Virus record (IMG/VR): IMGVR_UViG_3300036893_000013
Coordinates: 1 to 64,000 of that record
From: a virus
Direction: 5' to 3' (one strand)
Length of the DNA: 64,000 nucleotides
Shown here one piece after another: positions 1 to 64,000 of the stretch (its first letter is position 1; each line of letters starts with the position of its first letter). The position numbers and the translations under genes were made by a program. The notes beneath the pieces are model-generated. The model was not told where the DNA came from. It worked only from the letters and a program-made list of their open reading frames with translations, and made no database searches.

Positions 1-299
1 ATACTCACAAAGATAAAGTTCTCCGTCATATGTTAGATATGAAGGAAAAAGTTATTTACATAAAATTTGCAGAAAATCTAACTGATGATGCTGCTAAGCA
101 TCTAGAAAAAGAGCTTATAAAAAAGATAGGCAGGCATCCGAAAGGGTCTTTAACTAACGGAACGGACGGTGGAGATGGAACTACTAACTTTTCTTCCGAG
201 GTAATAGAAAGAATTAAAAAGAAATTACAAGGTCGTCACCCCACAGAAGAAACCAGAAAGAAGCTATCTAAGGAACTCCAGAACAACGGGAGAGAATGA
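1..299 (+). CDS. Homing endonuclease C-terminal part (GIY-YIG/NUMOD3 type), cut by left edge
   Basis: The reading frame is open from the window edge (first full codon at 3), so the N-terminus is missing. The visible part has the Leu-Thr-Asn-Gly-Thr-Asp-Gly-Gly-Asp-Gly block that follows the catalytic core in many phage GIY-YIG nucleases. A NUMOD3-like DNA-binding motif (GRHPTEETRKKLS) follows. By family these are free-standing or intron-borne homing nucleases that cut an intron-less or intein-less allele. The GIY-YIG core itself is not in view, so its catalytic state is unknown. It lies just upstream of an intein-bearing gene, but nothing shown links the two. The internal ATG at 30 is unlikely to be the real start. 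Confidence 0.7.
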   Translation, partial: THKDKVLRHMLDMKEKVIYIKFAENLTDDAAKHLEKELIKKIGRHPKGSLTNGTDGGDGTTNFSSEVIERIKKKLQGRHPTEETRKKLSKELQNNGRE

Positions 300-302
300 G
301 AC

Positions 303-326
303 AAGCTAGATTAAGATATCTAGCTT
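303..326 (+). promoter_or_regulatory. 9-bp perfect hairpin upstream of NAMPT gene
   Basis: AAGCTAGAT (303-311) and ATCTAGCTT (318-326) form a perfect 9-bp stem with a 6-nt loop, 4 nt after the homing-endonuclease stop codon. No U-run follows, so it is not a classical intrinsic terminator. The AAGGAAGG ribosome-binding site of the next gene lies just downstream. It could be an mRNA-processing or stability element or a weak attenuator. Confidence 0.45.
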
Positions 327-348
327 CTAAAAGGAAGGAAAATTTAAA

Positions 349-2730
349 ATGAAAGTTTTTGCCCCGCATTTAACGGACTATTATAAAGTTGGGCATTACA
401 AGCAGTATCCAGAAGGTACTGAATACGTATATGCTAATGGTACTTTCAGATCGGACAAGTGGGCTAACGTACTCCCGGACTTCGATCACAAAGTAGTATT
501 CTTTGGACTACAAGGGGCGTGTCAATGGTTGCTAGTGGACTTATGGAATGAGACGTTCTTTAGTATTCCTAAAGAAGAAGCCGTTAATAGGTATAAGCGA
601 AGGATGGACGGGTCTTTAGGCGTAGGAGCAGTATCTACTAAACATATATCAGACCTACATGATCTGGGATTCCTTCCTGTGCGGATTAAGGCACTTCCGG
701 AGGGTAGTCGGGTTGGCATACGTGTGCCAGTGTTCACAATCATCAATACTCTACCAGCTTTCTACTGGGTTACTAACTATCTAGAGACGCAGATATCAGC
801 GGTTATATGGAAGATTTGTACTTCAGCTACACTAGCTTACGAGTATCGTAGACTTTTTGAGAAGTATGCGGGGGAAACCGGGGGAGACAGAGATTTCATA
901 GATTTCCAAGGCCACGACTTTTCAGAGCGCGGTATGTCCGGAATAGAAGATGGAATTACAAGTGGAGCAGGGCATCTACTCAGCTTCAAAGGAACTGATA
1001 GTATTCCTGCTATTGATTATTTAGAAGAGTATTACTTTGGTACTCAAACCTTTGTAGGAGGATCAGTTCCGGCGACAGAACACAGTGTAGCCTCTTGCAA
1101 CATGATAGATATCGCTGCTGAATTAGAGAGCAAAGGACAATGGAATGGTATTTCAGTGGAGCAATTGCTTGATCTAGAGTTAGCTGAAATAGCTTTTCTG
1201 AAAAATTTAATTACTAACATATATCCAATTGGAATAGTATCTTATGTTGCGGATACCTATGATTATTTTCGTGTCATAACCAAAGTAGCTAAGACGTTAA
1301 AGGAAACAATACTTTCCAGAGATGGTAAGCTGGTGTTCAGACCGGATTCCGGAGACCCTGTAAAGATTATTATAGGCGATCCCGAGGCTCCTGTTGGTAG
1401 TCCTGAGTATAAAGGGTCTGTAGAGTGCTTGTGGGAAATTTTTGGCGGAACAATCACTCGCAAAGGATACAAAAAACTTGACAAACACGTTGGTTTGATA
1501 TATGGTGATAGTATCACGCTGGACAGGGCGCAAGCTATTTTAGCTGGATTAGCCCTCAAAGGGTTTTCTAGCGACAACATTGTGTTAGGAATTGGAAGTT
1601 ACTGTGTTTCTGTAGATACTCCTGTTCTTTGCTCTGATTTAGTATGGAGGAAAGCAAAAGAATTATTGATTGGAGAAGAAATTATATCTTTCGACGAAAC
1701 TCCTGTATTTGGAAGTGGTAAGAAATCTGCGCGAAGATACAGAAAAGCAACTATTACAGCTAATACTAAAACAATTAAAAAAAGTGCAAGAATAAGTACC
1801 GATATAGGAGACCCTATAATCGCTAGTTTAGATCATCCTTGGCTTGTTTGGGTTAGAAATAGAAGTAATAAGAACATGAACGAAGTGGGAGAGTTCTTTA
1901 AGAAAGACACTTTTCCAAGAGGGGCGGGGCTGGCATGGAAAAGAACCTCTGATCTTGTTCCGGGGGATGAAATTGCCTTTCTAGAGAAGCCTTGGAAAAC
2001 AGATACTTCTAGGGAGGGTGGGTGGTTAGAAGGAATTTTTGACGGCGAAGGCGGAATTTCTAATCTCCAAAAGTATAGGAAAATACCTCACTATAAGATA
2101 AATATCAGTCAAAATAAAGGTCCAATTCTAGATAGAATAAACAAGGAACTTTCAGATAGGTTATTTACTACTTATGAGAATGAGAGAAGTTGTCCTCAGA
2201 TCGTATTAACCGGAGGATGGTCCGAGAATCTTAGGTTTTTAGGAACTATCAGACCGCAAAGGTTACTTAATAAATGGTATAATCTCTCAAAAGAGTTACC
2301 TACTTTAAAGAAAAATGCTACTTATAGGACAGCCAAAGTTGTTTCTGTAGAGGAGATAGGACTCCAAGAACTAGCTAGCATAACTACTTCAAATGGAACA
2401 TTTATAACCGGGGGCTATTTATCTCATAATACCTACCAGTATGTTACTAGAGATACCTTCGGATTTGCCATTAAAGCCACTTGGGGAGTTGTTAAGGGAG
2501 AAGAAAGAGAACTCTGGAAGGACCCTAAGACAGACAATGGAGTTAAGAAGTCTGCTAGAGGGTTGCTGAGGGTACAAAACAGTCATAATAGGTTTATTCT
2601 ATTTGATCAACAGGATCACTTAGGAGAGCAAAGAGGGTTACTAAGAGTAGTATTTGAAGATGGTAAGTTGTACAATACAGAAGCCTTACATACAATCAGG
2701 GAAAGGCTGTTAGAAGGGGAGTATGCCTAA
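349..2730 (+). CDS. nadV: Nicotinamide phosphoribosyltransferase (NAMPT/NadV-like) with intein
   Basis: The exteins (residues 1-418 and 695-793, about 517 aa joined) match the NAMPT family, which makes NMN from nicotinamide and PRPP for NAD+ salvage. Visible hallmarks are HDFSERGMSG, the GGSVPATEHS block with its conserved His, RPDSGDP of the phosphoribosyl site, and YGDSIT. An intein (419-694) interrupts the conserved GIGSY/TYQYVTRD stretch. ATG at 349 follows AAGGAAGG. By family, phage NAMPT-like enzymes support NAD+ supply or rebuild NAD+ after host NAD-depleting defence. The usual partner (a PRPP-synthetase-like enzyme or an NMN adenylyltransferase) is not in this window. Active enzyme requires splicing. 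Confidence 0.93.
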   Translation: MKVFAPHLTDYYKVGHYKQYPEGTEYVYANGTFRSDKWANVLPDFDHKVVFFGLQGACQWLLVDLWNETFFSIPKEEAVNRYKRRMDGSLGVGAVSTKHISDLHDLGFLPVRIKALPEGSRVGIRVPVFTIINTLPAFYWVTNYLETQISAVIWKICTSATLAYEYRRLFEKYAGETGGDRDFIDFQGHDFSERGMSGIEDGITSGAGHLLSFKGTDSIPAIDYLEEYYFGTQTFVGGSVPATEHSVASCNMIDIAAELESKGQWNGISVEQLLDLELAEIAFLKNLITNIYPIGIVSYVADTYDYFRVITKVAKTLKETILSRDGKLVFRPDSGDPVKIIIGDPEAPVGSPEYKGSVECLWEIFGGTITRKGYKKLDKHVGLIYGDSITLDRAQAILAGLALKGFSSDNIVLGIGSYCVSVDTPVLCSDLVWRKAKELLIGEEIISFDETPVFGSGKKSARRYRKATITANTKTIKKSARISTDIGDPIIASLDHPWLVWVRNRSNKNMNEVGEFFKKDTFPRGAGLAWKRTSDLVPGDEIAFLEKPWKTDTSREGGWLEGIFDGEGGISNLQKYRKIPHYKINISQNKGPILDRINKELSDRLFTTYENERSCPQIVLTGGWSENLRFLGTIRPQRLLNKWYNLSKELPTLKKNATYRTAKVVSVEEIGLQELASITTSNGTFITGGYLSHNTYQYVTRDTFGFAIKATWGVVKGEERELWKDPKTDNGVKKSARGLLRVQNSHNRFILFDQQDHLGEQRGLLRVVFEDGKLYNTEALHTIRERLLEGEYA
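1603..2430 (+). mobile_element. Intein in NAMPT (276 aa, LAGLIDADG-like)
   Basis: It begins with Cys (block A, CVSVDTPVL), has block B around residues 483-494 of the precursor (LDHPW), and ends with a block F/G region finishing in His-Asn before a +1 Thr. A single LAGLIDADG-like motif (WLEGIFDGEGG) lies in the middle, so a homing endonuclease domain is present but small and perhaps degenerate. Removing it restores a continuous NAMPT. All splice-junction residues look competent (Cys1, HN end, Thr+1). Confidence 0.9.
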
Positions 2731-2983
2731 TAAACTATACGCATCTGCGATATCTTATTTAGACCCTGCTGATTGTGGTTCTAGTGTTGGATTTAGAATA
2801 CACTTAGAAGGGACATCGTACTTGGAGGCTGTGGTAAATCTATCTGATTGTAGTCGAACTGTATCGTGGTATTTAAATTCTGATTCAGCCATACAAAAAA
2901 TAGATACTGCCATAAGAATCCTTCAAGAGTTCAAGAGAGAGTACGTAAAAGCTAGGAAAGACGTGGATAGGAGTAAAAAGTGA
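2723..2983 (+). CDS. Hypothetical protein, 86 aa
   Basis: ATG at 2723 overlaps the NAMPT stop and is preceded by GAAGGGGAG. It is a small soluble protein with a predicted mixed N-terminal half and a basic, helical C-terminus ending in Lys/Arg/Asp repeats. No family is recognised. Translational coupling to NAMPT suggests co-expression only. Confidence 0.75.
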   Translation: MPNKLYASAISYLDPADCGSSVGFRIHLEGTSYLEAVVNLSDCSRTVSWYLNSDSAIQKIDTAIRILQEFKREYVKARKDVDRSKK

Positions 2984-3348
2984 AAATAAAAGATGTACTG
3001 GAACAAGAGATTAGTAAGAGTTCTGAATTTACAGCTAACAACTTCGGAACTATGTATGGGAAAGAATTCCCCCTCATGGTTAACGATATAGTAGAAAGTA
3101 AATCAATATGTGCCCTATTACTGCTGGATGTTTGCATATCTGGGATGGGCTGTAAGAAGCTGGCAGACGATCTTGCTTCACTAGGTGAAGAAGATAATAA
3201 GAAAGCAATACTTAAAAACCTTCAGACTTTTTCTGGTGCTCTCTCCATGTTGTACTGGGGCATTGAGATAGGTAAAAAGATAGCTAAGCAAGAAAATGAA
3301 GTAAAAGCGCTAGAGAATCTATGGGGAGGAACAACAACATGCAACTAG
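2980..3348 (+). CDS. Hypothetical protein, 122 aa
   Basis: It uses a GTG start at 2980 overlapping the upstream stop, with GGAG 7-8 nt before it. The protein is largely helical and soluble, with Cys at several positions in its middle (ICALLLLDVCISGMGC). No catalytic motif or known family is recognised. Confidence 0.7.
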   Translation: MKIKDVLEQEISKSSEFTANNFGTMYGKEFPLMVNDIVESKSICALLLLDVCISGMGCKKLADDLASLGEEDNKKAILKNLQTFSGALSMLYWGIEIGKKIAKQENEVKALENLWGGTTTCN

Positions 3349-3746
3349 GTCTGGGAGTTATGTTGAATATGTTGGGCGGTAATAAAGAATCTGTAGAAAC
3401 ACTACAATCTAGTTTGGGTAAGACTATAAAAGAATTGAAGTTAGAAGATAATTATTTAACCATTAAGTTTGGAGATTCCGGAATCCGGATTCATGATGCA
3501 GGACAGAGTTGCTGCGAAGTCCGGTATATGGTTACAGATGATAATCTTGATGAATTTGTAGATTCTGAATTAATTGGAATAGAGATACTCGATACTGTAC
3601 AATCTGAAGATGACTATGGCCTACATGAGGTACAGTTTCTCCATATAAAGACTGACATAGGAGATGTTGTTTTTTCAAACCATAACGAACATAATGGATA
3701 TTATGGGGGATTTGGGATCGTAGTAGAACCATTGGAGGTACAATGA
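3339..3746 (+). CDS. Conserved phage protein, DUF7448-like (135 aa)
   Basis: An in-frame ATG exists at 3321, but that codon forms part of the ATGGGGAGGA stretch that acts as ribosome-binding site. ATG at 3339 (MQLGLGV) is therefore the better start. The body has the recurring phage pattern CCEVRYMVTDDNLDEF followed by a C-terminal HNEHNGYYGGFGI. I associate this with an uncharacterised family (DUF7448, from memory). Function is unknown. It overlaps the preceding stop by 10 nt. Confidence 0.75.
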   Translation: MQLGLGVMLNMLGGNKESVETLQSSLGKTIKELKLEDNYLTIKFGDSGIRIHDAGQSCCEVRYMVTDDNLDEFVDSELIGIEILDTVQSEDDYGLHEVQFLHIKTDIGDVVFSNHNEHNGYYGGFGIVVEPLEVQ

Positions 3747-3964
3747 CTTTAAGTAATGTGCTAATCTTGTTTGTTTTGTTGGTTGGCAGCTTCTACGGCA
3801 TAGAGGCTGCTTGTAACCTAATGACTTATCCAAGTGATCTTAGTTTCTTGGCAGGAGCCGGTATTCTGGTCGTGCTAGGATTTTCTTGGTTTAAGTTGGG
3901 AGCACAACGTTTGGAAGCAGTGATACAACACTTCAAGAAAGGGAATGATGAAGAATCTCGTTAG
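3743..3964 (+). CDS. Small two-helix membrane protein, 73 aa
   Basis: ATG at 3743 overlaps the previous stop and has GGAGG 4 nt upstream. Two hydrophobic stretches (residues about 3-22 and 33-50) are followed by a charged C-terminal tail rich in Lys and Glu. This topology could fit a holin or an inner-membrane accessory protein. It is not next to the endolysin, so no role is assigned. Confidence 0.7.
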   Translation: MTLSNVLILFVLLVGSFYGIEAACNLMTYPSDLSFLAGAGILVVLGFSWFKLGAQRLEAVIQHFKKGNDEESR

Positions 3965-4002
3965 GCTGATGTTGGGGCTGAATTTTACGAGAATTTACTA
4001 CG

Positions 4003-5016
4003 ATGAAAACACTTTTCAGATGTGAATTCGGTAGTCATCTTTATGGTACTAATACTCCTTCATCTGACCATGATTATAAGAGTATTCACATACCGAACGC
4101 TAGAGATATTCTTCTTCAGAGAGTAGTGGAGTCTACTGGTCATAAGGTGGTTAGATTTGAAGGAGATAAGAACACTCCAGAAGATACTGATGACGAAAGC
4201 TACTCTCTACAGAAGTACCTAAAGTTGCTGGCAGAAGGTCAGACAGTAACTATCGACATGTTATTCACTCCTAAACCTTTAATTACGAGTGTTATATGGG
4301 AAGAGATTAAATCTAATAAAGATAGACTGTTAACCAAGAAATCGGCTTCGTTTGTGGGGTATTGTCGAACCCAAGCCAATAAGTATGGTATTAAAGGAAG
4401 TCGAGTATCCGCAGCTAAAGAAGCCGTTAATTTTTTCGGAGATGCTATAATAAAACACGGACTTTTGGCTAAAGTTGGGGAGTTAGATGAGTTTCCGACA
4501 GGAGAACATGCAACTATATTTGTAAAAGAAACTACTCCCGGGCGATTCGAGACCTACTATGACTGCTGCAATCGTTTAGTAGGGTTTAAGAACACTCTTA
4601 AAGAAGCTCATAAAATATACTCCAGAATCTATGAAGAGTACGGTAAACGGGCTAAGTTAGCCGAGACCAATGAAGGGATTGACTGGAAGGCATTAAGTCA
4701 CGCAGTTAGAGTAGGTCATGAGGCGTTGTCTCTTTTGAGCACAGGAGTGGTAAGTTTTCCCTTGTTTAATGCTAAGCACGTTTTAGACATTAAATTGGGT
4801 AAACTTCCCTACAATGAAGTAGCTAAAGAAATAGAGGAACTTCTAGAAGATGTAGAAGTAGCCGAGAAGTCATCCTCGTTAAGAGAAGAACCAGATTATG
4901 AATACATAGATAATCTAGTAGAAAGGGTATATAGAAATGAAGTTCTTGAGCATCATTTTATTAGTGGTTGGGTGCCTAGTAACGTATGCAGTGTCTCTCG
5001 ATATGGAAGTCGTTAG
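4003..5016 (+). CDS. Predicted nucleotidyltransferase (Pol beta superfamily, YcgL/COG3541-like)
   Basis: The N-terminus holds the nucleotidyltransferase signature: GSHLYGTNTPSSDHDYK, meaning Gly-Ser followed about 10 residues later by Asp-x-Asp, as in the minimal Pol-beta fold. The rest is helical and matches the length of phage and bacterial COG3541 proteins. The substrate is unknown; related enzymes add nucleotides to proteins, RNA ends or antibiotics. Proximity to an RNA ligase and a tRNA makes an RNA-end role possible (inference). Its last 80 nt overlap the next gene in another frame. Confidence 0.8.
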   Translation: MKTLFRCEFGSHLYGTNTPSSDHDYKSIHIPNARDILLQRVVESTGHKVVRFEGDKNTPEDTDDESYSLQKYLKLLAEGQTVTIDMLFTPKPLITSVIWEEIKSNKDRLLTKKSASFVGYCRTQANKYGIKGSRVSAAKEAVNFFGDAIIKHGLLAKVGELDEFPTGEHATIFVKETTPGRFETYYDCCNRLVGFKNTLKEAHKIYSRIYEEYGKRAKLAETNEGIDWKALSHAVRVGHEALSLLSTGVVSFPLFNAKHVLDIKLGKLPYNEVAKEIEELLEDVEVAEKSSSLREEPDYEYIDNLVERVYRNEVLEHHFISGWVPSNVCSVSRYGSR

Positions 5017-5239
5017 TACTCAACCGGTTGTAGCAACTTCGTTTAGTAAGTTCTTTTCCTATGTAATTGATACTAAGGGAGTTGCAAAAACCTGTAGTTC
5101 GGGATATGATCTGTATTTAGCTCAGATTCCACCAGCCGGAAGAGTACCTTCAAGTTATGTATATATTAGTCCCCCGCAAATGATATATCCTCAGGATAAT
5201 AAGGATTACTTAGCAATGTGTGTACAGGTGAAACGATGA
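4937..5239 (+). CDS. Small exported protein or lipoprotein, 100 aa
   Basis: ATG at 4937 lies inside the nucleotidyltransferase gene, with AAGGG 9 nt upstream. The N-terminus is a short basic residue plus a hydrophobic core ending VVGC, resembling a lipobox with Cys13, followed by a polar domain with two more Cys. Export is likely; function is unknown. The lipobox is not perfect, so a cleaved Sec signal or membrane anchor is also possible. Confidence 0.65.
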   Translation: MKFLSIILLVVGCLVTYAVSLDMEVVSTQPVVATSFSKFFSYVIDTKGVAKTCSSGYDLYLAQIPPAGRVPSSYVYISPPQMIYPQDNKDYLAMCVQVKR

Positions 5240-5475
5240 GGTTAGGAGATTTTATAGCGTGCCTAGTTATAATAGTAGCTGCCTCGGTAGCTGCTTTTAT
5301 TGGATTGTGGTCTGTAGCTCTATTCAGTACGTTGTTCTTTGTACTGCTGATATCTAATATATTTATCCACATATTTTTTCATGTAGCGACAGACGCTTTA
5401 CCTAGATACCATATTGCTATTCCTGAAGATGTACAAGAAAAAATTAATGAGAGTTTGAAAGAGAGCTTCAAGTGA
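5236..5475 (+). CDS. Small membrane protein, 79 aa
   Basis: ATG at 5236 overlaps the upstream TGA (ATGA), which decides it over the in-frame codon at 5218. Two hydrophobic segments fill residues about 5-50, followed by an amphipathic charged C-terminus. No family is recognised. It is coupled to the exported protein upstream. Confidence 0.65.
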   Translation: MRLGDFIACLVIIVAASVAAFIGLWSVALFSTLFFVLLISNIFIHIFFHVATDALPRYHIAIPEDVQEKINESLKESFK

Positions 5476-6623
5476 GTGAGTGGAAGGTGTTCGCTGATAG
5501 AATTGAAATTTTTGACCATCCAAATGCCAGTAAACTTTCTTTAGGAAGAGTTGGGTCTTTCCAAGTTGTTGTTGGGAAAGGGCTTTACCAGACCGGAGAT
5601 ATCGTCGTATTTGCCCCCAAACGTAGCATTCTCCCTCCCGATCTAAGAACTTATTATGTTAATGAAGAGACGGGGCATAGTTATCTTAAAGGAGTTAACG
5701 AAGATTGGGTGGGAAGTATTAGACTTAGGGGGGAGGAGAGTGAAGGAGCGATTTTGCCGTGGGAGTGGATTGTTAAAGTTCGTCCAGAGTGGAAGACCTC
5801 TATTCCTATGGAAGTAGACTTATCAGGAGCGTTAGGCATCACCGAGTATATTCCCGGTGTCCCAAGTTCTCCACGCAGGAAACAGCAGCAAGGGGATGTA
5901 ATTCAGCTAGTACAGGATGCAGTTCAAATGGATCGGTTTGTTCGCCATGATGCAGAACAGTTTAGAATCTTCCAAAATGAATTCATCCCCGGAGAGTTTG
6001 TATCTGTTACCGAGAAGATACATGGTAGTCAGATATCTATCATGAAGGATAAGAGGGGTAGAATAGCTGTAACCAGTAAGGGCAGAGCACTCCAAAATTA
6101 CGTTCTTAGAGAGTTTCCCCTTACTAAACCCTTTAGCGGAAGGGGGTTATGGAATAAAATTCGGAGTACTATCCAGTGGCTTTTGAGAGTCCCCGGGCCG
6201 ATGAATGAGTACTGGAAGGTAGCTTATGACTCTGGGATTATTCAGTTCCTCAAAAAGCAGCGATTTGAAGGGCAGGAAGTACAACTTATTGGCGAAGTAA
6301 TTCCTTTCCAAAAGGGTTTCACTTACGGTTGTGACCATAAACACGTTCTAATATTTCGTGTTATAGTAGGAACTATAGAAGAACCATACGGAGCCTACAC
6401 AGAGGAGATTCTATGGGTTCCCCAGTTATACTATGGACCTTATGATCCATGGAAGATACTCCCGCTTTGTAAGGGCAAGGAGACTGTATCTGGAATGGAA
6501 GCGCACATACGGGAGGGAGTTGTACTTACCCCTGCGGTAGCTCGTAGGGCTAAGAATGGTACCCAATTAATAGTGAAGATTGTTAACCCTGCTTTCACCG
6601 TTAATGATGAGGACCCAACGTGA
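5472..6623 (+). CDS. RNA ligase, DRB0094/Rnl5 type
   Basis: The start is GTG at 5472, overlapping the preceding TGA. An N-terminal OB-like domain (residues 1-105) precedes an adenylyltransferase domain. Motif I is EKIHGS with Lys182 as the expected AMP-accepting lysine. TSKGRA follows at about 201-206, then LIGEV, EGVVL and IVKIVNP matching motifs IIIa, IV and V. This order (OB fold first) is that of Deinococcus DraRnl, which seals 3'-OH/5'-PO4 nicks in RNA-containing duplexes using ATP. A tRNA gene lies directly downstream and a second, Rnl1-type ligase is at 24.6 kb. Confidence 0.88.
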   Translation: MSEWKVFADRIEIFDHPNASKLSLGRVGSFQVVVGKGLYQTGDIVVFAPKRSILPPDLRTYYVNEETGHSYLKGVNEDWVGSIRLRGEESEGAILPWEWIVKVRPEWKTSIPMEVDLSGALGITEYIPGVPSSPRRKQQQGDVIQLVQDAVQMDRFVRHDAEQFRIFQNEFIPGEFVSVTEKIHGSQISIMKDKRGRIAVTSKGRALQNYVLREFPLTKPFSGRGLWNKIRSTIQWLLRVPGPMNEYWKVAYDSGIIQFLKKQRFEGQEVQLIGEVIPFQKGFTYGCDHKHVLIFRVIVGTIEEPYGAYTEEILWVPQLYYGPYDPWKILPLCKGKETVSGMEAHIREGVVLTPAVARRAKNGTQLIVKIVNPAFTVNDEDPT

Positions 6624-6632
6624 GATTTAGAA

Positions 6633-6715
6633 GCTCCTGTGATGGAAAGTATACATAGTAGTCTTAAGAACTACCGCCTTCGGGATTGTGGGTTCGAGTC
6701 CCACCGGGAGTACCA
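6633..6715 (+). tRNA. tRNA-Leu (UAA)
   Basis: I folded this by eye. The acceptor GCTCCTG (6633-6639) pairs with CGGGAGT including G-U pairs. The anticodon stem GTAGT/ACTAC carries loop CTTAAGA with anticodon TAA at 6665-6667. A long variable arm contains CCTTCGGG, the T arm is GTGGG-TTCGAGT-CCCAC, and CCA is encoded at 6713-6715. The long variable arm and anticodon agree on tRNA-Leu reading UUA. The D arm is short (3-bp stem, loop without a clear GG), so charging may be weak. UUA is a common codon in the surrounding genes. Confidence 0.85.
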
Positions 6716-6718
6716 ATT

Positions 6719-6910
6719 ATGAATAAAAGAATATTTAAGGACATAGAACGCGACATTGCGATAGAAGAAAGCTTCCACGACGCCGTGGAGTTTTCTGTAA
6801 AAGTGTATGACGAATTAAATGACTATCCAACCTATCTTAAGTTAAGAGACAGATACCTCAAAGCTTACGAAAGACTATCTAAATATATTCAGAAACATGC
6901 AAAGGATTAA
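6719..6910 (+). CDS. Hypothetical charged helical protein, 63 aa
   Basis: The frame is open back into the tRNA, but ATG at 6719 (MNKRIFKD) is the reasonable start. The only Shine-Dalgarno-like sequence is GGGAG at 6706-6710, inside the tRNA acceptor stem. The protein is short, helical and rich in Lys, Asp, Glu and Tyr. No family is recognised. It abuts the endolysin (stop 6910, next start 6911). Confidence 0.6.
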   Translation: MNKRIFKDIERDIAIEESFHDAVEFSVKVYDELNDYPTYLKLRDRYLKAYERLSKYIQKHAKD

Positions 6911-7348
6911 ATGAAGACAAGCATTAACGGACTAAATTTCATTAAAAGTAACGAAGGATTTAGAAGCCTTATGTACGCAGACGTAGCTGGAAAGAGCACA
7001 ATCGGGTACGGTCATTTAGTCCTACCGGGGGAAAGCTTTCCAGTATTAGGAATTACTGAGTCATACGCCGAGGGTCTACTAAGTCAGGATGTACAGCATG
7101 TTGAGATTTATCTCAATGCTGCTGCCCCAACACTGAATCAGAACCAATTTGATGCTCTTATTGACTTTGGGTTCAATTTGGGGACCGGAGCACTCCATTT
7201 CCTTCTTGGGCATGGACTTACTCAAATTCCTACCCAGATTTTACTGTGGGATCACGCAGGGGGAGTGGTTGTGGAAGGTTTGTTACGGAGGCGTAAAGGG
7301 GAGCTAGCATTATGGGAGACGCCAGTTGAAAAAGTGTCCAATCTGTAA
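6911..7348 (+). CDS. Endolysin, GH24 T4-type lysozyme
   Basis: It cleaves the beta-1,4 bond between MurNAc and GlcNAc in peptidoglycan at the end of infection. The catalytic triad spacing of T4 lysozyme is kept: Glu15 (SNEGF), Asp24 (YADVAGK) and Thr30 (STIGYGH). The later NQNQFDALIDFGFNLG block is the second family signature. At 145 aa it is of usual length, with no signal peptide, so it should need a holin; none is obvious next to it. Its 3' end overlaps a small zinc-ribbon gene. Confidence 0.93.
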   Translation: MKTSINGLNFIKSNEGFRSLMYADVAGKSTIGYGHLVLPGESFPVLGITESYAEGLLSQDVQHVEIYLNAAAPTLNQNQFDALIDFGFNLGTGALHFLLGHGLTQIPTQILLWDHAGGVVVEGLLRRRKGELALWETPVEKVSNL

Positions 7349-7478
7349 CGGTAAAGGGGTTGTTAATTGGAGTAGTAAATACGCTAGCAACGACCCTAAT
7401 ACTCAATCCGGAGAGATTACAATACAAGAGATATCTATATGCATAGTGTGTCACGGTTCCGGTTCGTTTAAGGGGTAG
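7326..7478 (+). CDS. Small zinc-ribbon protein, DnaJ-like CxxCxGxG (50 aa)
   Basis: This short gene overlaps the endolysin end. The frame has CPICNGKG near the N-terminus and CIVCHGSG near the C-terminus, two CxxCxGxG repeats that would bind one zinc as in the DnaJ central domain. TTG at 7326, preceded by GGGAG 7 nt upstream, is the only plausible start because an in-frame stop lies at 7305. Role unknown; such miniature zinc ribbons may bind nucleic acid or protein. Confidence 0.6.
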   Translation: MKKCPICNGKGVVNWSSKYASNDPNTQSGEITIQEISICIVCHGSGSFKG

Positions 7479-7562
7479 ATGTATGGGCAGAAAGAAAACA
7501 AATGTAAGAAATCATGGTACGGCTAGAAGGCTTGTTCATACTGTAAATCTACGAGAATACGA

Positions 7563-7769
7563 ATGTCTTTAGATAGAATAGATAATTCTAAAGGGCATAC
7601 AATGGACAATGTTCTTCCTGCTTGCTTAAGATGTAATTTTATGAGAGCAGATATCCCCTATGTTGTTTGGGTTAAGTTTATTCCGGCCCTACAAGAGGCA
7701 GAAAGGAACGGGGATTTCGGAGATTGGTTTCCTAAGTCTGCTGTTAAAAAATTTCTTAAGGAAGATTAA
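7563..7769 (+). CDS. HNH-type zinc-binding endonuclease fragment, possibly frameshifted
   Basis: LDRIDNSKGHTMDNVLPACLRCN is the core of small phage HNH proteins (His-Asn catalytic region plus CxxC). The same frame is open upstream to 7527 and reads CSYC before the ATG at 7563, supplying the first zinc pair, but it has no start codon there. A second frame from ATG 7483 to 7572 reads MGRKKTNVRNHGTARR, a plausible N-terminus that stops early. The two pieces look like one HNH protein of roughly 95 aa split by a frameshift near 7524. As it stands, only a partial protein is made. Confidence 0.55.
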   Translation: MSLDRIDNSKGHTMDNVLPACLRCNFMRADIPYVVWVKFIPALQEAERNGDFGDWFPKSAVKKFLKED

Positions 7770-7770
7770 A

Positions 7771-9840
7771 ATGTATCTCTATTTAGATACAGAATTTCGA
7801 AGTGAATTAGACCTCGAATCAGTTGGTCATTACAAATATTTAAATCATCATTCTACAGAGCTATTGATGATAGCTTATGCCTTTGGAGACGAAGAAGTAA
7901 AACTCTGGGAAACCCATAAAGGTCCTATTCCCAAAGACTTACTAGAAGGTTTATTGGACGATCTACAAATTATAGTGGCATGGCATAGTTCCTTCGAGCG
8001 TAATGCCTTCAAAAAGCATTTAGGAATCAATATTGATTTGGAACGATGGGAAGACCCTATGATTCGTAGCCGGTATATGTCCATGCCGGGAAGTCTAGAA
8101 AAAGTAGGTAACATCCTTGATATTAAATCCAAAAAACTAACCGAATTTTTTATTAAAGATCAATCAATGATAGAGATGTTCTGTACTCCTCTCAGAGTGG
8201 GAGGGTATATAACTCTATTTGGTTTAGAACCAACAACTTATCGGGACTGGGAGACACACCCTAAAGAGTGGAAAAAATTCTGTGAATATTGTTGCATAGA
8301 CGTAGAGGCAATGAGAGAAATACTACACCGGCTAGATAAGTTTCCTTTACCGGATTTCGAGTATGAATTATTTGCTCTCAACGAGGAGATTAACGACAGG
8401 GGAATATATACAGACCGAATGCTTATCAGAGGGGCTGGCCTGATTGTAGATACTGAATTTGAAAACCTTCGTAAGGAATTCCTTGATTTAACTGGAATTG
8501 CTAAGCCTAAGAGTAATAAAGCAGTTCTTAATTGGGTTAGGCAACATGGGTATACTTTCCCCAGCCTAGGTAAACCTTTTGTTAACCGGGCGCTAGCAGG
8601 GGAATGTCCTCTGGATGAGGTCGGTAAGAAGGGGTTGAAGTTAAGACTCCAGTTATCCAAGTCTTCCGTAAGCAAGCTAGAAGCCCTTATAGACGCGCGG
8701 GAGGATGACTTTAGGGTGCGAGGGCTATTCAACTTCATGGGAGCGGCTAGAACAGGCCGCTGGACCTCGGGAATCGTACAAGTACAGAACCTTGTGAAGT
8801 CCTCGAAGGAGGTAGAGAAAAAATACGATCTGGCCCTCGCTCTACTAAGAGCAGGTGATTACGACTCGATTAAGAAGGAGTTTTCTAGTCCTATCGATGT
8901 AGCTTGTGCAGCTATACGTCCTATCTTTAAGGCTTCTCCGAATAATAAGTTAGTCGTTTCGGACCTTAGTGCTATTGAAACTAGAGGGGCAGCGTGGGTA
9001 TCCGGGTGCGAACCCTTGATGGAAGTATTCCGGCAGGGTAGAGACCCGTATATCGCTTTCGCTGTTCAGATGGACCCAACCCGTTCATACGAAGAACTTT
9101 ATGCAGAATATAAAGCCGGTAATAAGACTACTAGAACTAACGCTAAGCCACCTACATTGGGGTGCGGATACGGACTTACTCCCGGCATAATCGACAAGGA
9201 CGAAGACGGTAATATAGTTAAGACTGGATTGCTAGGATATGCGGACAGCATGGGTATCGAATTAGCCCCTGAATACGCAGAGAAAGCGGTTATGGTCTAT
9301 CGTAATACATACAGAGAGGTAGTACAGTTTTGGTATGATTTGCATAGTTGTTTTGTAGATGTAATAGAGAACGGCGGTATACAGCAAATAGGTCCTTTAG
9401 CTATTGAGCAACAAGGCAGAGTTATATGCCTATGGCTTCCTTCTGGTAGGGCTTTACATTACATTAATCCAGAGGTTATATATTCGGAGAAGGTATCTCC
9501 CCGCAATGGAAGGTCCTACAAAACTTCTGAGATAATGGTAGATGGTGTAGATCAGAAAACCCATCATTGGGGACGGATCAAGACCTACGGTAGTAAGATT
9601 TTTGAGAATGTAGTACAAGCGATTTGTCGGGACATTCTGGGGTATGGTATGATAGCAGCTAAAGAAGCTGGGTTTCCGATAGTTTTAACTTGTCACGATG
9701 AAATTGTTGCAGAAGTTCCGGAAAATGGAATCCTAGGGGTAAAAGAACTAGTGCAATGCATGACAAGAAACTTAGACTGGTGTCCCGGATTTATCATAGG
9801 GGCAGAAGGATTTGAAACGGAGTTCTACAAAAAGGAGTAA
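7771..9840 (+). CDS. polA: DNA polymerase I (family A) with 3'-5' exonuclease
   Basis: ATG at 7771 (MYLYLDTEF) places the exonuclease DxE pair at Asp6/Glu8, so the upstream in-frame codon at 7660 is rejected. The exonuclease domain spans about residues 1-190. The polymerase domain has motif A (SDLSAIETRG), the O-helix motif B at 455-468 (RTNAKPPTLGCGYG) and motif C (LTCHDEIVAEVP). No 5'-3' exonuclease domain is present, and the 689-aa length fits phage replicative PolA. At the position equivalent to E. coli Phe762 the residue is Leu463, a variant linked in viral-ecology work with temperate phages. It is the likely genome replicase. Confidence 0.95.
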   Translation: MYLYLDTEFRSELDLESVGHYKYLNHHSTELLMIAYAFGDEEVKLWETHKGPIPKDLLEGLLDDLQIIVAWHSSFERNAFKKHLGINIDLERWEDPMIRSRYMSMPGSLEKVGNILDIKSKKLTEFFIKDQSMIEMFCTPLRVGGYITLFGLEPTTYRDWETHPKEWKKFCEYCCIDVEAMREILHRLDKFPLPDFEYELFALNEEINDRGIYTDRMLIRGAGLIVDTEFENLRKEFLDLTGIAKPKSNKAVLNWVRQHGYTFPSLGKPFVNRALAGECPLDEVGKKGLKLRLQLSKSSVSKLEALIDAREDDFRVRGLFNFMGAARTGRWTSGIVQVQNLVKSSKEVEKKYDLALALLRAGDYDSIKKEFSSPIDVACAAIRPIFKASPNNKLVVSDLSAIETRGAAWVSGCEPLMEVFRQGRDPYIAFAVQMDPTRSYEELYAEYKAGNKTTRTNAKPPTLGCGYGLTPGIIDKDEDGNIVKTGLLGYADSMGIELAPEYAEKAVMVYRNTYREVVQFWYDLHSCFVDVIENGGIQQIGPLAIEQQGRVICLWLPSGRALHYINPEVIYSEKVSPRNGRSYKTSEIMVDGVDQKTHHWGRIKTYGSKIFENVVQAICRDILGYGMIAAKEAGFPIVLTCHDEIVAEVPENGILGVKELVQCMTRNLDWCPGFIIGAEGFETEFYKKE

Positions 9841-9841
9841 T

Positions 9842-10258
9842 ATGTCATTAAATAGGTTAGGTAACTGTTCTAATCACTATCAAGGTAGCACTAAGAAAGT
9901 GCTATGTGTTTGCTCGGGAGGAATACTGCGGTCCCCTACTGCGGCGGTAGTGTTGTCTCAACCACCCTACAACTTTAACACTAGAGCGGTAGGAACTGAT
10001 AAAGAATTCGCGTTGATTCCGGTGGATGAGGTTCTTATCCAATGGGCTGATGAGATTGTGTGTATGGAACATGAACATGAAAAGAGTTTACGTAAGCAGT
10101 TCAACATAGAAGTGCCTATTCTAGTGTTAGGAATTACGGATAGGTACGCCTATAGAGACCCTGAGTTGATGAATTTAATCTCTCATAACTACGAGGATTT
10201 ACAGATCATGTCCTTAGCTCAAAGAAAAATAGAAAATGAATTAGACGAGCAACAATGA
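9842..10258 (+). CDS. Protein-tyrosine-phosphatase-like protein (low-MW PTP/COG4551-like)
   Basis: ATG at 9842 follows the polymerase stop by one base. Residues 24-30 hold a C-x5-R loop (CSGGILR) followed by Ser-Pro, the P-loop of low-molecular-weight and COG4551 phosphatases. A later D-P pair (YRDPEL) resembles the general-acid loop. At 138 aa it is near family length. The substrate is unknown. Dephosphorylation of a host protein or a nucleotide is possible. Confidence 0.7.
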   Translation: MSLNRLGNCSNHYQGSTKKVLCVCSGGILRSPTAAVVLSQPPYNFNTRAVGTDKEFALIPVDEVLIQWADEIVCMEHEHEKSLRKQFNIEVPILVLGITDRYAYRDPELMNLISHNYEDLQIMSLAQRKIENELDEQQ

Positions 10259-11208
10259 AGAAGGATAATCCCTTGTTTGCCATAGCTGCTGACGATTATA
10301 TGAACGAAATCATGGGGTTAAACAAATACGGCAGTTACAAAACCAACAAGAGAATTGTATCAAGACTTACATTGGAGTTTGGACATAAAAGGATCAGGAG
10401 TATTACACGGCAGGATATTCAGAGATACATAACAAAACTTCATGAGAATGTGGGAGTTAATTACTTACGTTCTCATTTAGGGGTACTAAAGGGCATTATG
10501 GAATACTCAGATGACGAGTGGGTTATGCCTCGAATTAAAGTTCCCAAATGTAACAGACCGCGACAAGAGTTTTATACTTTTGAAGAGGTAAGAAAGATAG
10601 CAGAAGAGGCGTCAGGACAGGACCAAGTACTTACCCTTCTCTTAGCAGAAACCGGGTGTAGAATAGGAGAAGCATTGGCTCTTAAAATAGAAGATATTAG
10701 GCCGGGCGAATTAAGTATTTCCAAAAATGTATACGAAGGAGTTATACAAAGCACGCCTAAAACAGATTCCAGCATCCGGAAAGTAGCGATCTCAGAAACT
10801 CTATATTTAGAGATAATTTCTCTTAAACGAAGGCCGGGAGAATATATATTCCAAAGTCCTACCGGAAGACCAGAGTGGCCGCAAAGATTAACCACTAAGT
10901 TCCGTATTATCTGTAAGAAAGCGGGAGTAGAATACAAAGGCTTCCATGCCTTCCGTAGGGGACATGTGACAGAATGTTGCAATACTCTAGGAATTCCAGA
11001 GAGAATTGTGGGCGCAAGAGTTGGCCACGGATGCTCTGGTATGACTCTAGGAGTATACGCTCAATTTATACCGGGCAGTGATAAACCTTGGGTAGATAAA
11101 ATTGCCGCCTTATTGTATGAAGGAAAACAACACTTGACAAACGACCAGAAAGGTGATATGGTTAATACATCGATTGGAGAAAAAGTAAATGGCATTACCG
11201 ACAATTAA
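10255..11208 (+). CDS. int: Tyrosine recombinase / phage integrase
   Basis: A SAM-like N-terminal domain (about 5-90) precedes the catalytic domain. The conserved residues are visible: Arg136 (ETGCRIGEAL), Lys169 (TPKTDSSIRKV), His231-x-x-Arg234 (HAFRRGHV), His258 (VGHGC) and the nucleophile Tyr268 (LGVYAQF). It starts in ATGA overlap with the phosphatase. It sits inside the replication operon with no adjacent repressor, excisionase or recognisable attachment site. It may integrate the genome, resolve dimers or circularise termini. Confidence 0.92.
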   Translation: MKKDNPLFAIAADDYMNEIMGLNKYGSYKTNKRIVSRLTLEFGHKRIRSITRQDIQRYITKLHENVGVNYLRSHLGVLKGIMEYSDDEWVMPRIKVPKCNRPRQEFYTFEEVRKIAEEASGQDQVLTLLLAETGCRIGEALALKIEDIRPGELSISKNVYEGVIQSTPKTDSSIRKVAISETLYLEIISLKRRPGEYIFQSPTGRPEWPQRLTTKFRIICKKAGVEYKGFHAFRRGHVTECCNTLGIPERIVGARVGHGCSGMTLGVYAQFIPGSDKPWVDKIAALLYEGKQHLTNDQKGDMVNTSIGEKVNGITDN

Positions 11209-11962
11209 TATTAAGGGAAGAGAATACACGATGGTCAAGGACCGTATTCTTTTCTTCAATGAAACTTACCCTAACGGGTGTATTTACACGGAGCTTATAT
11301 CTCCTCTAGAAGCTAAGCAGGTTGTGGTTAAAGCTGTAGTTATACCGGATGTATCTAATCCTCTCAGAGTGTTTATGGATTATTCACAAGCAACAGTCGG
11401 AGACAGTACGATTAATAAGACTGCTGCCCTAGAAAATGCCTCGACATCTGCGGTAGGTAGATCATTGGCTATGATGGGAATTGGGATAGTGGAGAGTGTG
11501 TCCTCAGCAGATGAAGTTAAGAAAGCTCTTAATCACCCCCTAACTCAAACAAATCAAAGTGGAGTTATAGGAAATCTACCTAACTATGCTGCCGCGAAAG
11601 TTGAGTTCGCGGCAGGTGCTTTTACCGGAAAATCTACCAGTTTTGACTATGGTCATAATCGTGAAATTACGGAGGATGGTGTCGATTCTGTATCAGAGGT
11701 TCTTCACTTTGTTCCTCTTACTGAAAAGAGAAACTCCGAAATTCAAGCTAGGCTTGGGGAGTTGGTTAAGGACAAGACATTGGCTAGGCGTAAACTACAG
11801 ATATTCTTAGATAGTCAGCATGGGGCCGGTAAAAGAGGAATTGATGTAAGCGCCGACCGGTGGGAACAAACAATTAGTATGATTGAAAAAGCAGTCGCAG
11901 ATGGTCCAGAAGCGGTTAAGGAACTACTGAAGAAGGAGGGTAATGAAGTTACCGTGGCTTAA
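11189..11962 (+). CDS. Probable single-strand annealing protein (ERF/Rad52-like)
   Basis: The N-terminal half has a beta-rich region and the segment TAALENASTSAVGRSLAMMGIG, which closely resembles the conserved ENAETSAIGRAL block of phage annealing proteins. The C-terminal half is charged and helical. Placement beside SSB, integrase and recombination genes agrees. I assign by motif resemblance only; another ssDNA-associated family is possible. Confidence 0.55.
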   Translation: MALPTINIKGREYTMVKDRILFFNETYPNGCIYTELISPLEAKQVVVKAVVIPDVSNPLRVFMDYSQATVGDSTINKTAALENASTSAVGRSLAMMGIGIVESVSSADEVKKALNHPLTQTNQSGVIGNLPNYAAAKVEFAAGAFTGKSTSFDYGHNREITEDGVDSVSEVLHFVPLTEKRNSEIQARLGELVKDKTLARRKLQIFLDSQHGAGKRGIDVSADRWEQTISMIEKAVADGPEAVKELLKKEGNEVTVA

Positions 11963-12110
11963 TCTCGTTGTCGGACTAATTAATTTGGGAGTGGCTATTA
12001 GTCTTACATTCAGTGATGGATTTGGAAACTGTTTATTTTGGGGACCTAACTTGATTTTGTCGTTAGTAAATTTAAATATTTTTTACAAAGGCTATAAGGA
12101 GAATCAATGA
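11943..12110 (+). CDS. Small two-helix membrane protein, 55 aa
   Basis: ATG at 11943 is preceded by a strong AAGGAGGG site and overlaps the annealing-protein stop; its own stop overlaps the SSB start. Two hydrophobic segments (about 4-22 and 30-46) are split by a short loop. No family is recognised. Its strong ribosome-binding site and tight overlaps support a real gene. Confidence 0.65.
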   Translation: MKLPWLNLVVGLINLGVAISLTFSDGFGNCLFWGPNLILSLVNLNIFYKGYKENQ

Positions 12111-12454
12111 GCTTAAATGTGGTTGTTTTGACGGGTAGGTTGGGTAAGGACCCCGAAGTTCACGCAACTAGTAGTGGTAAGGCAGTCGCTGGGTTTACTC
12201 TTGCCGTGGATGATGGATTCGGGGATAACAAGAAAACACTCTGGCTTTATTGTGAAATTTGGGGTAAGAGAGCAGAAGCACTTGGCAGATTGGTGAATAA
12301 AGGTAAGCGAGTTACGGTGACTGGAAGACTTTCAGAAGAAAGTTGGACTGATAAACAATCAGGGCAGAGCCGGAGCAAACCTAAGATTGTCGTGGATAAT
12401 ATTGATATAATTGATTTTATTGAGAAGGAAGAGACTGAGGAGGTACTGTTTTGA
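12107..12454 (+). CDS. ssb: Single-stranded DNA-binding protein
   Basis: An OB-fold SSB of 115 aa: VVVLTGRLGKDPEV at the start, then the central FTLAVDDGFGDNKKTLWLYCEIWGKRAE and VTVTGRLSEESWTDKQSG blocks typical of bacterial SSB. The C-terminus is acidic and ends in hydrophobic residues (EEVLF), like the partner-recruiting tip of bacterial SSB. It coats ssDNA in replication and recombination. Confidence 0.95.
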   Translation: MSLNVVVLTGRLGKDPEVHATSSGKAVAGFTLAVDDGFGDNKKTLWLYCEIWGKRAEALGRLVNKGKRVTVTGRLSEESWTDKQSGQSRSKPKIVVDNIDIIDFIEKEETEEVLF

Positions 12455-12615
12455 AATGGGCATTGATTACGGGCTATGCTATACTAGCTGCCTTCTTAGG
12501 GGGAGCAATTTACGCTATATTTGGAACTTTTGTTTGGCTAGTGTATCTAGTAGGAGTTTTTTTTGCCGGACGTTATGTTAGAAAGGCCGTCGAAAGTATA
12601 GGAGATAAATTTTGA
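12451..12615 (+). CDS. Small membrane protein, 54 aa
   Basis: TTG start at 12451 with GAGGAGG 5 nt upstream, overlapping the SSB stop. Two hydrophobic helices cover residues about 5-43, followed by a basic tail. Its stop overlaps the vWA start. No family is recognised. It is the second such mini-membrane gene flanking SSB. Confidence 0.62.
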   Translation: MKWALITGYAILAAFLGGAIYAIFGTFVWLVYLVGVFFAGRYVRKAVESIGDKF

Positions 12616-13325
12616 GAAATGCAATGCGTATTGTAATTTTACTGGATAGGTCTGGTAGTATGTACAGTGTCCAAGAGTCCACGGTAAAGGGGCTAAATGC
12701 CTTTATTGAAAAACAAAAAGAAGCTAATGTGGACGGTAGTCTTAAACTAATCCAGTTCTATAGTGATTGGATCAGTAGCATGAATTACGAAGTTGTTAGG
12801 GATGCTCCGTTGAGTGTTATAACTCCTCTAGCACGACATGATTTCCTCCCTTGGGGGAATACCCCTCTTTATGATGCTCAAGCTAGAGCAATTAAAGAAC
12901 TTGGAGAGGAACTAGAAGCACTTCCAGAAGTAGATAGACCAAATAAGGTAATGTTTGTTACTATAACAGATGGGTTTAACAATGCTAGCTACTCATACAC
13001 TCGGGAGAATATTGCTACCATGATTAAGCACCAAACGGATAAATACAATTGGGATTGTATTTATTTGGGAGCTAATCAGGATGCTGTAGAGGTCGGACAA
13101 ACTATGAGCTTTAAAAGAGATAAGGCAATGAGTTTCGCTACGTCTGACGGTGCGATAAATTCTACTTTCGGTGGTTTGGCTAATTATGCTATTAGAAGCA
13201 GTAATTTAGCCTCAAGTAACATATCAGAGGGGAATCGCTTCTCAGACGAGGAGCGTAGCGGAGCTATAGGAAGTTCTTTGGCGGGAGTGAATGGGGATAG
13301 TTCTTTGCCGGGAGTGAATAAATAG
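12612..13325 (+). CDS. von Willebrand factor A (vWA) domain protein
   Basis: The vWA metal-ion adhesion site is visible: DRSGSM near the N-terminus, the GNTPLYDA threonine loop, and the ITDG aspartate strand. The start is TTG at 12612, or ATG at 12624 which begins closer to the domain. The domain fills residues 1-165. The tail is Ser/Asn/Gly rich and ends in two near-identical SSL(A/P)GVN units. vWA proteins bind protein partners in a Mg2+-dependent way, often next to AAA+ ATPases; two are encoded elsewhere in this operon. Function in the phage is unknown. Confidence 0.85.
   Translation: MRNAMRIVILLDRSGSMYSVQESTVKGLNAFIEKQKEANVDGSLKLIQFYSDWISSMNYEVVRDAPLSVITPLARHDFLPWGNTPLYDAQARAIKELGEELEALPEVDRPNKVMFVTITDGFNNASYSYTRENIATMIKHQTDKYNWDCIYLGANQDAVEVGQTMSFKRDKAMSFATSDGAINSTFGGLANYAIRSSNLASSNISEGNRFSDEERSGAIGSSLAGVNGDSSLPGVNK
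13272..13319 (+). repeat. 21-bp near-identical direct repeat in vWA gene
   Basis: Copies at 13272-13292 and 13299-13319 differ at one base and are separated by 6 nt. Each encodes SSL(A/P)GVN at the protein C-terminus. Confidence 0.9.
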
Positions 13326-13332
13326 GAGGAAT

Positions 13333-13641
13333 GTGAAATATTTAGCTTTCTTGTTATTGGTGGTGGGGTGTTATAAAGCACCCCAACCGACCCTAGCCCC
13401 TAAAGCCCCTAAAATACAAGAACCCATGCCGGATTCTCTATTCATAAGAGGAGAGCGGTGGCAAATACAATCTGCCATTTTCCTCCCAAACTATGCAGAA
13501 CCCGATTCAAAAACTGTAGCTAGTACCGATTGTCCGCGTAGAATAATACTATATAGTGATTTAGAAAAAGAAAACTATATTAAACCTTTTCTATGGCACG
13601 AAGTTTTTCACGCCGCCAAATGTGATTTACCAGACAAGTAA
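13333..13641 (+). CDS. Lipoprotein with HExxH metallopeptidase motif, C-terminus frameshifted
   Basis: GTG at 13333 follows AGGAGGA. A signal peptide ends in the lipobox LVVG-Cys, followed by a Pro-rich linker and a domain with WHEVFHAAKC near the C-terminus. HEVFH is a zinc-peptidase motif. The frame stops only a few residues later, before any third zinc ligand. The +1 frame continues from 13640 to 13786 with sequence that resembles the usual C-terminus of such phage proteins (VKDNPDFIEW). The intact protein would therefore be about 150 aa. Target unknown; it would be anchored to a membrane. Confidence 0.65.
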   Translation: MKYLAFLLLVVGCYKAPQPTLAPKAPKIQEPMPDSLFIRGERWQIQSAIFLPNYAEPDSKTVASTDCPRRIILYSDLEKENYIKPFLWHEVFHAAKCDLPDK

Positions 13642-13786
13642 GGCTAACTGGCACGGATACACTTTAGATCAAAAAGGTCATGAACAAAAAGGTCATGAAC
13701 AAGTATATGAAGATGGAATGTTTATGTATTCTTTTGTAAAGGATAATCCAGATTTCATTGAATGGGAGATAAATGCCCGAAACTAA
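13640..13786 (+). pseudogene. Displaced C-terminal part of the HExxH lipoprotein
   Basis: This open frame has no start codon of its own near its beginning and lies one base out of phase with the lipoprotein. It encodes WHGYTLDQKGHEQ, an acidic YEDG stretch and VKDNPDFIEW. The Glu/Asp-rich segment could supply the missing third ligand. Either a programmed or mutational frameshift, or an assembly error, joins the two. It overlaps the helicase start by 14 nt. Confidence 0.5.
13670..13699 (+). repeat. 15-bp perfect tandem duplication
   Basis: CAAAAAGGTCATGAA occurs twice head to tail (13670-13684 and 13685-13699). The length is a multiple of three, so it keeps phase and adds a QKGHE unit to the displaced frame. 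Confidence 0.95.
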
Positions 13787-15620
13787 ACTGGACGAGGATC
13801 AGAAGAAGATTGTATCTCTAAGAGAGGGGTACTATGCTGTGATGGCGGGAGCAGGTTCAGGAAAATCAACTGTCCTGCTCCACCGTACAGGGGAGCTATA
13901 TGGTCAAGGAACTGTTCTATGTGTTACGTTCACTAGTGAAGCCTCGAAAAGTCTTAGGAATAGAATCGCGAAGCTATATCCTTCTACTGATGTATCTGTT
14001 TTTTCAACTCTACATAGTTTGGCTTTGCGGTTTGCTTACCAGCATCCTGAGGCTTTTCCTTTTAAGCTAAACAATAATATCTTAGCTGAAGATGGGGTAG
14101 CCGCAAAATTAGTATACGAAAGCATAGGGGACAAGATTAACTATCGGGCATTTACTAGTTGGGTAAGTCTCCAGAAGCGAAATAGAATCTCTGCTGAAGA
14201 GGCTTTACGAACAGCGGAGGAGACTAACGTAAATCTTGATTATGCAGAAGGTTACAAGAAATACGAAGCAGCCAAAAAGAAGGCGGGAGTTTTGGACTTT
14301 GATGATCTAATCTACTACATGGTAGAAATACTAGAGACCAGACCGGATATTCGTAGTAAGTGGCAGTATGATTGGGTTATGATGGATGAGGCACAGGATG
14401 CCTGTGAGTTAGATTGGAGGATGCTACAATTAATAACAGAGAAGAACAAGAATCTAATGTGCGTGGGGGACGCAGGACAAGCTTTATTTGGGTTCCGTGG
14501 TGGAGTTGCCCGTCACTTCTTACAGATGGAGGAACTGTTTCCTTCTACTACGAAATTATATCTTGGGAACAATTACAGAAGTACCCAGACTATTGTAGAT
14601 TTTGGTAAGAAAGCTTATCCGTATCCCGAGATATCTGAGTCATTTAGGGCCGTAAGAGAGCTATCGGGGATACCCCCCACCATCACTCCCTACAGTACCA
14701 GCACTAGGGAGGCTGTACAAGTGGTAGAGAAGGTGGCTTGGTATCCTCCAGACCAATGTGCTATTTTAGCTAGAACTAACTTAGCTTTGAGACCGTTCGA
14801 AGAGGTGTTATTAGATGCCGGGATAGAGTATTACATCCTAGGAGATTCCGGATTCTGGGAATCACCTGAAGTCAAGAATGTGTTATACTGGATAAGGTGT
14901 GTTACTTCTCCTACAGACAATGCGATTATAGGGGCTATAAGAACTCCCTTCTGGCCAACTAAGTACTTAAAGAGAAAAGCGGTGATTGATAAACTTAAGC
15001 TTCGCATTTCTCGCGGGGAATCCGCGTACGAAGCTACTAGACATTTACCGGAACTTACTCAATTCAGGAGTGTTATAAGTCAATTCTATAGCTACAGATA
15101 CCTTCCTACGGAGACAGCAGTAAAGGGAATTCTTAGCACTCTTAAGGTGTTGGATCACTATTTAGGGGAAGAGAACATAAACCCGGATAGAGACCCTATA
15201 GCTAATCTAAAGGAGTTAGCAAACGCCTCCAAACGATATGGGAATCTAGCCGAGTTTCTTGACTTCATCCGTAGATTAACTTACGTACAAAAGAATCGTA
15301 AAGGAGTTTGTTTGAGTACTATACACTCAGCAAAAGGTAAGGAATGGCCTCATGTCTTTTTGGTATCTGCGAATGATGGGGTCTTACCTCATTCTAAGAG
15401 TGGAGATATTAACGAGGAAAGGGCTTGCTTTTTTGTGGGCGTATCTAGAGCGCAAGAGACCTTAGATATCAGTTATTATGGACTTAAGAGTAGGTTCTTA
15501 GAGGAGATAGAGAGTAGGATTTACGGGGATGAGGGGGCCGGAAGCACTAGCCCAGAAATTCCTGAAACCCGACAAGACTTACCAGATGTGCATAGGGGCT
15601 TACAACTCTCACTATGGTAA
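13773..15620 (+). CDS. SF1 DNA helicase, UvrD/Rep-like
   Basis: Motif I AGAGSGKST (residues 25-33), motif Ia VTFTSEAS, motif II DEAQD, motif III GDAGQALFGFRGG, motif IV YLGNNYRS, motif V LSTIHSAKGKEWPHVF and motif VI VGVSRAQETL appear in order. It should unwind DNA 3'-5' using ATP. At 615 aa it is shorter than UvrD but complete. The nuclease gene follows immediately, suggesting helicase and nuclease act together in end processing, as RecBCD/AddAB-like pairs do (inference). Confidence 0.93.
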   Translation: MPETKLDEDQKKIVSLREGYYAVMAGAGSGKSTVLLHRTGELYGQGTVLCVTFTSEASKSLRNRIAKLYPSTDVSVFSTLHSLALRFAYQHPEAFPFKLNNNILAEDGVAAKLVYESIGDKINYRAFTSWVSLQKRNRISAEEALRTAEETNVNLDYAEGYKKYEAAKKKAGVLDFDDLIYYMVEILETRPDIRSKWQYDWVMMDEAQDACELDWRMLQLITEKNKNLMCVGDAGQALFGFRGGVARHFLQMEELFPSTTKLYLGNNYRSTQTIVDFGKKAYPYPEISESFRAVRELSGIPPTITPYSTSTREAVQVVEKVAWYPPDQCAILARTNLALRPFEEVLLDAGIEYYILGDSGFWESPEVKNVLYWIRCVTSPTDNAIIGAIRTPFWPTKYLKRKAVIDKLKLRISRGESAYEATRHLPELTQFRSVISQFYSYRYLPTETAVKGILSTLKVLDHYLGEENINPDRDPIANLKELANASKRYGNLAEFLDFIRRLTYVQKNRKGVCLSTIHSAKGKEWPHVFLVSANDGVLPHSKSGDINEERACFFVGVSRAQETLDISYYGLKSRFLEEIESRIYGDEGAGSTSPEIPETRQDLPDVHRGLQLSLW

Positions 15621-15630
15621 TTATGGAAGG

Positions 15631-16758
15631 ATGGCAATGAGCTATTTATATAAAAATCCAAAAGGCTTTGAGGTTCGTGCCCACAGTCACTCCGGAGGGC
15701 AAGACTGGTCGTGCCCAAAAAAATATTACTGGAAGCGTCTTCAAGGCTGGCAGAGTAAAGAAGAAGGTGCTCCTCAGATGTTCGGGAAATGCACCGAAGC
15801 CGCGATTAAGTACTTCCACGAGAGGAACTTCGAACCCGGTACCGGGGTAGAAGAGTTTAGAAAACTTTGGTGGGATTATAAAAATGAAGACATTCTCTAC
15901 ACCGAAAAGTCAGGAAACTGGAATGATTTCTTTCGATGCGGTGTTGAGCTTCTGAAGCTATATGAACTTCAACTACCCGACTTGCCTATCTCTAATGCCG
16001 TGTTCTCTGTAGAACGTAGGGTAGACCTAGCCCCCGGGGATGGATTATACGGCGGGTTACAATTCATGGCAGTACTAGATATGCTATGCACGGCTCCTAA
16101 TAATCATCCAGCCCTTCCTGCAATGGAAGGTCCTGAAGTAAGACAGTTCGTAGTCGATATCAAAACCTCTACGGCTAGCTATTACACTGATCCTAGGTTG
16201 TCCTCATTAGACGATCAGCTAAGAGACTATGCTTGGGTTACGGGGTTGTCCACTGTCGCCTTTCTAGTGCTTTGTAAGAACCATACCGAGATAGGTACCG
16301 GGGACTGGATAACAGTTTTAGAGGGTCCGAAGCAGGGCAAGAAGTACAAAGTATTCGATATCAAAGATGGTAAGCTGTTAGTATTACCCAAAGAACTGTT
16401 CGATGAATACCAGTCACGTAAGAAGGAGATCAAAGGTAAAGGGGCTAAGGAAAGAGGAACAGCCTTACTTACCGAATACTTCTATAAGGGTCTTTCTTTT
16501 CAACGGCATGAAGTAACTAAACAGAAGATACAATTCCTTCCTGCTATAATTAGTCAGCAAGATGCAGACGAGGCTAAGCGAGAGGCTATACATGAAGCAA
16601 TGGACATCGCGGACCATAACCGTGAGCAGTATTTTCCTAAGCGTCCCGGTGTACGGTTTCCTCATAATCCTTGCACTTCTTGTGAGTGCTTGGGTCTCTG
16701 TATCGGAGATGAAGGAATGGTTAAGGAGAACTTGGTTCAGATAGGAGCGCAGTTTTGA
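15631..16758 (+). CDS. PD-(D/E)XK nuclease with Fe-S cysteines (Cas4/AddB-like)
   Basis: The frame is open from 15529, but ATG at 15631 (or 15637), just after GGAAGG, begins right behind the helicase stop. The nuclease core shows MAVLDML and FVVDIKTS, giving the Asp and Asp-x-Lys of the PD-(D/E)XK site. Four cysteines, one near the N-terminus (DWSCPKKYYW) and three at the C-terminus (CTSCECLGLC), fit the split Fe-S cluster of Cas4 and AddB nucleases. About 375 aa. Likely recombination or end-resection exonuclease. Confidence 0.85.
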   Translation: MAMSYLYKNPKGFEVRAHSHSGGQDWSCPKKYYWKRLQGWQSKEEGAPQMFGKCTEAAIKYFHERNFEPGTGVEEFRKLWWDYKNEDILYTEKSGNWNDFFRCGVELLKLYELQLPDLPISNAVFSVERRVDLAPGDGLYGGLQFMAVLDMLCTAPNNHPALPAMEGPEVRQFVVDIKTSTASYYTDPRLSSLDDQLRDYAWVTGLSTVAFLVLCKNHTEIGTGDWITVLEGPKQGKKYKVFDIKDGKLLVLPKELFDEYQSRKKEIKGKGAKERGTALLTEYFYKGLSFQRHEVTKQKIQFLPAIISQQDADEAKREAIHEAMDIADHNREQYFPKRPGVRFPHNPCTSCECLGLCIGDEGMVKENLVQIGAQF

Positions 16759-17423
16759 AGATATTAATTATTAGTGACACTCACGGCCTCCATAGATTAG
16801 TACCTGAACTCCCCGAAGCGGATGTTTTTATACATGCGGGGGATATAGCTAACAGCGGAAGAATACAAGAGGAATATATTTCTTTTAACACTTGGTTAGA
16901 AGGAATCCCCGTTCCTAAGCATCGAAGATTTATTTGCGCGGGAAACCACGACGTATGGCTAGATGGTTCTCATAATGAAAGCAGCCCGAAAAGGGCGGCT
17001 AAAACAAGGGCATTGATCACTAATGGGATATACGTGGAAAACGAAGCAAGAGAAGTAGACGGAGTTATTTTCTATTTCTCCCCAGTAACCCCGTTCTTTC
17101 TTAACTGGGGTTTTAACGTACAGAGAGGCGCAGACATAAAGAAATACTGGGACAAGATTCCAGATAATACAGATGTGTTAGTTACTCATGGACCACCGTA
17201 TGGTATACTAGATAAAATTGTACCTGAAAGTTCTTTTCTTAACTTAGGATGTGAAGAGTTAGAAAAACGGGTTCGGCAAATACAACCTAAGTACCATATT
17301 TTCGGGCACATACATGGAAGTAGAGGGACTTTTACGGAATCTACAACTTATATCAATGCTTCTTTTCTAAATGAAGAGTATAAACCCCATTCCGGAGACG
17401 GATATTTTATAGTGGAGATATAA
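16755..17423 (+). CDS. Metallophosphoesterase
   Basis: TTG start overlapping the nuclease stop. The calcineurin-like signatures are in order: SDTHG, HAGDIANSG, CAGNHDVW, THGPPYG and GHIHGSRG. These bind two metal ions to hydrolyse phosphomonoesters or diesters. Substrate unknown. At 222 aa it is a single-domain protein close to bacterial ser/thr phosphatase or nucleotide phosphodiesterase homologues. Confidence 0.9.
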   Translation: MKILIISDTHGLHRLVPELPEADVFIHAGDIANSGRIQEEYISFNTWLEGIPVPKHRRFICAGNHDVWLDGSHNESSPKRAAKTRALITNGIYVENEAREVDGVIFYFSPVTPFFLNWGFNVQRGADIKKYWDKIPDNTDVLVTHGPPYGILDKIVPESSFLNLGCEELEKRVRQIQPKYHIFGHIHGSRGTFTESTTYINASFLNEEYKPHSGDGYFIVEI

Positions 17424-18163
17424 TGTACGATATATACGAAGTTGTTTCGAATAATGCCTTATGCTCTGATATTATACGGGTGTTATTAAACCAAGGATTT
17501 CTCCGGAAAGTGGAGAGAACTGTAGCACCCCAAAAAGAGAATGTGCTGCTGCCAGTCTATGCCGAATCAGAGTGTACGTACTTAAGAAATGGATTACCCA
17601 TTGAATCTAGTATAGAGAGTATTGCCAAGGAGTTTATTGGTAAGGTAGAGGACCGTAAGCATTGGGGTAAAGACCTTAAGATAGCAGTTAAAGAATATGG
17701 TCATGATGAAGTACTTAAAGCATTTTATGAGTGGGCAATCAGTCAAGACAATTTCTTAGGTCCCAAACCTGTCTTTACTTTCTTAAAGAACATTGCTAGT
17801 GTAGTTGGAACGGTGAGTAAGCAAGTTAGTAGTCCCGCCCTTGTTAGGGTAGATCAAAGAGTGGCCTATGTGTCTGATAATAAAGTGTTTTTCTCGGGGG
17901 ACTTGCGATTTAGACTTTCACAGCTAATTAAGGACTATGGAGAAGAACTAGTAATCACAGCTTTTGAAACCTTTTATCAAGACGTAGAACCTAAAAACAT
18001 TAAGTGGGCGCATATGGAATTTATCAAACGTGCTCCAGTCATGATTGAAACAATAAAAACCCAGCGAGCAGAGCAAGCAAAACAAGCATTAATGGTGGCG
18101 CAAGGCTATACCAAGGCTAGAGAAGGTGTCATAGAAGAACTAGAAGAAGATGAGGACCTTTAA
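17423..18163 (+). CDS. Hypothetical protein upstream of primase-helicase, 246 aa
   Basis: It starts at ATG 17423 after GGAG and overlaps the primase-helicase start by one base. The N-terminal 60 residues could form a winged-helix-like fold. The rest is helical, with a repeated aromatic pattern (KAFYEWAISQDN and ETFYQDVEPKN). The acidic C-terminus ends in Glu/Asp. Position suggests a replication role such as helicase loading or origin binding, but no motif proves it. Confidence 0.7.
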   Translation: MYDIYEVVSNNALCSDIIRVLLNQGFLRKVERTVAPQKENVLLPVYAESECTYLRNGLPIESSIESIAKEFIGKVEDRKHWGKDLKIAVKEYGHDEVLKAFYEWAISQDNFLGPKPVFTFLKNIASVVGTVSKQVSSPALVRVDQRVAYVSDNKVFFSGDLRFRLSQLIKDYGEELVITAFETFYQDVEPKNIKWAHMEFIKRAPVMIETIKTQRAEQAKQALMVAQGYTKAREGVIEELEEDEDL

Positions 18164-20055
18164 TGGAAGGTAATATAAAAGCACACCCAGCACTACTTAG
18201 TATCTTTGCTTCTCGCCTACCCGGACTGCAAAAGAAGGATGGATCATACTGGGCGAATTGTATATTCCACGCAGAAAAAACCCCAAGTCTTACCGTAGGT
18301 AAAGATGATAGTGGAAGTTGGTGCTATCACTGCTTTGGCTGCGGAGTGGGGGGAGATGTAATTCAATTTGTAGAGGCTGTAGATAAAATATCATTCACAA
18401 AAGCTAAAGACTTAGTAGAAAAAGTTACCGGGGGTAGCTGGGAGGAAGCTAAAAAGAAAGTCGATGCTGTTTTCAAAAGGCTAGAAATAGATGATTCTAA
18501 ACCAGCTAGGAGATACTCCCTAGATGAGTATGTAAAATTTGAGATAGGATTATATGAATCTTCAGAAGCAAAAGATTGGCTGTTCAGAGAAAGAGGAATT
18601 ACCTATGAAACCGCACGAAAACTCCACTTCGGGTACTGTAAGGATTTGGCCCAACTCAACAGCAAGCCACGCTCGGATTTTGAACCAGTTAAGGAAAAAG
18701 GCTGGATTATTACCCCTGCGGTCGAGGGGCAAGAAGTCGTAGCTATAGAAGCCCGTAGTATGGTGGCTAAGCAGATAGCCCGTAAGCCGGGGATGGATTA
18801 TAAGATACTCTGGGGGACAGATTTTATCTCTTGGGAGGAACCGGTATATGTAGTCGAAGGTAAGTTTGATCAGGCGGTATTAATTCAAGCTGGCTATAGA
18901 GCCGTAAGTCTTTCTAACGCGGGTACTAAGATACCCCCGCAGCAGAGAGACATACTCATGTCAGCATCTGTAATTATCTTAGCTGGCGATAATGATGGGG
19001 GAGCCGGTACAGATACCATGATCAAGTTGTGGAACGAGCTTCAGGAACGAACGTATTTACTCATATGGCCTAAAGGCAAGAAGGACGCCAATCAAACGTT
19101 TCTAGAAACCTGTGATCGCAATATCGATGATTTTAGAAGGGTCGTAGACAGCCTAACTCTGACTGCCTACTCAAATCCTTCTCCCGGGATTAGAAGCATT
19201 CAGGACATTTTAAAAAAAGATCAATCAGAATCTGCTGAGTCGCGAGAGGATAGATTTAAATTTAGTATTAAGACCATAGATAGAATGGCAAATATCTTTC
19301 CGGGAGCTATTGTATATATTTCAGCTAGTTCAACAGGTTCCGGAAAAACAACATTTGTTTTGCAGGAAACCCTTAGGGCGGCTTTAAGAGGAGAAATTGT
19401 ACTCAATTATCAGACTCAACTACAGCCAGAAGAAGTGGGAAACATCGTAACCTCTAATCTGCTGGCTACGGATCGAAACGAATTGACTAGACAGGATAAA
19501 CTGAATGCAGCTAAAAGACTTAAGGATGTTCAGTATTACGTAGGCAACAATCCCAACCTAATAAAATCTGAAGAAATTTTGGACTTGATAGAAGCTGGGG
19601 TGAAGAGAGTTGGAGCAACGGTAGTCGTTGTGGACTTAATCCACGACATATGCTCAAACGATGCAGATGAATATAGGGCACAGACCCAAGCTATGAGAAG
19701 AATAAAACTAATGGCCCAAAAATACTTGGTGGTATTCTTCCTAGTTGGACAGCCTAGAAAAGTTGATTCAAAGTTGCTGGGTAAAGCGTTAGGTAATATA
19801 TATGAGAGTAAGGGTTCTGAAGCAATTCCTTCTGAATCAGATGTAGTTTATTACATGCACCGACAACCCGTCAAAGTTATGACAGAGGAAACAGAAGATA
19901 GTCTATCCCCCGAAGTTGAGATATGCACTAGAAAAGCAAGGAGTAGAGGAAAGGGATCGACTTTTACTAAAGTGTTCTTTTTAGGAAAGATAGCTACATT
20001 TAGAGAGATTGTTCCTATAGAGGAAGCTAAACCAGTGGATAAATTGGAGTTCTAA
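18163..20055 (+). CDS. DNA primase-helicase (T7 gp4-like)
   Basis: A CHC2 zinc finger (Cys33, His36, Cys54, Cys57) is followed by a TOPRIM primase domain (VVEGKFDQAVL and LAGDNDGGAGTD) and a DnaB/RecA-like helicase domain. The Walker A is SSTGSGKTT at about 389-397 and Walker B is VVVVDLIHD. A later FFLVGQPRK matches motif H3. At 630 aa it has the full bifunctional architecture. It should make RNA primers and unwind at the fork with the PolA. Confidence 0.94.
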   Translation: MEGNIKAHPALLSIFASRLPGLQKKDGSYWANCIFHAEKTPSLTVGKDDSGSWCYHCFGCGVGGDVIQFVEAVDKISFTKAKDLVEKVTGGSWEEAKKKVDAVFKRLEIDDSKPARRYSLDEYVKFEIGLYESSEAKDWLFRERGITYETARKLHFGYCKDLAQLNSKPRSDFEPVKEKGWIITPAVEGQEVVAIEARSMVAKQIARKPGMDYKILWGTDFISWEEPVYVVEGKFDQAVLIQAGYRAVSLSNAGTKIPPQQRDILMSASVIILAGDNDGGAGTDTMIKLWNELQERTYLLIWPKGKKDANQTFLETCDRNIDDFRRVVDSLTLTAYSNPSPGIRSIQDILKKDQSESAESREDRFKFSIKTIDRMANIFPGAIVYISASSTGSGKTTFVLQETLRAALRGEIVLNYQTQLQPEEVGNIVTSNLLATDRNELTRQDKLNAAKRLKDVQYYVGNNPNLIKSEEILDLIEAGVKRVGATVVVVDLIHDICSNDADEYRAQTQAMRRIKLMAQKYLVVFFLVGQPRKVDSKLLGKALGNIYESKGSEAIPSESDVVYYMHRQPVKVMTEETEDSLSPEVEICTRKARSRGKGSTFTKVFFLGKIATFREIVPIEEAKPVDKLEF

Positions 20056-20198
20056 TGGAAGTAAACTGGGAAGAACGTGCTAAAGCAGCAGAAGCACAGG
20101 TAGAGCAACTTAGAAAAGACTTTCGGCAGGTAATGGAACTCAATCTTAAGCTCTTAGAAATTAACGATAAACTATCAATAGCATTGGGGATGAAGTAA
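20055..20198 (+). CDS. Small coiled-coil protein, 47 aa
   Basis: ATG at 20055 overlaps the primase-helicase stop and the stop overlaps the next start. The sequence is almost wholly charged helix with heptad-like Leu spacing. Function unknown; position suggests a replication accessory or partner. Confidence 0.6.
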   Translation: MEVNWEERAKAAEAQVEQLRKDFRQVMELNLKLLEINDKLSIALGMK

Positions 20199-20851
20199 TG
20201 GATGTTCTAGAAGGAATCGCAAAAAGTTTTTCATCAGAAGAACGTAAGGAAGCCCATGAGTTAGAGGAAAAGAAAGAGCATCTCATTAAGGCTATCGTAG
20301 CCGAGAAGACTAACATGGAGATGAACTTCGTTCGGTTAAGTAAGATAATCAATGAGATACGCCAGAAGAAGTATTGGCTGTTGACTAGCTATAAAAACTT
20401 CGGAGAGTATCTAGCTAACTGTGAGGATAAATTTGGGGTAGGGCATTCTCAGCTATATGTGGGTATGAAGATTGTCCGTAACCTACCGGATATTCCGGAT
20501 GAAGAGTTGGTGGCTATGGGAATCACCAAAGCCGGGGTGTTGAGTAAATATGTGGAACAATCAGGGCAAATGGTTCCTGACGATATCCTAGATACGGCTA
20601 AGACTAAGAAAGCAGATGAGTTACAAGCAATGGTAAATTCTAGACTACATAATGTTCTTCCGGAAAATGGAACTTGGCTTAACTTTGGCGGGTTCTTTTG
20701 TTCTGAAGATGAGAAGAAAGAAATTCAACAGGCCCTTATGGTGGCCGGTAATGTAGACCCAGTAGTTCCAAACAATATACCTAATTGGCAACAACTCAAA
20801 GAGAAGACCCTGAGGCTATGCCGAGAGTTCTTAGGAACTTACAGTGGGTAA
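20198..20851 (+). CDS. Hypothetical helical protein, 217 aa
   Basis: An N-terminal coiled coil (residues about 10-55) precedes a region reading YKNFGEYLANCEDKFGVGHSQ, which resembles helix-turn-helix type segments of plasmid and phage DNA-binding proteins. The C-terminal 70 residues are mixed. No firm family. A ParB- or DUF3102-like DNA-binding role is possible but unproven. Confidence 0.65.
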   Translation: MDVLEGIAKSFSSEERKEAHELEEKKEHLIKAIVAEKTNMEMNFVRLSKIINEIRQKKYWLLTSYKNFGEYLANCEDKFGVGHSQLYVGMKIVRNLPDIPDEELVAMGITKAGVLSKYVEQSGQMVPDDILDTAKTKKADELQAMVNSRLHNVLPENGTWLNFGGFFCSEDEKKEIQQALMVAGNVDPVVPNNIPNWQQLKEKTLRLCREFLGTYSG

Positions 20852-21188
20852 AAGTGTTTTTGTGGAGATTGACCCAGACACCGAAGAACCAATCAGAATA
20901 CTTAAGACCAAGCAGGCGTATGATTTACCTTCCGAAGTGGTTAGAATGATGGCTAGGAGTGTTGCGGTAGGTCTAATACGAAAACAAGTAGTTAATAGAG
21001 CTAGAAAAAAGACCGGGATTTTTTGTGAATTTTGTGGAGCGGTATTGACAGAGAGTACCGGGGAAATGCACGAAGTACTATCTAGAGGCAATGGTGGGGA
21101 AGTTTCACTTGACAATTGCCGTTTTATATGTAATGATTGTCATACGAGGAAGCCTGATTCAGAGCATGGCGACCGACGTTGGCAATAG
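20844..21188 (+). CDS. HNH endonuclease
   Basis: GTG start at 20844 in overlap with the preceding gene. The C-terminal half has CEFCG, EMHEV, GGEVSLDNCRFICNDCHTRK, which gives the CxxC/CxxC zinc pair and a beta-beta-alpha HNH core. The first catalytic His is in MHE and Asn in LDN. The N-terminal half is helical. It could be a small homing nuclease or a nicking enzyme. Confidence 0.82.
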   Translation: MGKSVFVEIDPDTEEPIRILKTKQAYDLPSEVVRMMARSVAVGLIRKQVVNRARKKTGIFCEFCGAVLTESTGEMHEVLSRGNGGEVSLDNCRFICNDCHTRKPDSEHGDRRWQ

Positions 21189-21200
21189 TAAAGGAGAGTG

Positions 21201-22514
21201 ATGTTTAATACTTATGGAACTTCTAAAAATTTCGTTGATAAGGCTTTAATCGAAAACAAGCACGTGCTAGAAAAAGCGCTTGGCTCAAGAGATGAGTGGG
21301 AGATTTATACTGTAGAAGCCCAATCAGGTACCGGGTTAGATTGTATCTACAACGCGCTAAGTATTAAGATTTGTGGTAGTGATTTAGCGTTATTTAATAA
21401 AGCGGAACTTTCCCTACGACAAGATATCACTGACATACAGTTCATTGCTGGAAGTTGGTTTTATAGACACGAAGCATATATCACAAGTCGTAGGTCTGTA
21501 ATAGAGAAAAGAAGGGGCAATAAAGAAGGCTCTTTCGTAAAATGTAATTTTCGCGGTGTGGGTATGGTCTTCTTCGAGGTATGGATCATTTCTAGTATGG
21601 AAGGCCCTATCGTTTCTAATTATGTAGTCATAAATCGTAAAGATGCCGATAAACTTAAAAAGGAACTGAATGCTATAGTTTCTAGTTTCGAGTATAAGTA
21701 TACTATCATGACTTACGATTGCGATGGTTCCGGACAAATCAGAGTAGATCAAACCACGGGGTTGGAACAAAGTTGGGATAATTTGGTTCTTAATCAAGAA
21801 GTTCTTAACCTAGTGAAGAAAGATACGGAAAGCTTCATCGCTAGAAAAGCTTGGTTTATTAAGAACGATCTTCCTTTCCGGAGGGGCTATCTATTTCATG
21901 GACCTCCCGGGAACGGTAAGACTAGTGTAATCAAGACCTTGCTATCTAATCTTGATATGAATGCCTATAAGATTCGTTTGTTCAGCAAGACTGTCTCAGA
22001 TGCAGTTCTGGAGATGATGTTTAAAGATGCTCAGAGAAGCGGACCTAACGTGGTGGTTTTAGAGGATTTGGATAGGGCCTTTCCTAAAACCGGAGAGACC
22101 AGATCAACATTGGGTATGCACACTCTTCTTAACTGTCTGGATGGATTGGCTTCCCAAGAGGGAGTTATAACTATCGCTACAGCTAACGAGCCTACAATTC
22201 TTGATAAGGCGATTCTTAAGAGGCCCGGTAGGTTTGATAGGGTTGTTCTGTTCGACAATCCCGATGTAGAAACTAGACTTAAGTACTATTTGAAGAAGGC
22301 TCCGTACCTATCAAGTAAAGAACTAGAACCGGTTGCAGATACTACTATAGGATTCTCTTTTGCTCAATTGCAAGAGACTTACATCTTAGCCGGTCAATTG
22401 GCTTTTGAAAGAAATGAAGAGGAAGTAACAGCAGGGGATTTACATAACTGTGCTGGATTACTTAGAGGAAGTACCAATAGTGTAGGAGTGGGATCAGATA
22501 AGAGAGGATTTTAA
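21201..22514 (+). CDS. AAA+ ATPase, BCS1-like
   Basis: ATG at 21201 follows AAAGGAGAG; a GTG is next to it. The first 200 residues are an unknown N-terminal domain. The AAA module has Walker A GPPGNGKT (residues 234-241), Walker B VVVLEDLD, sensor 1 TATANEP and the RPGRFDR arginine-finger block typical of BCS1/FtsH-type ATPases. In eukaryotes BCS1 moves folded proteins. Phage BCS1-like proteins have no settled role. A vWA protein elsewhere in the operon could be a partner. Confidence 0.88.
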   Translation: MFNTYGTSKNFVDKALIENKHVLEKALGSRDEWEIYTVEAQSGTGLDCIYNALSIKICGSDLALFNKAELSLRQDITDIQFIAGSWFYRHEAYITSRRSVIEKRRGNKEGSFVKCNFRGVGMVFFEVWIISSMEGPIVSNYVVINRKDADKLKKELNAIVSSFEYKYTIMTYDCDGSGQIRVDQTTGLEQSWDNLVLNQEVLNLVKKDTESFIARKAWFIKNDLPFRRGYLFHGPPGNGKTSVIKTLLSNLDMNAYKIRLFSKTVSDAVLEMMFKDAQRSGPNVVVLEDLDRAFPKTGETRSTLGMHTLLNCLDGLASQEGVITIATANEPTILDKAILKRPGRFDRVVLFDNPDVETRLKYYLKKAPYLSSKELEPVADTTIGFSFAQLQETYILAGQLAFERNEEEVTAGDLHNCAGLLRGSTNSVGVGSDKRGF

Positions 22515-22726
22515 TGGCAGATATATCGCAAGCAGCATTGTGGTTAAATGAAGGAAAAAAAGTAAGAAACCCTGATATGCCCGAAGGAGAGTTTCTTTTT
22601 CGTAGGCCGGATAACTATATAGATTACTACTACTATATTACCGAGAGAGACCCAGGAGAAGCACTTTTCGAACCTCTTGACTTTCTCAGACTCGATTGGG
22701 ATATTTACGACGAGGAGAACGAATGA
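22514..22726 (+). CDS. Hypothetical acidic protein, 70 aa
   Basis: ATG overlaps the AAA+ stop. The protein is Tyr- and Asp-rich, with DNYIDYYYY in the middle and an acidic C-terminus. The phrase WLNEGKKVRNPDMPEGEF resembles small phage proteins annotated only as hypothetical. Function unknown. Confidence 0.7.
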   Translation: MADISQAALWLNEGKKVRNPDMPEGEFLFRRPDNYIDYYYYITERDPGEALFEPLDFLRLDWDIYDEENE

Positions 22727-23151
22727 CAGTTACTGTTGAGGAGTATGTAAAGATAGTAGATGATAAGGGACAGAACCATGTGGGGATTGCTATTGCTACT
22801 AACTTGGTAGCAATAAAGTCAGGGGAGGATATTATCTACGGGGCTGCGGTAGAAATGGATCACATACACACTACTATAGTTTGTGATAATCCACAGTGTG
22901 AAAACTCTACCGTGGATGATAACTTCCAGACCCATCCTAAACGAATTGAGTTTGACGAAAACAAAGAAAACTCAGCGGATTTTATTAAGGATTTAGCCGA
23001 GGTAACTATAACTACAGATTATAAGGGAGTTAAGTCGGTCTTCTGTAGTCCTCGCTGTGCTGCACACTTTCTGAAGAAACCAGCTAATGTATTGGAGTTT
23101 TCTTCCGGCAAGGGAACAAGGACATTCGATGGACTTCAAGACTCTAAATAA
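22723..23151 (+). CDS. Hypothetical zinc-binding protein, 142 aa
   Basis: ATG at 22723, after GAGGAGA and overlapping the preceding stop, is preferred to the in-frame codon at 22696. It contains VCDNPQC and VFCSPRC, two Cys pairs separated by about 50 residues that could bind zinc. The second resembles an MYM/FCS-type finger (FCSPRCAAHFL). Function unknown. Confidence 0.7.
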   Translation: MTVTVEEYVKIVDDKGQNHVGIAIATNLVAIKSGEDIIYGAAVEMDHIHTTIVCDNPQCENSTVDDNFQTHPKRIEFDENKENSADFIKDLAEVTITTDYKGVKSVFCSPRCAAHFLKKPANVLEFSSGKGTRTFDGLQDSK

Positions 23152-23671
23152 GTGCATGATCTTAATCCAAGCTTGGAGAAGTCGTAAATCCAAGGAGGAC
23201 ATAGAGTGGCCAGATTCTAGGGACCCTGAACTTAAAGAAACGTTGGTAGAGTTCGGGGTAGTTCCTCAAGACCTAGAGAAAAGCATGGTGGTGTTGGCTG
23301 TATGGAGAGAAGCTGGGGAGGATATTTATCAGAAGTACAGTGTGATTACTAACGTAATTAAAAACCGGCAGGCTAAGGGATTGTACCGAAGTCATCTTTG
23401 TGCTTCAGACCTAGATCAATTTCCGTCTATGACCAACTCAGGTGATCACAGACTTAAAAAATATCCACTTGAAACTGAGAACCTTAAGAAGCTGTTAGAA
23501 AATCTAGACAACATTCTGGAGGGTAAGACGGTGGACCTGACTCAGGGGGCTACTTACTTTGGAGTAGTGGGAGAAGTGATGGACCTTTGGTTTAGAAATT
23601 TGATTGAATCAGGTGGCTATGAAAGAACTGTTCAAGTGGCAGGTCTCACGTTTTTCCGGGAGAAGAAATGA
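23129..23671 (+). CDS. Putative SleB-like cell-wall hydrolase, 180 aa
   Basis: ATG at 23129 is the first codon fitting the protein start. The pattern WREAGEDIYQKYSVITNVIKN matches the N-terminal Glu-containing helix of SleB/CwlJ (Hydrolase_2) peptidoglycan hydrolases. QGATYF and the closing VAGLTFFR resemble the rest of that fold. Divergence is clear, so this is a structural resemblance by eye. If right, it is a second lysis-type enzyme besides the GH24 endolysin. It has no signal peptide. Confidence 0.5.
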   Translation: MDFKTLNKCMILIQAWRSRKSKEDIEWPDSRDPELKETLVEFGVVPQDLEKSMVVLAVWREAGEDIYQKYSVITNVIKNRQAKGLYRSHLCASDLDQFPSMTNSGDHRLKKYPLETENLKKLLENLDNILEGKTVDLTQGATYFGVVGEVMDLWFRNLIESGGYERTVQVAGLTFFREKK

Positions 23672-24561
23672 AAATTCACATGATGGCGGGTCTCCCCGCC
23701 TCCGGGAAGTCTACTGTGGCAAGAAAGATAGTCAAGCAAAACGGCAATGCCGCACGGGTTAACAGGGATGACCTTAGAGCAATGCTCTTTAACTCTGAGT
23801 GGTCTGGTAAAAGAGAGAAGGTAGTTATTGCGGTGGAGAAAGCAATAGCTAAAGTTCTGCTAGACTACAACTTAGATGCTATAATTGATGACACCAATCT
23901 TTCAGAAAAACACGAAGATATGTGGGCTAATTTAGCTGCTGATTTGGGTGTTCCTTTTAAGAAAGAATTCTTAAACGTAGATATGGAAGAGTGTATTCGA
24001 AGAGATGCTAATAGGGATAAACCTGTAGGTAGAAACGTCATTGTAAAGATGGCTGCTAAGAATGGATTAATACAGTGGCCGGATAAGGGTATTGTGCTTG
24101 TAGATATTGACGGCACCCTATCTCTATCCACGGGGAGGGAAAAGTATTTAGCGAGAGAAGTAAAAGACTGGCAAACTTATTTTAGTCTTTTGCATACAGA
24201 TGTTCCGGCTATTAATATTTTTAAGAGAGTAAAGGAACTTAGTGACTCCGGACATACAATTGTAATAGTATCAGGAAGAGGAGCCGAGTGGGAAGATGAT
24301 ACCCTAAAGTGGTTTGATAATGTATGGACTCCTAGCCCGTTTTTTCCGGAACTGGAAGTTCCTAAGTTTCCTATCTTTCAGTTCTTCTTCCGTAATGCCG
24401 GGGATCATAGACCGGATGAAATTATTAAACGCGAAGTACTGGACCTTCTACCCCGAAAGCCAGCATTGGTAATCGATGACCGTCCTAAAGTTTGCCGTAT
24501 GTGGGAAGAACAAGGATTAAATGTATATTGGGCTAGAGGAAGAGATATAGAGGAATTTTAA
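23668..24561 (+). CDS. pseT: Polynucleotide kinase / 3'-phosphatase (T4 PseT-like)
   Basis: The kinase domain has Walker A GLPASGKST (8-16) and an NRDDLR lid/active-site region; the C-terminal HAD phosphatase has VDIDGT with Asp146 and Asp148. This T4 Pnkp order (kinase then phosphatase) heals RNA ends by removing 2',3'-cyclic or 3' phosphate and adding a 5' phosphate. It overlaps the Rnl1-type ligase gene by one base, so healing and sealing are co-translated. T4 uses the pair to repair tRNA cut by host anticodon nucleases. Confidence 0.93.
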   Translation: MKIHMMAGLPASGKSTVARKIVKQNGNAARVNRDDLRAMLFNSEWSGKREKVVIAVEKAIAKVLLDYNLDAIIDDTNLSEKHEDMWANLAADLGVPFKKEFLNVDMEECIRRDANRDKPVGRNVIVKMAAKNGLIQWPDKGIVLVDIDGTLSLSTGREKYLAREVKDWQTYFSLLHTDVPAINIFKRVKELSDSGHTIVIVSGRGAEWEDDTLKWFDNVWTPSPFFPELEVPKFPIFQFFFRNAGDHRPDEIIKREVLDLLPRKPALVIDDRPKVCRMWEEQGLNVYWARGRDIEEF

Positions 24562-25688
24562 TGAAACTCCAAGAGTGGATTGATATAAGAGAGCTAGAGG
24601 AGTTAATCTCCGAGGGGTTAGTATCTGACAGACCCCATCCTTCTTTGCCTCTGCGAATTTTGAATTATACCCCGGCTGCTCAATCGGTTAAGGTCTGGAC
24701 TCCTACCCTTAGCCGGTGCCGGGGATTGGTTTATGAACTAGATACTAATGATATTTATGCAATACCTTTTTCTAAGTTCTGGAATTTTGGAGATTTAGCG
24801 CACGGCGCAGTTAAAGAAAACTTTCCTCCGGGAGAACCCGCTATTTATGAAAAGGTGGACGGGAGTTTAGGTATATTCTTTTTCTACAAGGGAGCGCCTA
24901 TTATTGCAACTCGGGGAAGCTTTGAGTCAGATCAGGCTAAGTGGGCGGATAATTGGCGCAAGAAGCATATGTTTGGCTGCCCCCTACACGATGACAGGAC
25001 GTATTTATTTGAAATAGTTTATCCCGAGGACAAGAAAGTAGTTAACTATCCTTATTCAGGATTAGTTTTGCTAGGAGCAATAGACCCCAACGGGGACGAA
25101 TGGCCTCCGGACTCTATAGTTGCTCAAACGGTCCTCAATTATTTTCCAGTAAAGATTGCTAAGAGATACGAATACCAAGAGCTAGAGAAACTTCAAGCCC
25201 AAGAGGAAGATAACGCCGAAGGATGGGTGGCAGTGTGGTATGGTCCTCCGGCATACAGAGTTAAGATCAAGTTGGAGAAGTATGTTCTTCTACACCGTAT
25301 GTACTTCCAGACTACTTCGGAAGTTGTGTGGGAATTGGTTAAAGCCGGGGAGTTTAAGGAAGTTAATTCTGTTCACAGGCTATTTGAAGGAGCAGACGAT
25401 ACTCTCAAAAAATGGGTAATGAATACCGCTGTGAATATATCTTTGAATTATGTAGATATAGATCAAAGAGCTAAACTTGACTTTAGAAACTGTATCGACT
25501 ATACTAACATTACCAGCTACGACGGTAATGAGAAGGAGCGAAGAAAGGCATTTGCCTTCTTAGCTACAAAGAAGGATAATCCGTCTTTGCTGTTCCTGCT
25601 TTATGACGGAGATTTTGTTAAGTACGAAGAGATGTTATGGAAGCTAGTTAAACCAGAAAATAAAAGATTTACGAAGGAGGAAGAATGA
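24561..25688 (+). CDS. rnlA: RNA ligase 1 (T4 Rnl1-like)
   Basis: Motif I is EKVDGSLG with Lys98 as the expected adenylated residue. RGLVYEL before it, FEIVYPE (motif IIIa) and GWVAVWY...RVKIKLEKY (motifs IV and V) follow in the right order. The length (375 aa) and the C-terminal helical domain match T4 Rnl1, which specifically seals broken anticodon loops. It is directly downstream of the kinase/phosphatase. Confidence 0.93.
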   Translation: MKLQEWIDIRELEELISEGLVSDRPHPSLPLRILNYTPAAQSVKVWTPTLSRCRGLVYELDTNDIYAIPFSKFWNFGDLAHGAVKENFPPGEPAIYEKVDGSLGIFFFYKGAPIIATRGSFESDQAKWADNWRKKHMFGCPLHDDRTYLFEIVYPEDKKVVNYPYSGLVLLGAIDPNGDEWPPDSIVAQTVLNYFPVKIAKRYEYQELEKLQAQEEDNAEGWVAVWYGPPAYRVKIKLEKYVLLHRMYFQTTSEVVWELVKAGEFKEVNSVHRLFEGADDTLKKWVMNTAVNISLNYVDIDQRAKLDFRNCIDYTNITSYDGNEKERRKAFAFLATKKDNPSLLFLLYDGDFVKYEEMLWKLVKPENKRFTKEEE

Positions 25689-25966
25689 AAGCGTCAGGGT
25701 TAGTTGCAATTATATTGTGGCTAGGATGCAGTTACCTAACATATGGATTTACATTAGGAGCTTTTACACATGAGTTTCCGGATCAATATCACACAAGTTT
25801 TGCCGTAGCTTTTTCGATTGCCGGGCCGCTTGGTTTGTTCGCTGATGGGGTGCTCGACGGTTTCCGACATTGGAGAACAGTTCCATTGACAATGGAAGAA
25901 AGGTGGAAGATTTTTCATGATATGTATCCGATGTTGAGTAGAGAGTATTTCGACAGGAGAGATTAA
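25685..25966 (+). CDS. Membrane protein, 93 aa
   Basis: GGAGGAAGA precedes ATG at 25685, overlapping the ligase stop. Two hydrophobic segments (about 5-28 and 40-55) contain Gly and aromatic residues, followed by a charged Arg/Tyr-rich tail. No family recognised. Confidence 0.68.
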   Translation: MKASGLVAIILWLGCSYLTYGFTLGAFTHEFPDQYHTSFAVAFSIAGPLGLFADGVLDGFRHWRTVPLTMEERWKIFHDMYPMLSREYFDRRD

Positions 25967-25967
25967 T

Positions 25968-26129
25968 ATGTATGTAAAACTAGTAAAATGTGTTGTTTGC
26001 AAGCTTCTTATAGAAGACCCAGAAAGCGATTTATGCCCTGCGTGCATTAGTAAGACCCTTAGAGTCGTGGCTGTTTACCCCGAGATAAAGGAAACGGAAT
26101 TTCCAGATGAAGAAATACAAATCAGCTAG
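25968..26129 (+). CDS. Small zinc-ribbon protein, 53 aa
   Basis: ATG at 25968 immediately follows the preceding stop, and the 3' end overlaps endonuclease VII by 23 nt. Two CxxC pairs (CVVC and CPAC) separated by about 14 residues form a zinc ribbon. An acidic C-terminal tail follows. Function unknown. Confidence 0.6.
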   Translation: MYVKLVKCVVCKLLIEDPESDLCPACISKTLRVVAVYPEIKETEFPDEEIQIS

Positions 26130-26574
26130 GGACGGTCGCCTGCAAAGAAGGTTCGGAAGAACAGAAGAGGAGGTAGACAGAGTACTAAAACAGCAGAACG
26201 GGGTGTGTAAGATTTGCGGTAGTCCCCCCGGCAGGTCTTCCTTACATCTAGACCATGATCATAACATTGAAAAATGGAAGATAGATACAGATAAGGTTCT
26301 GATTGATAACAAGTACGTCTGGAGGGCTTGGCCCCGGACCCCCTTTAGCCTTCGATATTTCGAGGAATTCGGGGTTAGTAAACCAGAGGCTAGAGCTAAA
26401 GTTAAAGCGAAGCTGCTTCGCTTGAGTTCAAGAGGGTTGATTTGCTGGAGTTGTAATGCAGGACTACAAAAGTTCAGAGATGAACCAGAAAGGTTGTATC
26501 AAGCGGCAAAATACTTAGATAGATATTATGATTTTTTGACGGGGATAGGTAACGGAAACGGGTTTACGGAATGA
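26107..26574 (+). CDS. Recombination endonuclease VII (T4 gp49-like)
   Basis: The zinc-binding HNH fold of endonuclease VII is visible: CKICG, the LHLDHDH catalytic His-rich strand, then RGLICWSCNAGLQKFRDEPERL. These resolve Holliday junctions and branched DNA before packaging. Between the two halves is an insertion of about 60 residues, longer than in many family members. The length of 155 aa is close to T4 gp49. Confidence 0.9.
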   Translation: MKKYKSARDGRLQRRFGRTEEEVDRVLKQQNGVCKICGSPPGRSSLHLDHDHNIEKWKIDTDKVLIDNKYVWRAWPRTPFSLRYFEEFGVSKPEARAKVKAKLLRLSSRGLICWSCNAGLQKFRDEPERLYQAAKYLDRYYDFLTGIGNGNGFTE

Positions 26575-26726
26575 GGACATATACAGTAGGAATAGAAGTG
26601 GATGATTATTCTGATTCAGATGGAGAAGATGTGGAAGAGTTTCTCCAACAATTGCTTGATGGGGAATTACCAGAAGGCTTACCCCCTGATATGAAGGCAC
26701 GAATTATAGAGGTTACAGAGTGGTGA
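26571..26726 (+). CDS. Small acidic protein, 51 aa
   Basis: ATG at 26571 overlaps the endonuclease VII stop (ATGA) and its stop overlaps the next start. It is very acidic (DDYSDSDGEDVEE), which could mimic DNA or bind a basic partner. No family is recognised and the role is speculative. Confidence 0.58.
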   Translation: MRTYTVGIEVDDYSDSDGEDVEEFLQQLLDGELPEGLPPDMKARIIEVTEW

Positions 26727-27850
26727 AAATAAATAGAGAAGAAGAACAGGAGATTGTCGAATTTAAGCGAAGACACCCTGAGTTAGGAAGTAGGGCTATA
26801 GGTACTCACTTTAACCGCCATCATAAATCCGTTAATAGAGTTCTCAATACTTACAAGAAACCTACGGTACTTAACACCGATCCTATTGATATGGATACCC
26901 TTCGTAGGCTGCTAAAGAAGGGTCCGTTATCTTCACTACAGTTAGCAGATGCCCTTAAGACTACTCCGAAGCACGTAGAGGAGCAGATTAAAATCCTAAA
27001 GCAAAAGGGTGCTCTGCTGTTGGTAACCCATAATGGATTACATGACTTGGGGGATAGTATTCTGTTAGAACCCGGAAAGAGTAAGCTTAAGGGAACAGAA
27101 GAATACTGGACTCATACCTTAGGTTTTACTACGGACAACCATCTTTGTAATAAACACGCTAGATTGGATGTTCTTAATGCTGCGTATGATCATTTTGAGC
27201 GAGAGGGTATTACCAAAGCTTATAATGCCGGAAACATGATCGATGGCGAGGCTAGGTTCAACAAAACTGAATTAATCGTAGCTCCGGGGATGGATAACCA
27301 GTTAGACTACTTAATAGATAAGTACCCTAATAAGAAAGACATAACAACTTACTACATATCAGGAGATGATCACGAAGGTTGGTATCAGCAAAGAGAGGGT
27401 ATCGAAGTAGGACATTATCTCCAGATGAGAGCAGAGCAAGCGGGAAGAGACGACCTTAAGTACTTGGGGTACGGAGAAGCAGACGTAGACTTGTTATATG
27501 GCTCTGGGTCTTCTGTTATGAGAGTAGTTCACCCGGGTGGGGGATCAAGTTATGCAATTTCCTATACTGATCAGAAGAGAGTAGAGAGCTACCAAGGGGG
27601 AGAGAAACCGCATGTTGAGCTAGTAGGACACTACCACAAGTTCAACCACGGATACCCTAGGGAAGTCCACACAGTCCAAGGTGGATGTACTATGGATCAG
27701 AGTATGTTCATGAGAAAGAAGAGGTTGCAGGCCCACGTAGGGTATAGTATAATCAAAATCAAGCAAGACGAGACAGGAGTAATTATTCGGTTCTCCGTCG
27801 AATGGTTTCCTTTCTTTGATCGCGGGTTTTATGAGAAGAGGTTTAAATAA
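26720..27850 (+). CDS. HTH domain fused to metallophosphoesterase-like domain
   Basis: GTG start (26720 or the next codon). Residues 1-50 read like a helix-turn-helix (RRHPELGSRAIGTHFNRHHKSVNRV), and about 55-110 like a winged helix. The C-terminal 240 residues have GDDHEGW and GHYHKFNHG, consistent with the last metal-binding blocks of calcineurin-like phosphoesterases; an N-terminal metal site is less clear (TTDNH and NAGNMIDG). It may be a sequence-specific DNA phosphodiesterase. It directly precedes another phosphoesterase. Confidence 0.65.
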   Translation: MVKINREEEQEIVEFKRRHPELGSRAIGTHFNRHHKSVNRVLNTYKKPTVLNTDPIDMDTLRRLLKKGPLSSLQLADALKTTPKHVEEQIKILKQKGALLLVTHNGLHDLGDSILLEPGKSKLKGTEEYWTHTLGFTTDNHLCNKHARLDVLNAAYDHFEREGITKAYNAGNMIDGEARFNKTELIVAPGMDNQLDYLIDKYPNKKDITTYYISGDDHEGWYQQREGIEVGHYLQMRAEQAGRDDLKYLGYGEADVDLLYGSGSSVMRVVHPGGGSSYAISYTDQKRVESYQGGEKPHVELVGHYHKFNHGYPREVHTVQGGCTMDQSMFMRKKRLQAHVGYSIIKIKQDETGVIIRFSVEWFPFFDRGFYEKRFK

Positions 27851-28371
27851 TGGATACATGGGTTGTTTCAGACCACCATTTCTATCATGAGAATATACTT
27901 CGTTTTACCGGATACGATGGTAAACCTCTTCGGGTGTTTAGTGATGGTTCTGAAATGAATGAGTATATGATTACTAAACATAACTCTGTGGTTAAGTTTG
28001 ACGATAAAGTGTATTTCTTAGGCGACGTTGTTATGGGAGCTAACGCAGAGAAGATGAAGATAGTTTCTAGACTCAACGGTAAAAAGACCCTTATTCTGGG
28101 TAATCACGATTCCCCCGAGATGAGCTTGTATAGAGCTTTCGGACGCATATATGCTTATAGAAAACTCGATTATTTGCTGCTAACCCACGTACCGGTTCTG
28201 CGCCTCCCTAAATGGGCTAAAGCCAATGTACACGGTCATGTTCATAATAACATTTCGCCGGGAGAGTATGGACCATTATACTACAACGTTAGTATAGAAG
28301 TGCTAGAGGATTACACCCCGATACACTTAGATGAGCTAAACAGAAGAATTGAGTTACAAGGAGGAGTATGA
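27850..28371 (+). CDS. Metallophosphoesterase
   Basis: The five blocks are SDHHFYHENI, LGDVV, LGNHDS, LTHVP and VHGHVHNN. This is the small phage/bacterial phosphoesterase type that opens with D-x-H-F-x-H. It overlaps the previous gene by one base. The substrate is unknown; candidates include cyclic nucleotides and RNA 2',3'-cyclic ends. Confidence 0.9.
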   Translation: MDTWVVSDHHFYHENILRFTGYDGKPLRVFSDGSEMNEYMITKHNSVVKFDDKVYFLGDVVMGANAEKMKIVSRLNGKKTLILGNHDSPEMSLYRAFGRIYAYRKLDYLLLTHVPVLRLPKWAKANVHGHVHNNISPGEYGPLYYNVSIEVLEDYTPIHLDELNRRIELQGGV

Positions 28372-28655
28372 TGGAATTTCTTTTTGCATATAGTGTCACG
28401 TTTACTATAGATGGAGAATACGACAGTTATAATGTGCTAGCGGGGTCAATCGAAGATGCAGTAGCTATGTCTGAACAGCTTTTAGGGTATATAGATAATG
28501 ATAGCCACGACAGGGAAATTGTTGCTATCAGCAAAGGTATTAAAGTCTTTACTGGAGTGGACTACAAACTACCAGAAATAGAATTGACGGGCATCTTGGA
28601 TGGTGGTTTTAAAGGTATAGATTCTGTTAGGGAGGAGAGGGAGGAGGGCGTATAA
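28371..28655 (+). CDS. Hypothetical protein, 94 aa
   Basis: Two ATGs stand in tandem (28368, 28371); the second is better spaced from GGAGGAG. The protein is mixed alpha/beta with an acidic character and a Gly-rich loop near its end. No family is recognised. Confidence 0.65.
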   Translation: MEFLFAYSVTFTIDGEYDSYNVLAGSIEDAVAMSEQLLGYIDNDSHDREIVAISKGIKVFTGVDYKLPEIELTGILDGGFKGIDSVREEREEGV

Positions 28656-28903
28656 TGGAAGATACGATTGCTCACCCTAAGCATTACGAACGTCTCAATC
28701 CGGAACCTATTGATATTATAGAAGCATGGAATATGGATTTCCATTTAGGATGTGCGCTAAAATACATTTGTAGAGCAGGATATAAGGATGATGCAATACA
28801 GGACTTGAAAAAAGCAGTATGGTATATTAATCGTAAAATACAAAGACTGGAAAATAATGGGCAAACGAAAAGCACTACCACCGCTGGCGCAGCAGATATT
28901 TGA
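28655..28903 (+). CDS. DUF3310 protein (T7 gp1.7-associated domain)
   Basis: The DUF3310 core is clear: HPKHYERLNPEPIDIIEAW, then ALKYICRAGYKDDAIQDLKKAVWYINRKI. In T7 the domain is part of the nucleotide kinase gp1.7, and elsewhere it stands alone. Binding of a nucleotide is likely, the reaction unknown. The C-terminal dozen residues overlap the next gene in another frame. Confidence 0.88.
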   Translation: MEDTIAHPKHYERLNPEPIDIIEAWNMDFHLGCALKYICRAGYKDDAIQDLKKAVWYINRKIQRLENNGQTKSTTTAGAADI

Positions 28904-29267
28904 AATCATAGCCTACTGGCAACCGAAACTCAGATTAGATAATTGGAAGTTTTCTTTTAAAATCCATGATGATGTTAAGGATATAGAATGCTTTGCGCTC
29001 AATAAACAGGACCCTAACTACGAAATAGCTACTATTGAGGTTTTGGACCCAAGTAAAATTCCAGAATCGTGGAAAGGATGTAGGGATATAGAAGTAACTA
29101 TACTGCATGAGTTGCTTCATACTAGACTTCTATATGTAGCTCCCCTTCCGGAAAAGAAAAAAGAAAAGGGAAAAAAAGCTAACTGGCAGGTAGAGATGGC
29201 GGTAGAAACTATCAGTCGGGCAATGGTGGCCGCAAAAAGGGGCATAGAGCCAGAGGATATTAAATGA
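28857..29267 (+). CDS. HExxH metallopeptidase-like protein, 136 aa
   Basis: Residues around 80-90 read ILHELLHTRL, a zincin HExxH motif, and a Glu in EMAVETISRAM about 37 residues later could be the third ligand, as in gluzincin-like phage proteins. It overlaps DUF3310 by 47 nt. There is no signal peptide, so an intracellular target is expected. It may be a non-catalytic zinc protein. Confidence 0.7.
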   Translation: MGKRKALPPLAQQIFEIIAYWQPKLRLDNWKFSFKIHDDVKDIECFALNKQDPNYEIATIEVLDPSKIPESWKGCRDIEVTILHELLHTRLLYVAPLPEKKKEKGKKANWQVEMAVETISRAMVAAKRGIEPEDIK

Positions 29268-32200
29268 AAGAGTGGAGTAATTTGGCCCGTGTGGTTTACA
29301 GACGGACCTATAGCCGTAAAGACACTGGGTATTTAGAGAACTGGGATCAAACAGTCGAACGAACAATTGCTGGAAATGTGAAAGGAAAGAATGTACCTGA
29401 AGAAGAAATTAAAGAACTTATTAGGTTGGCTAAAGAACGAAAATCCGGTCCCGCAGGCAGAGGGTACTGGTTCTCAGGAGCACCCAGCCACGCTAAGATC
29501 GGAGGAGCAGCCCTCAACAACTGCTTTTCTGGCGACGAAAAGTTTATAACAAAAGCTGGACCTGTGTCTTTTAGAGAAGCAGTTGGTCTAGAAGTAACAG
29601 TAAAAACAAAATATGGATGGAAAAAAGGAGTTGTTAATAGCTTCGGAAATCAGATCGTTCAGGATGTTGTGTTTGCCCCGGCTGACTCCACGGGAAAGCG
29701 GTATAGGAGTAACCTTCGTCGCAGAGTTCGCGTAACTCCAGATCACGGCTGGTTCTTATTAAATGGAGAAAAAACTACCTCTCTAGAAGTTGGGGACATT
29801 GTACAGTCTGGAAGAGGTCATCAATATCCATTAGATAAAGGAACAGCCTATTATGCCGGATTTCAGCATGGATTAATTTTCGGAGACGGTACTGAAGCAA
29901 ACCACAAGAAAGATGGCTCCTATCGGTTTATGATTAGGCTGTGCGACGATAGAACAAAGAAGTATGCAGATATGTTTGAGGATGTTACTTATCCAGAAAC
30001 ATATGGAGGGGACCCGGTAGGAAGACTAGATTCTTATGAAAACTTAAAGGAGTTTCCTGTTGCTAAGTCTGTAGAATATTTAGCTGGCTTTTTACACGGT
30101 TGGTTAGAAGCAGATGGTAATTACTCCAAGAATACGGCAAGACTTAGTTCACAGAATCCAGAAACTAAACAGTGGCTTTTAGATAATGCTGCTTCTGCCG
30201 GATATATTCTTACTGGTTTCTCGTACAACAATGAAACAACTAACTACGGAAAAAGACATAACCCTCTTATTACGTATACTCTAAGTCAAGAGGAAATTAC
30301 TTGGAAGGTACAAAGCATTGAGATTCTACCAGATGTTGAAGAAGTTTTTTGTGTCACTGTTCCAGAAACAGGAGCCTTTACGCTTGCCTCAGGAATCTAT
30401 ACCTCAAACTGCTGGTTCCTCACCGCAGACGACTGGTACAGCTTCGTCATCGCACAGGACTTACTCATGCTTGGAGGCGGGGTTGGTCTGTCAGTGGAAC
30501 ATCGATTTACGAGTAAACTACCAAAGGTCCGGAGAGACGTTTTCATTCAACATAGAAATACCCGAGACGCAGACTACATTGTACCTGATAGCAGAGAAGG
30601 TTGGAACGAACTCTTACACCGTGTCCTCGAAAGTTATTTCGTTTCAGGGAAGTCGTTTACGTTCAGCACGGTATGTCTACGAGGTAGTGGAGAGATTATC
30701 AAAGGATTTGGGGGGATCAGTTCAGGCCCACTCCCGTTGGTTGATTTCATCCGAACTCTCTCTGGAGTCTTTAAAGCGAGAGAAGGAAAGTTCCTCAGAC
30801 CAATCGACGCCGCAGACATAATCACCGCTACGGGTCAAATGGTCGTGAGTGGAAATGTCCGCAGATCGGCAATTATTATCTTGGGCGATTGCTGGGATAA
30901 AGAGTATTTGAAAGCAAAGCGCTGGGACTTGGGGCAGATTCCTTCCCACCGTAGTAGAGCAAATTATTCAGTAGTGTGTGATGATGTAGAGGACCTTCAT
31001 CCCTCCTTCTGGAAAACTTATGAACAAGGAGAACCTTTTGGAATCGTCAATCGTACGAACATACAGCGTTACGGCAGAATGGGTGAACTTAGACCGGATA
31101 CAGCTATCGGCGTTAATCCGTGTGTACCGGGGCACACAGAAATCTTAACCAAGAATGGCTACCAAAGAATTGACTCATTAATCGATCAAGAAGTGGAGGT
31201 TTGGAATGGTTTTGAGTTCTCCAAAGTAAGACCCAGAAAAACGGGTATTAATCAACCCTTGGTAAAAGTAAAGCTTTCATCGGGACAAGAATTGGATTGT
31301 ACTCCCTACCATCAGTTTGTTCTTGCGTTGGACTACAAAGGAAATACTATAAGAGTAGAAGCTAAAGACCTGAAAAAAGGAGATAAACTAATTAAAAGTT
31401 CGTACCCACTTCTAGAAGGATTTATGCCACTGGGTACGGCATATACTCAGGGTTTTGTCTCTGCGGAAGGTATGGACGGGTATAAGCACTTTAATTTGTA
31501 CGAGCCAAAACTTCCATGTCTAGAAAATTTATCCGTAACCCACGGAGAGTATGACAGCAAGCAAAGCCGACTGCATTGTACTCTGACTTTTGAACCAAAG
31601 GAGAAAACCTTCGTTCCTTTTGAGATGTATACTATATCTGTACGGCTTGCATGGCTATCTGGACTGCTAGATGGAGATGGTACTTGTCTAAAAGAGGGGG
31701 GAAGCCAAATAGCCTCTGTGAATAAAGAGTTTCTTCTCAGAGTGCAGAAAATGTTGACAACACTGGGTATAGCTAGTAAAGTAACATTAGCTAGACAAGA
31801 ATGCTTTAGGTTTCTTCCGGACGGAAAAGGTGGAAAAAAACAATACCTTTGCCAAACTCTTTGGAGATTGCTACTTGGAGCAGTTGAAATGGGGCAACTG
31901 TTAGAACTAGGTTTGAAAACATACCGACTGGATTTTAATGGCTTCTATCCTAATCGCAATGCTTCTCAGTTTGTTAAGGTAGTGGAAGTGGTAGATGAAG
32001 GATTTAGTTCTGACGTTTTCTGTTTCACAGAGCCTAAACGCAATCTTGGATGTTTCGAAGGGATTGTCACCGGGCAATGTGCGGAGGCAACTCTCGAAAA
32101 CGGGGAACCTTGTAATCTTACCGAAACCGCCCTTTGTAACCTCGACGGAAGTGATGAATTTATTAAAGCAGTGCGACTTATGCAACGATACGCAAAAAGA

Positions 32201-32971
32201 GTAACCCTTGAAAGATATCATCACAAAATCTCCGACGAAGTTATTAAAAGAAATCGCCGCACAGGTAATGGAATCACTGGCTGTTTGGCAAGTCCGCTTT
32301 TTACTCCCGAAACATTGGACCGTGCGTATGCAGCGATCCAAGATGAGGATGAAAAATACTCAAAAGAATTAGGTGTTCCTCGCAGTAAACGAACCACCGT
32401 GGTCAAACCCTCCGGAACAATGAGTAAGGTTCTAGACTGTATGGGATATGAAGGAATCCATGCGGCGTATTCTCGGTATATGATTCAGCGAGTTAGGTTT
32501 GCTTCAAACGATCCTTTGATTCCTAAGCTTCGTGCGGCGGGCCATTACATGGAACTGTTGAACGACTTTGGGACCATCGACCGTGGTACAATGGTAGTGG
32601 ACTTCTATGTATCTGCGCCAGAAGGCTATCCTGTTGCCGACGAGGACTGGGATGTATGGAAGCAGTTAGACATTTTAAAAATGGCGCAAAAACATTGGGC
32701 TGACCAATCTGTATCAGTTACGGTATACTATAAGAGAGAAGATATACCTAAGCTAAAAGTGTGGTTAGCTGAGAATCTACAGTATTTAAAAACAATTAGC
32801 TTTTTATGTCATTCGGACCATGGGTTCCCCCAAGCTCCTAAAGAAGCTATTACACAAGAAAGGTTTGAGAAGTTATCCAACAAGATAAAACCCATCGACT
32901 TTGAAGATATCGAAGAAGGTGATATGATTGATGGGATGGAGTGCCAAGGTGGAAGCTGCCCAATTAAATAA
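29264..32971 (+). CDS. nrdJ: Ribonucleotide reductase, monomeric class II (B12-dependent), two inteins
   Basis: After removing inteins at residues 87-382 and 620-938, the exteins join to about 620 aa. They resemble Lactobacillus-type adenosylcobalamin-dependent ribonucleoside-triphosphate reductase. Marks are NNCWF (redox Cys), GGGVGLSVE, NPCAEATLENGEPCNLTE (radical Cys and partner redox Cys), VVKPSGTMS and a C-terminal shuttle CQGGSCPIK. It reduces NTPs to dNTPs for phage DNA synthesis and needs host cobalamin. It overlaps the peptidase-like gene by 4 nt. It is somewhat shorter than the 739-aa Lactobacillus enzyme. Confidence 0.92.
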   Translation: MKEWSNLARVVYRRTYSRKDTGYLENWDQTVERTIAGNVKGKNVPEEEIKELIRLAKERKSGPAGRGYWFSGAPSHAKIGGAALNNCFSGDEKFITKAGPVSFREAVGLEVTVKTKYGWKKGVVNSFGNQIVQDVVFAPADSTGKRYRSNLRRRVRVTPDHGWFLLNGEKTTSLEVGDIVQSGRGHQYPLDKGTAYYAGFQHGLIFGDGTEANHKKDGSYRFMIRLCDDRTKKYADMFEDVTYPETYGGDPVGRLDSYENLKEFPVAKSVEYLAGFLHGWLEADGNYSKNTARLSSQNPETKQWLLDNAASAGYILTGFSYNNETTNYGKRHNPLITYTLSQEEITWKVQSIEILPDVEEVFCVTVPETGAFTLASGIYTSNCWFLTADDWYSFVIAQDLLMLGGGVGLSVEHRFTSKLPKVRRDVFIQHRNTRDADYIVPDSREGWNELLHRVLESYFVSGKSFTFSTVCLRGSGEIIKGFGGISSGPLPLVDFIRTLSGVFKAREGKFLRPIDAADIITATGQMVVSGNVRRSAIIILGDCWDKEYLKAKRWDLGQIPSHRSRANYSVVCDDVEDLHPSFWKTYEQGEPFGIVNRTNIQRYGRMGELRPDTAIGVNPCVPGHTEILTKNGYQRIDSLIDQEVEVWNGFEFSKVRPRKTGINQPLVKVKLSSGQELDCTPYHQFVLALDYKGNTIRVEAKDLKKGDKLIKSSYPLLEGFMPLGTAYTQGFVSAEGMDGYKHFNLYEPKLPCLENLSVTHGEYDSKQSRLHCTLTFEPKEKTFVPFEMYTISVRLAWLSGLLDGDGTCLKEGGSQIASVNKEFLLRVQKMLTTLGIASKVTLARQECFRFLPDGKGGKKQYLCQTLWRLLLGAVEMGQLLELGLKTYRLDFNGFYPNRNASQFVKVVEVVDEGFSSDVFCFTEPKRNLGCFEGIVTGQCAEATLENGEPCNLTETALCNLDGSDEFIKAVRLMQRYAKRVTLERYHHKISDEVIKRNRRTGNGITGCLASPLFTPETLDRAYAAIQDEDEKYSKELGVPRSKRTTVVKPSGTMSKVLDCMGYEGIHAAYSRYMIQRVRFASNDPLIPKLRAAGHYMELLNDFGTIDRGTMVVDFYVSAPEGYPVADEDWDVWKQLDILKMAQKHWADQSVSVTVYYKREDIPKLKVWLAENLQYLKTISFLCHSDHGFPQAPKEAITQERFEKLSNKIKPIDFEDIEEGDMIDGMECQGGSCPIK
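29522..30409 (+). mobile_element. RNR intein 1 (296 aa, LAGLIDADG)
   Basis: It begins CFSGDEKF and ends YTSN, just before the redox Cys of NNCWF. Two LAGLIDADG motifs (GFQHGLIFGDG and LAGFLHGWLEADG) and block B (VTPDHGWF) are visible, so both splicing and homing domains look complete. Confidence 0.9.
31121..32077 (+). mobile_element. RNR intein 2 (319 aa, LAGLIDADG, Gln-terminal)
   Basis: It begins CVPGHTEIL and ends GIVTGQ before the catalytic Cys of NPCAEA. The two LAGLIDADG-type motifs are TQGFVSAEG and LSGLLDGDG. The last residue is Gln rather than the usual Asn, and the penultimate residue is Gly rather than His. Gln-ended inteins are known to splice. Confidence 0.88.
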
Positions 32972-32978
32972 GGAGAAT

Positions 32979-34223
32979 ATGACAATACTGAGTCCAATGA
33001 GTGAGAGTACGTTGCGAATCCGTAAGAAGAAAATGGATATTTTGAAAGAACAACCCCTCAAGCAAGAGGGAGCAGGGTACGGTCTTAAGACTTATTATCT
33101 TAAGAGTGGTAATACGTATAGGGTTAGTTCTGAAGGGGCTTTGGACCTTCATTATACCCTTCCGGTAGGTACATATATTGTACGAGCGGATTTGTCTGGA
33201 TTTTATCTAGAGACTACCGAAAGCTTCAAAGTTCCTAGTGTTCTTTACGGAGATGTTCTGTCTACTGCTCAGAGAATACTAAACACGTTTGCCGAACGGG
33301 AAGTTAGTACCGGAGTTCTCCTTTGCGGGGAAATGGGAAGTGGTAAAACGCTTTTGGCTAAAGTCACGAGTGCAGAAGCAGCTAAACAAGACATTCCCAC
33401 AATCATCGTTAACAGTCCTTACTGTGGGGATACGTTCAATACGTTCATCTCAACTATCCAACAGCCGGTGGTTCTGTTCTTCGATGAATTTGAGAAGGTA
33501 TACGACGAAGAACATCAACAGGCTTTGCTGACCTTGTTTGATGGAGTGTTTGGTAATAAGAAACTCTTTGTCTGCACTTCTAACAGCAAGTGGAAAATCG
33601 ACCTTCACATGAAAAACCGTCCCGGAAGATTCTTTTATTTTTTGGAATTCGAAGGGTTGGACTATAACTTCATCAGAGAGTACTGCGAGAAGAATCTTTT
33701 AGACAAGAAGTTTACGGAACAAGTGTGCGTGCTAGCGACACTTTATGATTCTCTCAACTTCGACATGCTTCAAGCGATTGTAGAAGAAATTAACCGGTAT
33801 GGGGAAAGTCCTAGACAAGTGATTAAGTTCTTGAATACGAAGCCCAGCGTAACTGCACAGGCGACCTATAACCTTCTTCTAACCCTTAATGGAGTCGATC
33901 TACCGAGTCAAAATCTCAGTAATAGACAGTGGGCTGGAAATGCTCTGGATTCTGATATTGATGTATACTACAAACTGGTCAATGTACCCGAGGGTGCAAA
34001 TTTGGAAGAAGAAGATTATGCTGCCCCTTCTGTCGCCCCTTCTGTCGCTTCAGCGCTAGAAGCTATCAGCCTCATTCCTTGGAGTGTGATGCGTTTCACT
34101 ACGCAGGATATCATATTCGTAGATGTTCGAACTGGGATTGTAAGATTTCAAAAAGATAACACTGTCTTGACTCTTACCAGAGAAGTTAAAAAGGCATTCG
34201 ACTACGAAAGAGTTCTGGCATGA
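32979..34223 (+). CDS. AAA+ ATPase (second type)
   Basis: ATG at 32979 follows AAGGAG and is preferred to codons overlapping the RNR. An N-terminal domain of about 90 residues precedes Walker A GEMGSGKT (117-124), Walker B VVLFFDEFEK, sensor 1 VCTSN and an RPGRF arginine-finger region. The C-terminal 130 residues are outside the AAA core and include a 12-bp tandem repeat (APSVAPSV). The partner is unknown. It differs from the BCS1-like ATPase and sits upstream of RecA. Confidence 0.87.
   Translation: MTILSPMSESTLRIRKKKMDILKEQPLKQEGAGYGLKTYYLKSGNTYRVSSEGALDLHYTLPVGTYIVRADLSGFYLETTESFKVPSVLYGDVLSTAQRILNTFAEREVSTGVLLCGEMGSGKTLLAKVTSAEAAKQDIPTIIVNSPYCGDTFNTFISTIQQPVVLFFDEFEKVYDEEHQQALLTLFDGVFGNKKLFVCTSNSKWKIDLHMKNRPGRFFYFLEFEGLDYNFIREYCEKNLLDKKFTEQVCVLATLYDSLNFDMLQAIVEEINRYGESPRQVIKFLNTKPSVTAQATYNLLLTLNGVDLPSQNLSNRQWAGNALDSDIDVYYKLVNVPEGANLEEEDYAAPSVAPSVASALEAISLIPWSVMRFTTQDIIFVDVRTGIVRFQKDNTVLTLTREVKKAFDYERVLA
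34023..34046 (+). repeat. 12-bp tandem repeat in AAA+ gene
   Basis: GCCCCTTCTGTC occurs twice head to tail, in phase, encoding an APSV duplication in a linker. Confidence 0.9.
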
Positions 34224-34420
34224 AGGTTACTCAAGTAGAACTAGAGAACGTAGGTCATCCCGCAAAGATGGTCTGCTGGCTTAATCGGGGAAGGTACAAG
34301 TTCAAAACAGGAACCATACTTTCATTGGAAGGGGTAGACGGACTATGGAAGGTGAGTAAGGTATATAGTACTCAGGATCATTACTCTATTAACAGGAAGT
34401 GGGATGTGGGAGGATTATGA
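34220..34420 (+). CDS. Hypothetical protein, 66 aa
   Basis: ATG overlaps the AAA+ stop. It is a basic, beta-rich small protein with alternating hydrophobic residues ([10 protein letters not shown]) that may fold as an SH3-like barrel. No family is recognised. It overlaps the RecA start. Confidence 0.65.
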
Positions 34421-35388
34421 GCATATCGGATTCGGTAGCACAAATTGAGAAACAATTTGGGAAAGGTTCTATCGCACAGTTAGGAGCGAAAGGGGCCTTT
34501 CTACCTATATCCTCTATCTCAACTACTTCATTAAGTTTTGATAAAGCATTGGGTATAGGAGGTATTCCAAAAGGCCGGATAACTGAAATCTTCGGTCCTC
34601 AGTCATCTGGCAAAACTACGGCTTGTTTACACGTCATCGCAGAGGCTCAAAGAACTGGGGGAATTGCAGCCTTTATTGACGCAGAACACGCTATCGATCC
34701 TGTTTATGCTAAAAAGCTAGGAGTCAATACAGATGAACTGTGGGTGTCACAACCGGATAGCGGAGAGCAAGGATTAGAGATAACGGATTATTTAGTTAGG
34801 TCGGGCGATGTGTCAGTGCTGGTTATAGACTCGGTAGCTGCGCTAGTTCCTAAAGCAGAGCTAGAAGGTGATATGGGAGACTCTCATATGGGTCTACAAG
34901 CTAGACTAATGGCTCAGGCACTCCGTAAGTTAACGGGGGCTGTTGCTAAAACCCAAACCGCTTTAGTATTTATCAATCAGGTAAGGGATAAAATTGGTGG
35001 ATACGGGGCTTCCGAAACAACTACCGGAGGAAGATCGTTACCTTTTTATGCTTCCGTTCGTATAGATATCCGTAGAATCCAGAATATAAAAGAAGGAGAT
35101 AATGTTGTAGGGAGTCGTACTAAAGTCAAAATTGTAAAGAATAAACTAGCTGCTCCCTTCAAAGAGACAGAATTCGATATCATGTATGGAGAGGGAATTA
35201 GCCGGGAGGGAGATTCTCTTGATTTAGCCGTAGAAGCGGGCATAGTGGATAAGTCTGGGGCATGGTACAGTTATAACGGAGAACGGTTAGGGCAAGGAAG
35301 GGAGAAAACTAAACTATTCCTTAAGGAAAACCAAGAAATGTTGCTTAAAATTGAGCAAGAAGTAAAAGAGAGTTGGGAGGAGTTATGA
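34417..35388 (+). CDS. recA: RecA recombinase
   Basis: ATG at 34417, after GGGAGG, gives [18 protein letters not shown], the standard RecA N-terminus. Walker A is GPQSSGKTT (60-68), with [14 protein letters not shown] (Walker B) and [10 protein letters not shown] (loop L1/L2 region) following. The 323-aa length lacks only part of the usual C-terminal tail. It performs strand exchange; a phage-encoded RecA may reduce dependence on the host protein. Confidence 0.96.
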
Positions 35389-35591
35389 TCACATACCCGA
35401 ATTTAAAGGAGTTTCTACAGTTTTTTCGTCTTCAGCCCACTTGGGATGAACTTAAAACAAAATATCCGTCAGTGATTAAAGGAGACCGGAAAGCTACCTA
35501 CGAAAACGGAGTAAATGACGGTAAAGTACTGTTTGCCAGAGAGACGTGGAGAGTTCTGGGGTTTGAGGAGAATGAGGAAGATGAAACATAA
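35385..35591 (+). CDS. Hypothetical protein, 68 aa
   Basis: ATG at 35385 follows GGGAGGAG and overlaps the RecA stop; it is preferred to the codon at 35373. It is a small helical protein with aromatic residues and an acidic C-terminus. Function unknown. Confidence 0.65.
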
Positions 35592-35859
35592 ATACGGAAA
35601 ATGGACTTTTAGAGAAGACAATAATACTCTTCAGTTACCGGAAGGGTATCCTTATGGAGCATATTACTTTGACCTTGATAGGACCCATTCTAGCGCAGCG
35701 GTTCTAGATCAAATATTCCAAATATCTGGGAAAATTTGGGCTACACCTAGAATTACAAAGTCTCTGCTGACAGCAATAACCGAGTTGGTTGATCCCCAAG
35801 CGAACCTCTGTAGCGGAGGGGCCGAAAAGACTCTGGGCAAGAAAAAACCCACCGGTTAA
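35581..35859 (+). CDS. Hypothetical protein at end of rightward operon, 92 aa
   Basis: ATG at 35581 is spaced about 10 nt from GAGGAG; an ATG at 35572 is too close to that site. The protein has FREDNNTLQLPEGYPYGAYYFDL followed by a helical region. Its last codons run into the shared terminator, whose loop holds the stop codon. No family is recognised. Confidence 0.7.
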   Translation: MKHKYGKWTFREDNNTLQLPEGYPYGAYYFDLDRTHSSAAVLDQIFQISGKIWATPRITKSLLTAITELVDPQANLCSGGAEKTLGKKKPTG

Positions 35860-35871
35860 GGTGGGTTATTC
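35842..35871. terminator. Bidirectional intrinsic terminator between convergent operons
   Basis: AACCCACC (35846-35853) and GGTGGGTT (35860-35867) form an 8-bp stem with a 6-nt loop. An A-run at 35842-35847 becomes a U-run for leftward RNA, and TTATTCTT serves rightward RNA less well. The rightward stop codon lies in the loop and the leftward stop overlaps the arm end. Confidence 0.85.
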
Positions 35872-38800
35872 TTGGTCTTCTATAGGTGCGTATCGTCGGG
35901 CTGCTTTGTAGTAGGGGTCCTGACTTCGAGTTAACGGAGTCTCGTCCTTCAACGACTTGTGGATATAATTTTTAGCCTTCTTAATTAACAGCTTTTGAAG
36001 GATTGTTTTCTCGCTGGGATTGGAGTCCCTGTAAACCTGATCCGACCCGGCAAAATCGAGCCTAGTAACGCGGGAATACAATCTAGCCATTTCCGGGTCT
36101 TCTCCTGCCGTTTCCTTAGCATTCTTAATAGCTGCTTTGGCGTCTGCTTCGGGAAGGTTTCCTTCATCGACCATTCTTTGAATGTCATTGTTATTGATTT
36201 GGCCATTACGCAAACTATCTTCTAACTGGAGAAGTAACCGGTGTCTTTGAATCATAGCTGGATTCATACTTCCTTCTTCACTTCTTTCAGCAGCTAAATT
36301 AGCAGCAGTCTTCTGGGCTGGGGTTCGGTACACTTGTGCCGTTGCTCCAGCCCATTTTGCTACCTGCTCGCCAGTATTGGTATCAGCACTAGTAGCTAAG
36401 TGGGTAACATCCTTTAACCCTGCCTGTCCCCAAATGGGAGCAAGGTTAGAGATTAAATCAACATACTTCTGTCCATCTGTTAGCTTCTGCCCGTACTGGT
36501 TTCTCCCTGTATAGGTTTCTATACCGGATCGCAGGAAGGGACTCTCGCGGCCTATTAAGAATCCTTGAGGATCAGAAGCCATGTGGAGGATATCAGTAGG
36601 CAAGGTACGAACAGAAAACTCTATCTCTCTGCCGTCTTTATCCTTAGTAGCCAATCCAAAAGGAGTCTCTAAGTGAGGGTTACCGGAATACAACTGATTT
36701 AACAGCCTAGCAGTAGTCCAGAGAACTACAGCAGCACCGGCTACTTGTTCCCGGGAAAAATTTCTCCCACTATCCGGTTCATATTTTGCTGGGCCAATTC
36801 CCAACCCTTTGAACAACCCCGCAGCGAATCTCATTTCCGACTCTAGCCAGTCAGGGGCGAGAGCTACCAGATGGAACCAGTCTTGGGTAGCTGCGCTGCG
36901 GCCCATCTCTCTCCAGTTCTGTCCACCGAAAGCGTTGTTAACGTGTTCGGCTGCTGCTTTAGCTACAGCATCGTCTGTCCAGTCCGGATGGGCGGAAGCA
37001 TACTTATCGAACATTTTCCGGAATCCGGAAGCTTTGTAGGAGGGTATCAACCGGTTAAACAACAGATCGTGAACCTGATCGGACACTCTAAGGTACTGGT
37101 TGAGGATAGGAACCTTACGGAGAACGTTGTCCTCCCCAATGTGGCTGGAAACTCCAACGGCATAGTCTTCGGCATCGAACCGGTTAGAGAATAGAGTAAG
37201 CCCGTTCTCTACCCCCAATCTCATAAGCTTTCTTGGGCCTTTAACCGTGTTGTACTCTTCGTCTAGGTCTTCTAGGGGGTTAGGACGCACGAAGGGGTTA
37301 ACGTGCAGCATAAGGGCACGTAGAGCCTCTTGGACGATATGGAACGGCGAGCCGCTGAGGATAGCTGCTTTAGCCGCTGCCCCTCCCTTGAGAATAGGGG
37401 CGGTGATCTTTCCTAGCCCTTCCCGCTTACGCAGCCACGAAGGTTCTAACCCCAATCGGTTCACTAAGTACCTGTAATAGTGTCTGGAGACAGTCATATC
37501 AGATTGGGCTAATGTAGGAGTACCATCAGACGCCGTAGCCATCCACTTGTAGGCGTGGAAAGCGGGGTGGTCCACTGGAATATGATTCTTAGGTGCCCAG
37601 AGGTATTGTTTCTCTTGCCGCTCGTTGATGTCCCTTAGCTTCTCTTCCGACTCCAGTTTGTTCTGCTCTATAGTTTGCTTGTTGATGGGTAGCTTAAATT
37701 TAGTTTCTTTCCAAGGGATTTCTCCACCAGCTTGGGTAGTAAGTACATTATCTACATACTTAAGATCAGCTAAATCTTTAATTAACTGTGGATGTTGGGT
37801 ATTTTCTGCGGCATGAGCTATGTGATAGATTGCACTATTGATTCCTTTTAGACTCCAGTCCCCTCCCGTTAAACCATTGACATGCTCAATGTAATCAATA
37901 AGTTCCGGGTCTAAGTGGTCCTTCTCCTGAAATATTAATCTAGCAATCTCATGGGGCATTAGGTCCTTACCGGAGAAACTTTTGTCTCCGTCTTCGTCGG
38001 TAACTTGACGCGAGGACCGACCCTCAGCATACTCATGATTTCTCAAAGCATACTGCTCTAACCGCTCTAAATCGCCGGGAGTTATCTTCTTTCTAACTTC
38101 GCCATGAAGAACGTTCGCTAGGTACGCAGCTATATTAATGTCATTCGGTTTGTGCTCTAAATCTATAGGAGCATAGTTCTTGCCGTCGATAGGACCCTGA
38201 TCCTTGAGTTGTTGGATAGCTTGATCTAAGTAATCCGCAATCTTTCCTGCTTGGGTTTTGGCAAACAACTGCAATTGCCCCCATCCAGCTTCATGTCTTT
38301 TGTTAAGACGATCTGCCGCACTTATTAGGAGAGGATTTTTCTTCTCCAGTTTATCTATCTTGTCCTGTGTACTCTTTACCCAATCCTTTACATTTCCGAT
38401 GTTCACCTGAGGAGTACGGTCTACAACTCTACCATCCTTGATGTAAGCACCGAGGAGGTTAGCCTTCTTTAACCGATCTATATCCGTAATGCTCATCAAA
38501 ATATTACGGACAATATTGGGATTGACTAATATACTGCTGCTGCTCCCGTCTTCGCCGGGTACTTGAGAACCCTGCCCACGGAAAGCCGCAATAGGCATTC
38601 CTTCTGCATCCTTAAGTCCTGATTTTTGAAGAAGATCAAGGACGTGGCGAGCCGCTGACGCACGAGCTATGTTATTAGCATCGTGAGCGATTAGTGCAGC
38701 GGGGTCGTGTACCTTAAGTTGTCTGCCTTGTAAAATACCCTCAAAGGCAGTACCCCAACTTCTATGACGAGCCTGAGTAGCATTAATAGCAAAAGCACCA

Positions 38801-41250
38801 CTTGCGGCATGTTGAAGAACGGAGTTACCTACGGGTTCTTCTTCTTCACCCCAAATGTGGTGTATGTGATTGTCAACAATACTCTTAATGATTCCGTTAT
38901 TATACCCTACCTTCCAGTTTTGGTCGTCCGCGTCTCGAAGAGATTGATACATCGCTTTCTCTTTGGGGGTAAGATCGCGACTGGCAATATCGGACAAAAT
39001 CTTTACGGTTTTCTTCACGTAATCTACGTGGTCATCGGAGAAATTTTTTCCCCGAGTTTTATCTACCTTACTAACAATGTCCTGAGGTAGTGCGGGGTGT
39101 AGAGGTCCGTCCTGCCAAGCAGCTACCGGGAAAGCACTCGTGCTACCCCCGTTTATTGTGCTGGGAGGAAATTTTCTCCTCCAGTCCTCTGGGTTGTTTT
39201 CGACTTCTCTTTTTTGTAATTTGGCTAATGCCTGTTTCTGATTGTCTCCTAAGAAAATTCGTCCCTCTCCCCGGCCATCATACCAATTCTTACTTTTTGG
39301 GTCTCGGTAAATAGTGGCATAGTGCTCTCCGTTTAGTGAAACTTTATACTCCTTGGTATCCTCATAGTCCTCTGCTTTTCCCGCTTCTGCGTGTTTCTCT
39401 ACGGCAGGGGTTACAGTAAATTCTGGCTCCTCTTGGCTTGGGTACTCTCTAGAAGCATAGGTCTTAAGATGAGGAAACTTATCCTCAATAATGGCAATAT
39501 CTTGAGGGTAGTTACCTAACGCCCTGACTTTCTCGTTCCATGCGTCTACACTGTTGTGGGATTCTTCCGCAGCTTGGTTTAACGCACGATGCATCTTATC
39601 GAGCAATCCTTTATATTGTTCCTCTTTAGGATTTTGCCATTCTTGTGCTTCCTGAACTTCTCGGTCTAGGTGAGGTTGGTATAATTGGAGTTCGTTTCTC
39701 TGATTAGTGAGTTGCTTAACTTGTTCATTTAATAAGAGTTGTTCCTCCGGAGAAACTTCTTTCTGGTCTTGTAGCTTCGCAAGATTTTCATTAAGCTCAT
39801 CTATCTTCTTGGCGTTTGACTCCGCAGACGATTTAGCATAAAGTAAGTTATCGCTTTGTTCTTTAGCGATATTTTCTACTGTTCTAGCTGGGGCGTTATA
39901 AGAAGGAACATTTTCCTTAGCCCAGTCCTCTAATTTGTATCCGTGAATTAGTGCCTGTGCTTCCTGATGGCTTAATACTCTATCTCCACCATTATCCAGT
40001 AAAAGAAACATCTTCTTCTGAACGTCAGCAAGTTTTTCGCGGTCGGCTTTGGTAGATATTATTTGTCTCCACGCGGAGGATATTTCGTCTAGTAATCCAA
40101 CTTTAGACCAATCTCCTGATTTGAGATTGGCAGGAACCTCGATCCCCGCTAGGTCTAACATCTGCGCTTGATGTTGTCTTAATCTCTTCGAGTTCTCTAC
40201 GTTAGATTTAGCTAACAATCCATCATGCACCCCAAACAATTTCTTGATGGCTTCGGTCTCGTCACTGAGTTCAAGATTATTCTTTTCGTTAAGTCCGGGT
40301 ATAAGATCATTAACACTGTATAATGAGTGGGCCAATCCAAGAGTCCCGAATACTGTTCCGGCTCCAGCTTCAACCATATATTCAGCGGCATCGTCATAAT
40401 CTCCTTGTGCTAACAAATCCATTACTCGCGGGTATGCGTACAGCGCACCATGAACTTGCTGGAGTGCAAAGCCCGCGTTAACTAACGTTTCTGCGCCCTT
40501 AGCTACCTGTAGAGCCTTACCCACAGGGAGACCGGCTTTAGCCAATCCAGAAGAGGCGACTCTCCGGGCCAAGCTTTCGCTTAGCATATCCGTTTCGTGC
40601 AGTCCTTGATTTCTTAAGTACTGCCCGTAGTTCAAAAATTCTTGGTAGGGTAACGCCCCTTCCGTAGCTGAGTTAACTGCTCCCTCAATACTAGTTCCCG
40701 CAACCTGCGCTTTCTTTGCTGCGGCTACGGCTTTCGCGTAGTTCTCGACCTTTCCTGCTGCGGCGAATCCATCTAACGCCTCACCACCTAATGCCTCAGC
40801 ACCTTCTGTAAGCCCTGCTTTGAGAGTAGAACCGGCCACACTCTCTGCAATCCCTGCTGGAGCAAACGCAGCTAAAAGACCTAATGAGAGGGGAGAAGTA
40901 AGTCCTGAAGCAACTTTTTCTATTCCGCGTTCTATACCACCGGCACCTTGGCGGTACTGTCCCCATCCTAGTATAGATTCAGTTAGCGGTTTGTTTAGAA
41001 AACTCCAACTTTTCTCTAACCAATTTGCATTGGGATCGGGCTGAGTAAATCTATCTGATTCGTCACGAGCGGGTCTACTCTCTCCAGTAAGGTCCGAAAA
41101 GTCGAGGCTTTGCCCCTTCTGGGATCGAGTAGGGGCAGACCCAGATTGGGGGCTAGTTAAATCTGAGAAATCTAAAGCTGGACCACTAGAAGAAACCCCC
41201 GGTTGCGCCGGGGATTTTGTTAAGTCCGTAAAATCTAAGGTATTGGGCAT
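35866..41250 (-). CDS. Very large internal virion / ejection protein candidate (1794 aa)
   Basis: The N-terminus carries three copies of LDF(S/T)DLT (residues 5-11, 26-32, 49-55) in a Ser/Pro/Gly-rich linker. A Gly/Ala-rich hydrophobic region (about 110-160) and long coiled-coil segments (about 470-540) follow, then a C-terminal half with segments such as VNNAFGGQNWREMGRS and ALAPDWLESEMRF seen in very large phage virion or polyvalent proteins. No lysozyme motif was found. Size and position at the end of the virion operon match T7 gp16-type proteins injected with the DNA. The assignment is by context. Confidence 0.65.
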   Translation of the reverse strand: MPNTLDFTDLTKSPAQPGVSSSGPALDFSDLTSPQSGSAPTRSQKGQSLDFSDLTGESRPARDESDRFTQPDPNANWLEKSWSFLNKPLTESILGWGQYRQGAGGIERGIEKVASGLTSPLSLGLLAAFAPAGIAESVAGSTLKAGLTEGAEALGGEALDGFAAAGKVENYAKAVAAAKKAQVAGTSIEGAVNSATEGALPYQEFLNYGQYLRNQGLHETDMLSESLARRVASSGLAKAGLPVGKALQVAKGAETLVNAGFALQQVHGALYAYPRVMDLLAQGDYDDAAEYMVEAGAGTVFGTLGLAHSLYSVNDLIPGLNEKNNLELSDETEAIKKLFGVHDGLLAKSNVENSKRLRQHQAQMLDLAGIEVPANLKSGDWSKVGLLDEISSAWRQIISTKADREKLADVQKKMFLLLDNGGDRVLSHQEAQALIHGYKLEDWAKENVPSYNAPARTVENIAKEQSDNLLYAKSSAESNAKKIDELNENLAKLQDQKEVSPEEQLLLNEQVKQLTNQRNELQLYQPHLDREVQEAQEWQNPKEEQYKGLLDKMHRALNQAAEESHNSVDAWNEKVRALGNYPQDIAIIEDKFPHLKTYASREYPSQEEPEFTVTPAVEKHAEAGKAEDYEDTKEYKVSLNGEHYATIYRDPKSKNWYDGRGEGRIFLGDNQKQALAKLQKREVENNPEDWRRKFPPSTINGGSTSAFPVAAWQDGPLHPALPQDIVSKVDKTRGKNFSDDHVDYVKKTVKILSDIASRDLTPKEKAMYQSLRDADDQNWKVGYNNGIIKSIVDNHIHHIWGEEEEPVGNSVLQHAASGAFAINATQARHRSWGTAFEGILQGRQLKVHDPAALIAHDANNIARASAARHVLDLLQKSGLKDAEGMPIAAFRGQGSQVPGEDGSSSSILVNPNIVRNILMSITDIDRLKKANLLGAYIKDGRVVDRTPQVNIGNVKDWVKSTQDKIDKLEKKNPLLISAADRLNKRHEAGWGQLQLFAKTQAGKIADYLDQAIQQLKDQGPIDGKNYAPIDLEHKPNDINIAAYLANVLHGEVRKKITPGDLERLEQYALRNHEYAEGRSSRQVTDEDGDKSFSGKDLMPHEIARLIFQEKDHLDPELIDYIEHVNGLTGGDWSLKGINSAIYHIAHAAENTQHPQLIKDLADLKYVDNVLTTQAGGEIPWKETKFKLPINKQTIEQNKLESEEKLRDINERQEKQYLWAPKNHIPVDHPAFHAYKWMATASDGTPTLAQSDMTVSRHYYRYLVNRLGLEPSWLRKREGLGKITAPILKGGAAAKAAILSGSPFHIVQEALRALMLHVNPFVRPNPLEDLDEEYNTVKGPRKLMRLGVENGLTLFSNRFDAEDYAVGVSSHIGEDNVLRKVPILNQYLRVSDQVHDLLFNRLIPSYKASGFRKMFDKYASAHPDWTDDAVAKAAAEHVNNAFGGQNWREMGRSAATQDWFHLVALAPDWLESEMRFAAGLFKGLGIGPAKYEPDSGRNFSREQVAGAAVVLWTTARLLNQLYSGNPHLETPFGLATKDKDGREIEFSVRTLPTDILHMASDPQGFLIGRESPFLRSGIETYTGRNQYGQKLTDGQKYVDLISNLAPIWGQAGLKDVTHLATSADTNTGEQVAKWAGATAQVYRTPAQKTAANLAAERSEEGSMNPAMIQRHRLLLQLEDSLRNGQINNNDIQRMVDEGNLPEADAKAAIKNAKETAGEDPEMARLYSRVTRLDFAGSDQVYRDSNPSEKTILQKLLIKKAKNYIHKSLKDETPLTRSQDPYYKAARRYAPIEDQE

Positions 41251-41259
41251 TGTTCGGTC

Positions 41260-43089
41260 TTATGGAGCGGGTAGAATGTTTGTCGTTGGAGGAGATGTAT
41301 GATCTGCTATCCACTGTACGCCTTGCTCGGCTCTGGTAGGGGGTAACTCTGAAGTCGTCGAACCTGACTCGCTAGAAGCAGGAGGATTCTTAACTCCCAG
41401 TTTACGCCAAACTTCTAGGCGAACATTTTCAGGTACACCGGCCTTATCGAATTGCGCCTGAATTTGAGCGGGATCAGTAACACCAGTACTCGAAATCCTA
41501 CCAAAAATTTGCTTTGCCATCGGAGATAACGGAACGGCATTCCCCCCGAGAAGTTTGTTCTTGGCAAAAGCCAAACCACTTAGCTCGGCTCCTAATATAT
41601 TTATCTGTTCTCGATTATCGGCGGTGACTCCTCCTTCATCAGCAGCTTTAGGAGATAAAGATACATATTTATCAAGCTTTTGGAAATAAAGACCATCTAA
41701 AGCTTTACCTAATTGTTCTTGTTTTGTATGTATGTCATTTATTTCACTGGCGGTATAGGGTTTATTAGTAGTCGGATTTACCCCGGTTAGATCAATAGGA
41801 TTTCCCTTAGCGTCGAGTCCTATTGATTGATTATTCATGAGAACATTATCCACAAGATCAAAGTGCTCTTTCAAGAGATTTGTTCCTTCTTCGGCATCTT
41901 CTTCGCTTTTGAAGTGGAACTTCTGATATTGAGCAACTATGTTATGTTCTGCCGCTTCAGCATCTCTTGCTCTGATTTCAGATCGTTCTGTTTGAATAGC
42001 TAAAGAATCTTTCTGAATTTTCTCATAATCTTGAAGTTCTTTATATGCGCTATGAATTTGCCCGAAAGGCACAGTTGTTCCAGCTTTCTGTGCCGTTTCT
42101 AAACTTTTGTACATAGCATTAAGCCGGTTTTTAGGATCGGAAGCCACTGCTTTAAGACCTTCGACAAGAGAAGGAGAAACTTTACTTGCAGCAGGGTATA
42201 CGGTAAATAAAGGAGTGACGGTTGCTTTGCCGGTATTGGGATCATAGCTAACGTCTGTGTCTGTATGAAGAAAAGTATACTTAACAGAATGAGAAGCATT
42301 ATTTCCTAGTAACTTGTTTCCCTCTTCCTCAGTTATGTTTTTCGCTAAAGGGTCTACGTTAAGTTCTTGGTGACCTTGTACTTCGAGTTTGTCCGCAGCT
42401 ATCTGCATTTCTGAGGCATGAAGTAAAGGGGCTGCTACGTCCATAGCTTTTTCTTTACCGAAGTCATACGCCTGTTTCTGGAATGTTTGTTCTCTTAAAA
42501 CTTTCTCTTGATTGTAGTTGGCAATTTGAACTTGGTTAAGTTGTTCCTGTAAAGAAAGCTTTTTATTTTCGCGAGCCTCCTCGTTAGCCTTAAGTTGATT
42601 AGCATACTGCTGCTGGGCTTCCGCTCTGCGCTGCTGATCTAGTTTCTCTTGGCCTTCCTGAGAGGCTTTAACGCCCCCGCCCAGCCCAGAGAGTAATCCT
42701 TGAGTGAAGGTGTGTTCTCCTTCTTTGTTACCGATACCTTGGGCACCTAGAAGACCATACGCTAGTATACTTCGGAAAGTCTGACCGGGTGTTTCTTTTA
42801 CCTTAGTGGAAACCGTTTGGCCTGTGTTGGGATCAATTGCATACTCGTTATGTGATCCACTTAACCCGTTAAGAAGTTTACCGAATACGTGGCCCTTTAC
42901 TTGATCGGGATCAGGGGTAGTTTGTCCAGTCTGTTGCTGAGGAGGAGGCACAGGGGTGCCCATCACAGGACTTCCGGTTAATGGAAGTTGTGCTTGGGGT
43001 ATTTGCTGTTGTCCTATTCCAAACCCTGTTGAGGAGGTAGTAGGCTCGGGAGGATTGCTCGGCACGAGTGAAGAGGATAAATCCGGCAT
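41260..43089 (-). CDS. Probable internal virion protein, 609 aa
   Basis: The N-terminus is Pro/Gln-rich (about 1-70). A Gly-rich stretch (LLSGLGGGVKAS) is followed by a long coiled coil (about 140-200) and helical, Gln/Lys-rich regions. No enzyme motif is seen. Size, helicity and position before the 1794-aa gene are like T7 gp15 or other core/ejection proteins. Confidence 0.6.
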   Translation of the reverse strand: MPDLSSSLVPSNPPEPTTSSTGFGIGQQQIPQAQLPLTGSPVMGTPVPPPQQQTGQTTPDPDQVKGHVFGKLLNGLSGSHNEYAIDPNTGQTVSTKVKETPGQTFRSILAYGLLGAQGIGNKEGEHTFTQGLLSGLGGGVKASQEGQEKLDQQRRAEAQQQYANQLKANEEARENKKLSLQEQLNQVQIANYNQEKVLREQTFQKQAYDFGKEKAMDVAAPLLHASEMQIAADKLEVQGHQELNVDPLAKNITEEEGNKLLGNNASHSVKYTFLHTDTDVSYDPNTGKATVTPLFTVYPAASKVSPSLVEGLKAVASDPKNRLNAMYKSLETAQKAGTTVPFGQIHSAYKELQDYEKIQKDSLAIQTERSEIRARDAEAAEHNIVAQYQKFHFKSEEDAEEGTNLLKEHFDLVDNVLMNNQSIGLDAKGNPIDLTGVNPTTNKPYTASEINDIHTKQEQLGKALDGLYFQKLDKYVSLSPKAADEGGVTADNREQINILGAELSGLAFAKNKLLGGNAVPLSPMAKQIFGRISSTGVTDPAQIQAQFDKAGVPENVRLEVWRKLGVKNPPASSESGSTTSELPPTRAEQGVQWIADHTSPPTTNILPAP

Positions 43090-43757
43090 TATTCTTTACC
43101 TGTCTTTAAATACTTTCCAATGTTGTCCACGGCTTGTTTTAGCTTCGGATTCTTTTCGTAAAAAGACTTCCACTCATCGTTCTTATCGGGAAACAATCTG
43201 CCACGCACGTATGCCTCTGATCGACTGTTTTCAAACCATTTATTAAAAGAACGTTTCTCGCCATTCTTAACATCGTCTTTATAAGCCTTATAGTCGATAG
43301 CAATCTGTTCGGCATCTCTTGCCTTCTTTACTTCTTGCTTCATTTTATAGTATGTAGAATCGACAGGCTGTTTAGTACTCGGGTTTATAGCCCCTGCTAT
43401 ATGAATTAAATCTCCGGCAATCGCATCCCGCGCTTCTTGTCTACTCTGGAAGGGTTTGTATACTTCTATAGTAATCTTGCCGGGATGAGGATTGAATTCC
43501 TCCCACGGTGGATAGGTCTCTAATCCATCATCCTCCGATCCTTTAGGGGGAGTGGCATCGTACGCTAACACATTTTTTGTATGAGGAGCTAAGACGGGAT
43601 AAGTAGCAGCTACATCTTGTAGGGCATCGGCATACCCGGTACTGGTGCTAGCATTCTTAGGATAACTTGTATCTTCTTTAGATGCTTGAGCAGGGCCTAA
43701 GGAGTCAAAAAAATTTGGCCCACCGTCCTGAAAGGTTAGGCTATCAGTTAGGGCCAT
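43089..43757 (-). CDS. Probable virion-associated protein, 222 aa
   Basis: ATG at 43757 (MALTDSL), after AAGGA on the minus strand, is preferred to a TTG at 43772 that would overlap the upstream gene. It is hydrophilic with Asp, Pro, Lys and Tyr, and a charged C-terminus. No known domain. It overlaps the 609-aa gene start by one base. An ejection or structural accessory role is inferred from position. Confidence 0.6.
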   Translation of the reverse strand: MALTDSLTFQDGGPNFFDSLGPAQASKEDTSYPKNASTSTGYADALQDVAATYPVLAPHTKNVLAYDATPPKGSEDDGLETYPPWEEFNPHPGKITIEVYKPFQSRQEARDAIAGDLIHIAGAINPSTKQPVDSTYYKMKQEVKKARDAEQIAIDYKAYKDDVKNGEKRSFNKWFENSRSEAYVRGRLFPDKNDEWKSFYEKNPKLKQAVDNIGKYLKTGKE

Positions 43758-43758
43758 A

Positions 43759-44148
43759 TTAATCCTTGTCAAAGTAAGACAACGTGGTTGCTAGATCAAT
43801 GTCTTTGTTGACGCATTTGCGTAGGAAGAAAACTACTTCCATTTGCGACTGTTCTTGAGAAATACCATACACTTTCAGGAGATTCTTTAGAGTGTCAGAA
43901 GGTTTTAATCCAGTGTTGCTATTACCACTTATTTTGAGCAAAATATCATAAGCAGCAGCGCGTATGCCCCCCTGATGACTTTCAAACTCGCGAATTCCCT
44001 GCTCATTTACGGAATGCTTTCCCGCCTTAGAGTATGATTTCAACATAAGAGGATTCTTTAACCTGAATGCCTCTGACTGTGGATTTGAGTAGTCATGCAC
44101 GTAAGCTATTGAAAATAATAGGTTTTCTGTTTTTTGTACTTTATTCAT
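43759..44148 (-). CDS. Phage structural protein with NPGN-like degenerate motif, 129 aa
   Basis: RLKNPLMLKSY, then FESHQGGIRAAAYDILLKI and TLKNLLKVYGI recall the phage structural proteins (P5-type) that combine NPGNLR with a GLRAA segment and are sometimes tied to peptidoglycan binding. The key NPGN is altered here, so catalytic function is doubtful. Confidence 0.5.
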   Translation of the reverse strand: MNKVQKTENLLFSIAYVHDYSNPQSEAFRLKNPLMLKSYSKAGKHSVNEQGIREFESHQGGIRAAAYDILLKISGNSNTGLKPSDTLKNLLKVYGISQEQSQMEVVFFLRKCVNKDIDLATTLSYFDKD

Positions 44149-44154
44149 AATTCC

Positions 44155-44949
44155 TTAGAAAGAGGGAAGAAGACTAGACCCTAAACCATTACCAGCATTA
44201 GGATCAAATCCGTACCCTCCTCCTCCGCTATTGAAGTTAGGTAACTGAGGAGCTTGGTTACCAAAAGTAGTTTGTAGTTGACTTTGAGAGTTAGTGTCAG
44301 TATTTCCGCCGAGGCCACTTGTAAGGCTTCCTGCTCCGGGAAGATATGCATTAAGTGCTGTTCCGGCTAAACTACCTACCAGACCACCAACCTGACTCCA
44401 AGGGGAAGCAGCCTGATTAGTCTTCTGAATAGTAGTAGCGGAGCCAAAGGCGTTTTCTCCTGCATTGTTTGCAGAACCCGCTAAACCATTAGGATTCTCT
44501 ATACTCGCAGCGGAATTGAGTCCAGAAACAGCTTCGTTATAATTCGCTGCGCCTTGTTTATATCCGGCTTCTTGAATTCCTAATAAAGCATTACTCTGAT
44601 TCTGGGCAGACTCTTGGGCCAACTGTGCATTAGTCTCTCCCTGTGCTCCCGTAGGTAGGTTTGCACCCCCTCCAGAAGCCGCTGCTGCTTCTCCCGTAGC
44701 TGCTTTGGCATTCTGGTATGCCTGAGAGTTGCTGGACGTTGCTAGCGTGTTTAAAGCTGAAGTCTCAGGGGCACTGAAACCAAACTGGCTAGGGCCAGCA
44801 TTCAGCGTAGTGGTAAGAGATTTACTCAGACCATTGAGGATGTTCTGCTGACCAGCAAAAGCAGTACCAAAGTCACTTTGCAGTGTATTCATGAAACTCT
44901 GCTGAGACCCGGCAATGCTATTCTGCGCTCCTGTTGCTCCTTTGCCCAT
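44155..44949 (-). CDS. Gly/Ala/Ser/Gln-rich virion protein, 264 aa
   Basis: Low complexity throughout, with many Gly, Ala, Ser, Asn and Gln, and hydrophobic Gly-rich stretches such as VGGLVGSLAGTALNAYLPGAG. This composition and size match small ejection proteins like T7 gp14 that insert in the envelope. It follows the GNAT gene by a one-base overlap. No enzymatic motif. Confidence 0.6.
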   Translation of the reverse strand: MGKGATGAQNSIAGSQQSFMNTLQSDFGTAFAGQQNILNGLSKSLTTTLNAGPSQFGFSAPETSALNTLATSSNSQAYQNAKAATGEAAAASGGGANLPTGAQGETNAQLAQESAQNQSNALLGIQEAGYKQGAANYNEAVSGLNSAASIENPNGLAGSANNAGENAFGSATTIQKTNQAASPWSQVGGLVGSLAGTALNAYLPGAGSLTSGLGGNTDTNSQSQLQTTFGNQAPQLPNFNSGGGGYGFDPNAGNGLGSSLLPSF

Positions 44950-45353
44950 TATTCTAAGTCCTCTAGTTTCAGTCGGTAAACCGGAAAATCTACTTTAGTA
45001 AAAATTCTTTCGGCTATTTTGTTTGTTTCGGGATGGTCGCCAATAAAGTAAATCTCGCCGCAATCTTTGAGATACCCTAAAGTGATAGCGTGTTTGACTA
45101 ACTCCCGCATACCCTCAGCTATCTCTAAATCAGTAGCGTCTGGAGACATAACCAAAGAATCTAACACTTGGCTTGAAACAAAACTCAGTGTTTGCACTGG
45201 CATGAAGCCAATGATACGGTCTTTCTTATATACACAGAGTACGTAAGTATGGGCGTAAGTAATCACGGTAGGGTCAAAACTCGGGTGGCTAGAATACCAC
45301 GCTGTAAATAATTCAGAATCGTCCGGTCTAGCCGGTCTTACAAACATTGTCAT
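44949..45353 (-). CDS. GNAT-like acetyltransferase in virion operon, 134 aa
   Basis: VRPARPDDSELFTAWYSSHP matches the start of GNAT domains, and the IGFMPVQTLSFVSSQVLDSLVMSPD strand pair fits the acetyl-CoA core. A classic Q/RxxGxG/A loop is not seen, so it may be inactive. GNAT-like genes occur in virion operons of other podoviruses. Target unknown. Confidence 0.65.
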   Translation of the reverse strand: MTMFVRPARPDDSELFTAWYSSHPSFDPTVITYAHTYVLCVYKKDRIIGFMPVQTLSFVSSQVLDSLVMSPDATDLEIAEGMRELVKHAITLGYLKDCGEIYFIGDHPETNKIAERIFTKVDFPVYRLKLEDLE

Positions 45354-45616
45354 TTATGCAACACAATTGTAATAAGGTCTTGACGCAGACCCTTTACTTC
45401 CTTGGTTAAGTCATCTACCGCAGCTTGAAGGTGAGGTAAATGATTAGTAGCGAGAGTCTGAATAGTCTCGCCGGATTCTTTGATCTTGTCTAGGAATAAG
45501 GATACTCTCCACGTTATTTTTATGGAGTTGTATATTAAGAAAATCCACCCAGCGACGTGGATATTTTGTCTAGCTAACTCCATTACAGCAGAAAAAAAAG
45601 AAATTAAGTCTGGCAT
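45350..45616 (-). CDS. One-helix membrane protein with coiled coil, 88 aa
   Basis: A single hydrophobic helix (about 19-40) is followed by a coiled coil (about 45-85) ending in a basic stretch. It might be a holin-like or spanin-like factor or a virion membrane anchor. There is no lipobox. It overlaps the GNAT gene by 4 nt. Confidence 0.6.
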   Translation of the reverse strand: MPDLISFFSAVMELARQNIHVAGWIFLIYNSIKITWRVSLFLDKIKESGETIQTLATNHLPHLQAAVDDLTKEVKGLRQDLITIVLHK

Positions 45617-45622
45617 TTGGTC

Positions 45623-45988
45623 CTACGGTAGCAACGGGGTTAGGGTGCCCAAATCTATCAGGGGGGCATAATTTAAAGTGAAAATTTGGGGAACGGCCCA
45701 AATCAAAATCCCAGCAGAAGTATAGGCTTTAACTGTATAATAAGAATTAGCAGGAGTGAGAAGGCTGTTAGCCCACAGATATTGGTTGGGTGCTGCATTG
45801 CCGTTTACATCAAGGTATAAGTTTATTACATTGCCAGCAATAATTTGTATGCCAGTTGGACCACCAAGTATAGTCACGTTTGAATCATGATTTAACTGCC
45901 ACGTAAGAATTCCAGACACTAATGGCTGTCCGCTGGGGTCTTGGAATTGACCCCCGACTATTTTAGATTTTTGATATATATTAGTCAT
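45623..45988 (-). CDS. Tail-associated beta-sandwich protein, 121 aa
   Basis: The repeated beta pattern, opening FQDPSGQPLVSGILTWQLN and NVINLYLDVNGN, then YTVKAYTSAG, matches small phage tail proteins with a transthyretin/CarboxypepD_reg-like fold. These decorate the tail or fibre. Function as a minor tail protein is inferred. Confidence 0.65.
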   Translation of the reverse strand: MTNIYQKSKIVGGQFQDPSGQPLVSGILTWQLNHDSNVTILGGPTGIQIIAGNVINLYLDVNGNAAPNQYLWANSLLTPANSYYTVKAYTSAGILIWAVPQIFTLNYAPLIDLGTLTPLLP

Positions 45989-45989
45989 A

Positions 45990-46205
45990 TTATCCTATAA
46001 ACAGCCTAAATTGGGGAATATTTCCTCGTAGATAAAACTGGTCTAAATTATCTACAGATATAGTGCCTAGCGGAGGAACTGGACATCTTAGAAACACACT
46101 ACGATGCGAGTCTTGTAGAAGACTGCTTACCGGGGGTTGAGGAGCAATTGGTCTTAGACCTTCGGTATTAAGATTTGAAGTTAGAGATTGTTCGAGGGAG
46201 GGCAT
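45990..46205 (-). CDS. Hypothetical small virion-operon protein, 71 aa
   Basis: Pro- and Leu-rich with a short basic segment. ATG at 46205 follows AAAGGA. It is the first gene after a 62-nt intergenic gap that contains a candidate promoter. No family is recognised. Confidence 0.55.
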   Translation of the reverse strand: MPSLEQSLTSNLNTEGLRPIAPQPPVSSLLQDSHRSVFLRCPVPPLGTISVDNLDQFYLRGNIPQFRLFIG

Positions 46206-46234
46206 TGGTGTCCTTTCTAAATAGGCCGCTGCTG

Positions 46235-46263
46235 ATCGTATTATTATTGGATTATCTTGTAAA
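46235..46263 (-). promoter_or_regulatory. Candidate sigma70-like promoter
   Basis: On the minus strand TTTACA (46263-46258) and TACGAT (46240-46235) are spaced by 17 nt, close to TTGACA/TATAAT with one and two mismatches. It lies in the only larger gap of the leftward operon and would drive the ejection-protein genes. Unverified. Confidence 0.3.
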
Positions 46264-46267
46264 AGAC

Positions 46268-49200
46268 CTAAAGCTCAACTTGAAAACCCCCAAAAATAGT
46301 AAGAGTAAATAACTCGTCTTGTGAGTTCGTTTCATCGAAGACACCCATTATCTGCATATGACGACATAAAATACTCTGCTTAGTCTGAGACATATAAAAT
46401 CTCTGATTATACAGAGAATCACTAGGGGGAAGTTGAGCAGGATCATTAGTCCAAAATACTAGATCATCGAAGGGGCCAGCAATTTCGCCTATCCGAACAC
46501 CCAATGATATAGGATGACTTCCCTGTATTCTTACGCAATCAGTAGTAATAAATTCTGCTGCGGCAACTTGACCCGGGTAGGCAAGAACCAAGCTTCCTAG
46601 AATAAAGTTGGCCGGGTAAGTACTTCCGTTGTCTTCCCAATTGGTATAATCACGGTAAAGAATAGGACCTGAATAAGTAGGGGGAGGAGCTATCAGAAGC
46701 TGAATATTACCGGGGGTTGTTTCTACGGACTGAATGGCCCCGCAACCTTCCACTATATTAGCCTTTAGACTCCATGTCATACTAATATTTTCTGGGGGAG
46801 CGGTTGGTGACAGTCTATACCATCCGGTGCTACCGTCGGCCACAAACAAGCACTGATCGTTGCTCCCATTAACATGCCAAGTTAAATAACTAGCAGATGG
46901 ATCAAACTGTTGCAATAGGTCTGCTATAGGAAACCCAACCTGACTTATTCCGGAATGTACATTCAGTTCCACTGTCTGTCTGTCTGTAGTCATGAAGTAC
47001 ATAATACTTCCATTTACAGTCAGAGCATTGTAGCTCAACAGACCTACTCTTTGAATAAGAGGTTCCGAAGTAAAAGGTTCTTGTGCAGTTCCGTTACCGG
47101 AAATAACATAAATATCGGAGACGGTGAAAATCAGCATACCAACATTCAATGGAACCATTCTCTTAACCAGAGAGGGGAACTCGGCATAGTTATTAGGGGC
47201 AAAACCGTTGTAACCATTTCCAATAGGGGTATCGGGTCCAGTACTCCAAAACACCGTGTTGTCAACTGATACAAATAAACGGTTATCTTGGAAGGCTAGA
47301 TTTATACTACTCTTAGGGGGAAGGGAGTTTTGTAAAGCTAACGGAGCTTCGAGAAGAGTATCTAGCCCCGAATCGAGAGTTGTATCTGTAAATCCTTGAG
47401 CTAAGTATTGAGATAAAGGAACGGTATACTCGGTGTTTCCGTTTCCGGAAGCTGGAGGGGGAATTAAATAATAAGTAGCACCACCATCATCTGTTCTGAA
47501 AATAGCAACATAATCTGCTTGAGGGTCAATAACTTGGGGCAATCCTCCGGAGATGAATACCCCGCTGGCCTCAAAGAAACTGCCCGTAGCGGGAGATACC
47601 AAACTCGCGTTTGATACAGTATCGTCTAGAGTATTAACAAGGGCAACGGCATAGCTCCAGCCGCCTTGTGTTGTGGTTAAGCTTCCGGTAGGAGTTACGC
47701 CTATAGGACCGTTGTTCATCCATACCAAGTTGGGTACGTCAGCAGTTAAACCGTATAGAGTTGTAGAGAAAGTGGGTTCGGCGGTACCGCTAATTCCGGC
47801 TTCATACGCAATCTCTTCATTCGAATTCTGGTCTACCACAAAAGGCTGGGTGGTTTGATTTACATCTGCTGTCCATCCAAAGGTAGATACCGGTCCTATA
47901 TTCCACCATGTGTAATTTCCAGAAGGTTCTATTACAGTAGGGTATGCTGGGGAATCTGTTTGTAGAGCAGAAAGAGTACTAGGCCAGTCCGGGAAGGTAG
48001 GAGAAGTCCCTCCAGTACATGCTATACCAGCGGGAATAACGTTGTAGTTTATAGTGCTTCCGGGAGGGGAATAGACCATATAGAAACTAATAGTATTGTT
48101 GGCGAATGGTAGAGCAGGCGAAGTAGTTGGAAGAGTTTCTCCTGACGTACTGTGGTACCATACGCCGTATTGAATCTCAGCCGGATAGACTCCGGCAGCA
48201 GGAAAAGTAACCTGAACAATACTTGATGCAATACTAAGACCAGAAGATGGGTAATTAGCACTCATGATCTTATATCCTTTGATCGGTGTGCCGGTAGAAA
48301 AGTTGTAAGTGTTAGGATTGCCGCTATTGTTCCAAGTCATAGGTCCAATTGCAGAAGGTACTAATGTAGCCCCTGAATCAGCGGTTCCTACGTCAGCCGC
48401 AGGACCATAGTTAGAATGATTAAGTGGTGCTGTGAATGTCATCCCAGAAACAGAATCAATACTAACTGTCTCTCCGTTGAGAAACGTAGCGTTAGATAGT
48501 CCGGCAAAAGTAAGCTGCACCCCAACGCTAACTAGAGAGGCTAGGGTTCTGTCGCACTGCACAGTTACTTCATTGTTATTAACAGTAATATTTGTTACAT
48601 TCAGAGATATAGACCCATTACCTATGCCCCAGAACATAGCTACTTGGTGACCAAACGTAAAAGTGTAAGTTCCCGGGGCCGGAATTATAAAGACCGGTAG
48701 CATGGCAATACTTAAATTTTCCATCGCAGAGGGAAACAGTGTGCTTAATGTGCCACTTAGTGTTCCATCTCCATAGCTAAAAACACCTACTTCGACCGCA
48801 TTAGTTCCGCCTTGAGCACTGAGAAAGAAGCTACTCATAGTACCACTACCAGTTGCTGTTGAGACAGGCTGAGTACCATTTTGGCTCATTGGAGTATTAA
48901 AAGTACTGCCCGGAGGTCCGTTAGGAAGCTCACCCGCCGCACCTACATCGCTATTCTTCTGACTATTACATTGCCAGTAATAGACAGGAAAGTTGCTTCC
49001 CTGAGTCATTATGCCCGTATAGGGTTGAAGCTGGTAAACACAGTTGGTCGATCCCGGAGTATCTTCAATGATATGTCCAGATGAATATATCGTATGAGCA
49101 GCCCAAGTAAGAGTGGTATCTGAATCGTTAGATAAGCACTTCCACTTGGCGGTTCCGTCTGTAGTAATCTGCCCGACAATAGTACTACTAGTAGTCCACG

Positions 49201-51667
49201 GCGCAGTACCCCCAGAAACCCCACTGTCTACTAACTGCTGAAGATACTTGCTACCACTAACAGTAATGATAATAAACTGCCATCTGTTGTAGTAAGTATT
49301 TGCTTTCCAACCAGATACGGCATTATTAACAATTACATTAGGAGCAGTGCTCCCCCCGGCCATTCCCCAGTTCCAGACAATACCCCCATCAACAGAACTA
49401 CCTCTGTTAATCCATAATGCAGACCCATCTATGGTAGTTGTACCTTCTGTTAATGGCCACTGAACAGCATTGTTTGCGGTATAACTAGATATCGGATTAC
49501 CCCCAGAATTAACTGTTGGAATCTCAAGATCAGTAGTCGGAGGATAATAGCTAGAACCCAAAGCAACTATATTTACCGTACATCCTGTACCAGATATACC
49601 GGCTGTAGTAGCAACACCATTTTCAGTAGAATATCCAGTTCCTACATCTGTTATCTGGATAGTAGCAACACCACCAGTTGACCCGGTTAAACTAGCTACT
49701 CTAAACTGTGCTGTCCCAGAAGTACCAGACTGAGTGGGGAATAACCTATCACCTATTGCATATCCAGTACCGGCAGTTCCCAGTGTTCCTGCTGTAATAC
49801 CTCCCACAAGAACTCCAGTTATATTTACAGTCGCCCCGGTCCCCGTACCGTTAGTAGTGGTGCTCACACCAGAAGCTACAGTGTAAGGCAGATACCCAGC
49901 GTTGTGAACTGTAAGACCAGTTATTGTAGTTCCCGATACCGTAGAGACTGTATAAGAGGCCCCGGCCCCCGAAACTTGTGTTGGATATACTAAATCTCCT
50001 ACATTATACCCAGTCCCTCCTGACCCCAAGGAAAAAGTGGCAATCTGTCCACCACTGACAGTAAGTATATTGAAGGTTGCTAAAGTACCTGTTCCAGAAG
50101 TAGTAGTAGCTAGTCCGGATGCAGCAGTATATCCAGTAAAACTAATTCCTTGATATACCAATCCTATGGTTGCGGGAATGCCATTAATACTCTCTACTAG
50201 AAAGACAGCCCCGGAAGCTGGAGAACCTACCGGAACCACTGGATATATAGCTTCTCCGACACTATATCCGGTACCACTTGCAGCTACCGAAGCAGAAGTT
50301 AGAGGACCGCCAGCATAGGTATTAGGAACTTCTGCGCTGAACTGAGTACCAGAGCTTACTATATTTACGGCTAATCCAGTACCAGAAGTAGCAGTAGTAG
50401 GGATATTAGTAGCTGAATAATAACCTTGTCCAGCAACCTGAATAGCAATTGCAGTCGCTACTCCGGTACATAATGTTACTCCTGTAACAGCACTAATCGA
50501 TACGGTAGCAACTTGAAAATAACCCCCTGAACCGCTAGTTTCTTCCGGAAAAATAAAATCTCCGACAGCATATCCAGTTCCCCCGACTGCTACAGTTGCC
50601 CCAGTTAAAGAACCTCCTGAAGTAGTTATATTAAGGGTGCAATTGACACCAATTCCAGACGTTGTGGTAGAGACATTACTACCGTTTATATACCCTGCTC
50701 CAGCAGAAGTTCCAACAGAAGTTACTTTAACTTGCCCATTCATACTCCCAGCCGGAGTAGTTTGGGAGAGAGAAACAATTTCCCCCACAGTATAACCTTG
50801 TCCACCGAAATATAGACTGGCAGTATTTATAGGACCAACAATATTCTCTATGGTTAAGGTTACACTCGTAGACCCCAAAACTTGAGTTACTAACGAATCT
50901 CCAGAAAAATAAAGTTGAAGACCAGATTGCAGTACTTGAGAGGCAGTTGGAAGGGGATTCGAATTAACATCTGTAGCCCGCATGGTAAACACAAAGGTCG
51001 AGTTATAAATGTAGAAACTAGACAACTGCACTACCGTTCCTATTAACTGTTCTACATTACCATTAGGATCAATGATGAAGGAGTTAAGTTCATAAGGAGT
51101 AAAATTGTACGGATTCAAGACAGCGTATAAGTTGCCGTTCGCTACTGCAATTTCTTGAAGAACAGTGGAATAAGGGATTCTCGTTTGAAGGGTATTAACC
51201 CATTTCTTCTGATTAGCTCCATCCCCCCAAAATAGAACGTTCCCCACACTCTGCATATAACTCTGTCCAGAATACGGACTTTTATTCCAGATATCTATCT
51301 GACCGTTATTTGAGGCATCATATAAGGCAGATTTGGTATCCACCATAGTTTTTATTTGTTCAGTATTAGCATTGAATAATCTAAACTCATAAAAACCATT
51401 TATATTACTCCACGTGTTACTATTCCACACGGAATTCCCCGGACGGCGAACCACTGTAAGTCGTTGGCTGAGTTCCAGATTTTCTCCCCCAAGAAAGGCA
51501 TCTCCTCTAGGCCCGTAAAATTTCTCTTCCAAACGGGTAGAAGCGGCATCTCGTATAGCTGCGCGGTTGCTCCATAGCCCAGTAGTCCATCTTGCCCCCT
51601 GATAAAGAGCAGACTTCCTAGAAGGGCGGGGAGGTTGGGCACCGGCTACTTGTAGAGGATTAGGCAT
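46268..51667 (-). CDS. Very large tail protein with alternating beta repeats (1799 aa)
   Basis: The first 270 residues include VVRRPGNSVWN and look like the start of phage tail-tube/beta-propeller proteins. Residues about 280-705 contain five pairs of half-repeats: type A (GTGYxVGDxxxP) and type B (GYxxxxGVxTTTSGTGxxxTVNI). The middle is Ser/Thr/Gly-rich beta structure. The last 350 residues (INLAFQDNRLFVSVDN, VSDIYVISGNG) resemble a large podoviral tail hub or T7 gp12-like nozzle. No signal peptide, unlike the neighbours to the right. Confidence 0.7.
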   Translation of the reverse strand: MPNPLQVAGAQPPRPSRKSALYQGARWTTGLWSNRAAIRDAASTRLEEKFYGPRGDAFLGGENLELSQRLTVVRRPGNSVWNSNTWSNINGFYEFRLFNANTEQIKTMVDTKSALYDASNNGQIDIWNKSPYSGQSYMQSVGNVLFWGDGANQKKWVNTLQTRIPYSTVLQEIAVANGNLYAVLNPYNFTPYELNSFIIDPNGNVEQLIGTVVQLSSFYIYNSTFVFTMRATDVNSNPLPTASQVLQSGLQLYFSGDSLVTQVLGSTSVTLTIENIVGPINTASLYFGGQGYTVGEIVSLSQTTPAGSMNGQVKVTSVGTSAGAGYINGSNVSTTTSGIGVNCTLNITTSGGSLTGATVAVGGTGYAVGDFIFPEETSGSGGYFQVATVSISAVTGVTLCTGVATAIAIQVAGQGYYSATNIPTTATSGTGLAVNIVSSGTQFSAEVPNTYAGGPLTSASVAASGTGYSVGEAIYPVVPVGSPASGAVFLVESINGIPATIGLVYQGISFTGYTAASGLATTTSGTGTLATFNILTVSGGQIATFSLGSGGTGYNVGDLVYPTQVSGAGASYTVSTVSGTTITGLTVHNAGYLPYTVASGVSTTTNGTGTGATVNITGVLVGGITAGTLGTAGTGYAIGDRLFPTQSGTSGTAQFRVASLTGSTGGVATIQITDVGTGYSTENGVATTAGISGTGCTVNIVALGSSYYPPTTDLEIPTVNSGGNPISSYTANNAVQWPLTEGTTTIDGSALWINRGSSVDGGIVWNWGMAGGSTAPNVIVNNAVSGWKANTYYNRWQFIIITVSGSKYLQQLVDSGVSGGTAPWTTSSTIVGQITTDGTAKWKCLSNDSDTTLTWAAHTIYSSGHIIEDTPGSTNCVYQLQPYTGIMTQGSNFPVYYWQCNSQKNSDVGAAGELPNGPPGSTFNTPMSQNGTQPVSTATGSGTMSSFFLSAQGGTNAVEVGVFSYGDGTLSGTLSTLFPSAMENLSIAMLPVFIIPAPGTYTFTFGHQVAMFWGIGNGSISLNVTNITVNNNEVTVQCDRTLASLVSVGVQLTFAGLSNATFLNGETVSIDSVSGMTFTAPLNHSNYGPAADVGTADSGATLVPSAIGPMTWNNSGNPNTYNFSTGTPIKGYKIMSANYPSSGLSIASSIVQVTFPAAGVYPAEIQYGVWYHSTSGETLPTTSPALPFANNTISFYMVYSPPGSTINYNVIPAGIACTGGTSPTFPDWPSTLSALQTDSPAYPTVIEPSGNYTWWNIGPVSTFGWTADVNQTTQPFVVDQNSNEEIAYEAGISGTAEPTFSTTLYGLTADVPNLVWMNNGPIGVTPTGSLTTTQGGWSYAVALVNTLDDTVSNASLVSPATGSFFEASGVFISGGLPQVIDPQADYVAIFRTDDGGATYYLIPPPASGNGNTEYTVPLSQYLAQGFTDTTLDSGLDTLLEAPLALQNSLPPKSSINLAFQDNRLFVSVDNTVFWSTGPDTPIGNGYNGFAPNNYAEFPSLVKRMVPLNVGMLIFTVSDIYVISGNGTAQEPFTSEPLIQRVGLLSYNALTVNGSIMYFMTTDRQTVELNVHSGISQVGFPIADLLQQFDPSASYLTWHVNGSNDQCLFVADGSTGWYRLSPTAPPENISMTWSLKANIVEGCGAIQSVETTPGNIQLLIAPPPTYSGPILYRDYTNWEDNGSTYPANFILGSLVLAYPGQVAAAEFITTDCVRIQGSHPISLGVRIGEIAGPFDDLVFWTNDPAQLPPSDSLYNQRFYMSQTKQSILCRHMQIMGVFDETNSQDELFTLTIFGGFQVEL
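49548..50830 (-). repeat. Coding repeats: five A/B half-repeat pairs
   Basis: Ten diverged half-repeats alternate within the 1799-aa tail protein, each pair about 85 aa. They share GxGYxVG and TTTSGTGxxxTVNI cores. The DNA copies are not identical, so this is old duplication rather than recent slippage. Confidence 0.75.
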
Positions 51668-52884
51668 TAATGAATAGAACCACCTGAAATTTTTCCGTAA
51701 AGGCCACTATTAGTGGTGGCAGTGTTGATGGTATAAGCCCCATAAGAACTTACCGTTGAATCTGAAAGTGTACTTGTGCCTGCCACTACGTTAAGAGTAG
51801 TCACAGTACTATTGATAGTTATGGTATTACTTGATCCCGAAAGAGAGGTGCCGGTACTGCATCCGGTTCCCGCGCCGTTTGTTACTGGAGTTGTGCCATT
51901 CTCCGTATAACACATAATTGTAGTTCCAGAATTTGAGTTAGAACAGGTAACTGTTATGGAAGAACTTGAGACACCAGACCCGGGAGTACAGGTAGGAGCA
52001 GTTGCATTTCCACCGCTGTTCACGGTGTAACTGAAGTTATAAACCCAAAGAGGTCCGACTGTATTTCCATCAGTTCCAGCCGTAAGACCCACATAAGCTG
52101 TGTTCATGCTGCCGACGATTGACGGAATGTTAACGCTAGTCCATACATTATGAAAGCAAGTCGAAGAAGAGGTTGGAGTACACGTTCCTCCAGCAGTAAT
52201 ATCATAGAGATTTAGAGTGAAATTTGAACCATCATAAATAACTGTGGCCGAATAAGTGTCTCCAGTCGTGGTGTTAACGGTCGTGGCTGGAGAATTTAAT
52301 GGTACCGGAGAGGTACTGATCTTACTAGGAGTGTAGTCCGAGTTATACGGAGGAATACAAGGAGACTGACTAGCTTGATAAATCTGAGCACTGCTGTAAC
52401 TGAATGGAAAGGGCCACACAGCACTAGATGACAGTGTACTGATCTGATCGAGTTCTAGAGCAAAAACATTATTAGGTTCGGGAGGTACGAAAGCTTGATA
52501 AAATCCACCTTCGCATCCGGCCCCGGCAACGAAGGTCTGTCCTTGTGCTCCTCCCAGATTGTTCGTATTGTTCAGAGTGAAAGCAATATTGACACCGTTT
52601 GGTACGAAGGTAAAAGTAGAGGTAAAAGCTTGTACATTAACGGCGTAGTAATAAATCAAACTTGAAGACCCATGCCCGGCTCCGTTAGGCTGCAAAAGAA
52701 TATTACTACTTGAAACACTTGAATCTGAGTTATTGAAAAACTGGAAACCCGGATTTCCATATTGCTGTACACTACACGTTCCAGATGTCGCAGCAATCCA
52801 GTTTCCTTGTGTGCAACTGAATATTGACTGCGCCGAAACAAGGGAACTGAAGCAAATAATGCCAAGAATGAGTAGTATTTTCAT
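51667..52884 (-). CDS. Secreted lectin-like protein with chitobiase-C-like domain (405 aa)
   Basis: A clear Sec signal peptide (residues 1-18, cut after VSA) is followed by a beta-rich domain with NVFALELDQ resembling the L-type lectin VAVEFDT strand. After about residue 295 comes a segment with IMCYTENGTTPVTNGAGTGC resembling the Fn3-like CHB_HEX_C repeat of exported glycan-active proteins. There are about ten cysteines. It likely binds a surface glycan. TAATG overlap with the 1799-aa gene. Confidence 0.68.
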   Translation of the reverse strand: MKILLILGIICFSSLVSAQSIFSCTQGNWIAATSGTCSVQQYGNPGFQFFNNSDSSVSSSNILLQPNGAGHGSSSLIYYYAVNVQAFTSTFTFVPNGVNIAFTLNNTNNLGGAQGQTFVAGAGCEGGFYQAFVPPEPNNVFALELDQISTLSSSAVWPFPFSYSSAQIYQASQSPCIPPYNSDYTPSKISTSPVPLNSPATTVNTTTGDTYSATVIYDGSNFTLNLYDITAGGTCTPTSSSTCFHNVWTSVNIPSIVGSMNTAYVGLTAGTDGNTVGPLWVYNFSYTVNSGGNATAPTCTPGSGVSSSSITVTCSNSNSGTTIMCYTENGTTPVTNGAGTGCSTGTSLSGSSNTITINSTVTTLNVVAGTSTLSDSTVSSYGAYTINTATTNSGLYGKISGGSIH

Positions 52885-54309
52885 TTACTGTATTGTTGTG
52901 CCAGAATTATATACATCACCGGAGTTAAATGCACTAGCAGAGACACACCCGGGGGTTACAAGTCCGGTTGGTAAATTGGTGGAACATAGCCACTGCGGAT
53001 AGAGCGGATCATACCGACTAGTATTTGAGACTGTCTGATAGCCGTATGCTGCTGCTACAGAAGTTGGGGTAAAATTAGAAATTAGTGTAGCCATACACGC
53101 TACGGTACTCGCATACGAAGAACAAGATGGTGCTCCCGGAACTGTTGGATTACTAAACGAAACGGCTGTTCCGATGGTATTATTAGGACCATAAGCAAAT
53201 GATCCTGAAGTATAAATTATAGTATTGTTTCCACTTACTCCCGAAGCATATGTGCTGTACAAATGATCGGTCGCATTTCCGTTGCCGACAGCCATCGCGT
53301 AGATCGCATTACCACCAAGACCCGTAGCTGTCGATGTCTGGAGAAGGTTGTTCCAAGCCTGCACATTGTAAGCTGAATAAAGAAATAGTTCTCCAACATC
53401 TGTGCGATTTTGATGTGTATCCCGAAGATTACCCCAAGAGGTATTGTAAAGCATATACACATTACCTAGCGAAGAACCCACTGAATTATAAGGCACTTCA
53501 AGGCCGCTGCTGCCGTTCCCTACAGTAATATTGTTTTGTACAACGACTTGTTGAGAATATGGAGTACCACTCGACTGGGAATAATCTAATGAATCTACGA
53601 TAATTCCTTCTCCATCTGTTGAACCTCCTCCATTACAGGTGGCAGGATCATAGTTGGCATAAGAAAAATTACCCGCAATATAGATATGAGTGCCGGGACT
53701 GGTGTCTTTAGCAAGAGGTTGATAGACACTTATACCACTATAACAGGCAGTATTTCCCTGAGCAGCGTTATAAACTATATCCCCTACAATTGCAATGTAA
53801 TCTACCGAGTAGCTAGTACCGTCATTAAATGTGGAAAATCCACCTCCAATACAGCCGTTAGCTATATCGTCAACAAAGGCAACATCGTACACTTCTGAAG
53901 GTGTAGTTTGATTAGGGGAGGCCATAAAGCATCCTATGTATTGCTGAGGAGCAGAAGAACCCTGAACTTCCCACCCAGCAATCATCCAATGCGGCTTATC
54001 TACCCAGAAGTAGCCCGTAGAACCACTAATGATACAGGCATCAAAGGTGGTACATTTAAGAGTGGCAAAACAGTGGCCTGACCCAGTAACCGCGCCCCAT
54101 TCCCCTTGCCAGAAGTTCCACCCGCTATACGAAGAAGAAGCAGCGGCTGTGATTATATCACCACAATTAACGGCATGGTTTGGACTGAGCCAAGGTGTTC
54201 CGGTAGAGGTTCCGTTATTTGAGTCACTTCCCGACGGCGACAGATAGTAGTTTGTCGCAAAACAGGGAATGGCAAACAGAGATATAAATATTAGAAGATA
54301 TCTTATCAT
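52885..54309 (-). CDS. Secreted right-handed beta-helix protein, 474 aa
   Basis: ATG at 54309, overlapping the previous stop (TAATG), gives a Sec signal peptide ending CFA at about residue 18. A longer in-frame start at 54351 would bury it and is rejected. The mature part begins NYYLSPSGSDSNNGTS, the usual opening of DUF1565/pectate-lyase-like beta-helices, with GxxV/I-x-N rungs later (VVQNNITVGNGSSGLEV). Probably binds or depolymerises polysaccharide. Catalytic residues are not evident. Confidence 0.7.
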   Translation of the reverse strand: MIRYLLIFISLFAIPCFATNYYLSPSGSDSNNGTSTGTPWLSPNHAVNCGDIITAAASSSYSGWNFWQGEWGAVTGSGHCFATLKCTTFDACIISGSTGYFWVDKPHWMIAGWEVQGSSAPQQYIGCFMASPNQTTPSEVYDVAFVDDIANGCIGGGFSTFNDGTSYSVDYIAIVGDIVYNAAQGNTACYSGISVYQPLAKDTSPGTHIYIAGNFSYANYDPATCNGGGSTDGEGIIVDSLDYSQSSGTPYSQQVVVQNNITVGNGSSGLEVPYNSVGSSLGNVYMLYNTSWGNLRDTHQNRTDVGELFLYSAYNVQAWNNLLQTSTATGLGGNAIYAMAVGNGNATDHLYSTYASGVSGNNTIIYTSGSFAYGPNNTIGTAVSFSNPTVPGAPSCSSYASTVACMATLISNFTPTSVAAAYGYQTVSNTSRYDPLYPQWLCSTNLPTGLVTPGCVSASAFNSGDVYNSGTTIQ

Positions 54310-56504
54310 TAGTTGTGCGCCATCATTCCAATCTGGTTGCCTGACCCCCACGATGCTGTTGGAATAGTGATTGTTGACGGTAGTTGCCCGTTTGTGGATG
54401 TTTGACTTACAGGCTGACTGGCATTATATGGGGTGAAACCTTTCCACTCTTCGTCAAGATTAAGAACAGTGGCATTTCCGGTTACCGCCATATAATAATA
54501 CTGACCGGCTGCTGGAGCAGTTAAAGTTACAGGGGAAGATTGGGTAATTGCCTGATCCCATTGACCAGTATGAGTTATGGCTACACCTTGAGAACCGGAA
54601 CCAATATCAGCAACTAGAGGGCAACTTGTTCCACCTAGAGCACAAGGACCATAAATACCTATGTCGTAGTAATGTCCAGAAGTAGTGTCATCAGTAGAAA
54701 CTTGGAAATCTAGATAAGAAATTTTCTGAGCGGTCGCTGGCCCGTTTACGATTACCCAAGTATAAACAGTTCCAGCAGTTCCTACTCCGAAACTTCCCTG
54801 ACTGGTTGAACCCATTGAAATGGGCCAGATAGAAGCAGAAGTGGAACTTCCGCTAGCACAGTTTGCCACATAAGCATCTGTTGCAATATCAGTGTTACTT
54901 GCACAAGATTGTGTCGGAGCGGTAGGAGTTCCTGTAAGAGCAGGAGAAGCAGCAAGTACAACGTTGCCAGTACCAGTACTTGATACATACCCAATTGCCG
55001 ACCATCCGCTAGATGGAGTACCTGCGGTCATGAACTGGGTTCCGGAAGGAGCAGTTGTACTCGGTTGCCATCCGTAAGCAGTAGCAGAAGTCGAGGAGAA
55101 TCCACCAATAGCGAAGTCGTGTGTAGGGATAGTTTGATTTGTAGTGTTACCACCTAAATACATCATACCGGCATCTCCAGAAGGGGGAGCAGAACCAATT
55201 GGTCCAGCGGAAGCTGTAATACCTCCGCTACCGGCGTATGTTAAGGTATTAGCAGTTGTTGCCCCATCATCGAGGTTAGAATCCCCACTAACCGTGCTAC
55301 CAGTTGACGAATACCATGTAATATGACCAGCATTTCCACTACTAACCGTGCCCCCGCCTCCCACAAAAGTACATGTGGATATTGCACTAGAAGGAGTTCC
55401 GCAGCTTAAAAGTGGTGTCGAATTGGTGGGTCCAGTAGCTGGTAGCTGGAGAGCATAAGCTGTAAAAGAAGCTGACGAGGGTCCCATAAATCCAGTGGTA
55501 TTCGAAGTAACGGCCTGATTTGCTGTATTGCCTATAAGAGAAATATATCCAGAATGCACACCGTCTGAAGTCGCTGAAACACCAGAACTAAAAGCCGCAG
55601 AAGTACCAGTAAGTGCTCCGGTTAAAGTGCCTCCTGTAAGAGGAAGATCGAGAGTGGCACTGTTAGCCACACACGAGGCGCAAGTACCAGTTAAGTTGGT
55701 AATTACTCCGGAAGCGGGAGTTCCTAACGCAGGAGTGATAAGGGTAAGATTGGTTGCACTCAATCCACTAGGAAGAGTTGTGCTTTCGGAGGGAACTCCG
55801 CTGCCGTTAGTACTTACAACTGCATTATTTACAGGAGTAACTCCAGCCAAAGCCGAAGTAGTACCTGCGCTATATACGATTGAATTAGTAGCTAAGTTAG
55901 CAAGAGTACCGAGATTTGCTGCTGTTGCTGCGGTTGGACCCGCACTTGTTGAATCAAATTGAAATCCGGAAATAGCCGATCCACCTACTTGAGATACTGT
56001 TCCTGTTTGTGTATACCACGTAACATCGTATTGGGGTTCAGCGGTTACTGTTCCTGATCCGGAAGGAGTTTGGCAAGCTCCATCTCCTCTGAGATACGTA
56101 GAGGAACTACAAGTTCCCGACCATAACCCATACACATCCGCTGCGACTGCTATAGAAGGTACACCGGTAGTTGTAGTATTTTTTAAAATACCTGTTCCAA
56201 GGCCGGACAGAAGGGTTCCGTTAATACCTTTTACAGTAGTAGCACCCCCTGTAGAAGTACTGACAGCATCGCCAGTAAGGGCATTGAAGGTACCACTTCC
56301 ACCAAAAGCTGTCCATGTGTTTGTTGCAGAACAGTAGTATGGAGATTCAATCCCACCAGAAAGCAGGTAGAAATTAATCACAGGACTACTAACCGAGCAA
56401 GTCGCGGGGAGACTAGAACCACTACCGTAACTTACAACTCCGCTTTGTGGTCCCGTCTGCGCGAGAGCGGGGAGTGCGAAAAATAAAAATAAGAGTTTTT
56501 TCAT
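54309..56504 (-). CDS. Secreted tail-fibre-like protein, 731 aa
   Basis: A signal peptide (1-15, cut after ALA) precedes a low-complexity Ser/Thr/Gly/Ala-rich shaft with recurrent fibre phrases such as LITPALGTPASG and ASPALTGTPTAPT followed by IATDAYVA, familiar from phage tail fibres. The last 140 residues form a different, more compact domain (DIGIYGPCALGG, QYYYMAVTG) that could be the receptor-binding tip. Several Cys are present. The fibre pattern and signal peptide together are unusual. Confidence 0.68.
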   Translation of the reverse strand: MKKLLFLFFALPALAQTGPQSGVVSYGSGSSLPATCSVSSPVINFYLLSGGIESPYYCSATNTWTAFGGSGTFNALTGDAVSTSTGGATTVKGINGTLLSGLGTGILKNTTTTGVPSIAVAADVYGLWSGTCSSSTYLRGDGACQTPSGSGTVTAEPQYDVTWYTQTGTVSQVGGSAISGFQFDSTSAGPTAATAANLGTLANLATNSIVYSAGTTSALAGVTPVNNAVVSTNGSGVPSESTTLPSGLSATNLTLITPALGTPASGVITNLTGTCASCVANSATLDLPLTGGTLTGALTGTSAAFSSGVSATSDGVHSGYISLIGNTANQAVTSNTTGFMGPSSASFTAYALQLPATGPTNSTPLLSCGTPSSAISTCTFVGGGGTVSSGNAGHITWYSSTGSTVSGDSNLDDGATTANTLTYAGSGGITASAGPIGSAPPSGDAGMMYLGGNTTNQTIPTHDFAIGGFSSTSATAYGWQPSTTAPSGTQFMTAGTPSSGWSAIGYVSSTGTGNVVLAASPALTGTPTAPTQSCASNTDIATDAYVANCASGSSTSASIWPISMGSTSQGSFGVGTAGTVYTWVIVNGPATAQKISYLDFQVSTDDTTSGHYYDIGIYGPCALGGTSCPLVADIGSGSQGVAITHTGQWDQAITQSSPVTLTAPAAGQYYYMAVTGNATVLNLDEEWKGFTPYNASQPVSQTSTNGQLPSTITIPTASWGSGNQIGMMAHN

Positions 56505-56507
56505 ATT

Positions 56508-57617
56508 TTAGTATCCGTAGTAATAGCCGTAATTAAAGGGACTTGCAGGACCAACAGGATAGAACGGACCTAAAACAGAATCTCCGGACATTTGCGTATC
56601 GGGGAAAATACTCCATGCCTGTTCTTCCCTCTCTCCTGCTCTTATAGCTTGCTCAATTTGTTCATGCCACATCTGATTCTGCATAGCTGCGCGGGGGGAA
56701 TTAGCATGTTGAAGGCATTTAGCAACAAATCCTTCCCGGAAAAGATAAGCTAAATCATCTGGAACTGGAGAAATAGTCTGGTCTAAATACTTGAATCTAG
56801 GTGCTCTACGTTGGTAAACAATCCAAAATAACCAAGTAAATCCGCCTTCAGCAGGCAGAGGATTTACTCTTATAGCAAAGCCATTAGGATTAGCTACTGT
56901 CCAAGTAAGAGTACCGTCAGGTACCGTAGTACCCGGGGGCGAGGCGGGAGGAAGTTCCGGAGCAGTAGAACCCGAAGTTCCAAAATTAGCACCCGTACTG
57001 TTATAGGGATTAGGTGTCGGTAAAGGAATATTAGTCCCTTGATATCCTTGAACATTAGGAGTAAGGCCCATGATAGAAGTGTCTAGGAATAGCATGTTCC
57101 CATTAGCATCTACGATTTGTTGAATAGGAGTTTGCGGAGAACCAGAAGTACCATATCCGCAGTTGTATACTGTATTAGCAGTCCAAGTACCAAAATTACA
57201 CTGGTTATTAGGTATAAAGCATACTATACTGGGATTTCCCTGATAAGGAGTAAGTCCCATGTCTCTATTAGTTTCCATAAGAAACAGTGGTTTTGGACAG
57301 AGATTGCCTGTATTAGTGTTATTATTGATATCAATTCTAAATGCTGACGTTAGCCAGCCCACGTCAGTTAGATTAGTAATATAGTCTTGCTGTAGAGAAT
57401 TAGATAAGAATAAGGGAACATAAGACGCATTCCATCTCCAATTCAAACCTTGCGATAGAATTTTTTGAAGAACATCGTTAGCGAAGGTCAGCGCTGGTTC
57501 AAAAGTATAGCCACCCGCAGGAAGAATTGGATTACACTCAGAAAAACTTCTAGCATAATCAACTACTTCCTGTAGGGTTATAGAGCTAGGTGGAACTAGA
57601 TTTGGAAGAACAGGCAT
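56508..57617 (-). CDS. Probable head-tail connector / tail-tube adaptor protein, 369 aa
   Basis: No signal peptide. ATG at 57617 follows AAGGAA. The first 120 residues are helical with conserved-looking VLQKILSQGLNWRWNAS; the middle is a Cys-containing Gly/Asn/Pro-rich insertion, and the C-terminus returns to helices (LAYLFREGFVAKCLQHANS). This arrangement fits podoviral adaptor/gp11-like proteins. Its lack of a signal makes it a cytoplasmic assembly component among exported neighbours. Confidence 0.5.
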   Translation of the reverse strand: MPVLPNLVPPSSITLQEVVDYARSFSECNPILPAGGYTFEPALTFANDVLQKILSQGLNWRWNASYVPLFLSNSLQQDYITNLTDVGWLTSAFRIDINNNTNTGNLCPKPLFLMETNRDMGLTPYQGNPSIVCFIPNNQCNFGTWTANTVYNCGYGTSGSPQTPIQQIVDANGNMLFLDTSIMGLTPNVQGYQGTNIPLPTPNPYNSTGANFGTSGSTAPELPPASPPGTTVPDGTLTWTVANPNGFAIRVNPLPAEGGFTWLFWIVYQRRAPRFKYLDQTISPVPDDLAYLFREGFVAKCLQHANSPRAAMQNQMWHEQIEQAIRAGEREEQAWSIFPDTQMSGDSVLGPFYPVGPASPFNYGYYYGY

Positions 57618-57625
57618 GGGTTTCC

Positions 57626-58297
57626 TTAATTAATCACTGAACCTGTCAGGTTTTGTGGAGTGGGTGGAGTTGGTATAGAGGGGGCAGTAGCCACGACAAC
57701 TGAAAAGGTATTACTAGGGGCACTTTGCGTACCCGCCGCGTCAACTGAAACTACGTAGTAATCATATGTAGTCGAAGCATCGATTGTTTTATCAGTATAG
57801 GTTGTAGTTTGTATAGCTGTTGGTGTCAGTTGTATTGCTGACCCTCCAGCAACAGATCGAAATACAAGGTACCCAGTTACAGCCGGAGTGCTAGTAGTAG
57901 GAGCTTGCCATACGAGTGATACACCACAAGCCGGATTAGGATCAGTAGCACAGAACAGAGCGGGAGTTACTGGAGTTACTGGGGTTACTGGAGGCGTTGT
58001 TCCCGCAGCATTGACCGTCAGCGTCAATTTCGTCGTCGTATAAACACCAGCCGTGGGCGTGGCCTGCTGAACCTCGATATTATAGGTTCCTGCTGCCGTT
58101 GGAGTACCTGAAAGAATTCCAGTGGTGTTATCGTAACTTAATCCGTCTGCTGATATCTCCTGTATACCGTTAATTGTGACCAGATAACCGCCGTTTGAAA
58201 CAGGTGCCGCAATAGCCTGACTGAAAGGTACCCCTACAGTTGCGGTTGTGGTTTGAGCGTAAACAGTAGATGCCAGCAAAAATAGTATTAGTTTCAT
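57626..58297 (-). CDS. Secreted Ig-like / Fn3-like protein, 223 aa
   Basis: Signal peptide (1-14, cut after VYA), then a putative Ig-like domain (LSYDNTTGILSGTPTAAGTYNIEV, He_PIG-like), a Pro/Thr linker with VTPVTPVTP, and an Fn3-like domain (LVWQAPTT ... YDYYVVSVDAAG). It likely serves as an adhesion or spacer protein. The start overlaps the upstream stop (ATGA). Confidence 0.7.
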   Translation of the reverse strand: MKLILFLLASTVYAQTTTATVGVPFSQAIAAPVSNGGYLVTINGIQEISADGLSYDNTTGILSGTPTAAGTYNIEVQQATPTAGVYTTTKLTLTVNAAGTTPPVTPVTPVTPALFCATDPNPACGVSLVWQAPTTSTPAVTGYLVFRSVAGGSAIQLTPTAIQTTTYTDKTIDASTTYDYYVVSVDAAGTQSAPSNTFSVVVATAPSIPTPPTPQNLTGSVIN

Positions 58298-61200
58298 TTT
58301 AATTGTACCTGTTTGGCGATTAAGTTCCCACTCAGTCCAATTGGTGGAGGAAGCGGTACTGAGCTAAAGTTAGCTGTAAACGTAGAAGCTTGATTTAAAG
58401 AGAATTGAGGACATGGATTTATTGTGCCTACGCAAACAGCACTACCTGATGCCCCGGACCACCCTGAAAAAGCATATCCCGGATTAGCCACTGGAGTGCA
58501 TGGTCCGATCAATGTACCAGAAACATAAGAAGCTGTAGCACAATTTGTACCTGTAATATATCCGTTCGAAGCTATGGTAGTCAGGGAAACTCCGCTAGTA
58601 ATTACCCATGTTCCACCTTCAACTGCTGAAGAAGTATATCCGGCTTGACATGCAATTACCCTCATCGTGGTTGTTGTTGAAAATGACTGTGCAGCATACG
58701 CAGGACTAGAACAGGTTGGTGCTGAGCCATCTAAAGTCATGAACATAGAGCAACCAGAAGTTGGAGAAGTCCAACTTACTGAAACAGGAGGAGTAGAGTA
58801 AGTGCCTGAATAGTTCGGTGGGTTTTGATAAGGATTCCCGCAAGTAGAAGTACCTCCCGTAAAAGTTGCAGTTACGGTGGTTGCAGTTGTCAAAACAAAC
58901 GAAGGACATGGATTTGTTGTTCCACTGCAAGCAGCATTGCCAGATACCGTCCATCCTGCAAAGGTTGATCCACCGGTGGCTGTTGCTGTCAAAGGACCTA
59001 TAGTTGTACCTGATGTATAAGAACCTGTTAAAGAATTTGTACCAGTAATTGTGCCTGTTCCAGACCCAGAAGTTGAAACAGTTAAACTTACTAATGTACT
59101 TCCTCCAATAAGTGGATGTGGATACTGGGCAGGAATATATGCAATAGTCCAAGTATTTGTAGAGGTACATTTGAACAACTCACCTTGTCCAAACCCATTG
59201 CCACTGCTATTCCAGTTCCCCTGATCTGTCGCCCAGTACCCTACGCCTGTAGTGCAGCTAGAGGGCCGATTCGCTAATGCACCAAACCCAACACCGCATG
59301 TGTAATTTCCGGACCCTGCGTTACAAGTTGTTGAACCATTAAATGGAACTGTTGTTGAAGTTTGTGCTGTTGGACCGGAGAGGCCCCCAGCCTTCCAATC
59401 GTCGGTGTAGAAATCACGATTTTGGATGGTCTGTCCAGCATAATTAGTCCCGAATTGTTGACCTAGAAATGAGGCGGGGGTAATGGTATCATCCCATTCA
59501 TAAGCAGGATCAAGCACTTCGTTCATCGGCGCGGTTGGAGTTGGTACTGCCGCTCCTGAAATATAAGCCCCTTGCCCTCTTCCCCACTGATCTTCGCAAA
59601 CCGTGGCCCGGATGATCTTATAAGTATCTCCGGGATTGTAAGAGGCCCCGTTGTTGATTTCGGCGTACATCGTCAGGGTGTTGTTAGTGTTGGATGTGAT
59701 CTGCGCACCGAAGCTTTGCGTTGTATCGTAGAAGAAATAAGGTGCGCCATAAGGTGCCCACTGATTAGTTGTCCAACTCTTCGACGTATCGGTAATCGTT
59801 GTTGTCCCGCCCCCAGTCAGCGTGCTTGAGACATAAGTCACATTGTCCACGGTATCGCCGGGATCGATTGAGGTCAATCCACCGCATGTTCCGAAAAAGG
59901 GGTTAGCTAGAGCAATACGGTAGGTCGTACCGTCCATGATCTGGTTAAAGTAAGCTCCACCTGAACTAATACCGGTATTACCAAATGCAATCCCTGTACC
60001 ACCCCTGAATGAGACAACAGCATCACCGCAATTTAAGGTACAAGTAAGCACATTTCCGTATGTTTCTGTATGTCTTCCAGACCTCGGTCTGCCAGTCGAA
60101 TCTGTTCCGTGAACGGCTGTATAAGCAAAAGCGTTGTAACCTATCGAATGATTAAAGCGATTTACGACTCGGCATCCACCACTTTGGTTAACTGTGATAC
60201 CAGCTTCGGTGCAATCATTGAATGTGGAACCATTTAAATTAACCTGATTATTTTCTGCAAACCAGTTAGTCAATCCGCCGAAACTATCTGGTTGTGCCCA
60301 TGAGTTATCGCCAAACTGTCCCACCCCGAGATAGGAGGACATCTGTGCGGTGTAAAGATGGTTTGAAAGACTACCTGTTGGGAGGGTGGAGTGATCTACA
60401 ACTCCAATGGCATCATCCACTCGGATCATGTCCACTGTGTTATCGCCGTTGCCGGATTCAGTCCACTGCGTTGAAATGCCAAAACCGATGTTATCAACAC
60501 GCACTTGAGGAAATCCGGCAGAAGTGGATGTTCCCTCGATAAATACCACTCCACCCAAACTCGTAGAACCGTTGATTGGGTCCAGATTCATACTCTCAAG
60601 TTTCGTTACATTACTAGTTCCATTATATGTAGGCTGAAGGAACCAGATAGGACCACTCGGATTGTTGGATTTTATCGTTAGAGTATTAGAACCTGATCCA
60701 AATGTTGATGTGCCTGTATTAGCACCTGCGTTTGGACCAGTAATATCAATTGAAGCTGTTACTACTACATCAGTTGTCCACGTACAGGTGCCCGCAGGAA
60801 TTGAAATAATATCTCCATTACAAGCAATATGGGCCGGTCCATTGATAGCTGAGTTGACATCGGATTGGTTGCAAGATGCAGCCGTGTAATTACCACATCC
60901 TGTAGAAGTACCGCTGGCACTGAGAGTTGCATTTGAACTTAGTGTGCAGGAAGCTGTCCCCGTTCCTGAAACCCCGCTACAAGACCCAGTACCAGACCAC
61001 CCAGAACTGAACGTATACCCAGCACTTGGCGTAAACGTGCATGGTCCAATAGAAGTTCCTGAAGCATATGTTCCAGTTGCACAATTAGCACCCGAAATTG
61101 TACCGTTGGTTGCGGTTACCACCAATGAATAATTAGTAGGTGTAGAGCCAGTACTTACAAAAGTAGTGATGCTTTGTGCAGGTATCGTGTAGGTGAATGA

Positions 61201-62511
61201 CTGACTTGAAACGGTTATATTTGCCAACTGCTGAATACTTTGAGTTGCAGAAGTAATGGTTGGCGTAAGAGTCGTGAACGTCGGGGCGTTCGTGATGTTG
61301 AAAACTTGGGAGAGCGAGGACCCGGTGTAGTTAGTCGCGATGATGACCAGTGTGTTTGAAGAAGTTTGTTGATACGCTGAAACTGTAACTCCGCTTTGCG
61401 GGTTGTGCGTAGCACTAATACGGTAGTAGCCGGGTCGAACGAATTTGCTGTACTGTGCTAATACGTAAGCCCTATCTGCAACCGCATATCCGCTTGCAGC
61501 ATTGGCTATAAGCGAGCCGTTGCTTGTTGTTCCTGCCCCTCCAGCCTGATTGAAGTCGATTAGCTGCCAGAAAAGCCACATGTTAGCTCCATCTTGCATC
61601 CGCTGATCGATGATCGCACCCCAACACAAACCGTCTGAAATCGTGGCGGTGAAGCTTGAATACGAACCGCACGCCGGACCATAGCTGGGACCTTGTGATG
61701 CTTCTGTTTCCCACCATTTCTTTCCGCTTGCCCAACCCGCAGGATAAGTGGCAGGACTTACTGGAGGTACTCCACCAGAAAGAAAAGCATCGTAATCGTG
61801 CCAATCTGCGACTCCAAGATAAGTCGTGCAGGAGGGGTCTGTACCGCAAGTTCCACCACTCGATGATACCGCACTGTACTGGTAAGAAGTGGGCATGAGG
61901 ATTAGTGCCGGGATGCTTTGGGAAGCGAAGGTCGGTCCTAGATTAGTTTTGATAAAAGTATCGATGTTTCCCGAAGACCATAAGGCACTGTCATACGTCT
62001 CGCATTCTTCAGGCTCGTTTTGGACTCCCATTCCGTATAACTGAATACCATAGTAGGTCGAGAGGCTTTTGTAGAAGTTTGCGCCCCAGATTGCGTAGTC
62101 GCCGTAATGTCCAGATGCAAGTGCTCCTGAACCGGGATTACATATTGTGCTGTTATTGGTGGTATATATGGCGGGCGGGGACCAAGGATGAGAGATAATT
62201 CTCACGTTTTGAGATGCAGCGTACTGCAAGTCGGCAATTACAGATCCAGCGCATCCAGAATTAACAGTCGTACAACTTTGGCCGGGACCATCCTGATGGC
62301 CATTAGTCTGCCCTATCCGCAAAACTGACAAACCGAGTTGCCCTGTTCCATTTCCGAAGAAAAATTGCTGGTGTGCATTAGACATGGAAGTAGTCCAGCC
62401 TTCGTTCGAACCACCGAAGCCATCGATTATCTGGGCTGGGGCAGTCCAGTTGATGGTGGCCTGTCCAGCAAGCGAGAGCGGAAAGAGCAGCAGAAGTATA
62501 AGTCTTTTCAT
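58294..62511 (-). CDS. Secreted GH30 glycosidase / beta-helix adhesin (1405 aa)
   Basis: ATG at 62511 (TAATG) gives a signal peptide ending near residue 16. Residues about 20-480 form a GH30-type domain: IIDGFGGSNEGW at the start, acid/base in QNEPEE (Glu166) and the nucleophile in WWETEAS (probably Glu270). The beta-sandwich of GH30 follows. A Gly/Cys-rich InlB-like repeat, a pectate-lyase-like beta-helix (about 570-1150), more InlB-like and chitobiase-C-like domains finish the protein. It probably hydrolyses a polysaccharide. Parts are more GC-rich than neighbours. Confidence 0.82.
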   Translation of the reverse strand: MKRLILLLLFPLSLAGQATINWTAPAQIIDGFGGSNEGWTTSMSNAHQQFFFGNGTGQLGLSVLRIGQTNGHQDGPGQSCTTVNSGCAGSVIADLQYAASQNVRIISHPWSPPAIYTTNNSTICNPGSGALASGHYGDYAIWGANFYKSLSTYYGIQLYGMGVQNEPEECETYDSALWSSGNIDTFIKTNLGPTFASQSIPALILMPTSYQYSAVSSSGGTCGTDPSCTTYLGVADWHDYDAFLSGGVPPVSPATYPAGWASGKKWWETEASQGPSYGPACGSYSSFTATISDGLCWGAIIDQRMQDGANMWLFWQLIDFNQAGGAGTTSNGSLIANAASGYAVADRAYVLAQYSKFVRPGYYRISATHNPQSGVTVSAYQQTSSNTLVIIATNYTGSSLSQVFNITNAPTFTTLTPTITSATQSIQQLANITVSSQSFTYTIPAQSITTFVSTGSTPTNYSLVVTATNGTISGANCATGTYASGTSIGPCTFTPSAGYTFSSGWSGTGSCSGVSGTGTASCTLSSNATLSASGTSTGCGNYTAASCNQSDVNSAINGPAHIACNGDIISIPAGTCTWTTDVVVTASIDITGPNAGANTGTSTFGSGSNTLTIKSNNPSGPIWFLQPTYNGTSNVTKLESMNLDPINGSTSLGGVVFIEGTSTSAGFPQVRVDNIGFGISTQWTESGNGDNTVDMIRVDDAIGVVDHSTLPTGSLSNHLYTAQMSSYLGVGQFGDNSWAQPDSFGGLTNWFAENNQVNLNGSTFNDCTEAGITVNQSGGCRVVNRFNHSIGYNAFAYTAVHGTDSTGRPRSGRHTETYGNVLTCTLNCGDAVVSFRGGTGIAFGNTGISSGGAYFNQIMDGTTYRIALANPFFGTCGGLTSIDPGDTVDNVTYVSSTLTGGGTTTITDTSKSWTTNQWAPYGAPYFFYDTTQSFGAQITSNTNNTLTMYAEINNGASYNPGDTYKIIRATVCEDQWGRGQGAYISGAAVPTPTAPMNEVLDPAYEWDDTITPASFLGQQFGTNYAGQTIQNRDFYTDDWKAGGLSGPTAQTSTTVPFNGSTTCNAGSGNYTCGVGFGALANRPSSCTTGVGYWATDQGNWNSSGNGFGQGELFKCTSTNTWTIAYIPAQYPHPLIGGSTLVSLTVSTSGSGTGTITGTNSLTGSYTSGTTIGPLTATATGGSTFAGWTVSGNAACSGTTNPCPSFVLTTATTVTATFTGGTSTCGNPYQNPPNYSGTYSTPPVSVSWTSPTSGCSMFMTLDGSAPTCSSPAYAAQSFSTTTTMRVIACQAGYTSSAVEGGTWVITSGVSLTTIASNGYITGTNCATASYVSGTLIGPCTPVANPGYAFSGWSGASGSAVCVGTINPCPQFSLNQASTFTANFSSVPLPPPIGLSGNLIAKQVQLK

Positions 62512-64000
62512 TATTGTAAAGCCACACTCACGTTGATGAAATTTTCCGTGGTCCCAGTCGTCCATGTTGGGGTATAGAGTCCCGCTGATGCCTGCGTATA
62601 ATGACCTCCCGCTTGGGTGGCTCCTGCCGAATTGGTTGCGTTTATATCGAACGAAAAAGGAGATGGAGCACTAAGAGCTACCCCAGCCCCTATTCCAATG
62701 AACGTGAGGACTAGAGAATTTGCTGCGGTAGTAGTAAGGGAAGAACCTGTACAACTGGACGAGCAGGAGGCCGTGCCGTAACTGGACAGCACGATCCCTG
62801 TTGTCGTGGCATTTGATATCTGTTCTAAGACTCCACCCATCCCAGCATAAGAAGTTGAGGTTCCTGATACTGTGACCGTACAAGAACCGGTGACATTTGC
62901 AACCCCTGTCCAGATTGACTGGCCCGAGGACCCGGTGGTTGGTGAACCCTGTGCAGTCCAAGTGGGTACACAACCTGAAGGCGTGTTCCATGCTGTAACG
63001 TTAATTCCAAGACCCCAAAGTACCAGCGTATTTCCAGTCGTGATTGATAATGTGACCGTGCTAGACGGATTTACACTGTAGGCTCCTACCACACCAGCAG
63101 CAGATACAAAAGTCGGATTACCGCCCCCTCCACCTGATCCTCCACCAAGCACAATCCAAGTTCCGGAAGACCCATTACAAGCAACGAAAGCAAAATTTGA
63201 TCCGCCACTAACATAAGTAGCACCAGAAATAGCGGATGTTGAATCTGTAACTGTTGCGGTGGGCCAAGGTTGAGACATGCTACTGCTACAAGTAGGAATA
63301 GGATTTGATGAGGCATTGCCAGCGGTGTATGATATGACACCGGGACCTGTACCAGCTATAACTACAGGAACATGGGCAGTCAGATCACCACTGTTGGTAA
63401 TATTGTAATCGAAGGGTAGATATGAAGTGGCTGTTGTAGCTGTAGCCGCCATAACTCCATACCCGGCAATTTGGCCGGTAATAGAACCTGCGGGAGTACA
63501 CCACGTACCGTTACCACACCAGACAGTTGAACCAGAGGCTCCGGTTCCCCCATTAAAATTAGCTATTTGTAGATTTCCTGTAACTCCACCAGCACCCGTC
63601 CCAGCTAGGTTAATTGCGGGAATAACCGAGGAGTTCAACAATCCACTTGAAAGCTGTGGAATGTCTGAGCCTGAATTACCGACAGTATAACTTGTTCCCC
63701 ACCCAGAACCAGTTGAGTTTGCAAGTCCGGCCCCGGGGTAGGTTGAAGAGGCGCAAGAAGAACAAGAAATACTAATACCTAAAGCAGTGGTGGTAATAGA
63801 AAGGGGAGAGTTGGCAGTAATATTTGTGCCTATATAGCTACCCAGATCATATAGTTGAGGAGCTATTAGACTTCCGGTAGGTTCTTCTCCTAGAAAATAA
63901 GCATGTCCAGTAGTGGTCTGGCCCGATACATAGGATGTAGTGTTAGCGCTGGACTGATAAGGAATAGAGCCTAAACTACCCCCAGCTAGTCCTCCGGCAT
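62511..64000 (-). CDS. Tail-fibre-like protein, N-terminus cut by right edge
   Basis: The frame stays open to the window edge, so the N-terminus is missing; about 495 residues are visible. A TTG at 63641 is not a real start. The visible part reads Gly/Ser/Thr-rich with fibre phrases (LAGTGAGGVTGNLQI, FNGGTGASGSTVWCGNGTW, TGHAYFLGEEP). The last 200 residues are a beta-sandwich-like domain. Whether it has a signal peptide cannot be seen. Confidence 0.72.
   Translation of the reverse strand, partial: AGGLAGGSLGSIPYQSSANTTSYVSGQTTTGHAYFLGEEPTGSLIAPQLYDLGSYIGTNITANSPLSITTTALGISISCSSCASSTYPGAGLANSTGSGWGTSYTVGNSGSDIPQLSSGLLNSSVIPAINLAGTGAGGVTGNLQIANFNGGTGASGSTVWCGNGTWCTPAGSITGQIAGYGVMAATATTATSYLPFDYNITNSGDLTAHVPVVIAGTGPGVISYTAGNASSNPIPTCSSSMSQPWPTATVTDSTSAISGATYVSGGSNFAFVACNGSSGTWIVLGGGSGGGGGNPTFVSAAGVVGAYSVNPSSTVTLSITTGNTLVLWGLGINVTAWNTPSGCVPTWTAQGSPTTGSSGQSIWTGVANVTGSCTVTVSGTSTSYAGMGGVLEQISNATTTGIVLSSYGTASCSSSCTGSSLTTTAANSLVLTFIGIGAGVALSAPSPFSFDINATNSAGATQAGGHYTQASAGLYTPTWTTGTTENFINVSVALQ

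Follow-up and report, generated by a model that had tools for sequence, protein, structure and literature searches.

The early-gene block of this phage encodes two RNA ligases of different families, Rnl1 and Rnl5, together with a polynucleotide kinase/phosphatase (PNKP), the ligase-associated nucleotidyltransferase RlaP, and a tRNA-Leu(UAA). We consider it probable that these genes form a counter-defence RNA-repair set of the T4 kind, in which one ligase would seal breaks in loops and the other breaks in duplex RNA. The window analyzed here covers positions 1 to 64,000 of an IMG/VR virus record of 112,037 bp, and its repair genes are as follows.

4003-5016, + strand: RlaP, a ligase-associated Pol-beta-type nucleotidyltransferase (PF10127, phrog_388)
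5472-6623, + strand: RNA ligase of the DRB0094/Rnl5 type, OB domain first (TIGR02306, NgrRnl profile, AlphaFold model)
6633-6715, + strand: tRNA-Leu(UAA) with encoded CCA (ARAGORN, Rfam RF00005)
23668-24561, + strand: polynucleotide 5'-kinase/3'-phosphatase, PNKP (1ltq, PF25109, AAA_33)
24561-25688, + strand: RNA ligase of the Rnl1 type, divergent (phrog_562, T4 Rnl1 profile, predicted fold)

Families and catalytic residues of the repair genes

Profiles and a structural model firmly assign the protein at 5472-6623 to the Rnl5-type ligases, with the OB domain first. It passes the NCBIfam equivalog RNA_lig_DRB0094 (TIGR02306) with 220 bits against a cut-off of 151, and a profile built from it and ten phage relatives (A1) matches NgrRnl, the RNA ligase of Naegleria gruberi, over its full length (E 1.9e-64); the match of the same profile to T4 Rnl2 is confined to the nucleotidyltransferase half (E 8e-14). 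The AlphaFold model (pLDDT 87) finds NgrRnl in all of its top 13 PDB matches (E about 1e-18), and the full-length profile and structure matches together place an N-terminal OB domain ahead of the nucleotidyltransferase domain, with the PHA02142 OB domain (PF21189) scoring just under its cut-off. This domain order, the conserved motifs, and the fold are shared with the Rnl5 enzymes NgrRnl and DraRnl, both nick-sealing RNA ligases, but the phage protein carries insertions, and its identity to NgrRnl over the structural alignment is about 18%. Three residues are invariant across 29 homologues: K182, the motif I lysine (in KIHG) and expected adenylation site, E275, and E348, the motif IV glutamate. 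In PDB searches, the OB domain resembles the tRNA-binding OB folds of PheRS and MetRS, a weak hint from structural likeness that the Rnl5-type ligase may bind tRNA too. Single-sequence PDB searches with either ligase returned nothing useful, and profiles were required. No close relatives of the 5472 protein were found in the IMG/VR scan; a second alignment (A2) was built from IMG/VR loci, and most rows of A1 come from another collection.

The protein at 24561-25688 belongs to phrog_562 (E 3.7e-50), its family profile matches T4 Rnl1 (2c5u; E 1.3e-42), and its predicted model (pLDDT 85) has T4 Rnl1 as its top PDB matches in Foldseek. The lysine expected to be adenylated, K98 (in KVDG), is invariant in homologues. 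Because the protein reaches only 46 bits against the cut-off of 242 for the T4 RnlA equivalog (TIGR02308), we class it as a divergent member of the Rnl1 family and not as a T4 RnlA equivalog. Its gene overlaps by one base with that of PNKP, which matches T4 Pnkp (1ltq) from end to end (residues 2-288, E 3e-19) and joins, in one chain and in the T4 order, an N-terminal P-loop kinase (AAA_33; motif GLPASGKS) to a C-terminal HAD phosphatase (HAD_PNKP, PF25109; motif DIDGT).

The nucleotidyltransferase at 4003-5016 falls into the RlaP family, which is said to have been defined by Burroughs and Aravind in 2016: it passes PF10127 (E 7.6e-14, 52 bits against a cut-off of 23), matches phrog_388 (E 3.6e-85), and carries the metal-binding motif SDHD. 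It is 39-45% identical to proteins of T4-like and other phages, in the family of T4 NrdC.11. RlaP is predicted to restore nucleotides lost at broken RNA ends, and a role in adding nucleotides to broken RNA has been proposed for this family (PMC7824862).

The tRNA-Leu(UAA), which starts 9 bases past the stop codon of the Rnl5 gene, was recovered by ARAGORN and, with 47.5 bits (RF00005), was the sole find of the Rfam search. Its folding free energy is no better than that of shuffled sequences (z 0.03), a measure that is uninformative for a tRNA. TTA is the commonest leucine codon in the sampled early genes (191/746). Two further tRNAs, Asn and Pro, lie outside the window and bring the total for the record to three. 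In the tRNA-Leu, the anticodon loop (CUUAAGA) has G at position 37, where an Aeromonas phage homologue has A, the D loop is shortened and holds a single G, and the first acceptor pair is G-U. This tRNA may be resistant to anticodon nucleases or, alternatively, degenerate.

These assignments agree with the initial annotation, which had placed a nucleotidyltransferase at 4003, a DRB0094-type ligase at 5472, a tRNA-Leu(UAA) at 6633, a PNK/phosphatase at 23668, and an Rnl1-type ligase at 24561, and they specify the nucleotidyltransferase as RlaP. The absence of key lysines, which it had named as counter-evidence, is not seen; both are there, K182 in Rnl5 and K98 in Rnl1.

Arrangement in the early block and absence from a sister phage

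Positions 30-35859 of the window form a block of co-directional early genes on the + strand, followed by structural genes on the - strand. The repair genes lie in this block as two groups, RlaP-Rnl5-tRNA (4003-6715, within 2.7 kb) and PNKP-Rnl1 (23668-25688), both on the + strand and 17 kb apart. The initial annotation had put them all in one operon; the shared strand and the single early block hold, but the genes fall into two groups with many others between them. Promoter- and terminator-like sites were not above shuffle frequency, and no above-chance signal separates or joins the repair genes, so that transcription units are not readable from the sequence. A single transcription unit running from RlaP to Rnl1 is a possible but unproven reading, which we set aside.

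No near DNA relative of the phage was found in the reference collection, where the tRNA gave the sole megablast match for the first 12 kb. A 48-kb IMG/VR contig (G041) is largely colinear with positions 3.7-51.7 kb of the window, and its PolA is 65% identical. Missing from this sister phage, at three separate sites, are RlaP, Rnl5 together with the tRNA, and PNKP together with Rnl1; the flanking genes are kept, and other small genes occupy the vacant places. By a hand count of the 31 genes of at least 100 aa in window positions 3743-35859, 10 are missing from G041, and all four repair proteins are among these 10. Simple counting puts the chance of this at about 0.007, a figure that comes from one comparison and, with PNKP and Rnl1 adjacent, from effectively three sites. 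The joint absence marks the repair set as accessory, and the comparison of these two sequences suggests that it may be gained or lost together.

The record has several other features of note. Inteins and HNH/GIY-YIG-like genes occur in the early region, and the class II ribonucleotide reductase (29264-32971) contains two intein-like insertions, both missing in G041. Phosphoesterase-like genes of the early block comprise a calcineurin-like phosphoesterase at 16755-17423 (Pfam), a gene at 26720-27850, and one with a weak match only at 27850-28371; the first and the last are absent from G041. A nicotinamide phosphoribosyltransferase (NAMPT)-like gene at 349-2730, with an intein-like insertion inside, and a ribose-phosphate pyrophosphokinase-like gene at record positions 110047-110886, outside the window, flank the two ends of the record; the two might act as an NAD+ reconstitution pair of the NARP1-like type, another counter-defence function. 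The start of the record (30-299) recurs near its end (111299-112037), with the first bases appearing again at 111423 and an imperfect continuation, in a segment that surrounds a possible GIY-YIG-type ORF. The genome may be circular or terminally redundant, with an assembly seam. Also outside the window, a short 9-base tandem repeat encoding a run of KTY closes the ORF at record positions 84216-84497.

Rnl1 and Rnl5 in other phages

Among 50 Rnl5-bearing records, this phage included, Rnl1 is present in 15, RlaP in 19, and a HAD-type PNKP phosphatase in 6; all four occur together in only two, this phage and one other (G032). For comparison, 28 large RecA-bearing records contain Rnl1 in 0/28 and Rnl5 in 1/28. 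Rnl1 is thus found in 14/49 of the other Rnl5 records against 0/28 of the RecA-bearing ones (Fisher p 0.001), where the background was picked by RecA similarity with the ligases disregarded, and many of the records are fragments and non-independent through shared ancestry.

The two ligases also tend to lie close together. At 11 of the 69 non-redundant IMG/VR Rnl5 loci, an Rnl1 gene is found no more than 10 kb away, and in every case the two share a strand. One locus (L020) is a triplet of Rnl1 (4428-5591), PNKP (5531-6508), and Rnl5 (6642-7643); in two others (L054 and L080) PNKP is near both ligases, and in a fourth (L082) Rnl1, RlaP, and Rnl5 stand together. This clustering of genes gives the strongest support to the idea that both ligases serve one shared function and, with the joint absence from the sister phage, it bears out the view that the genes belong to one repair set. 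The remaining 35/50 Rnl5 records are without detectable Rnl1, which indicates that Rnl5 can work alone.

Comparison with known systems and proposed roles of the two ligases

The tRNA-repair set of T4 comprises Pnkp and Rnl1, with Rnl2, NrdC.11/RlaP, and tRNAs elsewhere in the T4 genome. The phage described here resembles it in its T4-like PNKP, its Rnl1, RlaP, and phage tRNA, and in having a second ligase from another family; PNKP and Rnl1 are encoded together, with RlaP and a tRNA in the same genome, which is the T4-type gene set. It differs from T4 in that the second ligase is Rnl5, with its OB domain first, where T4 has Rnl2, in the adjacency of the PNKP and Rnl1 genes, and in its total of only three tRNAs. 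The mending of PrrC-cut tRNA by T4 Pnk and Rnl1, the founding case of such repair, is established (cited in PMC12409363).

The same pair of ligases is carried by the Pseudomonas aeruginosa phage PAK_P2, a Pakpunavirus (Rnl1, gp148; Rnl5, gp38), and by at least 19 named Pakpunaviruses including it, counted as the phages common to both top-60 lists. In PAK_P2, NAMPT and PRPP-synthetase genes adjoin Rnl1, and the present record has the same pair at its ends; the PAK_P2 ligases are, however, far apart, its DNA has no close similarity to the window, and searches of PAK_P2 for RlaP (PF10127) and HAD_PNKP (PF25109) found neither. Jumbo phages carry several RNA ligase families per phage, described as "probably not redundant", along with RlaP and PNK (PMC7824862), but the present record, at 112 kb, is not that of a jumbo phage. 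The idea that different ligases answer different RNA breaks is already in print for jumbo phages that combine Rnl1, Rnl2, and RtcB; the paper treats Rnl1 and Rnl2 as the principal ATP-grasp families, and the term DRB0094 does not appear in it (PMC7824862). Because mixtures of RNA ligases are already known from phages, and both Rnl1 and Rnl5 occur in Pakpunaviruses that have been published, the present set is a variation on the T4 toolkit with Rnl5 in the place of Rnl2, and is not new in kind. What our analysis adds is the clustering of Rnl1 with Rnl5 in IMG/VR and the joint accessory absence in the sister phage.

For the activities of the set, their substrates, the order of the steps, and the trigger by a host nuclease, we infer the following scheme. 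The host would cut tRNA or other RNA and so stop translation, and PNKP would convert the broken ends to a 5'-phosphate and a 3'-OH, with RlaP replacing any nucleotide that had been removed. Sealing would then fall to Rnl1 where the break is in an open, single-stranded loop, and to the Rnl5-type ligase where base-pairing holds the ends, that is, at nicks in duplex RNA; the phage tRNA-Leu(UAA) would supplement or replace the tRNA for the phage's commonest leucine codon. By analogy, such a division between anticodon-loop cuts and duplex nicks, which the initial annotation had suggested, would fit the biochemistry of T4 Rnl1, which acts in the anticodon loop, and of NgrRnl and DraRnl. Counting against the repair-set reading are the 17 kb between the two groups, the score of Rnl1 under the RnlA cut-off, and the majority of Rnl5 records without Rnl1. 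A more specific proposal, that Rnl1, PNKP, Rnl5, and RlaP form a two-ligase module gained or lost as a unit across separate sites, with Rnl5 answering host nucleases that nick duplex RNA and not the anticodon loop, is one that we put forward tentatively and regard as rather unlikely.

The two ligases could alternatively be overlapping back-ups that act on the same tRNA breaks but tolerate different sequences, end chemistries, or inhibitors, with no split between loop and duplex. Their co-occurrence and clustering would suit this, as would the likeness of the Rnl5 OB domain to those of PheRS and MetRS, which leaves tRNA a possible substrate of both. We nevertheless think it unlikely, given that the enzymes come from different ligase families, one with a relative (NgrRnl) called "nick-sealing" in its PDB title and the other with T4 Rnl1, whose action in the anticodon loop is established.

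Less probable still is that one of the ligases works outside RNA repair, either Rnl1 in tail-fibre assembly, as T4 gp63, or Rnl5 in sealing RNA-DNA or DNA nicks of replication. The name of phrog_562 ("RNA ligase and tail fiber protein attachment catalyst") would allow the first, and a search of the 112-kb record that found no DNA ligase family the second. Against them, Rnl1 adjoins PNKP here, is near PNKP in other phages, and lies in the early block away from tail genes, while the matches of Rnl5 are to an equivalog and to structures of RNA ligases and not to DNA ligases, and the host DNA ligase could serve phage replication. That the genes are unrelated accessories sharing the early region by chance, as might be suggested by the inteins and HNH/GIY-YIG-like genes nearby and by the roughly one in three longer early genes that differ between the window and G041, is highly improbable in view of the fall of all four repair proteins among the absent 10/31 (chance about 0.007, from one comparison over effectively three sites) and of the independent clusters of the same families in other phages, which had already weakened this reading.

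Within this repair set, what most merits following is the recurrent cluster of two ligases. If the labour really is split between the ligases, one could tell from their presence which kinds of RNA-cutting defence a phage meets, among them cutters of paired RNA, which have not yet been tied to any repair enzyme. The Rnl1-PNKP-Rnl5 neighbourhood, together with the Pakpunaviruses in culture that have both enzymes, makes the question of what each ligase does testable now.
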